DNA of 64,000 nucleotides, from the NCBI RefSeq assembly GCF_000013705.1, contig NC_007947.1, positions 248,001-312,000 on the forward strand, in the 5' to 3' direction. This document shows, piece by piece, positions 1 through 64,000 of the stretch. The stretch's first letter is position 1; every line of letters begins with the position of its first letter. Under the pieces are notes generated by a model. The model saw only the letters and a program-made list of their open reading frames with translations. It was not told where the DNA came from and did not search any database. A program made the translations under genes and the position numbers. The stretch comes from Methylobacillus flagellatus KT (GTDB lineage: Bacteria; Pseudomonadota; Gammaproteobacteria; Burkholderiales; Methylophilaceae).

Positions 1-1513
1 CAAATTTCTGATTGCCGACCATCAATGAGGCGGAGATGCTGATATCCGGTTCGTGCCGGGATTTTGCCAGGGCATTTTGCAACAGATTGTCCACGACACT
101 ATCCCAGACCTCGCTGTCTATCGTTGGATCTGCTTCGGTGCTGATGGTCTCGCTGAAGCTGATGCGACTGCCAGCATAGCGCTGTTGCAGATTGTCCCAC
201 CATTCGAGCAAGGGCAGCATGCGTGTGTTCTCGTTGCGTGGCGCGCCCAACTTGTCGATCGTCAATGCCAGGCGTTGATTGAGCAAAGGCAGTTGCTTGC
301 GAATCAGCGCGACCAATCGTTCATTGTCGGCCTCGGTTGCCTGCTCTGCCGCACTACAGAGTGCGCTCATCGATTGCACGATATTTTTCATGTCGTGGGT
401 GAGGCGTGCCCCCGTCTCATAAATAGCCTGCATATAAGTGTTCTGCAGCAAAGCTTCCTCGCGCCGCTTGGCTTCATGGAACTCGCCAAGTATCTGCGCG
501 AGCAGTTTGAGATGCATTGTGAGCGCAGGTGTCAGCGGCCAACGGCTATAAAGCGTCAGGTGGAAGTCATGGAACGCGAGGTCGGCGAAGTAGGGCGCAG
601 GGGCTCCAAACTCGCCTTGGTCATCTTCAGTCCTCCATTTTCCGCCTACCACCCACGGCAGGGCTTCCACTTCGCTCATTGCCGCTTGCATGAATTCCCT
701 GGCGCTGGTTTCGCGCTCGGCGAGCTCGGCAATATTCTTGATCCAGCGTTCGAATGGCAGACCCACGCTGAGAAGATAGCGAGACAGTAGCTGCCCGATA
801 CCACTGAAACCCGCACGCGGGTTCCATAGCCAGCTGGCCAGCAATAAGACGGCGGCGAGGCCGAACACTACCCATACCACGACCTCGGCGTAATCCGCCT
901 CGGTGGTGCGCGAGAGCGTGAAAATGCTGAGGATCAAAGTCACCGAGAGCAAGAACAGCAGTAGGGTGTAGAAGAAATCCAGAATGGGCGCATGCTGGTG
1001 AGTCTCCTGCTTGACATGCAGGAACAGAATGACCAGTGGAAGAATGGGCAGCAGGTAGAGCATGAGGAATTCTGTCACTTGCAAGGTCGTGTCGGCATCC
1101 AGCAGGTGAGGGATGACCCACAGCAGGAGGACCGAAAGCAGGTAGGTGGCAGCGAACAGGTAGCTGTGGCGCGAAGCGCGCGCAGTCGCGGAAAAAACGC
1201 GTCCACCCAGCAGGCCGAACAAGGCAGAGAGCCAGATGGCCAGCAACCACCAACTTACGAACAAGGTAAGCAGGATGCCACCTGCTGCGAACAACAGAAT
1301 GGCTTGCGGGGAAAGTTTCTCCTTGGTTTGCCAGATTGGCTGCCAGATCAGGAACAAGCCATAGTGGCAGAGCAGTAGCCCCTTCTGCAGCGGATCCTCG
1401 AAACCCCATAGCAGCACGCCGTGAAAACTCAATAACATCAATCCCAGCATCCACTGCTGCAACGTTGATGCGCTGGGTCGGGGAAAATTGTGACTGTTGC
1501 TCAGAATGGCCAT
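1..1513 (-). CDS. Membrane sensor histidine kinase (3' end beyond the window)
   Basis: Two-component sensor kinase, read on the minus strand from an ATG at 1513 and still open at base 1, so the rest of the ATP-binding domain is missing. The first roughly 220 residues are very hydrophobic and give about six or seven membrane helices. A linker of about 130 residues follows, then an H-box (LTHDMKN) with the likely phosphorylated histidine at residue 373, and an N-box (DNLLQNA) near the edge. It resembles the membrane kinases that work with sigma-54 activators (PilS, PrsK), but which subgroup is not certain. It is divergent from the prepilin gene at 1750, which has a sigma-54 promoter. The response regulator would lie outside the window. 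Confidence 0.8.
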   Translation of the reverse strand, partial: MAILSNSHNFPRPSASTLQQWMLGLMLLSFHGVLLWGFEDPLQKGLLLCHYGLFLIWQPIWQTKEKLSPQAILLFAAGGILLTLFVSWWLLAIWLSALFGLLGGRVFSATARASRHSYLFAATYLLSVLLLWVIPHLLDADTTLQVTEFLMLYLLPILPLVILFLHVKQETHQHAPILDFFYTLLLFLLSVTLILSIFTLSRTTEADYAEVVVWVVFGLAAVLLLASWLWNPRAGFSGIGQLLSRYLLSVGLPFERWIKNIAELAERETSAREFMQAAMSEVEALPWVVGGKWRTEDDQGEFGAPAPYFADLAFHDFHLTLYSRWPLTPALTMHLKLLAQILGEFHEAKRREEALLQNTYMQAIYETGARLTHDMKNIVQSMSALCSAAEQATEADNERLVALIRKQLPLLNQRLALTIDKLGAPRNENTRMLPLLEWWDNLQQRYAGSRISFSETISTEADPTIDSEVWDSVVDNLLQNALAKSRHEPDISISASLMVGNQKF

Positions 1514-1570
1514 GAGGCGAGAGGGGTCTCTAATAATGAAGTGTCGTAATTTTGTCACTATAGACGAAAT

Positions 1571-1611
1571 GTCAACACTTTGACGATATTTTGGCAAATG
1601 TGAAATTTGCC
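1571..1611. promoter_or_regulatory. Two short inverted repeats upstream of the pilin promoter
   Basis: GTCAA-cact-TTGAC at 1571-1584 and GGCAAAT-gtgaa-ATTTGCC at 1593-1611 lie about 90-130 bp upstream of the expected start of the pilin transcript. This is the distance at which sigma-54 activators bind. Two TGTC motifs (1552 and 1570) are nearby, a core reported for PilR sites. That they are activator sites is inference. Confidence 0.3.
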
Positions 1612-1672
1612 CTGATCTGCTAGAAAACCCCAGGGCTGCCGGGCTTCTGGGCAGTCTTGATGTCAGGCAGGC

Positions 1673-1689
1673 TGGCATGGGAGTTGCAT
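1673..1689 (+). promoter_or_regulatory. Sigma-54 (RpoN) promoter for the prepilin gene
   Basis: TGGCAT-GGGAG-TTGCAT, with GG at 1674-1675 and GC at 1686-1687 separated by exactly ten bases, the invariant spacing of -24/-12 promoters. Transcription would start near 1699, some 50 bp before the pilin ATG. Pilin genes in other proteobacteria are known to use RpoN, which supports the call. Confidence 0.7.
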
Positions 1690-1749
1690 ATCTCATACCA
1701 CCTTATTTTTTAGCTGCCGCGATCTGGCGGCCTCTCGCAAGGATAGTAT

Positions 1750-2412
1750 ATGAAAAAAACATCCGGCTTCACGCTGATCGAGCTGGCGATTGTCCTCGTG
1801 ATTATCGGCCTGCTACTGGGCGGCGTGCTCAAGGGGCAGGAGTTGATTAATAGTGCTAAGGCAAAAAATATTGCCAATGATTTTAAAAATACGCAGATAT
1901 TGCTGTATGGGTATCAGGACAAATATAGGGCATTGCCTGGGGATGACGCGGCAGTCGCCATGCACATAACGAATGGAACGCCAGCTGCTGCTGCTAATCG
2001 TGGGAATGGTCGAATTGATGGACATTGGAATTCTGTGACGCCGACAGATGAGTCCTATTTGTTCTGGCAACATGTCAGGTTGGCTGGCTTGGCTACAGGT
2101 TCGACTCAAGTGGGGACTGATGCTTACATTCCACGCAATGCTGATGGTGGGCGTATTGGGGTGCAAAGTTTGAATGGATTTAATACGATTCAGGATGATG
2201 AAAACCCGATGGTGGGAACCTTTGTTGTTTGCTCCGAAGGAATTACTGGGCGTTTAGCAAAGCAGATTGATGTATTACTGGATGATGGATTGACAAATAA
2301 TGGGGCGGTACGTGTTACTACGACTCCTGCTGCTGTTGGAGCAGCTGGCAACTCGCTGGCGAATGCCGCTGTTCCTGACGGTGGAACTTTCACTGTTTGT
2401 ATGTCTTTCTAG
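1750..2412 (+). CDS. Type IV pilin-like protein (prepilin)
   Basis: Secreted or surface pilin-like protein of 220 residues. It has a short basic leader (MKKTSG) cut by prepilin peptidase before F7, Glu at mature position 5, and a hydrophobic alpha-1 helix (residues 8-30). Two cysteines, C161 and C217, bracket a C-terminal region and could form the D-loop disulfide of pilins. An AAGGATAG ribosome site precedes the ATG. It stands alone, with its own sigma-54 promoter upstream and its own terminator downstream, and is divergent from a membrane histidine kinase. Whether it is a major pilin, a minor pilin or a type II secretion pseudopilin cannot be told from sequence alone; no assembly genes are nearby. 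Confidence 0.85.
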   Translation: MKKTSGFTLIELAIVLVIIGLLLGGVLKGQELINSAKAKNIANDFKNTQILLYGYQDKYRALPGDDAAVAMHITNGTPAAAANRGNGRIDGHWNSVTPTDESYLFWQHVRLAGLATGSTQVGTDAYIPRNADGGRIGVQSLNGFNTIQDDENPMVGTFVVCSEGITGRLAKQIDVLLDDGLTNNGAVRVTTTPAAVGAAGNSLANAAVPDGGTFTVCMSF

Positions 2413-2427
2413 TCAGAAATGATTTAA

Positions 2428-2460
2428 GTAAAAGCCCGCATTTGCGGGCTTTTACTTTTT
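2428..2460 (+). terminator. Terminator after the prepilin gene
   Basis: Hairpin AAAGCCCGC-attt-GCGGGCTTT followed by a T-rich run. The same 24-base hairpin core occurs again at 59184-59209. Confidence 0.85.
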
Positions 2461-2522
2461 CGGCGATATGAACTCAAGCGCTTTTGCATTAAAATACTGG
2501 GCTAACCTGAAAAGTGGCGATC

Positions 2523-3329
2523 ATGAGCGACAATATCGTCGAAATCGACAATTTATCCTTTGGCTACAAGACGCGCTTGCTGCACAAGGGCATCAACATG
2601 AAATTTCCGCGCGGCAAGGTCGTGGCGATCATGGGCGGCAGCGGTAGCGGCAAGACCACGCTATTGCGATTGATTGGCGGGCAGTTGAAGCCGTCGGGCG
2701 GCGAAGTGCGCGTGACGGGCGAGGTGGTGCATAAGCAGGACCGCAAGGGCTTGCAAAAGCTGCGTCGCAAGATGGGCATGCTGTTTCAGCAAGGCGCCTT
2801 GTTCACTGATCTTTCCGTTTATGAGAATGTGGCCTTCCCGATCCGCGAGCATACCGACCTGCCGGAATCCATGATCCGCGACCTGGTGATGATGAAGCTC
2901 AATGCAGTGGGCCTGCGCGGTGCGCGGAATCTCAAGGCGACAGAGCTCTCCGGAGGTATGGCGCGCCGCGTGGCGCTGGCAAGGGCGGTGGCGCTCGACC
3001 CTTCCATCATTATGTATGACGAGCCGTTCGCCGGGCTGGACCCGATTTCGATGGCAGTGATATGCAACCTCATCCGCAAGCTCAACGATGCGCTGGGCGC
3101 GACCTCCATCATCGTGACGCATGATGTGCAGGAGGTGTTCGCCTTTGCCGATTATGTCTATTTCGTGGCGGACGGCGTCGTGGCGGCAGAAGGCGTGCCT
3201 GATGACCTACGCAAGTCCGAGATGCCGTTCGTGCACCAGTTCGTGCATGGCGAGGTGGATGGGCCGGTGCCTTTCCATTACGCCGCTCCCGACTACCGGC
3301 AGGATATCCTGAGGAGCGTGAATGTTTAG
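2523..3329 (+). CDS. mlaF: Phospholipid transport ABC ATPase MlaF
   Basis: Cytoplasmic ATPase of the MlaFEDB inner-membrane complex, which moves phospholipids between the inner membrane and the periplasmic carrier MlaC to keep outer-membrane lipid asymmetry. Walker A GGSGSGKTT is near residue 40, the signature LSGGMARR near 142, and Walker B IIMYDEP follows. The ATG at 2523 is preferred over an in-frame GTG at 2514; neither has a strong ribosome site. It is the first gene of mlaFEDCB and its stop overlaps the mlaE start, so the two are translationally coupled. Confidence 0.93.
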   Translation: MSDNIVEIDNLSFGYKTRLLHKGINMKFPRGKVVAIMGGSGSGKTTLLRLIGGQLKPSGGEVRVTGEVVHKQDRKGLQKLRRKMGMLFQQGALFTDLSVYENVAFPIREHTDLPESMIRDLVMMKLNAVGLRGARNLKATELSGGMARRVALARAVALDPSIIMYDEPFAGLDPISMAVICNLIRKLNDALGATSIIVTHDVQEVFAFADYVYFVADGVVAAEGVPDDLRKSEMPFVHQFVHGEVDGPVPFHYAAPDYRQDILRSVNV

Positions 3330-4113
3330 TGCTGTGGCGAATATGCTGCGCGGGATCGGTCATCGCGTGATTGACCGCCTGTGGCGGTTCGGTGCCGGGA
3401 TCCGTTTTTTCTTCTACGTCCTGATTTACTCAGGCGAGAGTTTCCGCAGGCTACACCTGACCATACGCGAGATTTATTTTACTGGCGTGTTGTCATTGAT
3501 CATTATCCTCGTCTCGGCGTTCTTCGTTGGCATGGTGCTGGCCTTGCAAGGATATAACACCTTGCAGCGCTATGGCTCTTCCGAGGCGATTGGCGTGCTG
3601 GTGGCCTTGTCGCTGGTGCGTGAGCTGGGACCGGTGGTTACCGCCTTGCTGTTCGCCGGGCGCGCCGGTACCGCGATCACGGCGGAAATTGGTCTGATGA
3701 GGGCGACTGAGCAGTTATCTGCCATGGAGATGATGGCGGTTAGCCCCATCGCCCGCGTGGTGGCGCCGAGATTCTGGGCGGGGCTGTTCTCCATGCCGTT
3801 GCTGGCGGCCTTGTTCTCCATGGTCGGGGTGCTGGGCGGCTACCTGGTGGCGGTTCCCTTGATTGGAGTGGATGCAGGTGCGTTCTGGTCGCAAATGCAG
3901 GCCAGTGTGGATTTTCGCGAAGATATTGTGAATGGGGTAATCAAGAGCCTGGTGTTCGGTATTGCCTGCACCATGATTGCCCTGTTTGAAGGTTTTGATG
4001 CGCCACCGACTGCCGAGGGCGTCAGCCGCGCGACGACACGTACGGTGGTGAATTCCTCTCTGGCAGTACTAGGGCTCGATTTTATAATGACTTCGTTCAT
4101 GATTGTTGCGTAA
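3322..4113 (+). CDS. mlaE: Phospholipid transport permease MlaE
   Basis: Integral inner-membrane permease of the Mla complex, 263 residues, the family's usual length. It has an N-terminal interfacial segment and about five membrane helices, with the conserved stretch around LVRELGPVVTALLFAGRAGTA (split here at residues 95-115) typical of the MlaE/YrbE family. The start overlaps the end of mlaF by 8 bases behind a GAGGAG ribosome site. MlaD follows 21 bases later. Confidence 0.94.
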   Translation: MFSAVANMLRGIGHRVIDRLWRFGAGIRFFFYVLIYSGESFRRLHLTIREIYFTGVLSLIIILVSAFFVGMVLALQGYNTLQRYGSSEAIGVLVALSLVRELGPVVTALLFAGRAGTAITAEIGLMRATEQLSAMEMMAVSPIARVVAPRFWAGLFSMPLLAALFSMVGVLGGYLVAVPLIGVDAGAFWSQMQASVDFREDIVNGVIKSLVFGIACTMIALFEGFDAPPTAEGVSRATTRTVVNSSLAVLGLDFIMTSFMIVA

Positions 4114-4134
4114 GCGCAACACACTGGAGAAAAG

Positions 4135-4629
4135 ATGGAACGTACTACAATTGATCTTTGGGTCGGTGTTTTTGTGGCGGCAGGCATTGCCGCACTGTTC
4201 GGCTTGGCCTTGAAAGTGGGCAACTTCAATAGCGCCACCCTTGGCGAGACCTATAGTGTGACAGGGGCCTTCGAGAATATCGGCAGTCTCAAGCCTCGTG
4301 CCCCGGTGAAAAGTGCAGGCGTGGTCGTGGGGCGTGTGGATGCCATCCGGTTCGACCCCGAGACTTATGAAGCGCTCGTGACAGTGAAGGTGGACAAGCG
4401 GTATCCTTTCCCCAAGGATACCTTCGCCAATATTTATACTGCCGGCTTGCTTGGTGAGCAGTATATTGGCTTGGAAGCGGGCGGCGATGACAAGATGCTG
4501 CAGGATGGCGACAAGTTCATCAAGACGCAGGATGCTGTAGTGCTGGAGAAAATGATCAGCCAGTTTCTTTACAGCAAGGCATCCGAGTCAGCCGATGGTC
4601 AGTCTAACAATAGCAAAGAGGCGGAGTAA
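4135..4629 (+). CDS. mlaD: Mla substrate-binding MCE protein MlaD
   Basis: Periplasmic MCE-domain subunit anchored by one N-terminal helix (residues 8-28). It forms a hexameric ring on MlaFE and passes lipids to and from MlaC. At 164 residues it is a standard single-MCE MlaD. The conserved LKPRAPVKSAGVVVGRV strand region opens the MCE fold and a hydrophobic C-terminal helix (EKMISQFLYSKAS) fits the central pore helix. GGAGAAAAG precedes the ATG. It lies between mlaE and mlaC with short spacers. Confidence 0.94.
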   Translation: MERTTIDLWVGVFVAAGIAALFGLALKVGNFNSATLGETYSVTGAFENIGSLKPRAPVKSAGVVVGRVDAIRFDPETYEALVTVKVDKRYPFPKDTFANIYTAGLLGEQYIGLEAGGDDKMLQDGDKFIKTQDAVVLEKMISQFLYSKASESADGQSNNSKEAE

Positions 4630-4631
4630 GC

Positions 4632-5240
4632 ATGCAAACAATGATGAAGTGGATGGCTGCGATGGCGTTTGTCGGGTGTGCAAACTTGGCTGTGGCGGAG
4701 GTGGCGCCCGATGCCCTGGTGAAGCAGACTGCCGAGGATGTGCTGGCGATAGTGAAGCAGGACAAGGATATTCAGGCAGGTAACCAGAGTAAGATTTTTG
4801 CGCTGGCAGAGGAAAAGATCCTGCCCAATTTCAACTTCGATCGTGTGTCGCGCCTAGTATTGGGCAAGGCCTGGAACAAGGCGACTCCCGAGCAGAAGGC
4901 AGCGTTTCAGGCTGAGTTTCGTACCTTGCTCCTCCGTACTTATGCAACTGCGTTGTCCAAGTACCGTGACCAGACCATTGAGTATAAGCCGTTTCGCGCT
5001 CAGCCTGGTGATACTGACGTCAAGGTGAAAACCCAGATACTGCAGCCAGGCGGTCAGCCGGTGGCTGTCGATTACAGCCTGGAGAAGAGTGGCGATGGTT
5101 GGAAAGTGTATGACATCACCATAGAAGGCGTCAGTCTGGTGACCAATTATCGTAGCCAATTCAGCAATGAGATTCGCCAGGGTGGCCTGGACAGCTTGAT
5201 TCAGAAACTGGCTGCCAAGAACCAGGAATCCAACAAATAA
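4632..5240 (+). CDS. mlaC: Periplasmic phospholipid carrier MlaC
   Basis: Soluble periplasmic lipid carrier shuttling phospholipids between the outer-membrane MlaA complex and MlaFEDB. A cleavable signal peptide ends near residue 22 (CANLAVAEVA). The mature region has the MlaC/Ttg2D pattern: KILPNFNFDRVSRLVLGK, then the FRTLLLRTYATALSKY helix and a C-terminal GVSLVTNYRSQF block. Length is 202 residues, normal for the family. It starts two bases after the mlaD stop, with GGCGGAG as ribosome site inside the mlaD end. Confidence 0.94.
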   Translation: MQTMMKWMAAMAFVGCANLAVAEVAPDALVKQTAEDVLAIVKQDKDIQAGNQSKIFALAEEKILPNFNFDRVSRLVLGKAWNKATPEQKAAFQAEFRTLLLRTYATALSKYRDQTIEYKPFRAQPGDTDVKVKTQILQPGGQPVAVDYSLEKSGDGWKVYDITIEGVSLVTNYRSQFSNEIRQGGLDSLIQKLAAKNQESNK

Positions 5241-5254
5241 GCGTAGAGTACAAC

Positions 5255-5560
5255 TTGGCACAGATTCAACAACAAGGAAATCGCTGGCTGCTCAGTGGCG
5301 ACATGACCATCAACCAGGTCAATGTTCTGCTTGCCGAAAGCAGAGCGCTGCAGATGCCCAGCGTACTGGAGGTCGACCTCGCCCAAGTGGCGGAGGTCGA
5401 CACCGTGGCGCTCAGCTTGATTTTCGAATGGATGCGGCATGCTGCAGCCAACAAGGTCGATATTCGCGTGGTAAACCTTCCAGCCAATCTTGTCGGCTTG
5501 GCGACGCTATATGGCGTGCTTGAGCTGATTCCCCAATCCGACTCCAGTCATTACCATTGA
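5255..5560 (+). CDS. mlaB: STAS-domain protein MlaB
   Basis: Small cytoplasmic STAS-domain protein (101 residues) that binds MlaF and stabilises the transporter. It has the STAS pattern: a beta strand VLEVDLAQV, then EVDTVALSLIFEWMRHAAAN and the VVNLPANLVGLATLYGV helix. The start is a TTG 14 bases after mlaC, with only a weak GTAGAG ribosome site; the next in-frame ATG (5302) would cut the first strand, so TTG is chosen. Low translation would fit a substoichiometric partner, but that is inference. Confidence 0.85.
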   Translation: MAQIQQQGNRWLLSGDMTINQVNVLLAESRALQMPSVLEVDLAQVAEVDTVALSLIFEWMRHAAANKVDIRVVNLPANLVGLATLYGVLELIPQSDSSHYH

Positions 5561-5590
5561 AATGGTGGGGCTTGGTTCCCCGTCTTCCCT

Positions 5591-6484
5591 ATGATTCCCG
5601 CGATCAATATCCAGCAGGTCCACAAGCGTTTTGGCGATCTACATGCGCTGAAAGGCATCGATTTGTCCATCGAGCAGGGGGAGTTCTTCGCATTGCTTGG
5701 CCCGAATGGGGCGGGAAAGTCAACGCTCATCAGCCTGTTGGCTGGCTTGTCTCGTCCCAGCAGCGGTAGCCTGCAGGTAATGGGTTTTGACGTCAGCACG
5801 CATTATGCCCAGGCGCGGCAGGCGCTGGGGGTAGTACCACAGGAGCTGGTGTTCGATCCTTTCTTCAATGTACGTGAGATGCTGCGCTTCCAGGCGGGGT
5901 ATTTTGGCCGTGGTCGCGAAAATGATGCCTGGGTGGATGAAATCATCGAGTCTCTAGGCTTGGCTGACAAGGCTAGCACCAATATGCGCCGCCTGTCGGG
6001 CGGGATGAAGCGGCGTGCATTGATCGGCCAGGCACTTGCGCACAAGCCCCCCGTGATCGTGCTGGACGAGCCGACTGCCGGTGTGGATGTCGAGTTGCGC
6101 CAGACTATGTGGGAGTTCATTCGCAGGCTCAATCGCGAAGGCCACACTATTATCCTGACGACGCATTATCTGGAAGAAGCAGAAACACTCTGTAGCCGCA
6201 TTGCCATGATGAAGCAAGGTGAAATCGTGGCACTGGACAGTACGCGCAACCTGTTGAATCGTGTCCCCGGAAAGCGCTTGCGCCTCAAGCTTTCTGCCAA
6301 CCTGCCTGCTTCACTGGCCTCGCTGGTGAAAGAGGGGCAGGCAGGCGAATATGTCCTCGCTCTTGCCGATGTGGCGCAGCTGGAATTCATCCTGGCTGAG
6401 CTGCGGCTTGCGGGCGTGACTGTCGAGGATATGCAGCTGATCGAGGCTGACCTTGAGGATGTCTTCGTGGAGATTGTAGGCTGA
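5591..6484 (+). CDS. ABC exporter ATP-binding protein (YadG-like)
   Basis: ATPase of an ABC-2 type exporter, 297 residues. Walker A GPNGAGKST is near residue 40, the Q-loop follows, the signature LSGGMKRRALIGQAL is at about 135 and Walker B VIVLDEPTAGVD at about 155, with switch His in TTHYLEE. It overlaps the permease gene by ATGA, so both are made together. The gene follows mlaB by 30 bases and is probably in the same transcript. Substrate is unknown; the YadGH-type pairs are widespread in this mla neighbourhood in betaproteobacteria. Confidence 0.88.
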   Translation: MIPAINIQQVHKRFGDLHALKGIDLSIEQGEFFALLGPNGAGKSTLISLLAGLSRPSSGSLQVMGFDVSTHYAQARQALGVVPQELVFDPFFNVREMLRFQAGYFGRGRENDAWVDEIIESLGLADKASTNMRRLSGGMKRRALIGQALAHKPPVIVLDEPTAGVDVELRQTMWEFIRRLNREGHTIILTTHYLEEAETLCSRIAMMKQGEIVALDSTRNLLNRVPGKRLRLKLSANLPASLASLVKEGQAGEYVLALADVAQLEFILAELRLAGVTVEDMQLIEADLEDVFVEIVG

Positions 6485-7263
6485 TGACCAAGGTAGCAAC
6501 CTGGAATCTGCGTGGGACGTGGACCTTGTTCAAGAAGGAGCTGCTACGCTTCTGGCGCGTCAGCTTCCAGACGGTGGCTGCGCCGGTGATGACCGCGCTG
6601 TTGTACTTGCTGATATTTTCTCATGTGCTGGAGGGGCGCGTGCAGGTGTATCCCGGCGTTGGGTATACAGCGTTCCTGATCCCGGGCTTGATCATGATGT
6701 CGCTGCTGCAGAACGCGTTTGCCAATAGCTCGTCCAGCCTGATTCAATCCAAGATCATGGGTAGCCTGATCTTTATCCTGCTGACGCCGATTTCACACTT
6801 TGGCTTCTACTTGGCTTTTCTTGCCGCTTCTATCATCCGCGGGCTGGTGGTAGGCCTGGGCATCTACCTGGTTGCCATGTTCTTCATCGACTTGCCGGTA
6901 GCGCATCCTGGGTGGATATTGGCATTTGCCTTGCTGGGCAGCGCATTGCTGGGAACTGCCGGCATCATCGCAGGTATCTGGGCAGAAAAGTTCGACCAGA
7001 TGGCAGCTTTCCAGAACTTCATCATCATGCCGCTTTCATTCTTGTCCGGTGTATTTTATTCGATACACTCTCTGCCACCATTCTGGCAGCAGGTGTCGCA
7101 TCTCAATCCGTTCTTTTACATGATAGACGGCTTCCGCTACGGCTTTTTTGGGGTGGGAGATATTTCGCCTTATATCAGTCTAGGCGTTGTGGCAGGGTGC
7201 TTTTTTACCCTATCATTCATTACTTTACGGATGTTGAAATCCGGCTATAAATTGCGAGGCTGA
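6484..7263 (+). CDS. ABC-2 type permease (YadH-like)
   Basis: Membrane partner of the upstream ATPase, 259 residues with six predicted helices and the ABC-2 family motif around LSGVFYSIHSLPPFWQQVSH, followed by NPFFYMIDGFRYGFFG. The start overlaps the ATPase stop (ATGA). The pair would form a homodimeric exporter in the inner membrane; what it exports is not known. The BolA-like gene begins three bases after its stop. Confidence 0.88.
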   Translation: MTKVATWNLRGTWTLFKKELLRFWRVSFQTVAAPVMTALLYLLIFSHVLEGRVQVYPGVGYTAFLIPGLIMMSLLQNAFANSSSSLIQSKIMGSLIFILLTPISHFGFYLAFLAASIIRGLVVGLGIYLVAMFFIDLPVAHPGWILAFALLGSALLGTAGIIAGIWAEKFDQMAAFQNFIIMPLSFLSGVFYSIHSLPPFWQQVSHLNPFFYMIDGFRYGFFGVGDISPYISLGVVAGCFFTLSFITLRMLKSGYKLRG

Positions 7264-7266
7264 ACC

Positions 7267-7518
7267 GTGCTGAGTGCAGAAGCATTGAAAAACTATATTG
7301 CCCAGGGTCTTCCCTGTGATCATGTTCAGGTGCTAGGAGACGATGGGCAGCATTTCGAGGCGGTCATCGTGAGCCCGTTGTTTGCAGGCAAGAATATGGT
7401 GCAACAACACCAGTTGGTGTATCAGGCCCTGGGTGATCGGATGAAAGAGGAGATTCACGCCTTGTCGATGCGGACATTCACCCCGGAAGCCTGGGCTAAA
7501 TTCAATGCCATGCGCTAA
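7267..7518 (+). CDS. ibaG: BolA family protein IbaG
   Basis: Small BolA/IbaG-type protein of 83 residues. BolA proteins bind [2Fe-2S] clusters together with monothiol glutaredoxins. The family core is visible: DHVQVLGDDGQHFEAVIVSP in strands one and two, then LVYQALGDRMKEEIHALSMRTFTPEAW. A GTG start three bases after the ABC permease suggests coupling. The next gene encodes exactly such a monothiol glutaredoxin, so the two likely work as a pair in iron-sulfur handling. The mla-ibaG-murA order is conserved in many proteobacteria. Confidence 0.9.
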   Translation: MLSAEALKNYIAQGLPCDHVQVLGDDGQHFEAVIVSPLFAGKNMVQQHQLVYQALGDRMKEEIHALSMRTFTPEAWAKFNAMR

Positions 7519-7549
7519 TGGCAACCGATTGACAGAACAAGGATATGAT

Positions 7550-7867
7550 ATGGATACACAAGCATTGATAAAAAACCAGGTGACGAGCAATCCGGTCGTG
7601 CTATACATGAAAGGCAGTCCCAAGTTCCCGCAATGCGGCTTTTCCGGACTGGCCGTACAAATCCTGCAAGCCTGCGGCTTGAAGGACTTCGTCGCCGTTG
7701 ACGTGTTAGCCGATCCGGCAATTCGTGAGGGTATCAAAACCTATGCCAATTGGCCGACCATTCCTCAGCTTTACATCAAGGGAGAGTTCATCGGCGGTGC
7801 GGATATCATGCGGGATCTCTACCAGCAAGGTGAATTGCAGAAACTGTTGCAGGAAGCCCAGGCATAA
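7550..7867 (+). CDS. grxD: Monothiol glutaredoxin Grx4
   Basis: Monothiol glutaredoxin of 105 residues that binds a glutathione-coordinated [2Fe-2S] cluster and hands it on, often with a BolA partner. The active-site CGFS motif lies at residues 30-33 (PKFPQCGFSG), with WPTIPQLYIKGEFIGG as the glutathione-binding cis-proline region. The ATG at 7550 has AAGGA upstream; an in-frame ATG at 7505 would give 15 extra residues with no family match and overlap ibaG. It sits between ibaG and murA. Confidence 0.93.
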   Translation: MDTQALIKNQVTSNPVVLYMKGSPKFPQCGFSGLAVQILQACGLKDFVAVDVLADPAIREGIKTYANWPTIPQLYIKGEFIGGADIMRDLYQQGELQKLLQEAQA

Positions 7868-9142
<1,275 letters not shown>

Positions 9143-9176
9143 GCCCCTACAGGCTACATAAACAAGAAAGACAGTC

Positions 9177-9821
9177 ATGATTACTATCGCCCTTTCCAAG
9201 GGTCGCATTTTTGAGGAAACCACGCCTTTGCTTGCAGCGGCAGGGATTACCGCGCTTGAGGATCCTGAGGCATCGCGCAAGCTGATCCTGCCTACCAATC
9301 GCTCCGATGTCCGTCTGATCATCGTGCGGGCCACCGATGTGCCGACTTACGTACAATACGGCGCCGCCGATCTGGGGATTGCAGGCAAGGACGTGCTGGA
9401 CGAACATGGCGGCGAAGGCTTGTACCAGCCGCTGGACCTGAACATTGCGCGTTGCCGCATGATGGTCGCGGTCCGCGAGGATTTCGACTATGTTGGCTCC
9501 ATTCGCCGCGGTGCGCGGCTCAAGGTCGTGACCAAGTACGTCAAGACTGCGCGTGAGCATTTCGCGGCCAAGGGTATGCATGTCGACCTCATCAAGCTCT
9601 ATGGCTCGATGGAGCTCGGCCCCCTGGTTGGCCTGGCTGATGCCATCGTGGACTTGGTCAGTACAGGCGGTACTTTGCGTGCCAACAACCTCAAGGCGGT
9701 AGAGGAAATTACCGACATCAGTTCGCGCCTCGTCGTGAACCAGGCGTCACTCAAGCTCAAGCGCGACCAGTTGCAGCCCATCATGGATGCGTTTGCCCAG
9801 GCCGTGGCGGCCAATCAATAA
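9177..9821 (+). CDS. hisG: ATP phosphoribosyltransferase, short form HisG
   Basis: Catalyses the first step of histidine synthesis, joining ATP and PRPP. At 214 residues it is the short form, which lacks the C-terminal regulatory domain and in known cases needs HisZ for activity and feedback control. HisZ is not in this window. The PRPP-binding loop is at [15 protein letters not shown] (residue about 158). It heads the hisGDC group and is followed 14 bases later by hisD. Confidence 0.95.
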
Positions 9822-9835
9822 CCCAGGTTGAAATC

Positions 9836-11134
9836 ATGAATATCAGACGTTTTTCTACAAGCGATGCAAGTTTTGATCAGGACCTAAAAGCCCTGCTTGC
9901 ATTTGAGACCGCACAAGACGACACGATAGACAACGTCGTGGCGGACATTCTGCGCAATGTCAAAACCCGTGGCGATGCTGCCGTGCTGGAATATACTCAG
10001 CGTTTCGACCGACTGGATGCGCAATCCATGGCCCAGCTCGAAATCGCCGAGGCCGAGCTCCATGCCGCCCTGGATGGTCTGCCCGCTGAGCAGCGCGAAG
10101 CATTGCAGCAGGCGGCGCAACGTGTGCGGGATTACCACGAGAAACAGCTGATGTCCTCCTGGACCTATACCGAGGCAGACGGTACCTTGCTCGGGCAGCA
10201 GGTCACTGCGCTGGACCGCGTCGGCCTCTATGTGCCCGGTGGCAAGGCGGCTTATCCGTCTTCTGTGCTCATGAATGCAATCCCAGCCAAGGTCGCTGGG
10301 GTGCAGGAGCTCATCATGGTGGTGCCGACCCCGGGTGGGGAAAAGAATCAACTGGTGCTAGCAGCTGCGGCGGTGTGCGGCGTCGATCGCGTCTTTTGTA
10401 TCGGCGGAGCCCAGGCAGTAGGTGCATTGGCGTATGGCACGGAAACCGTGCCGCAGGTCGACAAGATCGTCGGCCCCGGCAATGCCTATGTGGCGGCAGC
10501 CAAGCGCCGCGTGTTCGGCGTGGTGGGCATCGACATGGTGGCCGGTCCGTCTGAAATCCTCGTGATCTGCGACGGCAAGACCAATCCCGACTGGGTGGCG
10601 ATGGATTTGTTTTCCCAGGCCGAGCACGATGAGCTGGCGCAAGCCATCCTGCTGTCGCCTGATGCCGCTTTCCTCGATGCGGTGCAAGCCAGTATCGAGA
10701 GGTTGGTCGAGGAAATGCCGCGCAAGGAGATTATCCGCACCTCGCTTCAGAACCGCGGCGCCCTCATCAAGGTGAATGATCTGGACCAGGCGGCGGAGAT
10801 TGCCAACTATATCGCGCCTGAGCACTTGGAACTGTCGGTGGATGATCCGCTGACATACAGCAAGAAAATCCGCCACGCGGGTGCCATCTTCATGGGGCGC
10901 GACACTTGCGAGGCATTGGGAGATTACTGCGCTGGCCCGAACCACGTCCTGCCTACATCCCGTACCGCACGCTTTTCATCGCCGCTCGGCGTCTATGACT
11001 TCCAGAAGCGCTCCAGCCTGATCATGGTGTCCAGCGCCGGCGCGCAGAAGTTAGGCCGTGTGGCGGCCACCTTGGCCTATGGCGAAGGCTTGCAGGCGCA
11101 CGCTCGTTCTGCTGAATTCCGCTTGAAGGGGTGA
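9836..11134 (+). CDS. hisD: Histidinol dehydrogenase HisD
   Basis: Zinc enzyme that oxidises L-histidinol to histidine in two NAD-dependent steps, the last reactions of the pathway. At 432 residues it is full length. Landmarks are [29 protein letters not shown], the MVAGPSEI signature and SQAEHDE with metal- and substrate-binding residues, then APEHLEL near residue 325. Its stop overlaps the hisC start by four bases. Confidence 0.97.
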
Positions 11135-12201
11135 TCTTGAGCAAGTTCTGGAGCGCGATTGTGCATGAGCTGACGCCCTATGTTCCAGGGGAGCAGCCTA
11201 AACTGACCAATCTGGTCAAGCTCAATACCAATGAGAATCCCTATGGACCAAGCCCCAAGGTACTTGCTGCACTTGAGGCGGAGGTGGCAGACAGCCTGCG
11301 CCTGTATCCTGATCCGACCTCGGCCAAACTGGTACAGGCCGTGGCGAAATTCTATAACGTGCCTGCCACGCATGTGTTTGTCGGCAACGGCTCCGATGAA
11401 GTGCTGGCCCACACTTTTCAGGCATTGCTCAAGCATGATCAGCCGATTCTGTTTCCTGACATCACTTATAGTTTTTACCCGGTATATTGCGGATTGTATG
11501 GGATCGAATACCAGACCATCGCCTTGAATGATGAATTCCAAATTGATGTAAGCGATTACAAACGCCCGAACGGTGGCATCATCTTCCCCAATCCAAATGC
11601 ACCGACGGGTTGCGGCCTGCCGCTTGCTGAGATCGAACGGCTGCTCGAGGTGAATACCGAGTCGGTAGTGGTAGTCGACGAAGCGTATGTCGACTTCGGT
11701 GCCGAATCGGTAGTGGGACTGGTTGCCCGGTATCCCAACCTGCTGGTGACGCATACCATGTCCAAGGCACGCTCCCTGGCTGGTCTTCGTGTTGGCTATG
11801 CCATCGGGCAGCCACCCCTGATTGAAGCATTGACCCGGGTCAAGGATAGCTTCAACTCCTATCCGCTGGACCGCTTTGCAATCAGCGGCGCTACCGCGGC
11901 AATCGAAGACAAGGCCTACTTTGAAGAAACCTGCCGCAAGGTGGTTGCCACCAGGCAGGCGCTGGTCAGGGAGTTACAGGCTTTGGGGTTTTTCGTGCTA
12001 CCCTCCGTTGCCAATTTCATTTTTGCGCGTCATGGCAAGCGCAGCGGTGATGAGCTGGCTGCCAGTTTGCGTGCACGCAACATCATCGTGAGGCATTTCA
12101 GCAAACCTGCCCGTATCAGTGATTTCTTGCGGATTACGATTGGCACCGATGTCCAGTCGCAGGCGCTGGTCGAGGCTCTGAAAGACATTTTGATTCATTG
12201 A
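11131..12201 (+). CDS. hisC: Histidinol-phosphate aminotransferase HisC
   Basis: PLP-dependent aminotransferase converting imidazole-acetol phosphate to histidinol phosphate. It is 356 residues with [12 protein letters not shown] near the N-terminus, the FPNPNAPTG motif, VVDEAYVDF and the PLP-lysine region [14 protein letters not shown] (lysine about residue 212). The start is a GTG overlapping hisD by four bases, indicating coupling. The operon is then interrupted by the hexulose-6-phosphate synthase gene before hisB resumes. Confidence 0.95.
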
Positions 12202-12346
12202 GGATTGGTGTATTCGGTAGGCTATGACATTGATTCCCTGATAAATTAAGAGAATGCTGCACCATTACTTCCCTTAATCAATGGAAAAAATGTATCATAG
12301 CGCGGTCAGTACATCATAATTCTGTAATTAAAGCGGAGGAAGCATC

Positions 12347-13033
12347 GTGGCAAAACCATTAGTTCAAATGGCATTAGATTCACTAGATTTCGATCAGACT
12401 GTAGCGCTTGCTACGACTGTTGCACCACATGTTGATATTCTTGAAATCGGTACTCCTTGTATCAAGTACAACGGTATCAAGTTGCTGGAGACTCTCCGCG
12501 CAAAGTTCCCTAACAACAAGATCCTGGTTGACCTGAAGACCATGGATGCTGGTTTTTACGAAGCAGAGCCTTTCTACAAGGCAGGTGCCGACATCGTGAC
12601 CGTGCTCGGCACTGCTGACATTGGCACGATCAAAGGCGTCATTGATGTTGCCAACAAATACGGCAAGAAGGCTCAAGTCGACCTGATCAACGTGACTGAC
12701 AAGGCTGCACGCACCAAGGAAGTGGCCAAGCTCGGCGCTCACATCATTGGCGTTCACACTGGTTTGGATCAACAGGCTGCTGGTCAGACACCGTTTGCCG
12801 ATCTCAACCTTGTTTCCAGCCTGAACCTGGGTGTTGACATTTCCGTAGCTGGTGGCGTGAAGGCGACTACCGCCAAACAAGTGGTTGATGCAGGTGCCAC
12901 AATTGTTGTTGCTGGTGCGGCTATCTATGGTGCTGCCGATCCTGCTGCTGCTGCTGCTGAAATCAGCGCTGCGGCCAAGGGTACACAAAGCAGTGGTGGC
13001 CTGTTTGGCTGGCTGAAGAAACTGTTCAGCTAA
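12347..13033 (+). CDS. hps: 3-hexulose-6-phosphate synthase
   Basis: Key enzyme of the ribulose monophosphate cycle: aldol addition of formaldehyde to ribulose 5-phosphate, giving hexulose 6-phosphate. It belongs to the orotidine decarboxylase superfamily and shows the DxKxxD motif at D62, K64 and D67, plus VAGGVK and GAAIYGA phosphate-binding loops. A GTG start follows a GGAGGA ribosome site. The gene is 228 residues, about 18 longer than the classical enzyme as I recall it; the extra tail ends GGLFGWLKKLFS, a likely amphipathic helix. Its 145-bp upstream gap and its own terminator suggest a separate strong transcript inside the histidine operon. No phosphohexulose isomerase gene is nearby. 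Confidence 0.96.
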   Translation: MAKPLVQMALDSLDFDQTVALATTVAPHVDILEIGTPCIKYNGIKLLETLRAKFPNNKILVDLKTMDAGFYEAEPFYKAGADIVTVLGTADIGTIKGVIDVANKYGKKAQVDLINVTDKAARTKEVAKLGAHIIGVHTGLDQQAAGQTPFADLNLVSSLNLGVDISVAGGVKATTAKQVVDAGATIVVAGAAIYGAADPAAAAAEISAAAKGTQSSGGLFGWLKKLFS

Positions 13034-13047
13034 TTAAGCTTTGTCGC

Positions 13048-13132
13048 GGCATGCCTTGTTGGCATGCCTGCATTAGCTTGTCTGGAACCGTTGCAAGACT
13101 GCGTGGACTGTTTTGCAACGGTTTTGATTTTT
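13048..13132 (+). terminator. Terminator after hexulose-6-phosphate synthase
   Basis: A palindrome GGCATGCC-ttgtt-GGCATGCC (13048-13068) is followed by a perfect 11-bp stem, AACCGTTGCAA (13086-13096) with TTGCAACGGTT (13113-13123), and a T-rich tail to 13132. It would end the hps transcript just before hisB, which begins at 13145, so hisB and later genes need read-through or their own promoter. Confidence 0.75.
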
Positions 13133-13144
13133 GAGACTGATTGA

Positions 13145-13741
13145 ATGACTGCCATGCGTAACGCTGAAGTGAGCCGCAATACCCTGGAAACCAAGATTGC
13201 CGTTGCCATCAACTTGGATGGTACGGGTATATCCAGGCTGAATAGCGGAGTCGGTTTTTTCGACCATATGCTGGACCAGATTGCACGGCATGGCATGATG
13301 GATATCAGCGTCGAGTGCCAGGGAGACCTGCATATCGATGCGCACCATACCGTTGAGGATGTGGGTATCGCCTTGGGGCAGGCGTTTAGCAAGGCCCTGG
13401 GCGACAAGAAAGGCATACGACGCTATGCGCATGCCTATGTGCCGCTGGACGAAGCCCTGTCGCGGGTCGTGCTGGATATTTCCGGGCGGCCAGGACTCGA
13501 GTTCAATGTGGAGTTTACTCGAGCCCGCATTGGGGAGTTTGATGTTGACCTGGTTAGTGAATTCTTCCAGGGATTTGTCAATCACGCTGCTATCACGCTG
13601 CATATAGACAATTTACGCGGCAAAAATGCGCACCATCAAGCAGAAACCATTTTCAAGGCATTTGGCCGTGCTTTGCGCGCTGCAGTTGAACTCGACCCCC
13701 GTATGGTGGGTATAATGCCTTCAACTAAAGGCAGCTTATAG
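13145..13741 (+). CDS. hisB: Imidazoleglycerol-phosphate dehydratase HisB
   Basis: Manganese-dependent dehydratase of histidine synthesis (IGP to imidazole-acetol phosphate). It is the monofunctional form of 198 residues, so histidinol-phosphate phosphatase must be a separate gene outside this window. The two metal-binding repeats are [10 protein letters not shown] and [10 protein letters not shown], with [16 protein letters not shown] near residue 36. A second ATG at 13154 could also serve as start. It follows the hps terminator. Confidence 0.95.
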
Positions 13742-13769
13742 ATTTTTTCGGTTTTCTACCGATCCTACC

Positions 13770-14414
13770 ATGACAGATATAGCCGTTGTTGATTATGGCA
13801 TGGGCAATTTACGCTCCGTGTCCAAGGCGCTGGAGCATGTCGCCCCCAACCAGACTGTGATTGTGACCAGTGACCCGGCACAGATTGCCGCCGCCCGTCG
13901 CGTGGTGTTCCCTGGTCAAGGTGCCATGCCAGATTGCATGCGCGAGCTGGATGCGCGCGGCTTGCGGAATGCCGTTATTGCCGCTGCCGCCGAAAAGCCA
14001 TTCTTGGGGATCTGCATTGGCTTGCAGTTGCTGTTCGAGCATAGCGAAGAAGGAAATGCTGCCGGTTTGGGGGTACTCAAAGGCAAGGTAAAGCGCTTTG
14101 CGGCGGCAGAGATGCACGATGAGCACGGAGCCAAACTCAAGGTGCCGCATATGGGTTGGAATCAGGTCTACCAGAGCCTGGAGCATCCGCTATGGCATGG
14201 TATTGCCGACGGTGAACGTTTCTATTACGTGCATAGTTATTACGTTTTACCGGAAGATGCTGGACTGGCTGCGGGCTATAGTGAGTATCCCAAGCGGTTC
14301 ACCAGTTCCATTGCCCGCGGTAACCTGTTTGCTGTCCAGTTCCATCCGGAGAAGAGCCATGATGCCGGGCTCAAGCTTCTTTCCAACTTCGTCCGGTGGG
14401 ACGGGGTGTTTTAA
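13770..14414 (+). CDS. hisH: Imidazole glycerol phosphate synthase, glutaminase subunit HisH
   Basis: Class I glutamine amidotransferase that releases ammonia from glutamine and channels it to HisF. It is 214 residues. The catalytic cysteine lies in FLGICIGLQLLFE near residue 84, and the His-Glu pair in VQFHPEKSHDAG near 192. HisF lies two genes downstream in the same operon. Confidence 0.96.
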   Translation: MTDIAVVDYGMGNLRSVSKALEHVAPNQTVIVTSDPAQIAAARRVVFPGQGAMPDCMRELDARGLRNAVIAAAAEKPFLGICIGLQLLFEHSEEGNAAGLGVLKGKVKRFAAAEMHDEHGAKLKVPHMGWNQVYQSLEHPLWHGIADGERFYYVHSYYVLPEDAGLAAGYSEYPKRFTSSIARGNLFAVQFHPEKSHDAGLKLLSNFVRWDGVF

Positions 14415-14433
14415 TCATTAATTTGTCAATATC

Positions 14434-15177
14434 ATGCTGATTATTCCTGCTATCGACCTGAAAGATGGTCATTGTGTTCGTTTGAAACAGGGTTTGATGG
14501 AAGATGCCACTGTATTTTCCGAGGATCCCGGCGCCATGGCCAGGCACTGGGTTGACCAGGGTGGCAAGCGCTTGCACCTGGTAGATTTGAATGGTGCGTT
14601 TGCTGGCAAGCCTGTCAATGAGGGCGCCATCAAGGCAATTGTCAAGGCTGTTGGCAACGATATTCCTATCCAGCTTGGTGGTGGTATTCGCGATCTGGAT
14701 ACGATAGAGCGTTACTTGGATGATGGCATCAGTTATGTGATTGTGGGCACTGCTGCCGTCAAGAGTCCCGGATTCCTCCATGAGGCATGCTATGCATTCC
14801 CTGGGCAGATCATGGTGGGTCTGGATGCCAAGGATGGCAAGGTGGCCGTGGATGGCTGGTCCAAGCTGACTGGCCACGACGTGATCGACCTCGCCAAGAA
14901 GTTCGAGGATTACGGCGTGGAAGCCGTGGTGTACACTGATATCGGTCGTGATGGCATGTTAACGGGTGTCAATATCGAAGCGACCGTGGCTTTGGCCCAA
15001 GCGCTGACCATTCCCGTCATCGCCAGTGGCGGCGTCACTAACTTGGATGACGTGCGTCGCTTGGCCGAAGTCGAAAGCGAAGGCATCATTGGAGCAATTA
15101 CAGGCCGCGCAATTTACGAAGGAACATTGAATTTTACCGAAGCTCAGGCGCTCGCGGATGAGCTGAGTCAGATATGA
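14434..15177 (+). CDS. hisA: ProFAR isomerase HisA
   Basis: TIM-barrel isomerase that opens the ribose ring of ProFAR in histidine synthesis, 247 residues. The catalytic aspartates lie in [17 protein letters not shown] (D8 region) and [14 protein letters not shown] (D about 170), with GGGIRD and ASGGVT phosphate loops. Its stop overlaps the hisF start by four bases. Confidence 0.96.
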
Positions 15178-15932
15178 GTCTAGCCAAGCGCATTATTCCC
15201 TGTTTGGATGTGACAAATGGGCGCGTGGTCAAAGGTGTCAATTTTCTCGAATTGCGTGATGCTGGCGACCCAGTGGAAATTGCGCGACGTTATGATGAGC
15301 AGGGTGCCGACGAGCTGACCTTCCTGGATATTACTGCCAGCTCGGATAACCGTGGCTTGATGCTAGGCATCATCGAACAGGTGGCTTCTCAGGTGTTCAT
15401 TCCCCTGACGGTCGGCGGCGGGGTGCGTGAAGTAGAGGATATCCGCCGCTTGCTCAATGCAGGTGCTGACAAGGTCAGCATCAATACCGCCGCTGTGACC
15501 AATCCACAGCTGGTGGCAGACGCGGCGTCGCGTTTTGGTTCGCAATGTATTGTCGTCGCGATTGATGCCAAGCAAGTGGGTGATCATTGGGAGATTTTTA
15601 CCCATGGCGGGCGTACGCCAACCGGCCTCAATGCCGTTGACTGGGCGCGGAAAATGGTCGAGCTTGGAGCGGGTGAGTTGCTTGTCACCAGCATGGATCG
15701 CGATGGTACCAAAATGGGGTTCAACCTCCCGCTCAACCGTGCAATCAGTGAGGCAGTCGATGTTCCTATCATTGCATCGGGCGGTGTGGGCAACCTGGTG
15801 CACTTGGTTGAAGGCGTCAGGGAAGGGGGTGCGGATGCAGTACTGGCTGCCAGCATCTTCCATTACGGTGAGTATACGGTGCGCCAAGCCAAGGAGTATA
15901 TGCGCGATCAGGGAATCGAGGTGCGCTTATGA
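15174..15932 (+). CDS. hisF: Imidazole glycerol phosphate synthase cyclase HisF
   Basis: Cyclase subunit that uses ammonia from HisH to form imidazole-glycerol phosphate and AICAR. It is a 252-residue TIM barrel related to HisA, with [15 protein letters not shown] (catalytic D11), [22 protein letters not shown] (catalytic D about 130) and ASGGVGN. It overlaps hisA and hisI by four bases each, so the three are tightly coupled. Confidence 0.97.
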
Positions 15933-16321
15933 GCGATACATGGCTGGATAAGGTCCATTGGACGCCGGATGGCTTGGTACCCGTTATCGCACAGGAGGCA
16001 GGTACAAACAAGGTGCTGATGTTCGCGTGGATGAACCGCGAGTCATTGCGGCTCACGGCTGAAACCGGCCAGGCAGTGTACTGGTCGCGTTCCCGTAACC
16101 GCCTTTGGCATAAGGGCGAAGAGTCTGGCCATGTGCAGAAGGTGCACGAGATCAGGTTGGATTGCGACGAGGACGTCATCCTCATTCTGGTCGAGCAGGT
16201 AGGCGGCATCGCATGCCATACTGGCCGCCACAATTGCTTTTTTCAGAAACTGGAGCAGGACGGTTGGGTTACCGATCAGGCCATCATCAAGAACCCCGAG
16301 GATATTTATCACCATGAGTGA
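15929..16321 (+). CDS. hisI: Phosphoribosyl-AMP cyclohydrolase HisI
   Basis: Zinc enzyme hydrolysing phosphoribosyl-AMP, step three of histidine synthesis. It is the monofunctional 130-residue form; HisE is encoded separately just downstream. [17 protein letters not shown], the [11 protein letters not shown] motif and the metal-binding [12 protein letters not shown] and [11 protein letters not shown] cysteines and histidines are present. It overlaps hisF by four and hisE by eight bases. Confidence 0.96.
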
Positions 16322-16634
16322 TGTGCTGGATAGGCTTGCTGAACTGCTGGAGCAGCGCAAGAGCGCAGACCCGCAGTCATCTTATGTTGCCAAGCTGTAT
16401 GCCAAGGGCACGGATGCGATTTTGAAGAAAATTGGCGAAGAGGCGACTGAAGCTATCATCGCCGCCAAGGATGGGGATGCGGAGCAAATCGTATATGAAA
16501 CAGCCGATCTCTGGTTCCATAGCTTAGTTATGCTGGCGAACGCTGGGTTAGGCCCTCAGGATGTGTTGCGCGAGCTGGCAAGACGAGAAGGTTTATCGGG
16601 GCTTGAGGAAAAGGCCTCCCGTCCGGTAGAGTGA
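16314..16634 (+). CDS. hisE: Phosphoribosyl-ATP pyrophosphatase HisE
   Basis: Removes pyrophosphate from phosphoribosyl-ATP, step two of the pathway. It is a 106-residue all-helical MazG-fold protein with the conserved [20 protein letters not shown] and [12 protein letters not shown] segments carrying the magnesium-binding acidic residues. It is the last his gene of the operon and overlaps hisI. Confidence 0.95.
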
Positions 16635-16661
16635 TGGGTAAGATTGTTGGATAGGGACGCA

Positions 16662-17006
16662 ATGTCAATGAGTGCTGACTGTATTTTCTGTAAGATAGTG
16701 ACTAATGATATCCCTGCGCGCAAGTTTCACGAGGATGAAGAGGTCATTGCATTTCACGATATTCGTCCTATTGCACCGGTGCACTTTCTCCTCGTCCCCA
16801 AGGAGCATGTCGCGAGCCTGGCGGACTGTGATGCTACTCACCAGGCCTTGCTCGGAAAGATATTGTTATTAGCGCCCAGGCTCGCTTCCCAGTTAGGCCT
16901 GAAAGGATTCCGCACCATGATCAATACTGGGCGTGAAGGCGGGCAAGAGGTGTTTCATTTACATGTGCATGTATTTGGCGGTGGCGATACATTGCCAAAG
17001 GTTTGA
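16662..17006 (+). CDS. HIT family hydrolase (HinT-like)
   Basis: Small HIT-domain nucleotide phosphoramidase of the HinT type, 114 residues. The histidine triad is visible as [12 protein letters not shown] near the C-terminus, with CIFCKIV at the start and the [14 protein letters not shown] stretch. ATG codons at 16662 and 16668 are both possible; AGGGA lies just upstream. It is the usual gene between hisE and tatA in betaproteobacteria and probably part of the same transcript. Confidence 0.92.
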
Positions 17007-17023
17007 GATTAGGAGAACTAGAA

Positions 17024-17242
17024 ATGGGTTCATTCAGTATTTGGCATTGGCTGATCGTGCTGGCAATCGTGATTCTGATTTTCGGTACTAAGCGCCTGCG
17101 CAACCTAGGCAGTGATGTCGGTGGCGCTGTGAAAGGTTTCAAGGAGGCGGTGAACGAAGGCAAGTCCGCAGCGGCTGCGCTTGACGATGACGCTAAGGGA
17201 CAGACCGTTGAGAACGACGTCAGACAAAAGGAAAAGCAGTAA
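17024..17242 (+). CDS. tatA: Twin-arginine translocase subunit TatA
   Basis: Small membrane protein (72 residues) that oligomerises to form the passage for folded proteins in Tat export. It has one N-terminal helix ([18 protein letters not shown]), the FG hinge, an amphipathic helix ([20 protein letters not shown]) and a charged tail. The ATG at 17024 follows AGGAG. It heads the tatABC genes. Confidence 0.96.
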
Positions 17243-17257
17243 CGGAGCGGGACGGCT

Positions 17258-17614
17258 GTGTTCGATATTGCCTTTTCGGAACTGGTTGTCATCGGCATCG
17301 TGGCGCTGGTAGTCATTGGTCCAGAAAAACTGCCCAAGGTCGCCCGTACCGTGGGCTTGCTGCTGGGGCGTGCACAGCGCTATGTCAATAACGTCAAATC
17401 TGACATCAGTCGCGAGTTGCGTTTCGATGAATTGCAGAGACTGCAGGCGGACATGCGGGATGCGGAGTCTGCCCTCAAGCAGACGGGTGCTAGCATAGAA
17501 CAAGATATACAAAGAATTGCATCGCCCGACAACGAAGGCACAGAAAGCACAGTCCCACGGAGCGATAGCTCTACTACTGATGATGGCTCCCAAGAGCGCG
17601 GCAGGCCAGATTGA
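17258..17614 (+). CDS. tatB: Twin-arginine translocase subunit TatB
   Basis: Tat receptor component, 118 residues. It has the N-terminal helix with Glu at residue 8 and the GPEKLP hinge typical of TatB, then a long amphipathic helix and a polar tail. The start is a GTG. Its stop overlaps the tatC TTG start (TTGA), so synthesis of the TatBC receptor pair is coupled. Confidence 0.95.
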   Translation: MFDIAFSELVVIGIVALVVIGPEKLPKVARTVGLLLGRAQRYVNNVKSDISRELRFDELQRLQADMRDAESALKQTGASIEQDIQRIASPDNEGTESTVPRSDSSTTDDGSQERGRPD

Positions 17615-18345
17615 ATAACGCTTCAGATACTTTCGTCTCGCACTTGATTGAGTTGCGTGACCGCTTGCTACGCATCATTATCGGTATCGTGCTGTGTACG
17701 CTGGTGTTGTTCCCGTTCGCCAACGACATTTACCAGTTTCTTGCCAAACCTCTGTTGCATAGCTTGCCCGTTGGCGGTCAAATGATTGCGACTGATGTCA
17801 CGACGCCATTCTTTGTGCCCATGAAAGTGGTATTTCTCACGGCATTCATACTTTCCCTGCCACACACCCTGTATCAAGTGTGGGCATTTGTCGCGCCAGG
17901 GCTTTATACACACGAGCGGCGCCTGATCGGGCCGCTTGTATTTGCGAGTACCGTGTTATTCCTGATGGGGATGGCATTCGCTTATTTTCTAGTGTTCCCC
18001 GTTGTCTTTGGCTTTATTACCCACACTGCGCCTGAAGGGGTGGCGGTGATGACGGATATTGGCAAGTACCTAGACTTTGCCATGACTCTTTTCATTGCAT
18101 TTGGATTGGCGTTTGAGGTGCCGGTTGCCGTGGTCCTGCTGGTGAGTGCTGGTGTCGTCAGTGTTGCATCCTTGCGCGAAGCGCGTTCATACGTGATTGT
18201 CGGAGCATTTGTCATCGGCGCTATTTTTACCCCGCCTGATGTGATTTCTCAGGTGATGCTGGCTGTGCCTTTATGGGTGCTGTACGAGGCCGGCATCCTA
18301 GTGGCCAGCTTGATCCAGAAAAAAGGCCAACGGCAACTGGATTAA
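17611..18345 (+). CDS. tatC: Twin-arginine translocase subunit TatC
   Basis: Polytopic core of the Tat receptor, 244 residues with six membrane helices. It recognises the twin-arginine signal. The conserved FVSHLIELRDRLLR N-terminus, FVPMKVVFLTAFILSLPHTLYQVWAFVAPGL stretch (read in two parts, residues 68-98) and FGLAFEVPV are all present. The start is TTG, overlapping tatB. It converges with the HtrA-type protease gene. Confidence 0.96.
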   Translation: MNNASDTFVSHLIELRDRLLRIIIGIVLCTLVLFPFANDIYQFLAKPLLHSLPVGGQMIATDVTTPFFVPMKVVFLTAFILSLPHTLYQVWAFVAPGLYTHERRLIGPLVFASTVLFLMGMAFAYFLVFPVVFGFITHTAPEGVAVMTDIGKYLDFAMTLFIAFGLAFEVPVAVVLLVSAGVVSVASLREARSYVIVGAFVIGAIFTPPDVISQVMLAVPLWVLYEAGILVASLIQKKGQRQLD

Positions 18346-18400
18346 TTGCATGAGCTGCATGAGCCGCAGCCCATTGCCGGTGCTGATGAACGACACATTC

Positions 18401-19591
18401 TTAACGGCCGCTGGCAATTTGGGGAGTCGGGCGTTTTCCAATGACGATAGGCAATACCAGTTCAGTCTGGTTACGTGCAATCTTGACCAGCACTTTCTTT
18501 TCCGGCTTCAGGTTCGAGATCACATTCAGCATCGTGGAGCTATCGGTGACTTCTCGACCATCAATCTCTAGCAAGATATCGCCAGGTCGCAGTCCAGCCT
18601 TGTCTGCCGGGCTGCCTCGTACTACGCCTGCTACTAGTGATCCGCGCGCCTGCTTGAGTCGGAAAGACTCTGCCAGTTCGGGAGTGATATCTTGGGCCTC
18701 GATCCCGATCCAGCCTCGGATTACGCTGCCTTGACGAATAATTTGCTCCATCACTTGCTTGGCTAGACTGACGGGAATGGCAAAACCGATACCCATGGAG
18801 CCGCCGCTGCGAGAATAAATCGCACTATTGATGCCGACTAGATTGCCTTCGGTATCGATCAATGCCCCTCCGGAGTTGCCGGGATTGATCGGCGCGTCGG
18901 TCTGGATGAAGTTCTCGAAGGTGTTGATGCCAAGATGGCTACGACCTAATGCGCTAATGATGCCTTGGGTGACGGTCTGTCCTACGCCAAATGGATTGCC
19001 GATTGCCAATACGACATCGCCAACGCTGATATTGTTGGATTGTGCGAATGTAATGGCAGGCAGGTTACGGACATTGATCTTGAGTACCGCAAGATCGGTT
19101 TCAGGATCGGTGCCCACAATTCTGGCCGGGAATGTTCGACCATCAGGCAATGCTACCTCGATCTCATCAGCGCCATCAATGACATGATGGTTGGTGAGGA
19201 TGAGGCCCTGGCTATTGACGATGACGCCGGATCCTAGGCTATTCTCGCGTTGACTGGGATATTCGTTCCACTGGTCGCCAAAGAAATGGCGGAATAACGG
19301 GTCATCCAGAAAAGGATTTCCTATTGATTGCCTGGTTTTTTTTGACGTGAAAATGTTGACCACGCTCGGGATGGCTGCCTGGGCCGCCCGGCGATAGGAG
19401 CCGGGGGGCGCTTGGCTGCCATCATGATTGGGTGATACTTCATTGATGGGATTGTAGGCAGGAGCTTCCTTAATGGAAGTGCCGGACTTGTCGCCGAAAG
19501 GGAGTAGTTGTGGGTAAAACAACTGTGCCACGAAAAGAGCCGCCAGGCTAATGGTGACTGTCTGTGCAAAAATGAGCCAGAGTTTGCGCAT
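18401..19591 (-). CDS. HtrA/DegS-type periplasmic serine protease
   Basis: Envelope protease of the Do family, 396 residues. An N-terminal hydrophobic segment (residues 8-27) looks like a membrane anchor rather than a cleaved signal. The trypsin-like triad is H136 (TNHHV), D166 (DPETDLAVL) and S240 (PGNSGGAL). One PDZ domain follows (about 288-380). A single PDZ plus an anchor matches DegS/AlgW, which cut anti-sigma factors in the envelope stress response; DegQ-type proteases have two PDZ domains. It is transcribed away from the Nif3-like gene. Confidence 0.92.
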   Translation of the reverse strand: MRKLWLIFAQTVTISLAALFVAQLFYPQLLPFGDKSGTSIKEAPAYNPINEVSPNHDGSQAPPGSYRRAAQAAIPSVVNIFTSKKTRQSIGNPFLDDPLFRHFFGDQWNEYPSQRENSLGSGVIVNSQGLILTNHHVIDGADEIEVALPDGRTFPARIVGTDPETDLAVLKINVRNLPAITFAQSNNISVGDVVLAIGNPFGVGQTVTQGIISALGRSHLGINTFENFIQTDAPINPGNSGGALIDTEGNLVGINSAIYSRSGGSMGIGFAIPVSLAKQVMEQIIRQGSVIRGWIGIEAQDITPELAESFRLKQARGSLVAGVVRGSPADKAGLRPGDILLEIDGREVTDSSTMLNVISNLKPEKKVLVKIARNQTELVLPIVIGKRPTPQIASGR

Positions 19592-19633
19592 ATTGATTTC
19601 GACGAAGTGCGAATATGAATGTTAGGAAACAGA

Positions 19634-20380
19634 ATGAAGCTAATAGAATTGATTGATTATACCGGACAATTTCTTGAGATTGAGCGGTTCCGGGATTATT
19701 GTCCCAATGGTTTGCAGGTGCAAGGACGTAGTGAGGTCGGCAAGTTGGTGACTGGTGTCACCGCCAGTCTTACCTTGCTTGAGGCGGCGAACCGCGCCGG
19801 TGCTGATGCCATCTTGGTGCATCATGGATACTTCTGGCGCAATGAGTCGCCCGTCGTCACGGGGATCAAGCATGCACGCTTGAAATTTCTGTTGCAGCAT
19901 GACATCAGTCTGCTTGCATACCATTTGCCGCTTGATGCCCATCAAACGCTTGGCAATAACGCGCGATTAGGCCAAATCATGGGCGCCGAATTGGAAGGGT
20001 GGGCAGGCGAGCAGAATTTGATCGCATATGGTCGCTTGCCGGTTGAAACTACGCTGGGCGCATTTTCTGACACGCTCTCTAACCAACTGCGTAGATCACC
20101 ACAAGTGTTGGGTGACCCGCAAAAAAAAGTACGTCGTATCGCCTGGTGCAGTGGTGGGGCCCAAGGTTATTTTGAGACTGCTATCGGGCTAGGCGTAGAT
20201 CTCTACATTAGCGGGGAGATATCAGAACCAACATTCCACCTGGCGCGTGAGACGGGCGTGGCCTACATTGCCGCAGGACACCATGCGACAGAGCGGTACG
20301 GAGTTGCGGCATTGGGAGCTCACCTTGCCGAAAAGTTTGCACTGGCACATGAGTTCATCGACATTGAAAATCAAATATAA
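19634..20380 (+). CDS. Nif3-like dinuclear metal centre protein (YbgI family)
   Basis: Member of the Nif3/YbgI (DUF34) family, 248 residues, which binds two metal ions in a toroidal hexamer. The diagnostic [10 protein letters not shown] is near residue 24, metal ligands lie in ILVHHGYFW, and [11 protein letters not shown] is near the C-terminus. GTP cyclohydrolase-like activity has been suggested for relatives, but the role is unsettled. The ATG at 19634 follows AGGAAAC; an in-frame start at 19619 is less likely. In many betaproteobacteria petABC follows; here sspA does. Confidence 0.9.
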
Positions 20381-20552
20381 GTCAATGATTGGTAAGTGTA
20401 AAATGTGATTTCCCTTTCATTTTTCCGTCAGTGTCTGTAAAATCCCTCGCTTGCCTGAAGCGGATGATTTCATCATTGCGCTGAAAGCCTTTCTGTTCTC
20501 TGGCGGGACGCTAACCATCCTGCCGGACATTCTTCAAGTGAGATAGTGAAAT

Positions 20553-21152
20553 ATGATGACCTTGTATTCTGGTACCACCTGTCCTTATAGCCATCGTTGC
20601 CGTATCGTGCTGTTCGAAAAGGGCATGGATTTCCAGGTGATAGATGTCGATATGGCAAACAAGCCAGAGGATTTGGCTGTAATCAATCCGCATAACACGG
20701 TGCCTGTGCTGGTTGAGCGTGACCTGGTGCTTGAGCAGGCTAATATCATCAATGAATACATTGATGAGCGTTTCCCTCATCCGCAATTGATGCCGGCCGA
20801 CCCTGTGATGCGGGCCCGTGCGCGCTTGTTTCTGCATAATTTTGAAGAGCAACTGTTCAATCATGTCGCCGACATCGAAACCGGTAGCGCCAAGGCTGCG
20901 GACAAGGCGCGCGCAACGATTCGCGATAATCTGACGCAGATCGTGCCTTTGTTCAGTCGCCAGGAATATATCCTGGGTGATGAATTCTCCATGCTGGATG
21001 TAGCAATTGCGCCGCTTCTATGGCGCTTGGGTCACTACGGCATTGAGCTACCGAAGCAGGCGGCTCCCTTGCTTAAGTATGCGGAGCGCATATTCTCCCG
21101 CCCGGCTTACATCGAAGCGATGACGCCTTCTGAAAAAGCAATGCGGAAATAG
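20553..21152 (+). CDS. sspA: Stringent starvation protein A
   Basis: RNA polymerase-binding regulator with a glutathione S-transferase fold but no transferase activity, 199 residues. The thioredoxin-like half (TLYSGTTCPYSHRCRIVLFEKG) and the NPHNTVPVLVERDLVLEQANIINEYIDERFPH region (residues 46-77) are typical. It is followed by sspB. The 170-bp leader has a possible promoter (TTTCAT, 17 bp, TAAAAT) that is too weak to annotate separately. Confidence 0.94.
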   Translation: MMTLYSGTTCPYSHRCRIVLFEKGMDFQVIDVDMANKPEDLAVINPHNTVPVLVERDLVLEQANIINEYIDERFPHPQLMPADPVMRARARLFLHNFEEQLFNHVADIETGSAKAADKARATIRDNLTQIVPLFSRQEYILGDEFSMLDVAIAPLLWRLGHYGIELPKQAAPLLKYAERIFSRPAYIEAMTPSEKAMRK

Positions 21153-21158
21153 ACTGGA

Positions 21159-21584
21159 ATGAGTCAAATTGCTTCAACCAAGCCCTATCTGGTGCGCGCT
21201 ATTCATGAGTGGTGTACGGATAACGGCTTAACGCCACATTTGCTGGTTGTGGTCAATGCGCAAACGAGAGTCCCCATGGCATATGTCAAGGACGGACAGA
21301 TTGTGCTGAATATTAATTACAGCGCCACAAAAAATTTGCATATTGGGACGGATGCTGTTACATTCTCAGCCCGTTTCAATGGTGCATCGAGTGAGCTGTA
21401 TGTGCCGATGAGTGCGGTGCGTGGAATTTTTGCTCGTGAGAATGGGCAGGGTATGTTTTTCGAAGAGGACTCATCAGGAGATGGGTCGGATGAAAAAGGT
21501 GCTCAAGACGTAAAGGTGGGTGATGGAAGCTCTCCAGATGCGTCAGAGGTAAAAAAGAAGCCATCGTTAAGGGTGGTGAAGTAG
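21159..21584 (+). CDS. sspB: ClpXP adaptor protein SspB
   Basis: Adaptor that delivers ssrA-tagged proteins from stalled ribosomes to ClpXP. It is 141 residues. The folded N-terminal domain (residues 5-95) has TPHLLVVVNAQTRVP and VLNINYSATKNLHIG. An acidic unstructured linker follows, ending in KKKPSLRVVK, the C-terminal peptide that docks on ClpX. It starts six bases after sspA. The tRNA cluster begins 18 bases after its stop. Confidence 0.94.
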   Translation: MSQIASTKPYLVRAIHEWCTDNGLTPHLLVVVNAQTRVPMAYVKDGQIVLNINYSATKNLHIGTDAVTFSARFNGASSELYVPMSAVRGIFARENGQGMFFEEDSSGDGSDEKGAQDVKVGDGSSPDASEVKKKPSLRVVK

Positions 21585-21602
21585 TTGTAAAGGTTTAGTT
21601 GT

Positions 21603-21678
21603 GCCGGATTAGCTCAGTTGGTAGAGCAGCGCACTTGTAATGCGAAGGTCGTCAGTTCGATTCCGACATCCGGCACCA
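21603..21678 (+). tRNA. tRNA-Thr (anticodon TGT)
   Basis: 76 nt with encoded CCA. Acceptor stem GCCGGAT/ATCCGGC pairs fully, the D-loop is AGCTCAGTTGGTAGAGC, the anticodon loop CTTGTAA gives TGT, and the T-loop is TTCGATT. The outermost anticodon-stem pair reads G-A rather than a Watson-Crick pair. Confidence 0.97.
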
Positions 21679-21694
21679 TTTCTTTAAAATGCGT

Positions 21695-21723
21695 TTGACA
21701 CTAAGTCAAAATATACGCATAAT
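21695..21723 (+). promoter_or_regulatory. Sigma-70 promoter for the tRNA-Tyr/Gly/Thr-tuf transcript
   Basis: TTGACA (21695-21700), 17-bp spacer, CATAAT (21718-21723). The expected start at about 21730 lies just upstream of tRNA-Tyr. It sits between the first and second tRNA genes. Confidence 0.8.
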
Positions 21724-21737
21724 CCCGGGTTCTGTTT

Positions 21738-21822
21738 GGAGGGGTGGCCGAGTGGTTAAAGGCGACGGACTGTAAATCCGTTCTCTCAGAGTACGAAGGT
21801 TCGAATCCTTCCCCCTCCACCA
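21738..21822 (+). tRNA. tRNA-Tyr (anticodon GTA)
   Basis: 85 nt with encoded CCA and the long variable arm of bacterial tRNA-Tyr. Acceptor stem GGAGGGG/CCCCTCC, anticodon loop CTGTAAA giving GTA, T-loop TTCGAAT. Confidence 0.97.
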
Positions 21823-21863
21823 GCATAGAATTTGGGGCCAGGGCATGATTTCTGGTTAGATGT

Positions 21864-21939
21864 GCGGGTGTAGCTCAGTTGGTAGAGCACTTGCCTTCCA
21901 AGCAAGATGTCGCGAGTTCGAACCTCGTCGCCCGCTCCA
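21864..21939 (+). tRNA. tRNA-Gly (anticodon TCC)
   Basis: 76 nt with encoded CCA. Acceptor stem GCGGGTG/CGCCCGC with one G-T pair, anticodon loop CTTCCAA giving TCC, T-loop TTCGAAC. Confidence 0.97.
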
Positions 21940-21965
21940 TTTGAAATTCAGAATTTAATAAAAAT

Positions 21966-22040
<75 letters not shown>

Positions 22041-22102
22041 TTTGGTGCTTGGATGTTAAACGCACTCAGTTAACTTGATAAAGTCGGTTAAAGGAAACGG
22101 AA

Positions 22103-23293
<1,191 letters not shown>

Positions 23294-23302
23294 TGTCCCG
23301 TT

Positions 23303-23333
23303 GGCTGCACGCAGATAGGCGTGCAGCCTTTAT
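23303..23333 (+). terminator. Hairpin terminator after tuf copy 1
   Basis: GGCTGCACGC (23303-23312) pairs with GCGTGCAGCC (23319-23328), followed by TTTATT. It lies before tRNA-Trp, so it may act as a partial terminator or an RNA processing site. Confidence 0.7.
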
Positions 23334-23350
23334 TGTTGGTAAAGCTTTAC

Positions 23351-23426
23351 AGGCCAGTAGCTCAATTGGCAGAGTATCGGTCTCCAAAACCGAGGGTTGG
23401 GGGTTCGAGGCCCTCCTGGCCTGCCA
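23351..23426 (+). tRNA. tRNA-Trp (anticodon CCA)
   Basis: 76 nt with encoded CCA. Acceptor stem AGGCCAG/CTGGCCT, anticodon loop CTCCAAA giving CCA, T-loop TTCGAGG. It precedes secE, as in most proteobacteria. Confidence 0.97.
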
Positions 23427-23443
23427 TTAATTAAGTGCAAAAT

Positions 23444-23791
23444 ATGACCGAAAAAATTAAGCTGGTGATATCCCTGCTGCTGGTCGCTGCAGGGGTTGCC
23501 GGCTTTTATTTGTTGGCGGATCAGGCGCTTGTGGTGCGTATTCTAGCCTTTTTGGCAGGGATTGTTGTTGCACTGCTCGTGGTGAAGACGACGCCCGTTG
23601 GGCAAAATGCAATTTCATTTGCGCGGGAAGCCGTGCTTGAAACCCGCAAAGTCGTCTGGCCTACCCGCAAGGAAACAATACAAACGACTGCCGCAGTGTT
23701 CGGGTTGGTAATTATCATGGCCATTTTCCTCTGGATAGTCGATGTCGGCTTCATGTGGGCTGTCAAGCAGTTGATGGGGAGGGGCGCGTAA
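23444..23791 (+). CDS. secE: Preprotein translocase subunit SecE
   Basis: Essential clamp subunit of the SecYEG channel, 115 residues with three membrane helices as in enterobacteria (residues about 6-28, 31-50 and 85-110). The conserved cytoplasmic [13 protein letters not shown] lies before the last helix. The ATG at 23444 is chosen; an in-frame GTG at 23435 would add three residues. Its stop shares a base with the nusG ATG. Confidence 0.92.
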
Positions 23792-24330
23792 TGAGTGGTA
23801 TGCGGTGGTATGCGGTGCAGGCGTTTTCAGGGTTTGAAAAATCCGTCAAGAAAGCTTTAGAGGAGCGTATTGCTCGCTCTGACATAGGTGACTTGTTTGG
23901 CGATATCTTGGTGCCAGTTGAAGAAGTTGTTGAGATGAAGAATGGCGTCAAGAGTATCACCGAGCGCAAGTTGTATCCTGGATACGTGCTGGTTCAGATG
24001 CAAATGAGCGACGAAAGCTGGCACTTGGTGAAAAGCACTCCTCGGGTCACTGCGTTTATTGGCGGAACTGCGCAAAAGCCGACCCCTATCAAGGATAAAG
24101 AAGTGGAAATCATTCTTCAGCGCATGGATGAAAGTAAGAGTAATCCAACGCAGAAGCTCACTTTTGATAAGGGTGAGTCTGTGCGGGTGATTGATGGTCC
24201 CTTTAAGGACTTCTCGGGTAGTGTTGAAGATGTCAACTATGAAAAGAGCAAGTTGCGTGTGTCCGTGGTGATCTTCGGGCGTGCAACCCCTGTGGAGCTG
24301 GATTTCAGTCAGGTGGAAAAAGAGGTTTGA
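23791..24330 (+). CDS. nusG: Transcription antitermination protein NusG
   Basis: Elongation factor that binds RNA polymerase and links it to Rho or to the ribosome, 179 residues. The NGN domain starts [19 protein letters not shown] and includes [11 protein letters not shown]; the C-terminal KOW domain includes [19 protein letters not shown]. The ATG overlaps the secE stop by one base, behind GGGGAGGGG. Confidence 0.96.
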
Positions 24331-24344
24331 CAGTATTCTGGCTG

Positions 24345-24452
24345 TGTCTTGTTGTTTGCAAGACATGGCTTTTGCACTCTGGCAATCTGGGGTGTTCAGC
24401 GTGATGTTTGCGCATCACATATCTAATGGCTGGGGAGCTTGTCCAAACAAGC
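24345..24452 (+). promoter_or_regulatory. nusG-rplK spacer with small hairpins
   Basis: The 151-bp gap holds TGTCTTG/CAAGACA (24345-24365) followed by a short T run, and GCTTGT-ccaa-ACAAGC (24437-24452) about 30 bases before the rplK start. The first may be a weak terminator; the second could be part of an L1-binding leader, since L1 represses the rplKA mRNA in E. coli. Neither is certain. Confidence 0.35.
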
Positions 24453-24481
24453 GCTATTACCCAAATTAGGAGTTTATTAAA

Positions 24482-24913
24482 ATGGCAAAGAAAGTTATTG
24501 GCTATATTAAGCTGCAGATTCCTGCAGGTAAAGCCAACCCAAGTCCTCCAGTTGGTCCTGCCTTGGGTCAGCGCGGTTTGAATATCATGGAGTTCTGCAA
24601 GGCATTTAATGCAGCAACCCAAAGCATGGAACCCGGATTGCCCATTCCGGTTGTGATCACTGCATTCGCGGACAAGAGCTTCACATTCGTGATGAAGACT
24701 CCTCCTGCCACCATCCTGATCAAGAAGGCTGCCAAGATCGACAAGGGATCCCCTCGTCCTCATACCGATAAGGTCGGCAAAATTACACGTGCGCAAGCAG
24801 AAGAGATCGCCAAAACCAAAGCGCCTGATCTGACGGCAGCAGATCTGGATGCTGCAGTGCGTACTATCGCAGGTAGCGCACGCAGTATGGGTATTGAAGT
24901 GGAGGGCGTGTAA
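24482..24913 (+). CDS. rplK: 50S ribosomal protein L11
   Basis: Protein of the GTPase-associated centre of the large subunit, 143 residues. The N-terminal [21 protein letters not shown] and the C-terminal [15 protein letters not shown]-binding domain are standard. It is followed directly by rplA, with no spacer. Confidence 0.98.
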
Positions 24914-25606
24914 ATGGCTAATGTTTCTAAAAGAATCAAGGCATTGCGTGCCAAGGTTGATCGTAACAAGGTATATCCTGTCACTGAAGCATTGGCGCTG
25001 GTCAAGGAAACTGCGACTGCCAAGTTTGACGAGTCAGTTGATGCAGTGATTAATCTTGGTATCGATGCCCGTAAGTCTGACCAGTTGGTCCGTGGTGCAT
25101 TGGTGTTACCGCATGGTACAGGCAAGACCAAGCGTGTTGCCGTATTTGCGCAAGGCGCTGCTGCTGAAGCAGCTAAGGCTGCCGGTGCTGACATCGTTGG
25201 TTTTGAAGACCTTGCTGAGCAAGTCAAGGGCGGCATGCTGGACTTCGATGTTGCCATTGCTACGCCTGATGCCATGCGAATTGTTGGTGCTTTGGGTCAA
25301 GTGCTCGGCCCCCGTGGTCTGATGCCTAACCCAAAGGTGGGCACGGTAACTCCTGATGTTGCTACTGCCGTGAAGAACGCCAAGGCTGGTCAGGTACAGT
25401 ATCGTACCGATAAGGGTGGTATCGTGCATTGCACCATCGGCCGTGCTTCTTTCGAGGTGGACGCGCTGAAGGAGAATCTGGCTGCGCTTGTGGATGCCTT
25501 GAACAAGGCTAAGCCGGCATCGTCCAAGGGTGTTTACCTAAAGAAGGTCTCCGTCTCCAGCACCATGGGTGCCGGTGTGCGTGTTGATCAGTCTAACCTG
25601 GCGTGA
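24914..25606 (+). CDS. rplA: 50S ribosomal protein L1
   Basis: L1-stalk protein of the large subunit and, in E. coli, the translational repressor of its own operon. It is 230 residues with the [15 protein letters not shown] and [15 protein letters not shown] signatures. It begins right after the rplK stop. Confidence 0.98.
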
Positions 25607-25687
25607 TGAATTTGGCGTCGTCCTGATGGCCGGCGCCGCAAAGAACTTTGGGCCCATGGTGCAGGAAGCCATGGGGTTATCAAAGAC

Positions 25688-25770
25688 CGTAGGAGCCCAA
25701 GCGGGCTTAATGACGGCAGAACTTTAGCCTAATCCTACGCAGATGGCGTTACCCGGAACAGGATTTTTAT
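25688..25770 (+). promoter_or_regulatory. Ribosomal protein L10 leader
   Basis: Upstream of rplJ the RNA can form a long-range stem CGTAGG (25688-25693) with CCTACG (25734-25739), enclosing a hairpin AGCCC-aagc-GGGCT region (25694-25707), followed by CAGATGGCG. This layout matches the known L10 leader, where L10-(L12) binds and blocks translation of rplJL. The match is by eye. Confidence 0.7.
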
Positions 25771-25842
25771 TCCTGATGAAAGGTCGCCGTGGAAGGTGTT
25801 TGCAGGCGACTGCAAATGCTTAATTAACGGAAGGAGAAGACC

Positions 25843-26367
25843 TTGAGTCTTAATCTTGAGCAGAAAAAGGCAGTGGTTGCTGAGGTGAGCGAGCAAGTTG
25901 CTCAGGCCCAGGCAATTGTTCTCGCTGAGTATCGTGGCATCGAAGTGGGTGACATGACCAAGTTGCGCGCTGAAGCCAGAAAATCCGGTGTTTACCTGCG
26001 TGTTCTGAAGAATACCTTAGTACGTCGCGCTGTCGACGGGACACAGTTTTCTGGACTGGCGAACGACATGGTGGGCCCACTGGTGTTCGGCATTTCTGCC
26101 GACCCGGTTGCTGCGGCAAAGGTGCTGAATAATTTTGCCAAAGCTAACGACAAGTTTGTCATCAAGGCTGGCGCTTTGCCAGGCAAGGTTCTGGATGCCA
26201 AGGGTGTGCAATCCCTGGCTACCCTGCCAAGCCGCGAAGAGTTGCTGGCCAAGTTGCTCGGCACGATGCAAGCGCCTGTTGCGCAATTCGTTCGCACTCT
26301 CAACGAAGTGCCGACGAAGTTTGCACGCGGCCTTGCTGCTGTACGCGACCAAAAGCAAGCAGCCTAA
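25843..26367 (+). CDS. rplJ: 50S ribosomal protein L10
   Basis: Base of the L7/L12 stalk, 174 residues. The N-terminal [24 protein letters not shown] binds 23S rRNA; the C-terminal helix carries the L12-binding sites. The start is TTG behind a strong AAGGAGAAG ribosome site. The 236-bp leader before it contains the L10 autoregulatory element. Confidence 0.97.
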
Positions 26368-26400
26368 TTCATATCTTACATTTATCAGGAGTATTAACAA

Positions 26401-26787
26401 ATGGCATTATCCAAAGCAGAAATTCTTGACGCTATTGCGTCTCTGACCGTTCTCGAACTGTCCGAACTGATCAAGGACCTGGAAGAGAAGTTCGGCGTAT
26501 CCGCAGCTGCAGCTGCTGTTGCAGTCGCTGCTCCTGCAGCTGGCGGCGGCGACGCTGGTGCTGCTGCGGCAGAAAAGACTGAGTTCGACGTGATCCTGGC
26601 CTCCGCTGGCGACAACAAGGTAAACGTGATTAAGGCTGTTCGCGAACTGACTTCCCTGGGTCTGAAGGAAGCCAAGGACTTGGTTGACGCTGCTCCTAAG
26701 GCAATCAAGGAAGGCGTTTCCAAGGCTGATGCCGAAGCTGCTGCCAAGAAGCTGGAAGAAGCTGGCGCCAAGGCTGAAATCAAATAA
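26401..26787 (+). CDS. rplL: 50S ribosomal protein L7/L12
   Basis: Multi-copy stalk protein that recruits translation factors. It is 128 residues, slightly longer than in E. coli because of an alanine- and glycine-rich hinge ([19 protein letters not shown], about residues 35-58). The C-terminal domain [20 protein letters not shown] and [15 protein letters not shown] is typical. Confidence 0.98.
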
Positions 26788-26812
26788 TACCGCTTCAACA
26801 CAAGGGTATGCA

Positions 26813-26886
26813 GGCTGGCAGGAAACTGCCAGCCTTCACCATTTTAAGAAGTTAGAAGACAGCAGTCTGGTCGGGCTGCTGTCTTC
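26813..26886 (+). promoter_or_regulatory. rplL-rpoB intergenic hairpins
   Basis: Two stems: GGCTGGCA (26813-26820) with TGCCAGCC (26827-26834), and an 11-bp stem GAAGACAGCAG (26855-26865) with CTGCTGTCTTC (26876-26886). In E. coli this spacer holds an attenuator and an RNase III site that lower rpoB expression relative to rplL; the same use here is inference. Confidence 0.6.
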
Positions 26887-26910
26887 TGCCCTCTATCCTC
26901 AGGAGATGCT

Positions 26911-29900
26911 ATGAGCTATTCCTTTACCGAAAAGAAACGTCTGCGTAAAAGTTTCGCCAAGCGCGAAAGCGTGCAGGAGGTTCCTTACCTGCTCGCCATG
27001 CAATTGGAGTCCTACGCTGCATTTTTGCAAGCTGACACCCCCGCCGACAAGCGCACGGATACGGGCCTTCAAGCAGCATTCAGTTCGGTCTTCCCTATTG
27101 TCAGTCATTCCGGCAATGCGCGACTGGATTTCGTGAGTTATAACCTTGGCCAAGAGCCGTTCGATGTCAAGGAATGCCAGCAGCGTGGCTTGACTTACGC
27201 TGCACCTTTGCGCGTCAAGGTGCGCTTGACCATCATGGATAAGGAAGCTTCTAAGCCTACTGTCAAGGAGGTGAAGGAGCAGGAAGTCTATATGGGCGAA
27301 TTGCCGCTCATGACGGAAAACGGGTCTTTTGTGATCAACGGCACCGAGCGTGTCATCGTGTCGCAATTACACCGCAGCCCTGGCGTATTTTTTGAACATG
27401 ACCGTGGCAAGACCCACAGTTCAGGCAAGCTGCTGTTCTCTGCGCGCATCATTCCTTACCGTGGTTCCTGGCTCGATTTTGAATTCGACCCCAAGGATTA
27501 TTTGTATTTCCGTGTTGATCGTCGTCGCAAGATGCCGGTGACCATACTCCTGAAAGCGCTTGGTTTTACTCCAGAGCAAATTCTGGAAACATTCTACGAT
27601 TTTGACACTTTCCATATCGCCAAAAAGGGTGTGCAGTTTGAACTGGTGCCCGAACGCCTGCGTGGGGAGGTAGCCAAGTTCGATATTCTGGATAAAGATG
27701 GCAAGGTCATTGTTGCCAAGGATAAGCGCATCACCGTCAAGCATATCCGAGACATGGAAAAATCCGGGATCAGCAAGATCACGGTGCCGGAAGAGTTCTT
27801 GCTCGGCCGTTCCTTGGCTGCGGGTATCGTGGATAAGACTACGGGCGAAATTATCGCCAATGCCAACGACGAGGTGACTGAGTCGTTGCTGGACAAGCTG
27901 CGCGAAGCAGATGTTAATAAAATCAATACCTTGTATGCAAATGATCTCGATCATGGCGACTATATATCGCAAACATTGCGTATTGATGAAATTCCTGATG
28001 AGTACAGTGCACGCGTGGCTATCTACCGCATGATGCGTCCTGGTGAACCTCCGACGGAAGAGGCTGTGCAGGCGCTGTTCGAAGGATTGTTCTTCAATGA
28101 GGATCGATACGACCTTTCTGCTGTCGGCCGCATGAAGTTCAACCGCCGCGCTTTCCCCGAGAAGATAGAGGAGCGTACTGCTGCATGGTTGCGCCGCTTC
28201 TATGAGAAAGTTGGCCCGCAAGGTGCCGAAGGTCCTGGCACACTGTCCAACGATGACATTCTGGCTGTAATCGCTGTATTGATTGAGTTGCGCAATGGAC
28301 GCGGTGAAATTGATGATATCGACCACTTGGGTAACCGCCGCATCCGCTCTGTGGGTGAGTTGGCCGAGAACCAGTTCCGTGCGGGCTTGGTACGTGTAGA
28401 GCGGGCAGTCAAGGAGCGTTTGTCGCAGGCTGAGTCCGACAACCTGATGCCGCATGATCTGATTAATGCGAAGCCGGTGTCCAGCGCGATTCGTGAGTTC
28501 TTTGGGTCTTCGCAGCCGTCGCAATTCATGGATCAGACCAATCCATTGTCCGAGATCACGCACAAGCGTCGTGTATCCGCATTGGGTCCAGGCGGCCTGA
28601 CGCGTGAGCGTGCCGGCTTTGAGGTGCGCGACGTGCATTCCACCCATTATGGTCGTGTTTGCCCGATTGAAACGCCCGAAGGTCCGAATATCGGCCTGAT
28701 TAACTCTCTGGCTCTGTATTCCCGCACCAACCAGTATGGTTTCTTGGAAACCCCTTATCGCCGCGTGGCGGATAACAAGGTTTCCGATCAGATTGATTAT
28801 TTGTCTGCGATCGAGGAAAGTCAGTACATGATCGCTCAGGCGAATTCCGAGCTGGATCAGGATGGCAGGTTTAAGGAAGACTTGGTTTCTGCGCGTTATC
28901 ACAACGAATTCACCATGGCGCAACCAGACCGTGTGCAGTATATGGATGTGGCGCCTGGCCAAATCGTATCGGTGGCGGCTTCCCTGATTCCTTTCTTGGA
29001 GCATGATGACGCCAACCGCGCCTTGATGGGCGCTAACATGCAGCGTCAGGCCGTACCATGTCTGCGTGCAGAAAAAGCGTTAGTCGGTACTGGCATTGAG
29101 CGTACTGTGGCTGTCGACTCCGGTACTGTAGTGACTGCCCGTCGTGGCGGCGTGGTTGATTATGTCGACTCAAGCCGTATCGTGGTGCGCGTGCACGATG
29201 AAGAAGCTGCCGCAGGTGAAGTGGGCGTCGATATCTACAACCTGATCAAGTATACGCGCTCCAACCAGAACACCAATATTAACCAGCGTCCGCTGGTCAA
29301 TGTCGGTGACGTGCTGGCGCGCGGCGATGTGATTGCCGACGGTGCTTCCACCGATATGGGTGAGTTGGCGCTGGGCCAGAACATGTTGGTTGCCTTCATG
29401 CCATGGAATGGCTACAACTTCGAGGATTCGATCCTGATTTCCGAGCGTGTCGTGGCCGATGACCGCTATACCTCGATCCATATCGAAGAGTTGTCGGTGG
29501 TTGCCCGTGATACCAAGCTGGGCGCAGAAGAAATCACGCGGGATATCTCCAACCTGTCCGAGCGCATGCTTGGGCGACTGGATGAGTCCGGCATTATTTA
29601 TATCGGTGCTGAAGTCGAAGCAGGTGATGTACTGGTTGGCAAGGTCACCCCGAAGGGCGAAACCCAGCTGACACCGGAAGAGAAATTGCTGCGCGCAATC
29701 TTCGGTGAAAAAGCATCTGACGTGAAAGATACTTCGCTGCGCGTACCATCTGGCATGTCCGGTACCGTGATTGACGTGCAAGTGTTCACGCGTGAGGGTA
29801 TTGAGCGTGATGCCCGTGCGCAACAAATCATTGACGACCAGCTAGCGGATTACAAGCAGGATCTGGCTGACCAGATGCGTATTGTCGAAGATGATGCATT

Positions 29901-31083
29901 TGGCCGGATTCGCCGCCTGATTGAAGGCAAGGTTGCGACCGGTGGACCGCAAAAACTGAAGAAGGGCGAGACAGTCACCGCTGAGTATCTGGATGGGTTG
30001 GCACGCTATGACTGGTTTGACATCCGCCTGAGCGATGAAGACGTTGCGCGTCAGCTTGAACAGCTGCGTGACAGCCTGTCTCAGGCACGGATCGAATTTG
30101 ACAGTAAGTTTGAAGAAAAGAAGCGCAAGCTGACCCAGGGCGATGAACTGCCTCCAGGGGTGCAGAAAATGGTCAAGGTCTATCTTGCCGTCAAGCGTCG
30201 TATCCAGCCCGGCGACAAAATGGCGGGCCGACATGGTAACAAGGGCGTGGTGTCCAAGATCGTACCGATTGAGGACATGCCGCACATGGCCGATGGGACG
30301 CCTATGGATATCGTCCTGAATCCGCTGGGTGTGCCATCCCGGATGAACATCGGGCAGATTCTCGAGGTTCACTTGGGTTGGGCTGCTAAGGGGTTGGGCA
30401 TTCGTATTGGCAATATGCTGCAGGCGCAAGCCAAGGCGGCCGAGCTGCGGGACTTCCTGGAGCAGGTATACAACAAGAGCAATGGCAAGTCGGAAGATAT
30501 CGCATCATTGAGCGATGACGAAGTCATCGACTTGGCAAAGAACCTCAGGAGTGGCGTACCATTCGCAACCCCTGTGTTCGATGGTGCGACCGAGGCCGAT
30601 ATCAAGGCCATGCTGGATCTGGCATTCCCTGACGACGATCCGCGTACGCAGCAGTTACAGTTTGCGTCCGGCAAAACCCAGGTAACCTTGTTCGATGGCC
30701 GTACCGGTGACGCATTCGAGCGTCCGGTGACAGTAGGTTACATGCATGTGCTTAAGCTGCACCACTTGGTGGATGACAAGATGCATGCGCGTTCTACAGG
30801 GCCTTACTCGCTGGTTACGCAGCAGCCGTTGGGCGGTAAGGCGCAGTTCGGTGGTCAGCGCTTCGGTGAAATGGAAGTCTGGGCGCTGGAAGCCTACGGT
30901 GCATCCTATACCTTGCAGGAAATGCTGACCGTGAAATCCGATGACGTGACTGGTCGTACCAAGGTATACGAAAACATTGTCAAGGGTGAGCACAAGATAG
31001 ACGCTGGCATGCCAGAGTCCTTCAATGTGTTGGTGAAAGAAATCCGCTCGCTCGCCATCGATATTGATCTTGACCGCAACTAA
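26911..31083 (+). CDS. rpoB: RNA polymerase beta subunit
   Basis: Catalytic beta subunit, 1390 residues. The rifampicin-pocket region spans about residues 532-560 and reads [17 protein letters not shown]: residue 536 is Pro, where E. coli has L511. The C-terminal active-site parts [13 protein letters not shown] and the ending [24 protein letters not shown] (residues about 1308-1331) are intact. The ATG follows AGGAGATGCT. rpoC starts 12 bases after the stop. Confidence 0.98.
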
Positions 31084-31095
31084 GGAGAAACGCGC

Positions 31096-35321
<4,226 letters not shown>

Positions 35322-35325
<4 letters not shown>

Positions 35326-35350
35326 CAACACATTGAACGCAAAATAGAAT
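35322..35350 (+). promoter_or_regulatory. Sigma-70 promoter for the rpsL (str) operon
   Basis: TTGACA (35322-35327), 17-bp spacer, TAGAAT (35345-35350). The -35 box overlaps the rpoC stop codon (35323-35325). The expected transcript starts near 35357. Confidence 0.8.
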
Positions 35351-35361
35351 GCTAAGTTTTC

Positions 35362-35391
35362 CGGGATGGCGTTTAGCCATCCCGTAATTTT
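35362..35391 (+). terminator. Hairpin with T-tract between rpoC and rpsL
   Basis: CGGGATGGC (35362-35370) pairs with GCCATCCCG (35376-35384), followed by TAATTTTTA. It looks like the rpoBC terminator, but it lies downstream of the rpsL promoter, at about +5 of that transcript, so it could also attenuate or protect the str mRNA. Confidence 0.7.
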
Positions 35392-35419
35392 TAGCGGTTA
35401 AATATAAAGGCTAAAGGTT

Positions 35420-35797
35420 ATGCCAACCATCAATCAATTAGTGCGCAAGCCGCGCCAAAAAGTAGTTGCTAAGAGCAAAGTGCCAGCACTTGAGAGCTGC
35501 CCACAAAAGCGTGGTGTCTGCACGCGTGTTTACACCACAACCCCCAAGAAACCTAACTCCGCTTTGCGTAAGGTTGCCAAGGTGCGCCTGACCAATGGCT
35601 ATGAAGTAATTAGCTATATTGGCGGGGAAGGCCATAACCTGCAGGAGCACTCTGTTGTGCTGTTGCGTGGTGGTCGTGTCAAGGACTTGCCGGGTGTGCG
35701 TTACCATATGGTGCGCGGTAGCCTGGACACTGCTGGGGTTAAGGACCGCAAGCAGGCCCGCTCCAAGTATGGCGCCAAGCGCCCTAAGGCTGCTTGA
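35420..35797 (+). CDS. rpsL: 30S ribosomal protein S12
   Basis: Decoding-centre protein, 125 residues. The streptomycin-related lysines are wild type: [12 protein letters not shown] (E. coli K42/K43 region) and [12 protein letters not shown] (K87/K88 region). It opens the rpsL-rpsG-fusA-tuf string. Confidence 0.98.
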
Positions 35798-35833
35798 GTG
35801 CAAGCGGCTAAAAGTTAAGGAATCGAGAAAGCC

Positions 35834-36304
35834 ATGCCAAGACGTAGAGAAGTTCCCAAACGTAACATCCTGCCTGATCCTAAATTCGGTAGTCAGGAAG
35901 TTTCAAAATTCGTTAATGTGCTGATGACCGGCGGCAAGAAGTCGGTGGCAGAACGCATCTTGTACGGCGCATTTGATCAGATTACACAAAAGAGTGGCAA
36001 GGAAGCGCTTGAGGTGTTTACTCTGGCGATCAGTAACTTGCGCCCTGTGGTGGAAGTGAAGAGTCGTCGTGTCGGTGGTGCTAACTACCAGGTGCCTGTG
36101 GAAGTGCGTCCGGCGCGTCGTAGCGCCCTGGCGATGCGTTGGTTGCGCGATGCGGCCCGCAAGCGTGGTGAAAAGTCCATGGGTCTGCGTTTGGCTGCTG
36201 AGTTGATTGAGGCTTCCGAGGGTCGTGGAGCGGCGATCAAGAAGCGTGAGGAAGTTCATCGTATGGCAGAAGCCAATAAGGCATTCTCACATTTCCGTTT
36301 CTAA
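35834..36304 (+). CDS. rpsG: 30S ribosomal protein S7
   Basis: Primary 16S rRNA-binding protein of the small-subunit head, 156 residues, and translational repressor of the str operon in E. coli. [20 protein letters not shown] at the N-terminus and [18 protein letters not shown] are the family landmarks. Confidence 0.98.
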
Positions 36305-36335
36305 CAACTCAGACAAATTAAGTTAGGTAATTACT

Positions 36336-38429
36336 GTGGCTCGCAAAACCCCTATTGAACGCTATCGCAATATCGGCATCAGTGCGCATATTGATGCTGG
36401 CAAAACTACCACTTCTGAGCGCATTCTGTTTTATACCGGAGTGACTCACAAGCTGGGTGAGGTGCATGATGGCGCTGCGACAACTGACTGGATGGAGCAG
36501 GAGCAGGAGCGTGGTATCACGATTACCTCCTCTGCTGTGACCTGTTTCTGGAAGGGTATGGATTTATCCCGTCCTGAGCACCGGATCAACATCATTGATA
36601 CCCCTGGACACGTAGACTTCACGATTGAGGTCGAGCGTTCCATGCGTGTGCTGGATGGTGCCTGCATGGTGTACTGTGCGGTAGGTGGTGTGCAGCCTCA
36701 GTCTGAGACCGTATGGCGTCAAGCCAACAAGCATAAGGTGCCTCGTCTCGCGTTTGTCAATAAGATGGACCGTACGGGTGCCAATTTCTTCAAAGTTGTC
36801 GAGCAAATGAAGCTTCGTCTGCAGGCTAATCCTGTGCCTGTGGTGATCCCCATTGGTGCTGAAGATAATTTTGCAGGTGTGGTTGATCTTATCAAAATGA
36901 AGGCTATTTACTGGGATGATGCATCCCAGGGGATGAAGTTTGAGTATAAGGATATTCCTGCCGACCTCTTGGATACTGCCAACGAATGGCGCGAGAAAAT
37001 GGTGGAGTCTGCGGCCGAGGCTTCTGAAGAGTTGATGAATAAGTATCTCGAGAGTGGCGAGCTCTCCGAAGCGGAGATCATCGCTGGATTGCGTCAGCGT
37101 ACGATTGCCACTGAGATTCAGCCCATGTTATGTGGCTCTGCGTTCAAAAACAAAGGCGTGCAGCGCATGCTGGATGCCGTGCTGGACTTCCTGCCATCAC
37201 CTGTGGATATTCCTGATGTGGTTGGTGAAAGTGAATCCGGTGAGCCGCTGACTCGCAAGGCTGATGATAATGAGCACTTCTCCGCATTAGCCTTCAAGCT
37301 CATGAGCGATCCATTCGTCGGTCAATTGACTTTTGTTCGTGTTTACTCTGGCGTTCTGACTAAGGGCGAGACGGTCTACAACTCTACCAGCGGACGCAAG
37401 GAACGTATTGGCCGTATCGTACAGATGAGTGCGAATGAGCGTAACGAGATCGAAGAGATTCGCGCCGGTGATATTGCTGCCTGTATTGGCTTGAAAGAAG
37501 TGACAACGGGCGAAACATTGTGTTCCATCGATCACCCTATCATTCTGGAGCGCATGGTGTTCCCAGAGCCGGTGATCAGCGTGGCGATTGAGCCTAAGAC
37601 CAAGAGCGACCAGGAGAAAATGGGCTTGGCACTTTCCCGTTTGGCGCAGGAAGATCCTTCTTTCCGTGTGCGGACTGATGAAGAGACCAATCAGACCATC
37701 ATTTCCGGTATGGGTGAGTTGCACCTTGAAATTATCGTTGATCGCATGAAGCGCGAATTCAATGTAGAAGCCAATGTAGGTGCTCCGCAAGTGGCCTATC
37801 GCGAAGCGATCAAGAAGCCTGTCGAAGTGGAAGGGAAATTCGTCAAGCAGTCTGGCGGTAAGGGTCAGTACGGTCATGTATGGATCAAGATGGAGCCTAA
37901 CGAGCCAGGCAAGGGTTATGAGTTTATTGATCAGATCAAGGGCGGTACCGTACCACGTGAATTCATTCCGGCCGTAGATAAAGGCCTGCGTGAAACCATC
38001 CCAAGTGGTGTGTTGGCTGGCTTTCCTGTGGTTGACGTCAAGGTGACTTTGTTTGACGGTTCCTACCATGATGTCGACTCTAACGAAAATGCTTTCAAGA
38101 TGGCAGCGTCGATGGCTTTCAAGGACGGTATGCGCAAAGCGGATCCTGTCTTGCTGGAACCTATCATGGCGGTCGAGGTTGAGACACCTGAAGATTATAT
38201 GGGTGACGTCATGGGTGACTTGTCTTCCCGTCGCGGTGTGATTCAGGGTATGGATGATCTTGTTGGGGGTGGTAAGGCCATCCGCGCAGAAGTGCCTTTG
38301 TCCGAAATGTTTGGCTATGCCACGACAGTGCGCTCCTTGACGCAAGGGCGTGCGACCTACAGCATGGAGTTTAAGCACTATGCCGAGGCCCCGAGAAACG
38401 TGGCAGAGGCCATTATTAACAAGAAGTAA
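36336..38429 (+). CDS. fusA: Elongation factor G
   Basis: GTPase that drives translocation of the ribosome, 697 residues, the usual length. G1 [15 protein letters not shown] is near residue 17, DTPGHVDF near 88 and [10 protein letters not shown] near 142; domain IV includes [14 protein letters not shown]. The start is a GTG. tuf copy 2 follows 42 bases later. Confidence 0.98.
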
Positions 38430-38471
38430 TTGAAAATATCTAAATAGAATAGATAATTAAAGGAAACGGAA

Positions 38472-39662
<1,191 letters not shown>

Positions 39663-39683
39663 GTTACTCTTTATGGTTGGGTA

Positions 39684-39720
39684 CGCGAGTACTTGGTGCT
39701 CGCGGCCTTTTCGCTCTTTA
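39684..39720 (+). terminator. Possible terminator after tuf copy 2
   Basis: CGCGAG (39684-39689) pairs with CTCGCG (39699-39704), followed by GGCCTTTTCGCTCTTT. A near-tandem repeat of TCGCTCTTTA follows at 39711 and 39728, the second one forming the rpsJ ribosome-site region. A weak terminator; read-through into rpsJ is likely. Confidence 0.45.
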
Positions 39721-39746
39721 GAAATATCGCTCTTTAAGGAAATAAC

Positions 39747-40055
39747 ATGGCAGCTCAAAAAATCCGTATCCGCCTCAAGGCATTCGACTATCGCTTGATT
39801 GATCAGTCCGCGCTTGAGATTGTTGAAACGGCCAAGCGTACTGGTGCGGTGGTCAAGGGTCCCGTGCCTTTGCCAACCCGGATTGAGCGCTTTGACATTT
39901 TGCGTTCTCCTCACGTCAACAAGACATCCCGTGATCAGTTCGAAATCCGCACTCATCAGCGTTTGATGGACATCGTGGACCCTACTGACAAGACAGTTGA
40001 TGCATTGATGAAGCTGGATCTTCCAGCTGGGGTCGATGTGGAAATCAAGTTGTAA
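39747..40055 (+). CDS. rpsJ: 30S ribosomal protein S10
   Basis: Small-subunit head protein that also acts as NusE in transcription antitermination, 102 residues. [18 protein letters not shown] at the start and the loop [19 protein letters not shown] are standard. It lies 84 bases after tuf. A separate promoter is predicted between it and rplC. Confidence 0.98.
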
Positions 40056-40057
40056 GC

Positions 40058-40093
40058 TTGTGTTTTTGAAGTGGGTCGGATATAATCCGACCC
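40058..40093 (+). promoter_or_regulatory. Promoter before rplC with palindromic -10
   Basis: TTGTGT (40058-40063), 17-bp spacer, perfect TATAAT (40081-40086). The -10 box lies at the centre of a perfect palindrome GGGTCGGAT-ata-ATCCGACCC (40073-40093). A second GC-rich hairpin with a T-tract (about 40108-40133) follows in the leader. Confidence 0.55.
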
Positions 40094-40154
40094 TTTCGCG
40101 TAACCGGGTCGGTCAATTGTAATCGGCCTTTTTAATTATTATAAGGAATCGATC

Positions 40155-40799
40155 ATGAGCTTAGGGCTTATTGGTCGCAAGGTGGGCATGACCCGCATTT
40201 TTACCGATGAAGGCGAAAGCGTTCCGGTAACGGTGCTCGAAGTTGTGCCTAACCGTGTGACACAGATCAAGACTGCTGCAAGCGACGGCTATACTAGTCT
40301 TCAGGTTGCTTACGGCGAGCGTCGTGCTAGCCGGATTGGCAAGGCGTTGGCTGGTCATTATGCCAAGGCTGGTGTTTCTGCCGGTGCTGGTATCAAGGAA
40401 TTTCCAGTGTCTGACGACGTGTTGGCTAACTATAGTGTGGGTGGCCAAATTACAGTCGAACTTTTCCAGCCTGGTCAATTGGTAGACGTTACTGGTACTT
40501 CCCTTGGTAAGGGCTTCTCTGGTGCTATCAAGCGCCATAACTTCTCTTCCAATCGTGCTTCTCATGGTAACTCCAGGTCTCACAATGTGCCTGGCTCCAT
40601 TGGTATGGCGCAGGATCCTGGCCGGGTTTTTCCTGGTAAGCGCATGCCTGGTCATCTGGGTGCTGTAAAGACCACGGTGCAGAATCTAGAGATTGTGCGT
40701 GTGGATGCTGAGCGTAACCTGTTGTTGATCAAGGGTGCGGTTCCTGGCTCTAAAGGCGGCGATGTTGTCGTTCGCCCTAGTGTGAAGGTGAAGGCATAA
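40155..40799 (+). CDS. rplC: 50S ribosomal protein L3
   Basis: Early-assembly large-subunit protein near the peptidyl transferase centre, 214 residues. [20 protein letters not shown] begins it and [20 protein letters not shown] includes the conserved glutamine that is methylated in E. coli. Its stop overlaps the rplD ATG by one base. Confidence 0.98.
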
Positions 40800-41425
40800 T
40801 GGAAATCAAATTAATCGATAAGAATGGCAGGCCGGCTAAGGCTGGCTTGGCTGTTTCTGAGGCGACTTTTGGCCGTGAATTCAATGAAGCGCTGGTGCAT
40901 CAGGTGGTTGTTGCCTATCAGGCCAATGCACGCACCGCGACTCGTGCCCAGTTGACGCGCGCGGAAGTTAGTCATACCACCAAGAAGCCATGGAACCAAA
41001 AGGGCACCGGTCGTGCCCGTGCCGGGATGAGCTCTAGCACTATCTGGCGCGGAGGTGGTCGTGCCTTTCCTAATACGCCGGACGAAAACTTCAGTCATAA
41101 GATCAATCGCAAGGCTTATCGGGCTGGCGTGCGTTCCATTCTGTCTGAGTTGGTGCGTCAGGATCGCTTGAGTGCCGTTGAAGAGTTCGCTGTTGATACG
41201 CCAAAGACTAAGCAGTTGGTTGAGAAGATCAAGGGTCTTGGCTATAACGAGGGTTTGCTGGTGCTCGTGGATAAGTTTGATGAAAACTTGTATCTGTCCG
41301 CCCGTAATCTTCCGCATGTGCTCGTTCTTGAGGCGCAATACGTTGATCCTGTAAGTTTGGTTCGCTTCCCGCAAGTGCTGGCTACTGCAGGTGCTGTTAA
41401 GAAGCTTGAGGAGATGCTGGCATGA
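40799..41425 (+). CDS. rplD: 50S ribosomal protein L4
   Basis: Large-subunit protein lining the exit tunnel and, in E. coli, the autogenous regulator of the S10 operon. It is 208 residues with the [19 protein letters not shown] tunnel loop near residue 62. It overlaps rplC by one base and rplW by four. Confidence 0.98.
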
Positions 41426-41730
41426 GCGCATTGAGTACCCAGGAGCGGTTGTTGCAAGTCATACTTGCCCCCCAAATTACAGAAAAAGCTACCCGCGTTG
41501 CTGACAAGTACCAGCAAATTGCCTTCCGTGTCCGCACAGATGCAACCAAGCCCGAAATCAAGGCTGCGGTTGAGTTGGTGTTTAAAGTGGAAGTCGATTC
41601 CGTTACTGTCGTGAATGTGGGCGGCAAAGTGAAGCGTGCAGGCCGTACATTTGGTCGCCGCAAGGACTGGAAGAAGGCTTATGTGAGCCTGAAGCCGGGC
41701 CAGGAAATTAACTTCGCAGCGGGCGAATAG
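41422..41730 (+). CDS. rplW: 50S ribosomal protein L23
   Basis: Protein at the tunnel exit that docks trigger factor and SRP, 102 residues. [20 protein letters not shown] and the C-terminal [14 protein letters not shown] are recognisable. It overlaps the rplD stop by ATGA. Confidence 0.97.
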
Positions 41731-41738
41731 GAGAAAAC

Positions 41739-42572
41739 ATGGCACTGATTAAAGTCAAGCCTACTTCCCCAGGCCGGCGCTCAGTAGTTAAGGTGGTAAC
41801 ACCTGAGCTGCACAAGGGTAAGCCCTATGCGCCGCTGCTGGAGAAGCAGAGTAAAAAAGCTGGTCGTAATAATAACGGTCATATCACGACGCGCCACCAG
41901 GGTGGCGGTCACAAGCAACATTACCGTATTGTTGATTTTCGTCGCAACAAGGATGGCATCCCTGCTAAGGTCGAGCGTCTGGAGTATGATCCAAACCGCA
42001 GTGCGCATTTGGCATTGCTGGTGTATGCGGATGGCGAGCGTCGCTACATCATTGCACCTCGTGGCGTTTCCGTTGGTGCGCAATTGGTGAGTGGTTCCGA
42101 TGCTCCTATCCGTGCAGGTAATGCCTTGCCTTTGCGTAACATTCCTGTCGGGAGCACGATCCATTGTATCGAGTTGCAGCCAGGCAAGGGTGCGCAAGTG
42201 GCACGTTCTGCTGGCACTTCGGTTCAGCTGCTGGCGCGTGAGGGCAGTTATGCCCAGTTGCGCCTACGTTCCGGCGAAGTTCGCCGCGTGCATGTTGACT
42301 GCAAGGCGACCATCGGTGAAGTGGGCAATGAAGAGCATTCCCTGCGTTCGATTGGTAAGGCGGGTGCTGTGCGCTGGCGTGGTGTTCGTCCTACCGTGCG
42401 CGGTGTGGTCATGAACCCTGTCGATCACCCGCATGGTGGTGGTGAAGGTAAGACGGCTGCCGGTATGAACCCTGTCAGTCCGTGGGGCCTGCCAACCAAG
42501 GGTTATCGTACGCGTAGCAACAAGCGTACTGACAACATGCGCGTTAGCCGTCGTCCTGCGAATAAGAGGTAA
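41739..42572 (+). CDS. rplB: 50S ribosomal protein L2
   Basis: Large-subunit protein needed for subunit joining and peptidyl transfer, 277 residues. [20 protein letters not shown] and the C-terminal [13 protein letters not shown] with the conserved histidine are present. Eight bases separate it from rplW. Confidence 0.98.
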
Positions 42573-42577
42573 TCAAT

Positions 42578-42853
42578 ATGGCACGTTCAATTAAAAAAGG
42601 GCCATTCGTTGATGGCCATCTGGCGAAGAAGGTAGAAGCTGCTGTTGCTTCCCGTGATAGAAAGCCAATCAAAACTTGGTCACGTCGTTCTACCATCCTG
42701 CCTGATTTCATCGGTTTGACCATTGCGGTTCACAACGGCAGGCAGCATGTGCCGGTGTTGATTTCTGAAAACATGGTAGGTCACAAGCTCGGCGAATTTG
42801 CACTGACTCGTACGTTCAAGGGTCATGCCGCCGATAAAAAGGCCAAGAGGTAG
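42578..42853 (+). CDS. rpsS: 30S ribosomal protein S19
   Basis: Small-subunit head protein, 91 residues. [19 protein letters not shown] at the start and the [19 protein letters not shown] tail are typical. It follows rplB by five bases. Confidence 0.98.
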
Positions 42854-42863
42854 GAGAAAGACG

Positions 42864-43193
42864 ATGGAAGTATCTGCAGTATTAAGAGGTGTTCATCTGT
42901 CCCCGCAGAAGGCTCGCTTGGTGGCTGATTTGGTTCGAGGCAAGAAAGTGGATCAAGCGCTTAATATCTTGGCATTCACCCCGAAAAAGGGTGCTGAGGT
43001 AATTAAGAAGGTGGTTGAATCCGCTATTGCCAATGCTGAGCATAATGAAGGCGCTGATATCGACGAATTGAAGGTGACTTCAATCTATGTTGACAAGGGT
43101 CTGGTATTGAAGCGTATTCGCGCTCGTGCCAAAGGTCGCGCTGGACGGATTATCAAACCAACATGTCACATTACTGTGACGGTTGGTAACTAA
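42864..43193 (+). CDS. rplV: 50S ribosomal protein L22
   Basis: Exit-tunnel protein, 109 residues. The start [20 protein letters not shown] and the tunnel hairpin [13 protein letters not shown] are as expected, with no macrolide-type change seen. The ATG at 42864 follows TAGGAG; reading from 42825 would overlap rpsS with an unrelated basic stretch. Confidence 0.97.
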
Positions 43194-43203
43194 AGGAATC
43201 GTT

Positions 43204-43914
43204 ATGGGTCAGAAAATTCATCCGTTTGGTTTCCGTCTGAGCGTCCAGAAGAACTGGTCTTCTCGTTGGTATGCCAATAGCAATAATTTCCCTGCGATGT
43301 TGAGCAGCGATATCAAGGTGCGTGAGTTTCTCAAGAAGAAGCTTGCCCATGCTGCTGTCAGCAAGATCGTGATCGAGCGTCCTGCGAAGAACGCCAAGAT
43401 CACCATCTACAGCGCCCGTCCTGGTATCGTGATCGGCAAGAAGGGCGAAGACATCGAGTCCTTGCGTTCCGGATTGCAGGGCTTGATGGGTGTTCCTGTT
43501 CACTTGAACATCGAAGAAGTCCGCAAGCCTGAAATTGATGCGACACTGATTGCTGAAAGTATTGCCCAGCAGCTTGAAAAGCGCGTGATGTTCCGTCGCG
43601 CCATGAAGCGTGCGATGCAGAACGCAATGCGTCTGGGTGCCCAAGGCATCAAGATTATGAGCTCAGGTCGTTTGAATGGTATTGAAATCGCACGTACCGA
43701 GTGGTACCGCGAAGGCCGTGTGCCTTTGCATACACTGCGTGCCGATATCGATTACGGTGTGGCAGAAGCGAAGACTACCTACGGTATCATTGGTATCAAG
43801 GTATGGGTATTCAAGGGCGAAGTGTTCGGCAACAAGATCGAACAAGCCGCTCAACCCGCTGAGCCAGAAAAGAAAGTAAGAAAGTCGGGGGCAAAAAATG
43901 CTGCAACCAGCTAG
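43204..43914 (+). CDS. rpsC: 30S ribosomal protein S3
   Basis: Small-subunit head protein at the mRNA entry, 236 residues. [18 protein letters not shown] begins it, the KH motif [13 protein letters not shown] lies near residue 78, and [17 protein letters not shown] follows. The ATG at 43204 has AAGGAATC upstream. Its end overlaps rplP by 17 bases. Confidence 0.98.
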
Positions 43915-44314
43915 ACAAAAATTCCGTAAGATGCAGAAGGGCCGCAACAAGGGCATCGCAACTACCGGCAACAAGGTAAGCTTTGGCGAGTTCGGTCTGA
44001 AGGCAATTGGTCGTGGTCGTCTGACTGCACGCCAGATTGAAGCGGCTCGCCGTGTGATGACCCGTCATATCAAGCGTGGTGGCCGGGTATGGATTCGTGT
44101 CTTCCCAGATCAGCCGATTTCCAAGAAGCCGGCCGAAGTGCGGATGGGTAACGGTAAGGGTAGTACCGAGTACTACATTGCCCAAATCCAGCCTGGCAAG
44201 ATGCTGTATGAAATGGACGGTGTCAGTGAAGAGCTGGCACGTGAAGCGTTCCGCTTGGCTGCTGCGAAGCTGCCAATTGAGACTACCTTCATTACTCGTC
44301 ATATTGGGAGCTAG
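43898..44314 (+). CDS. rplP: 50S ribosomal protein L16
   Basis: Large-subunit protein contacting tRNA in the A and P sites, 138 residues. [19 protein letters not shown] at the start and [19 protein letters not shown] are the family signatures. It overlaps rpsC by 17 bases in another frame. Confidence 0.98.
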
Positions 44315-44316
44315 TC

Positions 44317-44526
44317 ATGAAAGCGTCCGAATTGAGAAACAAGACTGTTGAAGAGCTGAATAATGAGTTGATTGAGTTGCGCCGTGCGCAATTCTCCCTG
44401 CGCATGCAACTTGCCACTCAGCAGCTGAACAAAGTTGATCAGGTAGGCAAAGTGCGCCGTGACATCGCTCGCGTTCGTTCTGTGCTTGCTGAAAAAGCCA
44501 AAGCGGCTAATGCAAGTCAAGCTTAA
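44317..44526 (+). CDS. rpmC: 50S ribosomal protein L29
   Basis: Small helical protein at the tunnel exit, 69 residues. [20 protein letters not shown] and [13 protein letters not shown] are typical. It begins two bases after rplP. Confidence 0.97.
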
Positions 44527-44537
44527 GCGGAGTCATT

Positions 44538-44810
44538 ATGAGCGAAAATCAAACTGAAAAATTAGTTCGCACTTTGAGTGGCCGTGTAGTTAGCGACAAG
44601 ATGGACAAGACCGTAACCGTGCTGGTCGAGCGTAAGGTGAAACATCCTTTGATCGGCAAAGTTGTGCGTCGTTCCAACAAGTTCCATGCTCACGATGAGA
44701 ACAATGAGTGCAAAGAAGGCGATCTGGTCATGATCGAAGAAAGCCGCCCGCTTTCCAAGACCAAGACTTGGCGTGTTAGCAAGATTGTAGAAAAAGCACG
44801 TATTGTGTAA
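44538..44810 (+). CDS. rpsQ: 30S ribosomal protein S17
   Basis: Primary 16S rRNA-binding protein, 90 residues. [21 protein letters not shown] and KKFHAHDE-like [14 protein letters not shown] are the OB-fold landmarks. It is the last gene of the S10 group; 163 bases and a promoter separate it from rplN. Confidence 0.98.
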
Positions 44811-44818
44811 TTAAGGTT

Positions 44819-44858
44819 GTTCTTCCACTTGCACTTGAGTGGAAGAACACTATATAAT
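44819..44858 (+). promoter_or_regulatory. Promoter of the spc operon, overlapped by a palindrome
   Basis: TTGCAC (44829-44834), 18-bp spacer, perfect TATAAT (44853-44858). An 11-bp perfect palindrome, GTTCTTCCACT (44819-44829) with AGTGGAAGAAC (44838-44848), covers the -35 region. It may be the S10-operon terminator stem or an operator. A promoter before rplN is also known in E. coli. Confidence 0.6.
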
Positions 44859-44867
44859 GTTGGACCT

Positions 44868-44937
44868 TTTGGCGCCCATACAAGCTGGCGCCCCAATACT
44901 GACCGTGGTGCTGTCAGCCGTTTTTGACAAGCGGCTG
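44868..44937 (+). promoter_or_regulatory. Structured leader of the rplN transcript
   Basis: Downstream of the promoter the leader can fold into two hairpins: TTGGCGCC with GGCGCC (about 44868-44893) and CAGCCG (44915-44920) with CGGCTG (44932-44937). A regulatory role is possible but not shown. Confidence 0.35.
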
Positions 44938-44973
44938 GTGTTGGTTTAACGGATTAAGTTGGAGATTATTCTC

Positions 44974-45342
44974 ATGATTCAAATGCAGTCTCGGCTGGAT
45001 GTTGCCGATAACACTGGTGCGCGTTCTGTTATGTGCATCAAGGTGTTGGGTGGTTCTAAGCGTCGTTATGCAGGCATTGGTGACATCATCAAGGTCAGTG
45101 TTAAGGATGCTGCCCCACGTGGCCGCGTCAAAAAAGGCGAGGTTTATAGCGCGGTTGTTGTGCGTACTGCGAAGGGTGTTCGTCGTCCAGACGGTTCCCT
45201 CGTTAAGTTCGACAGCAATGCGGCGGTATTGTTGAACAATAAGCTGGAACCGATTGGCACCCGTATTTTTGGGCCGGTGACACGTGAGCTACGTGGCGAG
45301 CGTTTCATGAAAATCGTTTCTCTGGCACCCGAAGTTTTATAA
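44974..45342 (+). CDS. rplN: 50S ribosomal protein L14
   Basis: Large-subunit protein at the subunit interface, 122 residues. [17 protein letters not shown] begins it and [19 protein letters not shown] follows. The ATG at 44974 lies behind GGAG. It is the first gene of the spc group. Confidence 0.98.
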
Positions 45343-45353
45343 GGAGTTGCTGG

Positions 45354-45671
45354 ATGAGTAAGATTCGCAAGGGTGATGAAGTCATCCTGAACACAGGTAA
45401 GGATAAAGGCAAGCGCGGTACCGTGCTTCGCGTGTTGCCGACAGGCCAGGTTCTGGTCGAAGGTATCAACGTCGTCAAGAAGCATGCCAAACCCAATCCT
45501 ATGCGTGGTATTGCTGGCGGTATTATTAGCAAGGAGATGCCGGTTGACATCTCTAATGTTGCTTTATTCAATCGTGCCACCCAGAAGGGTGATCGCGTTG
45601 GCTTCAAAACGCTGGATGATGGCCGTAAGGTTCGTGTTTTTAAGTCCAGTGGCGAAGTTGTAGACGCATAA
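45354..45671 (+). CDS. rplX: 50S ribosomal protein L24
   Basis: Assembly-initiating large-subunit protein with a KOW motif ([20 protein letters not shown]), 105 residues. AAGGAG precedes the ATG, 12 bases after rplN. Confidence 0.98.
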
Positions 45672-45686
45672 GGGTAGATCAAGATC

Positions 45687-46226
45687 ATGGCTCGTTTAAA
45701 AGATTTTTATAAGGACACTGTGGTTAAACAGCTGGTTGAGCAGTTTGGCTACAAGTCTGTAATGGAAGTGCCTCGTATTGAGAAGATTACCCTGAACATG
45801 GGGGTGGGCGAGGCTGTTGCTGATAAGAAGGTCATGGAAAATGCCGTGGCTGATCTGGAAAAAATTGCAGGCCAAAAGGCTGTGGTAACCAAGGCCAAGA
45901 AGTCCATCGCTGGCTTCAAGATTCGCGATGGTTACCCTGTGGGTTGTAAGGTGACTTTACGTCGCGAGCATATGTACGAATTCCTGGATCGTCTGATTAC
46001 GGTAGCTATACCCCGAATTCGTGATTTTCGTGGCATTTCTCCCAAGTCCTTTGATGGTCGTGGAAATTATAATCTGGGTGTGCGTGAGCAGATTATTTTC
46101 CCGGAAATCGAATACGACAAGATTGATGCCTTGCGCGGGCTGAATATCACGATTACTACTACTGCAAAGACTGATGAAGAGGCGCGTGCGCTCCTTTCTG
46201 CATTCAGTTTCCCATTTAGGAACTAA
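45687..46226 (+). CDS. rplE: 50S ribosomal protein L5
   Basis: 5S rRNA-binding protein of the central protuberance, 179 residues. [21 protein letters not shown] and [20 protein letters not shown] are diagnostic. Confidence 0.98.
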
Positions 46227-46229
46227 ATC

Positions 46230-46535
46230 ATGGCAAAAATCTGCATGATCGAGCGCGAGCAAAAGCGTCGCGACACAGTGAAGAAATACGCAGCTAAGCG
46301 TGCTGAATTGCTTGCGGTTATCAATGATGCCAATGCGTCTGCTGAAGACCGTCGTGCCGCGCGTCAAAAATTGCAAAGTCTGCCACGTAATTCCAGTCCT
46401 GTGCGCCAGCGTAATCGTTGTGCGCTGACTGGTCGTCCACGTGGCGTGTTCAGTAAATTCGGCATTGCGCGTAGTAAGTTGCGCGAATTGATGATGCGTG
46501 GCGAAGTGCCAGGTGTCACCAAGGCTAGCTGGTAA
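46230..46535 (+). CDS. rpsN: 30S ribosomal protein S14
   Basis: Small-subunit head protein, 101 residues, the long zinc-free form: no CxxC motifs are present. [20 protein letters not shown] near the C-terminus is conserved. Confidence 0.98.
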
Positions 46536-46549
46536 CGGAGGAATTTAGT

Positions 46550-46945
46550 ATGAGTATGAGTGATCCGATTGCCGATATGCTGACGCGTATCCGTAATGCG
46601 CAAAGCACCAACAAGGTCTCTGTTTCCATGCCGTCATCCAAGCTCAAGCGTGCTATTGCGGCTGTGCTTAAGGATGAGGGCTATATTGATGATTTTTCTG
46701 TGCAGGATGTTGACGGTAAGCCACAGTTAAATATCAGCCTTAAATATTATGCTGGTCGTCCTGTGATTGAGAAGATTGAGCGCGTGAGCCGTCCTGGTTT
46801 GCGTATCTATCGTGGCAATCAAGAGATCCCGGTTGTAATGCATGGCTTGGGTGTGACGATTGTTTCCACATCCAAGGGCGTAATGACTGATCGTAAAGCG
46901 CGTGATGCCGGTGTGGGTGGCGAAGTGCTGTGCGTTGTGGCTTAA
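46550..46945 (+). CDS. rpsH: 30S ribosomal protein S8
   Basis: Primary 16S rRNA-binding protein, 131 residues, which represses the spc operon mRNA in E. coli. [15 protein letters not shown] at the start and [19 protein letters not shown] at the end are standard. An ATG pair lies at 46550 and 46556; either could start. Confidence 0.98.
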
Positions 46946-46955
46946 GGAGAAAAGA

Positions 46956-47489
46956 ATGTCTCGTGTAGCTAAAAATCCAGTCGCCATTCCTGCCAAGGTA
47001 GAGGTTGTGTTGAGCTCTGACAATATTGCAGTCAGTGGCCCGCTTGGGAAATTGTCCCTTCCTTTGAGTGGAGACGTTGCCATTGAGCGTGATGGTGACA
47101 ATCTGACGTTTGCTGCGGCTAGCGAGTCACAGCATGCGCGTGCAATGTCCGGAACATTGCGCTCTCTGGTTTTCAATATGGTGACAGGCGTCTCTCAAGG
47201 CTTTACCCGTAAGCTCACTCTTTTGGGTGTGGGTTACAAGGCGCAGGCGCAAGGTGCGAACCTTAACTTGGATTTGGGATTTTCCCATCCAGTGAGCCAC
47301 AAGATGCCTGATGGCGTAACTGTGCAAACACCTTCTCCTACTGAGATCGTGTTGACCGGTGCTGATAAGCAGGTGGTTGGTCAGGTTGCCGCGCAGATTC
47401 GCGCATATCGTGCCCCAGAGCCTTATAAGGGCAAGGGCGTGCGCTATGCCGATGAAGTGGTGATTATTAAAGAAACCAAGAAGAAGTAG
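46956..47489 (+). CDS. rplF: 50S ribosomal protein L6
   Basis: Large-subunit protein near the factor-binding site, 177 residues. [17 protein letters not shown] begins it and [17 protein letters not shown] ends the second repeat. The ATG at 46956 follows AAGGAGAAA; longer readings overlap rpsH. Confidence 0.98.
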
Positions 47490-47498
47490 GGTGTAGCC

Positions 47499-47852
47499 AT
47501 GAGTAATGTGAATTCACGTCTGCGTCGCGCACGTAAAACCCGTGCCAAGATCGCCGAGTTGAAAGCTATCCGCCTGAGTGTGCATCGTAGCAACTGCCAT
47601 ATTTATGCTCAGATTATTGCCGAAACTGGTGACAAGGTGCTTGCTAGCGCTTCCACCCTTGAGGTTGAAGTCCGCAAAGACATCAAGAATGGTGGCAATA
47701 TCGCCGCTGCCGCGTTGGTCGGTAAGCGCATTGCGGAAAAGGCAAAGGCTGCAGGGATCACCACTGTCGCATTTGATCGTTCCGGCTACAAGTACCATGG
47801 TCGTATCAAGGCGTTGGCTGATGCCGCGCGTGAACACGGCCTGTCCTTCTAA
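47499..47852 (+). CDS. rplR: 50S ribosomal protein L18
   Basis: 5S rRNA-binding protein, 117 residues. [15 protein letters not shown] at the start and [26 protein letters not shown] (residues 90-115) at the end are typical. Confidence 0.98.
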
Positions 47853-47867
47853 AGACTGAGGTTGATG

Positions 47868-48377
47868 ATGGCAAAAGTTGAAATTGAACAGCAGCAAACT
47901 GATGGTTTGCGCGAGAAGATGATCGGTGTCAACCGCGTTACCAAAGTGGTGAAGGGTGGCCGAATCATGAGTTTTGCCGCACTGTCCGTAGTAGGAGACG
48001 GTGATGGTGGTGTGGGTATGGGCAAAGGCAAGGCGCGTGAGGTGCCGGTTGCTGTGCAGAAGGCAATGGACGAAGCGCGTCGCAGCATGATCAAGGTAAG
48101 CCTGAATAATGGCACTTTGTACCACGCCGTGACTGGGGTTCATGGGGCTGCAAAAGTATTCATTCAGCCTGCCTCTGAAGGTACCGGTATTATTGCCGGT
48201 GGTGCAATGCGTGCCATCTTCGAGGTGATGGGTGTGACTAACGTGCTGGCAAAATGCATTGGTTCAACCAATCCATATAATGTCGTACGCGCTACCCTGA
48301 ATGGCCTGAAGTCCATGAATACTCCTGCTGAGATCGCTGCCAAGCGCGGCAAGAGCGTTGAAGAAATCAGAGGTTAA
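47868..48377 (+). CDS. rpsE: 30S ribosomal protein S5
   Basis: Small-subunit body protein important for accuracy, 169 residues from the ATG at 47868, which has GAGG six bases upstream; ATG 47865 and TTG 47862 are also in frame. The loop [20 protein letters not shown] shows no spectinomycin-type change. Confidence 0.97.
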
Positions 48378-48382
48378 TTATC

Positions 48383-48580
48383 ATGGCCAAGTCAAATAAA
48401 GCAAATGATTTGATCAAGGTTACCTTGGTCAGGAGCACCATCGGTAGAATCAAGGCTCATCGTGCAAGTGTCGCTGGTCTCGGTCTGCGTCGTTTGAATC
48501 AGACTGTGGAAGTGCAGGATACACCTGCCAATCGCGGCATGATTAATGCGGTGAGCTATCTGTTAAAGGTAGAAGCATAA
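48383..48580 (+). CDS. rpmD: 50S ribosomal protein L30
   Basis: Small large-subunit protein, 65 residues. [29 protein letters not shown] (residues 12-40) is the family core. Its stop overlaps the rplO ATG by one base. Confidence 0.97.
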
Positions 48581-49014
48581 TGAAGCTGAACACTATCAAG
48601 CCTGCTGAAGGCGCGAAACACGCTAGGCGTCGTGTCGGTCGTGGTATTGGTTCCGGTCTGGGCAAGACTGGTGGTCGTGGCCATAAGGGTCAGAAGTCTC
48701 GTGCGGGTGGTTTCCACAAAGTGGGTTTCGAAGGCGGTCAAATGCCTTTGCAACGCCGCTTACCCAAGCGTGGCTTTAACTCATTGACAAAAGCTGATAC
48801 TGCCAATGTGCGTACTGCTGACTTGGTGCGTGTTGAAGCTGACGTCATTGATATCCTGGCATTGAAGCAAGCCAATGTGATTCCTAGTGGCGCTCGTGCT
48901 GTGAAAGTGTATCTTTCAGGGGATGTGACTCGCGCTGTGACAGTGCAAGGTCTGGCTCTGAGCAAGGGTGCGCGCGCTGCAGTTGAAGCCGCTGGCGGCA
49001 AAATCGTAGAGTAA
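48580..49014 (+). CDS. rplO: 50S ribosomal protein L15
   Basis: Late-assembly large-subunit protein, 144 residues. [20 protein letters not shown] and the glycine-rich [18 protein letters not shown] stretch are standard. secY follows eight bases later. Confidence 0.98.
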
Positions 49015-49021
49015 TCAATTC

Positions 49022-50344
49022 GTGGCTAACGATAGTATTTTCGGTGCAGTAGGAAAAGTAAGCGAGTTGAAAAGTCGCTTGCTTTTCGTTCTGGGAGCTC
49101 TGATCGTTTTCCGTCTCGGCGCACACATTCCGGTTCCAGGTATTGATCCGGATGTGTTGGCGCGTTTGTTCGAGTCGCAGAGTGGCGGTATCCTTGGCAT
49201 GTTTAACATGTTCTCGGGCGGCGCTCTGGAGCGCTTTACGATTTTTGCCCTGGGTATCATGCCGTATATCTCAGCCTCTATCATCATGCAGCTTCTAACC
49301 GTGGTTTCCCCGCGGATGGAGCAATTGAAGAAGGAGGGCGAGAGTGGTCGCCGTACGATTACTAAGTACACACGCTATGGCACAGTATTCTTGGCAACAT
49401 TCCAAGCGCTGGGCATCGCTATTGCATTGGAAGGCCAGGCCGGACTAGTCCTTGATCCAGGCTTCATGTTCCGCTTCACTACTGTGATTACTTTGGTTGG
49501 CGGCACCATGTTCCTAATGTGGTTGGGCGAGCAGATCACCGAGCGTGGTATTGGCAATGGTATTTCCATCATCATTTTTGCTGGTATCGTTGCGGGCTTG
49601 CCTCATGCGATTGGCGGTACCCTGGAGTTGGCACGCACAGGTGCGTTCTCGATTCCTCTGGTGTTGTTCCTGTTTGTTGCTGCCATATTGGTGACTGCAT
49701 TTGTCGTATTCGTGGAACGCGGTCAACGCAAGATTACAGTGAACTATGCGAAGCGCCAGGTGGGCCGTAAGGTGTTCGGCGGTCAGACCAGTCATCTTCC
49801 ACTGAAACTCAACATGGCTGGTGTGATCCCACCGATTTTTGCGTCAAGCATTATTTTGTTTCCGGCGACATTGGCGGGGTGGTTTGGCAGCCATGAGAGC
49901 ATGACCTGGTTGAAGGATATCGGCTCCACGCTGTCTCCGGGACAGCCGCTGTATATTCTTTTCTTTGCTACAGCAATTATCTTCTTCTGTTTCTTTTATA
50001 CCGCATTGGTATTCAACCCAAAAGAAACAGCGGATAACTTGAAGAAGAGTGGTGCATTTGTTCCGGGAATTCGACCTGGCGAACAGACTGCACGATATAT
50101 TGATCGCATTATGGGCCGTCTCACTTTGGCTGGTGCGCTATATATCACTGCAGTATGTTTGTTGCCCGAGTTCTTGATCCTGAAATTTAATGTGCCTTTC
50201 TATTTTGGTGGTACTTCTTTGTTGATTATCGTGGTCGTAACCATGGATTTTATGGCGCAAGTACAGTCTCACTTGATGTCGCATCAATATGAAGGATTGC
50301 TGAAAAAAGCTAACTTTAAGGGCGGGGCGGGACTTCCGCGTTAA
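49022..50344 (+). CDS. secY: Preprotein translocase channel SecY
   Basis: Central channel of the Sec translocon, 440 residues with ten membrane helices. [12 protein letters not shown] lies near helix 1, [24 protein letters not shown] in helix 2 and the plug region (residues 62-85), and the C-terminal tail ends [13 protein letters not shown]. The start is a GTG. Confidence 0.98.
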
Positions 50345-50352
50345 TTGGTAGT

Positions 50353-50571
50353 ATGGCAAAAGAAGATCGTATTGAAATGCAGGGGGAGGTTCTGGAGAAC
50401 CTCCCAAATGCAACGTTTAGGGTCAAACTAGAAAATGGCCATGTCGTCCTGGGCTATATTTCGGGCAAGATGCGCATGCACTATATTCGTATCCTGCCTG
50501 GTGACAAAGTCACCGTGGAAATGACCCCTTATGATTTATCGCGTGCGCGAATTATATTCCGCGCCAAGTAA
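50353..50571 (+). CDS. infA: Translation initiation factor IF-1
   Basis: Initiation factor that blocks the A site, 72 residues, a single OB fold: [40 protein letters not shown]. In many proteobacteria infA lies here between secY and rpmJ. Confidence 0.98.
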
Positions 50572-50593
50572 GTTTTTTGCGAAGAGGTGAGAG

Positions 50594-50707
50594 ATGAGAG
50601 TTCGTGCATCAGTGAAGACATTGTGCCGTAATTGCAAGGTGGTTCGCCGCCGTGGTGTCGTGCGTGTTATTTGTACTGACCCGCGTCATAAGCAACGCCA
50701 GGGTTAA
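50594..50707 (+). CDS. rpmJ: 50S ribosomal protein L36
   Basis: Very small large-subunit protein of 37 residues, [20 protein letters not shown] then [17 protein letters not shown]. It is the zinc-binding form: C11, C14, C27 and H32 are the expected ligands. GAAGAGGTGAGAG precedes the ATG. Confidence 0.97.
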
Positions 50708-50731
50708 TCCGGTAACTATGGTTTTAAAAGG

Positions 50732-50778
50732 GACTGGTTTTTAATCTATTTGTTAAAAACCAGTCAAGCTGTTAAAAT
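50732..50778 (+). promoter_or_regulatory. Palindrome and possible promoter before rpsM
   Basis: A perfect 13-bp stem, GACTGGTTTTTAA (50732-50744) with TTAAAAACCAGTC (50753-50765). TTGTTA (50750-50755), 17-bp spacer and TAAAAT (50773-50778) form a plausible promoter whose -35 lies inside the palindrome. The stem may instead end the spc transcript. Confidence 0.45.
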
Positions 50779-50833
50779 TTTGGGCTTTTTTGGCGATTTG
50801 ATAACGATGCGCCATTAATTTTGGAGTAGCTAC

Positions 50834-51196
50834 ATGGCTCGTATAGCAGGGGTAAATATCCCAAATCATAAACATACTGAAATCGCATTGACTTCGATTT
50901 ACGGTGTGGGCCGTACTACGGCAAAACAAATTTGTCTGGCTGCAGGGGTATCCGCGACAGCGAAGATCAAGGATCTGAACGACGCTGAAGTTGAAAAGCT
51001 GCGTGATGAAGTCGCCAAACTGCAGGTTGAAGGTGACCTGCGTCGCGAGGTGACGATGAACATCAAGCGTCTGATGGATCTCGGCTGCTATCGTGGCATT
51101 CGCCACCGCCGCGGTTTGCCCGTTCGTGGTCAGCGCACCAAGACCAATGCGCGCACTCGCAAGGGTCCAATCAAGCCTATCAAGGCATCCAAGTAA
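50834..51196 (+). CDS. rpsM: 30S ribosomal protein S13
   Basis: Small-subunit head protein contacting the P-site tRNA, 120 residues. [20 protein letters not shown] begins it and [19 protein letters not shown] ends it. Confidence 0.98.
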
Positions 51197-51209
51197 GGAA
51201 TAGCAAACA

Positions 51210-51599
51210 ATGGCTAAAGCTAACGTACGCGTACGCAAGAAAGTCAAAAAGAATATTGCCGAGGGCATTGCTCACGTGCACGCTTCTTTTAACAATACCA
51301 TCATCACGATCACTGACCGCCAGGGTAATGCGCTGTCTTGGGCAACTTCTGGTGGCGCAGGGTTCAAGGGCTCTCGTAAAAGTACCCCTTTTGCTGCTCA
51401 AGTAGCCGCTGAGGCTGCTGGCAAGGCTGCTCAGGAATGTGGTGTGAAGAATCTTGAAGTGCGCATCAAGGGGCCAGGCCCAGGTCGTGAATCTGCTGTG
51501 CGTGCATTGAATGCGGTTGGTTTCAAGATTACCAGCATTTCAGATGTGACTCCCGTGCCACACAATGGTTGCCGTCCGCCGAAGAAGCGTCGTATCTAA
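51210..51599 (+). CDS. rpsK: 30S ribosomal protein S11
   Basis: Small-subunit platform protein, 129 residues. [20 protein letters not shown] and the C-terminal [17 protein letters not shown] are diagnostic. In most proteobacteria rpsD follows; here rpoA comes next after 84 bases. Confidence 0.98.
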
Positions 51600-51619
51600 G
51601 CTGGATAATAATAGGTTGC

Positions 51620-51646
51620 AGCCACGATAACCGAGTTGTCGTGGTT
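51620..51646 (+). promoter_or_regulatory. Hairpin in the rpsK-rpoA spacer
   Basis: GCCACGA (51621-51627) pairs with TCGTGGT (51639-51645) with one G-T pair. It lies where rpsD would normally be and could be a processing or regulatory site. No rpsD remnant was seen. Confidence 0.35.
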
Positions 51647-51683
51647 GATTTATTTAAAGAAATCGTGGACCGTAAGGATAGCT

Positions 51684-52670
51684 ATGCAAAACAGTCCGAC
51701 TGAATATTTGAAGCCACGCGTCGTCGACGTCGATGTGATTTCGCCCGTGCGTGCACGGGTGACGCTCGAGCCAATGGAGCGCGGTTTTGGTTACACGCTG
51801 GGTAATGCCCTGCGTCGAGTATTGCTGTCTTCCATTCCTGGCTTTGCAATTACTGAAGTCAAGATTGATGGTGTCGTGCATGAATACTCTACACTGGACG
51901 GTGTGCAGGAAGATGTTGTGGATATTCTGCTAAACCTCAAGGGCGTTGCACTTAAGCTGAACAGCAAGAACGAAGCAACATTGACATTGAACAAGAGTAC
52001 CGAGGGCGTGGTGACTGCCGGTGATTTTGATACTGGTCATGATGCTGAAATCGCTAATCCTGACCATGTCATTGCACACCTGACCAAGGGTGGCAAACTT
52101 AATCTTGAAGTCAAGGTTGAAATGGGGCGTGGGTACCAACCTGTGCCGCAACGCCGGAAAACTGAAGATGAGGACCGTGTGCTGGGCTTCATCCAGGTGG
52201 ATGCTTCCTTCAGCCCGATCAGCAAGGTCAGTTACCAGGTCGAAAGCGCGCGTGTTGAACAGCGCACTGACTTGGACAAGCTGATCATGGATGTCGAAAC
52301 GAATGGCATTATCGAACCTGAGCAAGCGATTCGTGATGCAGCGCGTATTCTGATGGGACAATTGTCCGTGTTTGCCGATCTTGAGGGAGCACCTTCAGAA
52401 GTCGAAGTGAAGCAAGCACCACAAGTGGACCCGATTCTGTTGCGTCCGGTGGATGATCTGGAACTAACAGTGCGCTCTGCTAACTGCTTGAAGGCAGAAA
52501 ATATTTATTACATTGGTGACCTGATTCAGCGTACTGAAAACGAGCTGTTGAAAGCGCCAAATCTAGGCCGTAAATCTTTGAATGAGATTAAGGATGTACT
52601 GGCCTCCAAGGGCCTGACATTGGGCATGAAACTAGAAAACTGGCCACCTGCTGGCCTGGAAAAGGTGTGA
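51684..52670 (+). CDS. rpoA: RNA polymerase alpha subunit
   Basis: Assembly platform of RNA polymerase, 328 residues. The N-terminal domain has [26 protein letters not shown] (residues 33-58); the C-terminal domain has [20 protein letters not shown] and [11 protein letters not shown], which bind UP elements and activators. The ATG at 51684 follows AAGGATAG. Confidence 0.98.
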
Positions 52671-52680
52671 GGAAATCACT

Positions 52681-53076
52681 ATGCGTCATCGCAACAGTAA
52701 TCGTAAACTAAACCGCACCAGTAGCCATCGTCAAGCTATGTTGCGTAATATGGCTAACTCCCTGCTTCGTCATGAGATTATCAAGACGACCTTGCCAAAG
52801 GCAAAGGAACTGCGTCGTGTAGCAGAGCCTCTGATCACACTCGGCAAGGACGCTACGCTGGCCAATCGCCGTTTGGCATTCAGCCGTCTGCGCGACCGTG
52901 ATATCGTGGGTAAGCTTTTCAATGAGCTGGGACCTCGTTACCAGACTCGCAACGGTGGTTACCTGCGTATTCTGAAGTGCGGTTTCCGCGTGGGCGACAA
53001 TGCTCCTATGGCACTGGTCGAATTGGTCGACCGTCCGGAGCTTGCTACTGATGGTGAAGTGGTAACAGCTGAGTAG
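52681..53076 (+). CDS. rplQ: 50S ribosomal protein L17
   Basis: Large-subunit protein near the tunnel exit, 131 residues. [20 protein letters not shown] begins it and [20 protein letters not shown] follows. It closes the ribosomal gene block and has a clear terminator behind it. Confidence 0.98.
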
Positions 53077-53097
53077 ATTTCAGCTTTGATCCCCTAA

Positions 53098-53123
53098 AAG
53101 CCGGTTCTTGAACCGGCTTTTTT
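53098..53123 (+). terminator. Terminator after rplQ
   Basis: AAGCCGGTTC (53098-53107) pairs with GAACCGGCTT (53110-53119), then a T-tract. It ends the ribosomal block. Confidence 0.92.
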
Positions 53124-53387
53124 ATTATTGGGTCTATGCGGTGCTTTTCCGACGTCATGGGTTTTACCGTCTTGACCAAGGGAAAATGGTCGCTCAGATG
53201 TGCAATAGATTGCTTTTCGGTGTTATGGGATTGGATTGATAGAAAAATCTTTGACTTAGCTCAAGATACTTAAAGAAATAGTTTAGTATTTGCTGAAGCA
53301 GTAATAATGCAGAATATATAATTCCTTACTGTGACTAATGCCTGCCAGGCATTTCATTCCATAGATTGGCACAGGTTTCAAAAGCAT
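53124..53387. other. Spacer between rplQ terminator and mgtE
   Basis: About 260 bp without a gene. TTGAC-ttag-CTCAA at 53251-53264 resembles an FNR/ANR-type site (consensus TTGAT-N4-ATCAA) with one mismatch per half. Nothing else was recognised; no M-box-like magnesium riboswitch was evident by eye. Confidence 0.35.
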
Positions 53388-54827
53388 ATGGCGGATATTC
53401 AGGAATCGAAGGAAAGTTTGCAGGAAAGCCTGCAGCAGGTCATTACCCTGTTGAACAAGCACCGTCTGGTAGAGGAGCTGGTGCATAAGCAGGATATGCC
53501 GAAGCAGGCATTGGTGCAAACGCTCGTGCACAGGCAGAACCTTGCCGAGCTGCAGAAAAAGCTGGATAGCCTGCATCCGGCCGACGTAGCGTATATTCTT
53601 GAAGCCCTACCGTTAGAACAGCGCCTGGACGTCTGGGACTTGGTCAAGGCCGAGCGCGACGGCGAGATTCTGCTGGAAGTATCAGATGCGGTGCGGCAGA
53701 CGCTGATCGCAGACATGGATAGCGATGAGCTGCTTGCCGCCGCCGAACAACTGGATACGGATGAGCTGGCAGACCTGGCGCCTGATTTGCCCAAAGACGT
53801 GCTGCAGGAGCTGCTTGAGAGCCTGGATGCCCGTAATCGGGAACGCCTGCAGTCCGCACTGGCTTACGCCGATGATTCCGTCGGTGCGCTGATGGATTTC
53901 GACATCATTACTATCCGTGAGGATATCACCCTGGAAGTCGCCCTGCGTTATTTGCGCCGCATCGGCAGCTTGCCCGACCATACGGATAAGCTGTTCGTCG
54001 TTGACCGCAATGATGTATTGCGTGGCGTACTGCCCCTCAAGCGGTTAGTGGTGAACGACCTTGATTCTGGCGTGGCCGAAATCATGGCGGACGACGCAGT
54101 GGTATTTCACCCTGAGGATAAGGCTGATGAAGCCGCTAAGGCGTTCGAGCGATATGACCTGGTGACTGCGCCTGTCGTGGATGAGAATAACCGCCTAGTA
54201 GGCCGCCTCACTGTGGATGCGGTCATGGACTATATCCGCGAAGAGGCAGAAAGCGACATGCTGTCGATGGCCGGCCTGCGCGAGGAAGAGGATATATTTG
54301 CTTCTGTATGGAAGTCTGTACAGAACCGTTGGATGTGGCTGGCCATCAACCTGGTGACTGCATTTGTCGCATCCCGTGTCATCGGCTTGTTTGAGGGATC
54401 CATCGAGAGGATCGTGGCCCTGGCTGCCTTGATGCCGATTGTGGCGGGGATAGGCGGGAATTCCGGCAACCAGACCACGACCATGATTGTGCGTGGTCTG
54501 GCGCTCGGGCAGATATCCAGCCATAACACCAAGTCACTGCTGATCAAGGAAACCGGCGTGGGCCTGCTCAATGGCCTGATCTGGGGCAGCGTTCTGGGCG
54601 TGATTGCCTACCTTCTCTACAATAACGTGGCTCTTGGAATCGTGATGACGGCCGCCATGACCTTGAACCTCTTGCTGGCTGCCGTGATGGGCGTGATGAT
54701 TCCCCTGGTGATGTCGACAAAGTTCAACAGGGATCCTGCGGTTGGCTCCAGCGTCCTGATTACCGCCGTCACGGATAGCGGCGGTTTCTTTATTTTCCTA
54801 GGGCTTGCAACGCTCTTCCTGCTATGA
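53388..54827 (+). CDS. mgtE: Magnesium transporter MgtE
   Basis: Inner-membrane Mg2+ channel, 479 residues from the ATG at 53388; an in-frame GTG at 53331 would add 19 poorly conserved residues. The N-terminal helical domain (residues about 40-140, with ADLAPDLPKDVLQELLES), two CBS domains (about 145-270) and five membrane helices (about 300-479, with PIVAGIGGNSGNQTTTMIVRG as pore signature) follow in order. In studied MgtE proteins the first two parts close the pore when Mg2+ is high. The stop overlaps the next gene by ATGA. Confidence 0.93.
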   Translation: MADIQESKESLQESLQQVITLLNKHRLVEELVHKQDMPKQALVQTLVHRQNLAELQKKLDSLHPADVAYILEALPLEQRLDVWDLVKAERDGEILLEVSDAVRQTLIADMDSDELLAAAEQLDTDELADLAPDLPKDVLQELLESLDARNRERLQSALAYADDSVGALMDFDIITIREDITLEVALRYLRRIGSLPDHTDKLFVVDRNDVLRGVLPLKRLVVNDLDSGVAEIMADDAVVFHPEDKADEAAKAFERYDLVTAPVVDENNRLVGRLTVDAVMDYIREEAESDMLSMAGLREEEDIFASVWKSVQNRWMWLAINLVTAFVASRVIGLFEGSIERIVALAALMPIVAGIGGNSGNQTTTMIVRGLALGQISSHNTKSLLIKETGVGLLNGLIWGSVLGVIAYLLYNNVALGIVMTAAMTLNLLLAAVMGVMIPLVMSTKFNRDPAVGSSVLITAVTDSGGFFIFLGLATLFLL

Positions 54828-56131
54828 ACAGTACGATATTTCATGTCTGGCAGGAACTGGCCAACGATTTTTCTTCAGCTGCGGTATTGTGGCAACTCGC
54901 CATTATTGTGAGCAGCCTATTGCTTGCATGGTCTATCAATAGCATGCAGCGTGCACGCCTTGCGAGCAGCAATGCTCATTACGCAGCTATCGGGGGCATA
55001 ACACGCGTCTTGTTCCCCATTTCCTCGTTGGTCATGGTATTGCTGGGCCAGTTGGTCATTGGCCATTGGTACAGTACCAGTTTGCTGGCACTGGCCTCAC
55101 GCTTACTGGTTGCCATGGTTGTCATCCGCTTGGCAGTGTATGTGTTGCGATATGTGTTTGCCCCTAGTGGTTGGCTGAGAACCACCGAAAATGTGGTCTC
55201 GACTGCTGTCTGGCTGGTGTTGGTGTTGCATGTCACGGGGCTGCTGCCTGATATGATTGAGGCGCTAGATGGCATACGTTTCAACATCGGCAAGAGCACT
55301 GTCAGTTTATGGCTGGTGATCCAGGGCTTGTTTACGGTACTGGTCACAGTGTTCGTGGCCTTGTGGCTAAGCCGGCTGATTGAGAACAAGTTGATGATGG
55401 CGACTCACATTGCCATCAATATGCGAGTCGTCATCAACAAAGTGATCCGCATTACCTTTGTGTTCTTTGCTGTGTTGGTGGCCCTGTCGGCGGTCGGTCT
55501 AGACATCACATTGCTCTCGGTGTTCGGTGGAGCACTGGGCGTAGGGCTGGGGTTTGGCCTGCAGAAGATTGCGAGCAATTACGTCAGCGGGTTCATCATC
55601 CTGTTGGATGAATCCATGAACCTGGGAGATTTTGTTACCATCGGTTCTTATTATGGCAGCGTGCAGGAGCTGCGCTCGCGGTATATGGTGTTGCGGCAGC
55701 TCGATGGGACTGATGTGATTATTCCCAACGAAACCCTGATGACCAGCGCAGTGGTGAACCATACCGCTACCCGCAGACACGTCAAGATTGCCTTGCCCAT
55801 CCAGGTGGGGTATGAAACTGACTTGAGAGCGACATTGGAGCTGATGAAGGAAGTCGCAAGCCGGCATCCACGCGTGATGAAGGATCCTGCGCCGGATGCC
55901 AAGCTGGTCGGCTTTGGCGAGAGCGCGATAGACCTTAACTTGACTGTATGGGTGCCCGATCCGGAGAACGGGGCGGGCGATGTTCCATCCACTGTTTATT
56001 TGAATCTGTGGGATGAATTCAAAGCGCGCGGTATTTCGATTCCTTATCCACAGCGCGAGGTGCATGTCTTTGGGCATGGAGTGGGTATAGAAGAGGCAAA
56101 ATCTGGATTGAATAATGGCAGCGCAGCTTAG
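54824..56131 (+). CDS. MscS-family mechanosensitive channel
   Basis: Inner-membrane small-conductance channel of the MscS family, 435 residues. About five or six N-terminal helices precede the pore helix region LSVFGGALGVGLGFGLQKIA (about residue 228) and the beta domain NYVSGFIILLDESMNLGDFV. A cytoplasmic domain with VRELRSRYMV-like VQELRSRYMVLRQLDGTDVIIPNE (residues 280-305) follows. It overlaps mgtE by four bases, so both are made together; a joint role in ionic stress is inference. Confidence 0.92.
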   Translation: MNSTIFHVWQELANDFSSAAVLWQLAIIVSSLLLAWSINSMQRARLASSNAHYAAIGGITRVLFPISSLVMVLLGQLVIGHWYSTSLLALASRLLVAMVVIRLAVYVLRYVFAPSGWLRTTENVVSTAVWLVLVLHVTGLLPDMIEALDGIRFNIGKSTVSLWLVIQGLFTVLVTVFVALWLSRLIENKLMMATHIAINMRVVINKVIRITFVFFAVLVALSAVGLDITLLSVFGGALGVGLGFGLQKIASNYVSGFIILLDESMNLGDFVTIGSYYGSVQELRSRYMVLRQLDGTDVIIPNETLMTSAVVNHTATRRHVKIALPIQVGYETDLRATLELMKEVASRHPRVMKDPAPDAKLVGFGESAIDLNLTVWVPDPENGAGDVPSTVYLNLWDEFKARGISIPYPQREVHVFGHGVGIEEAKSGLNNGSAA

Positions 56132-56178
56132 CCTGATGTGAATGCGTTCAACAAAAAGGGGTTTGCTTTATTTGCAGT

Positions 56179-56458
56179 CTATTTATAACTTTTGACGATA
56201 GTCCCAGAACTATATTCGTTCACTCCTCCTTTCACCACCCCGCCTTTGATAACTACCGTGAAATTTTCTTTGCAGAATGCAATCCCAATTGTCTGATTGC
56301 TTATCTTCAGTGATCTTCCAAAAAAGCCTTACTTAATACCCCGAGTGCATTGCGACAATAATTGGATCTGCAGGTGATCGAAGGATATTTAATCTAATTC
56401 CAGATTTGCTGTAGCCACTCCCATCCGAAGTTTGAAGTGCTTTAGTTATATTTTCCAT
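56179..56458 (-). pseudogene. Remnant of an unidentified gene
   Basis: On the minus strand two protein-like pieces lie in different frames: one from the ATG at 56458 (MENITKALQTSDGSGYSKSG and on for 41 residues to a stop) and one of about 49 residues ending at the stop at 56179 (GFFGRSLKISNQTIGIAF, later VVIKGGVVKGGVNEYSSG). A frameshift and stops separate them near 56325-56340. Coding-like composition suggests a decayed gene; the family is not recognised. The region is AT-rich compared with its neighbours. Confidence 0.45.
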
Positions 56459-56538
56459 CCTGCGAAACCATTGGGACAAAACCTTTCAGTTAAAACCAGA
56501 GGCTTGTAAATAATTCCAGAAAGTGTACTATTGGGTTC

Positions 56539-56569
56539 ATTATCATACTATACTGTTTAGTATGATAAT
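56539..56569. promoter_or_regulatory. Perfect 12-bp palindrome, likely operator
   Basis: ATTATCATACTA (56539-56550), 7-bp spacer, TAGTATGATAAT (56558-56569). It lies 22 bases before the ATG of the small exported protein. Size and symmetry fit a TetR-type operator, and a TetR regulator is encoded 1.3 kb downstream. The link is inference. Confidence 0.6.
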
Positions 56570-56591
56570 TGATACCGTTTGGGAGAGAGAT

Positions 56592-56974
56592 ATGCACAAT
56601 TTGATGAGAATAATAAAATCCGTACTAATAATTGGCTCTTTAGTTTCTTCAGCAGCATATGTTGAGGTTGGGACTAAAGTTGCAGTCATGGCCTTTTCAT
56701 TAAATGACATGACTAATCTGCCAAATGCCCCTGAAGAGTTGAAGCGCATCAATCTACTCTCCCCCAATTCCATGAAAGCCTCAAAAGCAAAAGTATCAAC
56801 GTGGTGCCTGAAGGCACAAGAGTTAAATCGGAGATCGAGAAGTACTCTTCTACCCGCTTGATCATCGTGGATGTCAAAAACAAATCTGTGGTGATGTCGA
56901 AGTTTGCTCAATTGAGTTCTTGGGCAGACGAGAAGACGACAATCCGTACCGCTGAAAAGCTTGTGCTCAGGTAA
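56592..56974 (+). pseudogene. Small exported protein, frameshifted
   Basis: The reading frame opens at an ATG behind GGGAGAGAG with a signal-like start (MHNLMRIIKSVLIIGSLVSS). Near 56761-56765 a run of five C breaks it; adding one C would join it to a second open frame (SINVVPEGTRVKSEIEKYSS, ending at 56974) and give a 127-residue protein. Without that it ends at 56861 after 89 residues with an unrelated tail. The family is not recognised. It may be a recent pseudogene, a phase-variable gene or a sequence error. Confidence 0.6.
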
Positions 56975-57096
56975 TTAAAGAACGCGAGGATACTCTTCAT
57001 GCTGCAGCAGAACAGTAAATAATGAAGATTTAGGGGTATGGAAATGCTCAAGGAAATATCAAGTACACCACTGTTAAATTTGCAAGGATCCGAATA

Positions 57097-57885
57097 ATGG
57101 AATTGCTGAATAGTTCCTGGTTAATTCGTATGATCGAGAAGGCTGGCCCAAGGCCAATCGACAAGCTTCTTTCTGTGTATACATTGTTGGAAACTTGGTT
57201 GCATGCGCCTGGGATTCGGCAAGGCGTCAATGAAGAATATTCCAATAACTCGCTAATGTTTCAGAGCTGTCCTGCGCTAACTTCCTATCTTGTCTCTTTA
57301 GCCATAGCGGCCAAGCTCAAGAATCCTGCAACTGTCGTTACTCAAATGATGATTCTCCTGCAGGGGGCGATAGCAGAGGAATTACGCAATCCCGAGATGG
57401 GCGCTCTGCTTGCTGCGCAACAGGCCGCAAAGGTAGTAGTAAAAGACGCAACGCCATCAATCATGGTGAGAGCGGATGAAGCCATTCGGGCAAGTGGATA
57501 TGCTGCTACATTCTTGGCGTGCACTATATTGGCGGTGCATTTTTTGCCTTCAAAGAATTCAGCTCCAGTACACAATGCACAGCAGGATGTCGGATATCAG
57601 CAAGTTACTTTGCTATCAAGTATCGATCCTGAGTTACTTCTAAAAGCGTTTGCACTTAGAAAAAGCATGGAGGCCGGGACTTGTCCAACCCCCAATTTCT
57701 TTAGTATGCCCAAGGAACAGATATCGGTATATATGGATATTGTTCACGCTAGGTTATCCAATAACCCGGATATTGATAATAAGAGATTGTCGACTTTCTT
57801 GGCGTGGTATGACCAACAGCGTGCGTGGGAATGCTACCCAAAATCTCAAATCAAGCAACGATTCATATCTAGGATAGGTGTTTAA
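57097..57885 (+). CDS. Membrane protein with a TetR-like ligand-binding domain but no DNA-binding domain
   Basis: 262 residues, unknown function. Residues about 18-116 follow the helix pattern of TetR C-terminal domains: RPIDKLLSVYTLLETWLHAP, later TVVTQMMILLQGAIAEELRN and LLAAQQAAKVVV. No helix-turn-helix precedes it, and none is found in the 120 bp upstream. One membrane helix follows (about 133-151, SGYAATFLACTILAVHFLP), then a 110-residue C-terminal domain with no recognised family. AAGGA lies eight bases before the ATG. A complete TetR regulator starts one base after its stop, so the two are almost certainly cotranscribed. The TetR-like reading is by eye and should be treated as a hypothesis. 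Confidence 0.6.
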   Translation: MELLNSSWLIRMIEKAGPRPIDKLLSVYTLLETWLHAPGIRQGVNEEYSNNSLMFQSCPALTSYLVSLAIAAKLKNPATVVTQMMILLQGAIAEELRNPEMGALLAAQQAAKVVVKDATPSIMVRADEAIRASGYAATFLACTILAVHFLPSKNSAPVHNAQQDVGYQQVTLLSSIDPELLLKAFALRKSMEAGTCPTPNFFSMPKEQISVYMDIVHARLSNNPDIDNKRLSTFLAWYDQQRAWECYPKSQIKQRFISRIGV

Positions 57886-57886
57886 C

Positions 57887-58441
57887 ATGTCATCAAGAAT
57901 ACGCGATTATATCCTTGAGGCTGCTGGCGATCTTTTTTCTCGCCAAGGTTTCAATTCGACTAGTGTTGATAATATTGCCGCACAGGCACAAGTGGCCAAA
58001 GTCACGCTATATAAATATTTCAAATCCAAGGAATTGCTCATCATTGAATATTTGCGCGAGCAGAATTCAAAGCTATGGAAAAAACTGGCGGAATCTCCTC
58101 AACAAGAAAATGCACGAGCTGAGCTTGAGTCAATGGTAATCAGCCTCTTGGAAGTCATTAGTGACAAGGACTTCAAAGGGTTTGCTTCCATCAATGCAGG
58201 AGTCGAGTTTCCCCAAGTCGACAACCCTGTCAATCAAATCTCGAAAGAGTTCTCCAAGCAACTTCGAGAACAAATGACTGAGTTAGCTACTCGAGCAGGA
58301 ATCAAGCATGCGGAAGCTTTGGCCTTGCAGCTGGCCTTGGTGATTGAAGGCGCTTCAATTACCGAAAGAAACCAACAAGGCAGTCAATCAATTTTGCATG
58401 CGCAGACCTTGGTCAAGACATTGATTAATTCGGCTACTTAA
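57887..58441 (+). CDS. TetR family transcriptional regulator
   Basis: One-component repressor of 184 residues. The helix-turn-helix is at residues 24-46 (NSTSVDNIAAQAQVAKVTLYKYF) and the C-terminal domain (about 75-180) contains the ALALQLALVIEGASITER helix at the ligand-pocket position. The ATG at 57887 is preferred to an in-frame GTG at 57878 that overlaps the upstream gene. It follows the HTH-less TetR-like membrane protein by one base. Its target may be the palindrome at 56539. Confidence 0.9.
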   Translation: MSSRIRDYILEAAGDLFSRQGFNSTSVDNIAAQAQVAKVTLYKYFKSKELLIIEYLREQNSKLWKKLAESPQQENARAELESMVISLLEVISDKDFKGFASINAGVEFPQVDNPVNQISKEFSKQLREQMTELATRAGIKHAEALALQLALVIEGASITERNQQGSQSILHAQTLVKTLINSAT

Positions 58442-58634
58442 TGAAGGGAGGTTGCTCAGAGAGCCCATTTTGCAACCACAGCCTTCGTCATGGATATGTG
58501 AGATACAACTGTGGTCAACTTGGGTCAAAAGTTGAGATATCTAAAAGTTAACTAAGATTCAATACTTGAGTTTTTAAAAATCCGCTAGGGCACGCAAAAA
58601 ACACGTGATGCGATAAATAAATGGAGGAGTTGCA

Positions 58635-59114
58635 ATGAGAAACATATTAATAGCGCTGTGTCTTTCCCTGACAGCGTTGAATTCACATGCTGCTGATCAG
58701 ATTGAGAGAATGGCAGCTGATAAGATGCAATCGTATAAAGAGTCTAAAATCAACTGGAAAGATGACCCTATTCTCCCGAAAGGTGCGAAAAGCGCACTTA
58801 TCTTAGGTGATCCATCAAAACCTGGAGTTTTCATTGCGTGGCTTAAATTCCCGGCCAACTACCCAATCCCGGCTCATACACATCCATTTACTGAGGTCAT
58901 TACCGTGCTTAAGGGTAAACTGGGAAATGGGATGGGCGAGGTTTTGGATAAGAAAAAAGGAGAAACTTTGAACGTAGGTGAGAGTTTTGTCCTGCCAGCG
59001 GGCCATGCACATTATGTATGGACAGGAAATGAGGAAACTATTATCGAGTTGATTGCTACAGGGCCATGGGATATTACCTATTCCAATCCAAAAGATGACC
59101 CTAGAACAAAATAA
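58635..59114 (+). CDS. Periplasmic cupin-domain protein
   Basis: Exported single-domain cupin, 159 residues with a signal peptide cut after about residue 19 (ALNSHAADQ). The two cupin motifs are YPIPAHTHPFTEVITVLKG, with metal-binding His-His-Glu, and GESFVLPAGHAHYVW with the last histidine. It resembles ChrR-like anti-sigma cupins and DUF4437-type proteins, but its substrate is unknown. GGAGG precedes the ATG; a bidirectional terminator follows. Confidence 0.85.
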   Translation: MRNILIALCLSLTALNSHAADQIERMAADKMQSYKESKINWKDDPILPKGAKSALILGDPSKPGVFIAWLKFPANYPIPAHTHPFTEVITVLKGKLGNGMGEVLDKKKGETLNVGESFVLPAGHAHYVWTGNEETIIELIATGPWDITYSNPKDDPRTK

Positions 59115-59183
59115 ATGTTTAATAGTGTGATTTTGTCTAACTGAGCAAGCGACAATTAGAAAGCTCAGGATTATCTAAGCGAA

Positions 59184-59209
59184 AAAAAGCCCGCATTTGC
59201 GGGCTTTTT
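59184..59209. terminator. Bidirectional terminator between the cupin gene and rpmG
   Basis: AAAAAGCCCGCA (59184-59195) pairs with TGCGGGCTTTTT (59198-59209), with A- and T-tracts on both sides. The same hairpin core is found after the prepilin gene at 2428. Confidence 0.9.
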
Positions 59210-59224
59210 GTTCAGCTGAGATTA

Positions 59225-59380
59225 TTACTTCAGCTTGGTTTCCTTGTACAGGACATGCTTACGGGCAACGGGATCAAACTTCTTGATCTCCATTTTTTCT
59301 GGCATGGTGCGCTTGTTCTTGGTCGTGGTGTAGAAGTGACCAGTACCTGCGCTGGATTCCAGTTTGATTTTTTCACGCAT
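59225..59380 (-). CDS. rpmG: 50S ribosomal protein L33
   Basis: 51-residue large-subunit protein, [20 protein letters not shown] and so on to KETKLK. It has no cysteines, so it is the zinc-free form, unlike the zinc-binding L36 in this window. It lies ten bases downstream of rpmB, the conserved rpmBG pair. Confidence 0.97.
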
Positions 59381-59390
59381 GATTCAGTCC

Positions 59391-59627
59391 TTAGATCTTT
59401 TCGCCGCTGGCGCGCAGATCAGCCAGAACAGCATCGATACCATTCTTGTCGATAGTGCGCAGAGCAGCATTGGTGATACGTAGGCTAACCCAGCGGTTTT
59501 CGCTCTCAACCCAGAACTTGCGGTTTTGCAGGTTAGGAAGGAAACGACGCTTGGTCTTGTTGTTTGCGTGGGAAACATTATTCCCAACCATCGGCTTTTT
59601 GCCGGTTACCTGACATACGCGTGCCAT
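59391..59627 (-). CDS. rpmB: 50S ribosomal protein L28
   Basis: 78-residue large-subunit protein. [20 protein letters not shown] begins it and [21 protein letters not shown] follows. The ATG at 59627 has GGAGT upstream; longer readings lack conservation. Confidence 0.97.
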
Positions 59628-59712
59628 GGCGGACTCCGAAATTCGAAAAGACCGCATTTATACCATGAAAAACGGAGTCTTTTCAAGTGAATTCAAAGAT
59701 TTTTCCAATGAC

Positions 59713-60165
59713 TTACTGCCGGCCGGTGCTGCCGAAACCGCCTGTACCGCGTTCGCTGGCCTGGAAATCGTCGACAATATTGAAGTTCGCCTGCATGACC
59801 GGAACGATCACCAGTTGGGCAATGCGCTCCAGCGGATTGAGGATGAAACTTTCCTTGCCACGGTTCCAGCAGGAAACCAGGAGCTGTCCCTGATAGTCCG
59901 AGTCGATCAGTCCAACTAGGTTGCCAAGCACGATGCCGTGCTTATGGCCTAGGCCGGAACGCGGCAGTATCAATGCCGCATAATGCGGATCAGCGAGGTG
60001 GATTGCCATGCCGGTGGGGATCATGATGGTCTCGCCTGGCGCAAGGGTTTGCGTATGTTCGGTACAGGCCCGCAAATCCAGCCCTGCGGAGCCAGGCGTG
60101 GCATAGCTGGGCAGCATATGATGCAAACGGTTGTCAAGAATCTTGACGTCTATTGTGAGGCTCAT
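59713..60165 (-). CDS. dut: dUTP diphosphatase
   Basis: Hydrolyses dUTP to dUMP, keeping uracil out of DNA and feeding thymidylate synthesis. It is 150 residues and a trimer in known cases. The motifs are [33 protein letters not shown] and the C-terminal GTGGFGSTG arm. It overlaps coaBC by four bases, a common coaBC-dut pair. Confidence 0.97.
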
Positions 60166-61397
60166 GAACGTACTTCCTGGGTTTGTGTTGGGGGCGGCTT
60201 GGCCGCTTGGCTTTTGTCCAGCATGGCGGCGACATGTTGCAACAGGCCGCGCGCCAAGGTGAGTTTGGGCGCCTGTGGCAAAGGGTGTATTCCTTCATCG
60301 TCGAGCAATACCAGGCTGCTTTGGTCTCGCCCCAGGGCTTCGCTGGCGATATTGGCGGCAATCAACGGCAGGCGCTTTCTGCGGCGTTTTTCTTCGGCAT
60401 ACTGCAGCATATTCTCGCTTTCAGCGGCAAAGCCGACGCAGAACGGTGCATCATCGCGCGAGGCGATAGTGGCGAGAATATCCGGCGTCGCTTCCAATGT
60501 GAGGGTGAGCGGCGCTGTGTTTTTCTTGATCTTGTGCTGGCTCACCTGGATAGGGCGGTAGTCCGCCACGGCCGCGACCGAGATGAAAATGTCCTGGTCC
60601 TTGAGGTGAGCTTCGACGGCCGCGAGCATTTCCTGCGCGCTCGTGACATGAATGGTGTTGGCACCTGCAGGCGCCTGTAATGCAACCGGCCCGCTCACCA
60701 GCGTGACTTCTGCGCCCATCTCGATGGCTGCGCGGGCAAGGCTGTAGCCCATTTTGCCCGAGCTGTGATTGGTGATGACACGTACCGGGTCGATGGTTTC
60801 CTGTGTGGGCCCGGCAGTGATGAGCATGCGCTTTCCTGTAAAAAGTTTGGGCTGGAAGGCCGAGAGCAGGTGCTCGACCAACTCGTCCGGCTCAAGCATG
60901 CGGCCGAGCCCGGTTTCCCCGCAGGCTTGCGAACCGCTGGCGGGCCCCAGAATGCTGATGCCGTCGTGCTGCAATTGGCGGATATTGCGCTGCGTGGCGG
61001 GATTGCTCCACATTTGCCGGTTCATTGCCGGTGCGACCAGCAGCTTGCAGTCGCGCGCCAGGCAAAGCGTAGACAGCAGGTCATCTGCCGCGCCATATGC
61101 CAGCTTGGCCAGGAAGTCCGCACTGGCGGGCGCCACCAGTATGGCATCTACCTGGCGAGACAGGTCGATATGCGCCATGCCGTTGCCTTTGTCCCCTTGC
61201 CATAAATCAGTGTAGACAGGCTTGCCGGAAAGTGCCTGGAATGTCATGGGCGTGACGAATTGCGTCGCTGCCTGTGTCATGGCCACCTGCACATCAATGT
61301 CCTGCTTGACCAGCAACCTGACCAGTTCCGCAGCCTTGTAGGCAGCAATGCCGCCTGTCACGCCGAGCAAGAGTTTTTTTATGGAATAATGGCTCAT
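60162..61397 (-). CDS. coaBC: Phosphopantothenoylcysteine synthetase/decarboxylase CoaBC
   Basis: Bifunctional enzyme of coenzyme A synthesis, 411 residues. The N-terminal CoaC half is an FMN flavoprotein ([16 protein letters not shown] near residue 10; catalytic cysteine region [14 protein letters not shown]). The C-terminal CoaB half binds nucleotide ([20 protein letters not shown]) and joins cysteine to phosphopantothenate. The ATG at 61397 matches the family start; the frame is open further upstream but without conserved residues. It diverges from radC. Confidence 0.95.
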
Positions 61398-61466
61398 CAG
61401 GAAATGCGCAGATGCAGCAAACACTGCGATATAGAAGTTGCTTGATTTTATATGAAAGGCTGAATC

Positions 61467-62141
61467 GTGGCGATTACTGATTGGCCCGAGGGTGAGCGGC
61501 CTCGGGAGAAGTTGCGGGCGGCGGGCGCGATGGCGCTTTCGGATGCTGAACTGCTGGCCATTTTTCTGCGTACCGGCGTGGCCGGCAAGAGTGCCGTAGA
61601 CCTGGCGCGCGAACTGCTGAAGCGGTTTTCCAGCCTCAACGGCATTTTTGCAGCCAGTGCCGAGGAGATTTGCCAGGTGCATGGCATGGGGCTGAGCAAG
61701 TTCGTGCAGTTGCAGGCGATCTTCGAAATGAGTCGCCGGGCATTGCTAGAGCAGATGCAGGGGCGTGATGTGCTGACGTCGCCCCAGGCGGTGCGCCAGT
61801 ACTTGAGCTTGAGAATCGGCGCGTTGCCACGTGAAGTCTTCATCGGTATTTTTCTCGATGCGCAGCACCGGGTATTGGCGGTGGAGGAGCTGTTCAGCGG
61901 CACATTGACCCAGACCAGCGTATATCCACGCGAAGTCGTCAAATGCGCCCTGCGACACAATGCCGCAGCCATGATATTTGCCCATAACCACCCATCCGGC
62001 GTCCCGGAACCCAGTCAGGCCGACCGCGCACTGACCGAGGCATTGAAAGCGGCACTTAACCTGATCGACATTCGCGTACTCGACCATTTTGTCGTTGCTG
62101 GCAATCAGCTTGTATCATTTTCGGAGCGGGGATTGATTTAA
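61467..62141 (+). CDS. radC: RadC-like JAB-domain protein
   Basis: 224-residue protein with an N-terminal helix-hairpin-helix part (RERPREKL-like [23 protein letters not shown]) and a C-terminal JAB/MPN metalloprotease-like domain with [21 protein letters not shown] carrying the HxH...S..D zinc site. Despite the name, a role in DNA repair is not established. It diverges from coaBC, the usual arrangement. Confidence 0.95.
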
Positions 62142-62254
62142 AGGCGGCAGGTTCTGCATGCCGCTGGCAAACCCCGGTTCAGCCAGTGGCCGTGGGCGTA
62201 AAGCAAGCAGTCGAACGCAAGGTAGGGGGTGCAAAAAAGGCGTTCTAACTACGT

Positions 62255-62536
62255 CTAGCGCCCCTTGCGGCTGAGAGATCCACGGTTGAAGTCCTTGTCT
62301 CCTGGCGGGATGCATCGCGTGCCAAACCAGCCGCCCTGTGATCCGGGCGGACAATCCCTGACAGATTGCCTAGGTTGTGTTTTCTCCTGGTCGGCATACT
62401 GCCAGCTGCCGTCCTCGTTCAGGATGACGCGTTCACCGTTGGCAGTGGTCGCATGCTGCGGTGAGGGTGCCTCTTCTGCCCAGGCGAGCATAGCGAATAT
62501 GCTCCCAAGCGCAGTGGCAAGCAAAAACTGTTTCAT
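62255..62536 (-). CDS. Small exported protein of unknown function
   Basis: 93 residues from the ATG at 62536. A signal peptide ends near residue 20 (LGSIFAMLAWAEE), and the mature part has NGERVILNEDGSWQYAD, a short motif common in exported hypothetical proteins. Two cysteines (CPPGSQGGWFGTRC) near the C-terminus could form a disulfide. No function can be assigned. It converges with radC. Confidence 0.65.
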   Translation of the reverse strand: MKQFLLATALGSIFAMLAWAEEAPSPQHATTANGERVILNEDGSWQYADQEKTQPRQSVRDCPPGSQGGWFGTRCIPPGDKDFNRGSLSRKGR

Positions 62537-62732
62537 ATCATCATCTCCATTGATGTCATTGTGAATAGTGTTATTGTCAGGAGGAATGACATGCATGCCA
62601 AAGGTTGGTTCCGGGACAGAATGGGTTGTCAGGGCGGGAAGGGCCGGCTCGCTTCGACTGGTGGCATGCTAACCCTCTTCATGAGTATCCTGGGTTGAAG
62701 GGGGCTCACTAGGCATTCTTGTAGTCGCTGTG

Positions 62733-64000
62733 TTAATACACATCCCGCACATAGCGCTTATCCTGCGCCATCTTGGCGACATATTGTGCCGCGGCCTCTG
62801 CGCTCATGTTGCCGTGTGTCTGCACAACCTGCTTGAGCGCGGCATCCACATCGCGCGACATGCGGGCGGCATCGCCGCAGACGCAAAAATGCGCCCCCTG
62901 CTCCAGCCATCGCCATAGTTCCGCGCCATGTTCCAGCATTCGGTGCTGCACGTAGATTTTCTCCTGCTGGTCACGCGAGAATGCCGTGTCCAGACGATGC
63001 AAGATGCCTGCCTGCTGCATGGCGGCCAGTTCGTCGCGGTAGTAAAAATCCGTATCAACATGCTGCTCGCCGAAGAACAACCAGTTTTTCCCGCTGGCGC
63101 CTGCGGCCTGCCGCTCTTGCAGGAAAGCGCGGAACGGGGCAATGCCGGTGCCGGGACCTACCATGATGAGTGGAGTCTCGGGGTTGCGGGGAACCCGGAA
63201 ATGGGGGGATTTCTGCAGGAAGATGGGGACAGGAAGTCCTTTCGCCCGGTCGGCAAGAAAGGTGGAGCAGACACCACCGCGTTCGCCGTAACGCACGATG
63301 GACACCGTCAGGTGCACTTGGTCGGTAACGGTCTTGGGACTGGATGAAATTGAATACAGGCGTGGTTGCAGGCGCTTCAATACCCCCAGCCATTCCGAAA
63401 CTTCCACCTTGATGGGATAGGCATGCAGCAGGTCTACCGGCTGCTTGCCCCAGAGCCATGGCTTGAGCTCGCCCTGCTTGCCGATCCTGTCGGCAAGGTC
63501 GGCACTGCCGGAACGTGCAGCGATGAACTGCAGCATTTCAGGCGTGATACGCGCGATCTCGTAGTGGTTCGACAAGGCCTCCACCAATGTCATTTCGCCG
63601 TGCTCATGCACATCTACGACAGTGGCGGGGGAAAACTGCAGGGCCGTGAGCATTTCCCCTACCAGTGCCGGATCGTTACGCGGCCAGACACCCAGCGCAT
63701 CGCCCGCCTCATACTGGAAATCGCTGCCGCCGAGGTCAAAGGCAAACTGACGCACCTCTTTTTCCGCGCCGTTGCCACTCAGGCGTTGGTTCACCACCAG
63801 CTGGGCATGCAAGGGGTGGTGACGAGTATAGGAAGGGGCTGTCGTGCCGGGGCACGTCATGTCGGCCGGCATGTCGCCGGCTAATATCAGCTCGGGTTGC
63901 CGGTCTGTTGTGGTGGATGGGTGAGGAGATTTCCGGCTTGCAAGTGCGCTGACCACTTGGCCGAGCCAGACCTGGGCCGCAGTTTCATAATCCGGCTCGC
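62733..64000 (-). CDS. cysJ: Sulfite reductase (NADPH) flavoprotein alpha-component (5' end beyond the window)
   Basis: Electron-transfer subunit that passes electrons from NADPH through FAD and FMN to the sulfite reductase hemoprotein. The frame is still open at 64000; the visible 422 codons start in the linker (PDYETAAQVWLGQVV) and include the FAD-binding PRLYSISSSP and GGVCSTFLAD, the NADPH-binding GPGTGIAPFRAFLQERQAAG and the CysJ-type end KRYVRDVY. The flavodoxin domain must lie upstream, outside. cysI is not downstream, so the usual cysJI order is absent on this side. Confidence 0.92.
   Translation of the reverse strand, partial: EPDYETAAQVWLGQVVSALASRKSPHPSTTTDRQPELILAGDMPADMTCPGTTAPSYTRHHPLHAQLVVNQRLSGNGAEKEVRQFAFDLGGSDFQYEAGDALGVWPRNDPALVGEMLTALQFSPATVVDVHEHGEMTLVEALSNHYEIARITPEMLQFIAARSGSADLADRIGKQGELKPWLWGKQPVDLLHAYPIKVEVSEWLGVLKRLQPRLYSISSSPKTVTDQVHLTVSIVRYGERGGVCSTFLADRAKGLPVPIFLQKSPHFRVPRNPETPLIMVGPGTGIAPFRAFLQERQAAGASGKNWLFFGEQHVDTDFYYRDELAAMQQAGILHRLDTAFSRDQQEKIYVQHRMLEHGAELWRWLEQGAHFCVCGDAARMSRDVDAALKQVVQTHGNMSAEAAAQYVAKMAQDKRYVRDVY

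Follow-up and report, generated by a model that had tools for sequence, protein, structure and literature searches.

Bacterial membrane proteins known to control soluble repressors include EIICB-Glc, which sequesters Mlc at the membrane, and MecR/BlaR, the partners of MecI/BlaI. GlnK is a soluble PII protein, unrelated to TetR and not a membrane-bound TetR paralog. AmtR, a regulator of the TetR family, interacts with this signalling protein (PMC2723105, in the part cited). Three types of bacterial transmembrane signalling are named in the cited part of PMC5936718, i.e. ToxR-like, two-component and ECF/anti-sigma systems. Methanol and alcohol dehydrogenase systems of the periplasm are controlled in other bacteria by MxbDM, MxcQE, MxaB, MxaY and PedS2/PedR2, all of them histidine kinases or response regulators; the cited parts of these reports name no TetR-type system (PMC5018670, PMC11845868). 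Methanol dehydrogenase requires the accessory genes mxaRSACKL(D) for its function, as earlier work had established, and Methylophilaceae have several clusters of this kind (PMC4109929, in the part cited).

The window, i.e. the whole 64-kb stretch of DNA that was analysed (positions 248001-312000 of a 2,971,517-bp single-contig genome), contains a gene pair that shares single features with several of these systems. The first protein, M, has the C-terminal fold of TetR/AcrR one-component regulators and differs from them by the lack of a helix-turn-helix (HTH), by its predicted membrane location and by an exported domain, the regulator being split over two genes. M resembles ToxR and CadC in the sequence of cytoplasmic domain, single membrane helix and periplasmic sensor domain, whereas their winged HTH lies in the membrane protein and the TetR-type HTH lies here in a separate soluble partner, T (PMC5936718, in part). 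As a whole, the layout is unlike any of the three types named there. The proposed interaction of a TetR-family regulator with a signalling protein recalls AmtR and GlnK (PMC2723105, in part), and the proposed control of a periplasmic methanol dehydrogenase system recalls the MxbDM-type regulators (PMC5018670, PMC11845868, in part). In contrast to EIICB-Glc and MecR/BlaR, no transporter, protease or kinase domain was found in M, and the cytoplasmic part of M is paralogous to the dimerisation domain of the putative repressor itself. A search of the open-access literature found no description of a membrane-bound TetR-like partner, which is weak evidence of absence, since subscription papers lay outside its scope.

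The window locus and its two proteins

The locus comprises the following features.

56539..56569, no strand: perfect 31-bp inverted repeat (12-bp arms, 7-bp spacer) holding the putative operator ATACTATACTGTTTAGTAT at 56545-56563 (sequence scan)
56589..57015, + strand: DUF3280 (DUF2380) gene remnant, split over three reading frames (tblastn with a relative's intact protein)
57097..57885, + strand: M, membrane protein of 262 aa (open reading frame, relatives, model)
57115..57459, + strand: M residues 7-121, C-terminal domain of the TetR type (ligand binding/dimerisation), predicted to be cytoplasmic (profile match, fold comparison)
57460..57540, + strand: M residues 122-148, predicted membrane helix (hydropathy, relatives, model)
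57628..57873, + strand: M residues 178-259, predicted exported four-helix domain with invariant Cys196 (57682-57684) and Cys246 (57832-57834) (alignment, model)
57887..58441, + strand: T, full TetR regulator of 184 aa; HTH at residues 9-54, C-domain at residues 65-184 (Pfam, profile)
58635..59114, + strand: cupin gene (present in 7/40 compared loci; N-terminus signal-peptide-like by eye)

A preliminary description of this DNA had proposed that M consists of a TetR ligand-binding fold, one membrane helix and a novel domain, and that it is followed, one base on, by a standard TetR regulator. This domain make-up and the true TetR partner held up in our analysis; the operators and the link to methanol-dehydrogenase accessory genes had been missed. 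M residues 7-121 give a profile match to the C-domain of the TetR neighbours (E 5e-18), and the fold of residues 18-116, on which the earlier proposal had been made to depend, agrees with TetR C-terminal domains. A91 and A107 of M, both well conserved, correspond in the alignment to A156 (at least 90% conserved) and A172 (invariant) of T, on the last two helices. These two helices form the dimer bundle of TetR proteins. An HTH is missing from M: there is no Pfam match, the TetR domain begins behind the HTH and the upstream open frame is too short. Nor did Pfam or NCBIfam detect any other DNA-binding domain, the cytoplasmic part being filled by the TetR C-domain. A protease or kinase domain was likewise found neither in M by Pfam and NCBIfam nor among the 17 Pfam families, mostly at chance level, of 37 members.

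When hydropathy was searched behind residue 90, the most hydrophobic 19-mer lay directly behind the TetR domain in 42/42 M proteins, each with one predicted membrane helix. Lysine and arginine are commoner on the N-side of this helix in 40/42 (137 versus 39 overall). Exactly two cysteines follow the helix in all 42, and C196 and C246 are invariant in both alignments (37/37 and 39/39 rows). From the charge bias, the helix position and the two cysteines, the TetR domain is expected in the cytoplasm and the tail beyond the membrane, a location that makes a disulfide between C196 and C246 likely. By prediction, M thus has the ToxR-like topology of one membrane helix, cytoplasmic N-terminus and periplasmic C-terminal domain. 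The hydropathy peak of the window M is modest (1.58, second-best region 1.42), so that the assignment of its helix draws on the model and the related proteins as well. Four helices are modelled for the tail (pLDDT 77). We found no solved structure related to this exported domain and no family for it, in keeping with the novelty proposed earlier, and a search of the 368 other genomes of the class sample did not find it. M is most likely of TetR descent, a former T-like copy without HTH and with a membrane helix and an exported domain.

T carries the HTH at its N-terminus (PF00440, E 6.8e-16, residues 9-54), followed by a TetR C-domain. Its profile matches TetR chains of the PDB over most of the profile's length, e.g. 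3g7r_A at positions 4-161 of 187 (E 4.6e-28), and its closest solved relatives by sequence are 3g7r and 3jsj. Judged by these matches, T is an ordinary member of the TetR/AcrR family.

Concerning the neighbourhood, the putative operator stands in front of the split DUF3280 gene. This gene precedes M in Methylobacillus relatives and forms a single 181-aa frame in locus L029, compared to three frames in the window; the relative's intact protein matches PF11684 (E 1.5e-11). Upstream of position 7132 of L029, a 9-base unit (GGTATTGTT) is repeated some ten times between palindrome and DUF3280 gene; the same place of the window lacks this run. Named relatives of M were found, by identity, in Methylobacillus arboreus (90%), M. 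rhizosphaerae (65%) and M. glycogenes (61%). The window genome holds three M genes with T: the window pair, a pair at 375506 and a core pair near 485000. The M at 375506 is 46% identical to the window M, and its neighbours were read by eye as groES-groEL.

Distribution and co-inheritance of the pair in Methylophilaceae

Family-wide searches matched the M profile in 129/187 genomes at E 1e-8 or better, TetR-only matches included, and the T profile in 127/187 at 1e-40. Among those listed, the genomes without M match belong to one genus and measure 0.8-1.4 Mb; 38 further genomes without match come in addition to those listed. At 134/141 M places among the matches listed, T follows downstream on the same strand; the gap between the matched stretches is below 1 kb in 132/134, and 1.2 and 4.2 kb in the other two. 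Five of the remaining seven M places (G022, G559, G560, G564, G568) have T on another contig; the rest are in G548 and G530. Conversely, 16 T places lack M among the matches listed. An adjacent M outside that list, too divergent for or beyond the matches listed, is present at seven (G006, G011, G031, G039, G040, G076, G551), and four are the partners named above on another contig, plus that of G022. In this last genome the M (G022:C1:232422), which is not located at the end of its contig, and a T of its type (G022:C14:21315) are carried by separate contigs and may be a naturally separated pair.

The pair types include the core locus, the window type and, as a third type, one that has diverged strongly (L075-L078). 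The core locus has the order TlpA-like redoxin, HemJ, M, T, then PfkB kinase and others, with the TlpA-like and HemJ (UPF0093) genes directly before M, as in L042:5316-6236. In some loci an SRPBCC gene with signal-peptide-like start or a gene for a 131-aa membrane protein is inserted between M and T on the opposite strand.

The trees of 42 M proteins and their 42 T proteins correlate with r 0.867. Swapping T partners within a genome, which was possible in the eight genomes holding more than one of the 42 pairs, gave a mean r of 0.352 and at best 0.825, so that 0/1000 swaps reached the observed value. This indicates that M-T pairs duplicated and diverged as units; tight linkage of the two genes can mirror trees in this way even without contact between the proteins. 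Occurrence of the pair in many genomes, which the preliminary description had named as a check, shows that it is not a local oddity; it is a family-wide, repeatedly duplicated regulator pair of the methanol-consuming Methylophilaceae.

Palindromes upstream of the pairs and candidate targets

Window-type operons have ATACTAAACAGTTTAGTAT-like palindromes upstream, core T genes the palindrome TATAC-N6-GTATA. The latter is perfect within 150 bp upstream of T in 13/17 core loci, a count made on the same loci in which the palindrome was discovered. Further loci not used for discovery (20 fetched, one dropped as too short) carry the perfect site in 12/19, compared to 0.05% of shuffles. Of the seven without it, one scores 9/10; the other six come from genomes of 1.5-1.7 Mb, and three of these carry TTAC-N6-GTAA instead. 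The first 40 loci contain 457 genes other than the pair, DUF3280, MoxR, SRPBCC and cupin genes. None of these has a perfect TATAC-N6-GTATA within 150 bp upstream and none a third-type site; the core-locus control, in which SRPBCC, MoxR and cupin genes were still included, yielded 2/210. The 457-gene control, together with the 19 further loci, lessens the circularity of the first count. The long palindrome of window-type loci scores at least 14 of 19 in 11/19 loci versus 5/230 upstream regions of other genes; 7/19 score below 13 of 19.

Within the window, TATAC-N6-GTATA is matched at 9/10 at 56549, the sole place with at least 9/10 in the 64 kb. The window-type palindrome, allowing three mismatches, occurs in the window genome only at the window operator (0 mismatches) and before the 375506 pair (1 mismatch); no operator of the window pair was found in its genome beyond its own promoter and that of this paralogous pair. 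Since a reversed-pattern control gave as many matches (2 forward + 1 reverse versus 2 + 2), it is the placement and not the count of these palindromes that speaks.

Perfect TATAC-N6-GTATA sites occur at five places of the window genome (control 3). One is the core T promoter; another belongs to a MoxR/DUF58/VWA cluster and a further one to the gene for the 131-aa membrane protein. The other two, 570671 and 1336006, have no recognised link to the pairs. Site 570671 (L122:2172) stands just before a Gcw_chp gene (PF09694) and 1336006 (L121:2507) before an open reading frame that is TPR-like by eye; both may be chance.

The cluster has the gene order AAA ATPase, DUF58, unknown, VWA, weak TPR, VWA, and from gene order and sizes we take it to be mxaRSACKL; no family model assigns these names to its genes (none from NCBIfam for the L041 copies). 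A second mxaR-type cluster of the window genome, at 2032509, has only a partial site, TATACAGATCTGTTTA. In a sample of mxaR-type promoters consisting of the best 30 MoxR matches of a longer list, a type of about 64% identity lying outside the sample, a perfect site stands within 250 bp upstream in 12/30 (11 within about 100 bp; shuffles 0.03%). The M gene lies divergently beside MoxR in nine other loci of these best 30, giving 21/30 by site or M adjacency. Eight of the nine divergent M-MoxR intergenic regions have AACAGACCTGTCTG in common; L129 is without. In L040, L041, L047 and L053, MoxR follows T directly or a few open reading frames on and has ATACTTACTAGTTAGTAT or a one-base variant in front; the MoxR loci L054 and L055 have no ATACTTACTAGTTAGTAT-type site, and L048 is not judgeable because of a wrong start.

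The gene for the 131-aa membrane protein, which has no Pfam match, is present in 26/100 family genomes (L120:2878-3270, i.e. genome positions 2329877-2330269, and L157-L182). One of the 26 loci was too short; among the other 25, a perfect site stands upstream in 9 (shuffles 0), and 12 of the other 16 carry a ACAGAYCTGTCT-like site, read by eye from the sequences. M and T are inside the examined stretch in 6/25. Two of seven SRPBCC genes have a perfect site within 200 bp, in common with T. In L059 and L061 the SRPBCC-domain gene, presumably MxaD-like, and T have a common divergent promoter region with several operator matches. In none of the seven loci with the cupin gene does a perfect TATAC-N6-GTATA stand in the 200 bp before it. 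Sites at MoxR and 131-aa genes across loci suggest that the pair types use related palindromes at related targets, and M-T pairs appear to control methanol-dehydrogenase accessory genes.

A proposed split transmembrane regulator and its alternatives

We consider it rather probable that M and T form a split transmembrane regulator in which unequal M-T dimers couple a periplasmic cue to operator release. A T dimer would bind the palindromic operators in the promoter of its own operon, and the T of other pairs would bind also at the promoters of mxaRSACKL-type clusters and of the 131-aa gene. Repression is the most likely outcome, a guess from the overlap of the palindrome with promoter-like sequence; in the window a weak promoter-like sequence (9 of 12 matched) overlaps the inverted repeat, and the promoter scan of this stretch found 7, little more than the 4.7 of shuffles. 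M would pair with T through the kept dimerisation helices. Such a dimer would have a single HTH, located at the membrane, and would be unable to hold on to a palindrome. A periplasmic cue, perhaps redox, may be read by the exported domain, which a disulfide between its invariant cysteines would close; the cue would shift the M-T balance and so set how much T is bound. The gene for a TlpA-like thiol oxidoreductase before M in the core operon fits a redox cue and proves nothing. The unequal dimer is the most economical reading.

Alternatively, M dimers might bind intact T dimers via another surface and keep T at the membrane, whether DNA-bound or not, until a cue frees it. Pairing and mirrored trees fit such tethering equally well, and there is precedent for control of a TetR protein by another protein, namely of AmtR by GlnK (PMC2723105, in part). 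Tethering gives no special reason why M should have the dimerisation-helix residues in common with T, though M homodimers need them too, and we regard it as unlikely. The preliminary description had considered ligand sequestration as well as dimerisation with T that keeps it at the membrane; either form of contact would explain strict pairing and mirrored trees better than ligand sequestration alone. That the TetR domain of M, which retains the ligand-binding fold, merely binds the small molecule of T and alters its free level at the membrane, without protein contact, seems improbable: gaps in the profile alignment show that M has a shorter stretch where T carries its conserved EFP motif, so that the pocket has probably changed, a single membrane protein per operon would be a poor sink, and the exported domain with its two invariant cysteines is left unexplained. 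There is equally little to recommend M as a non-regulatory membrane accessory protein of periplasmic methanol oxidation that recruited a TetR fold and is regulated by T; the likely targets are methanol-dehydrogenase accessory genes and the core-locus M closely follows the TlpA-like and HemJ genes (about 3 bp before the first possible M start in L042), but M stays with T across several neighbourhoods while other neighbours change, and a TetR dimerisation domain next to a related TetR is hard to attribute to chance.

Returning to the unequal dimer, we propose more tentatively that the pair may represent a further kind of bacterial transmembrane signalling, in addition to one-component, two-component and ECF sigma systems. 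Duplication would have divided a one-component regulator into two subunits, one soluble and DNA-binding, the other a membrane-bound dimerisation subunit without HTH that carries a periplasmic redox or ligand sensor; the split regulator would have been repeatedly duplicated in Methylophilaceae and would tune methanol-dehydrogenase accessory clusters. To our knowledge, it is not a textbook mechanism that a soluble repressor of a very large regulator family answers to the periplasm. If true, an HTH-less membrane paralog would be a simple evolutionary route by which a TetR repressor comes to do so. For the mxaRSACKL accessory genes of Methylophilaceae, candidate regulators, operators and targets are hereby named.
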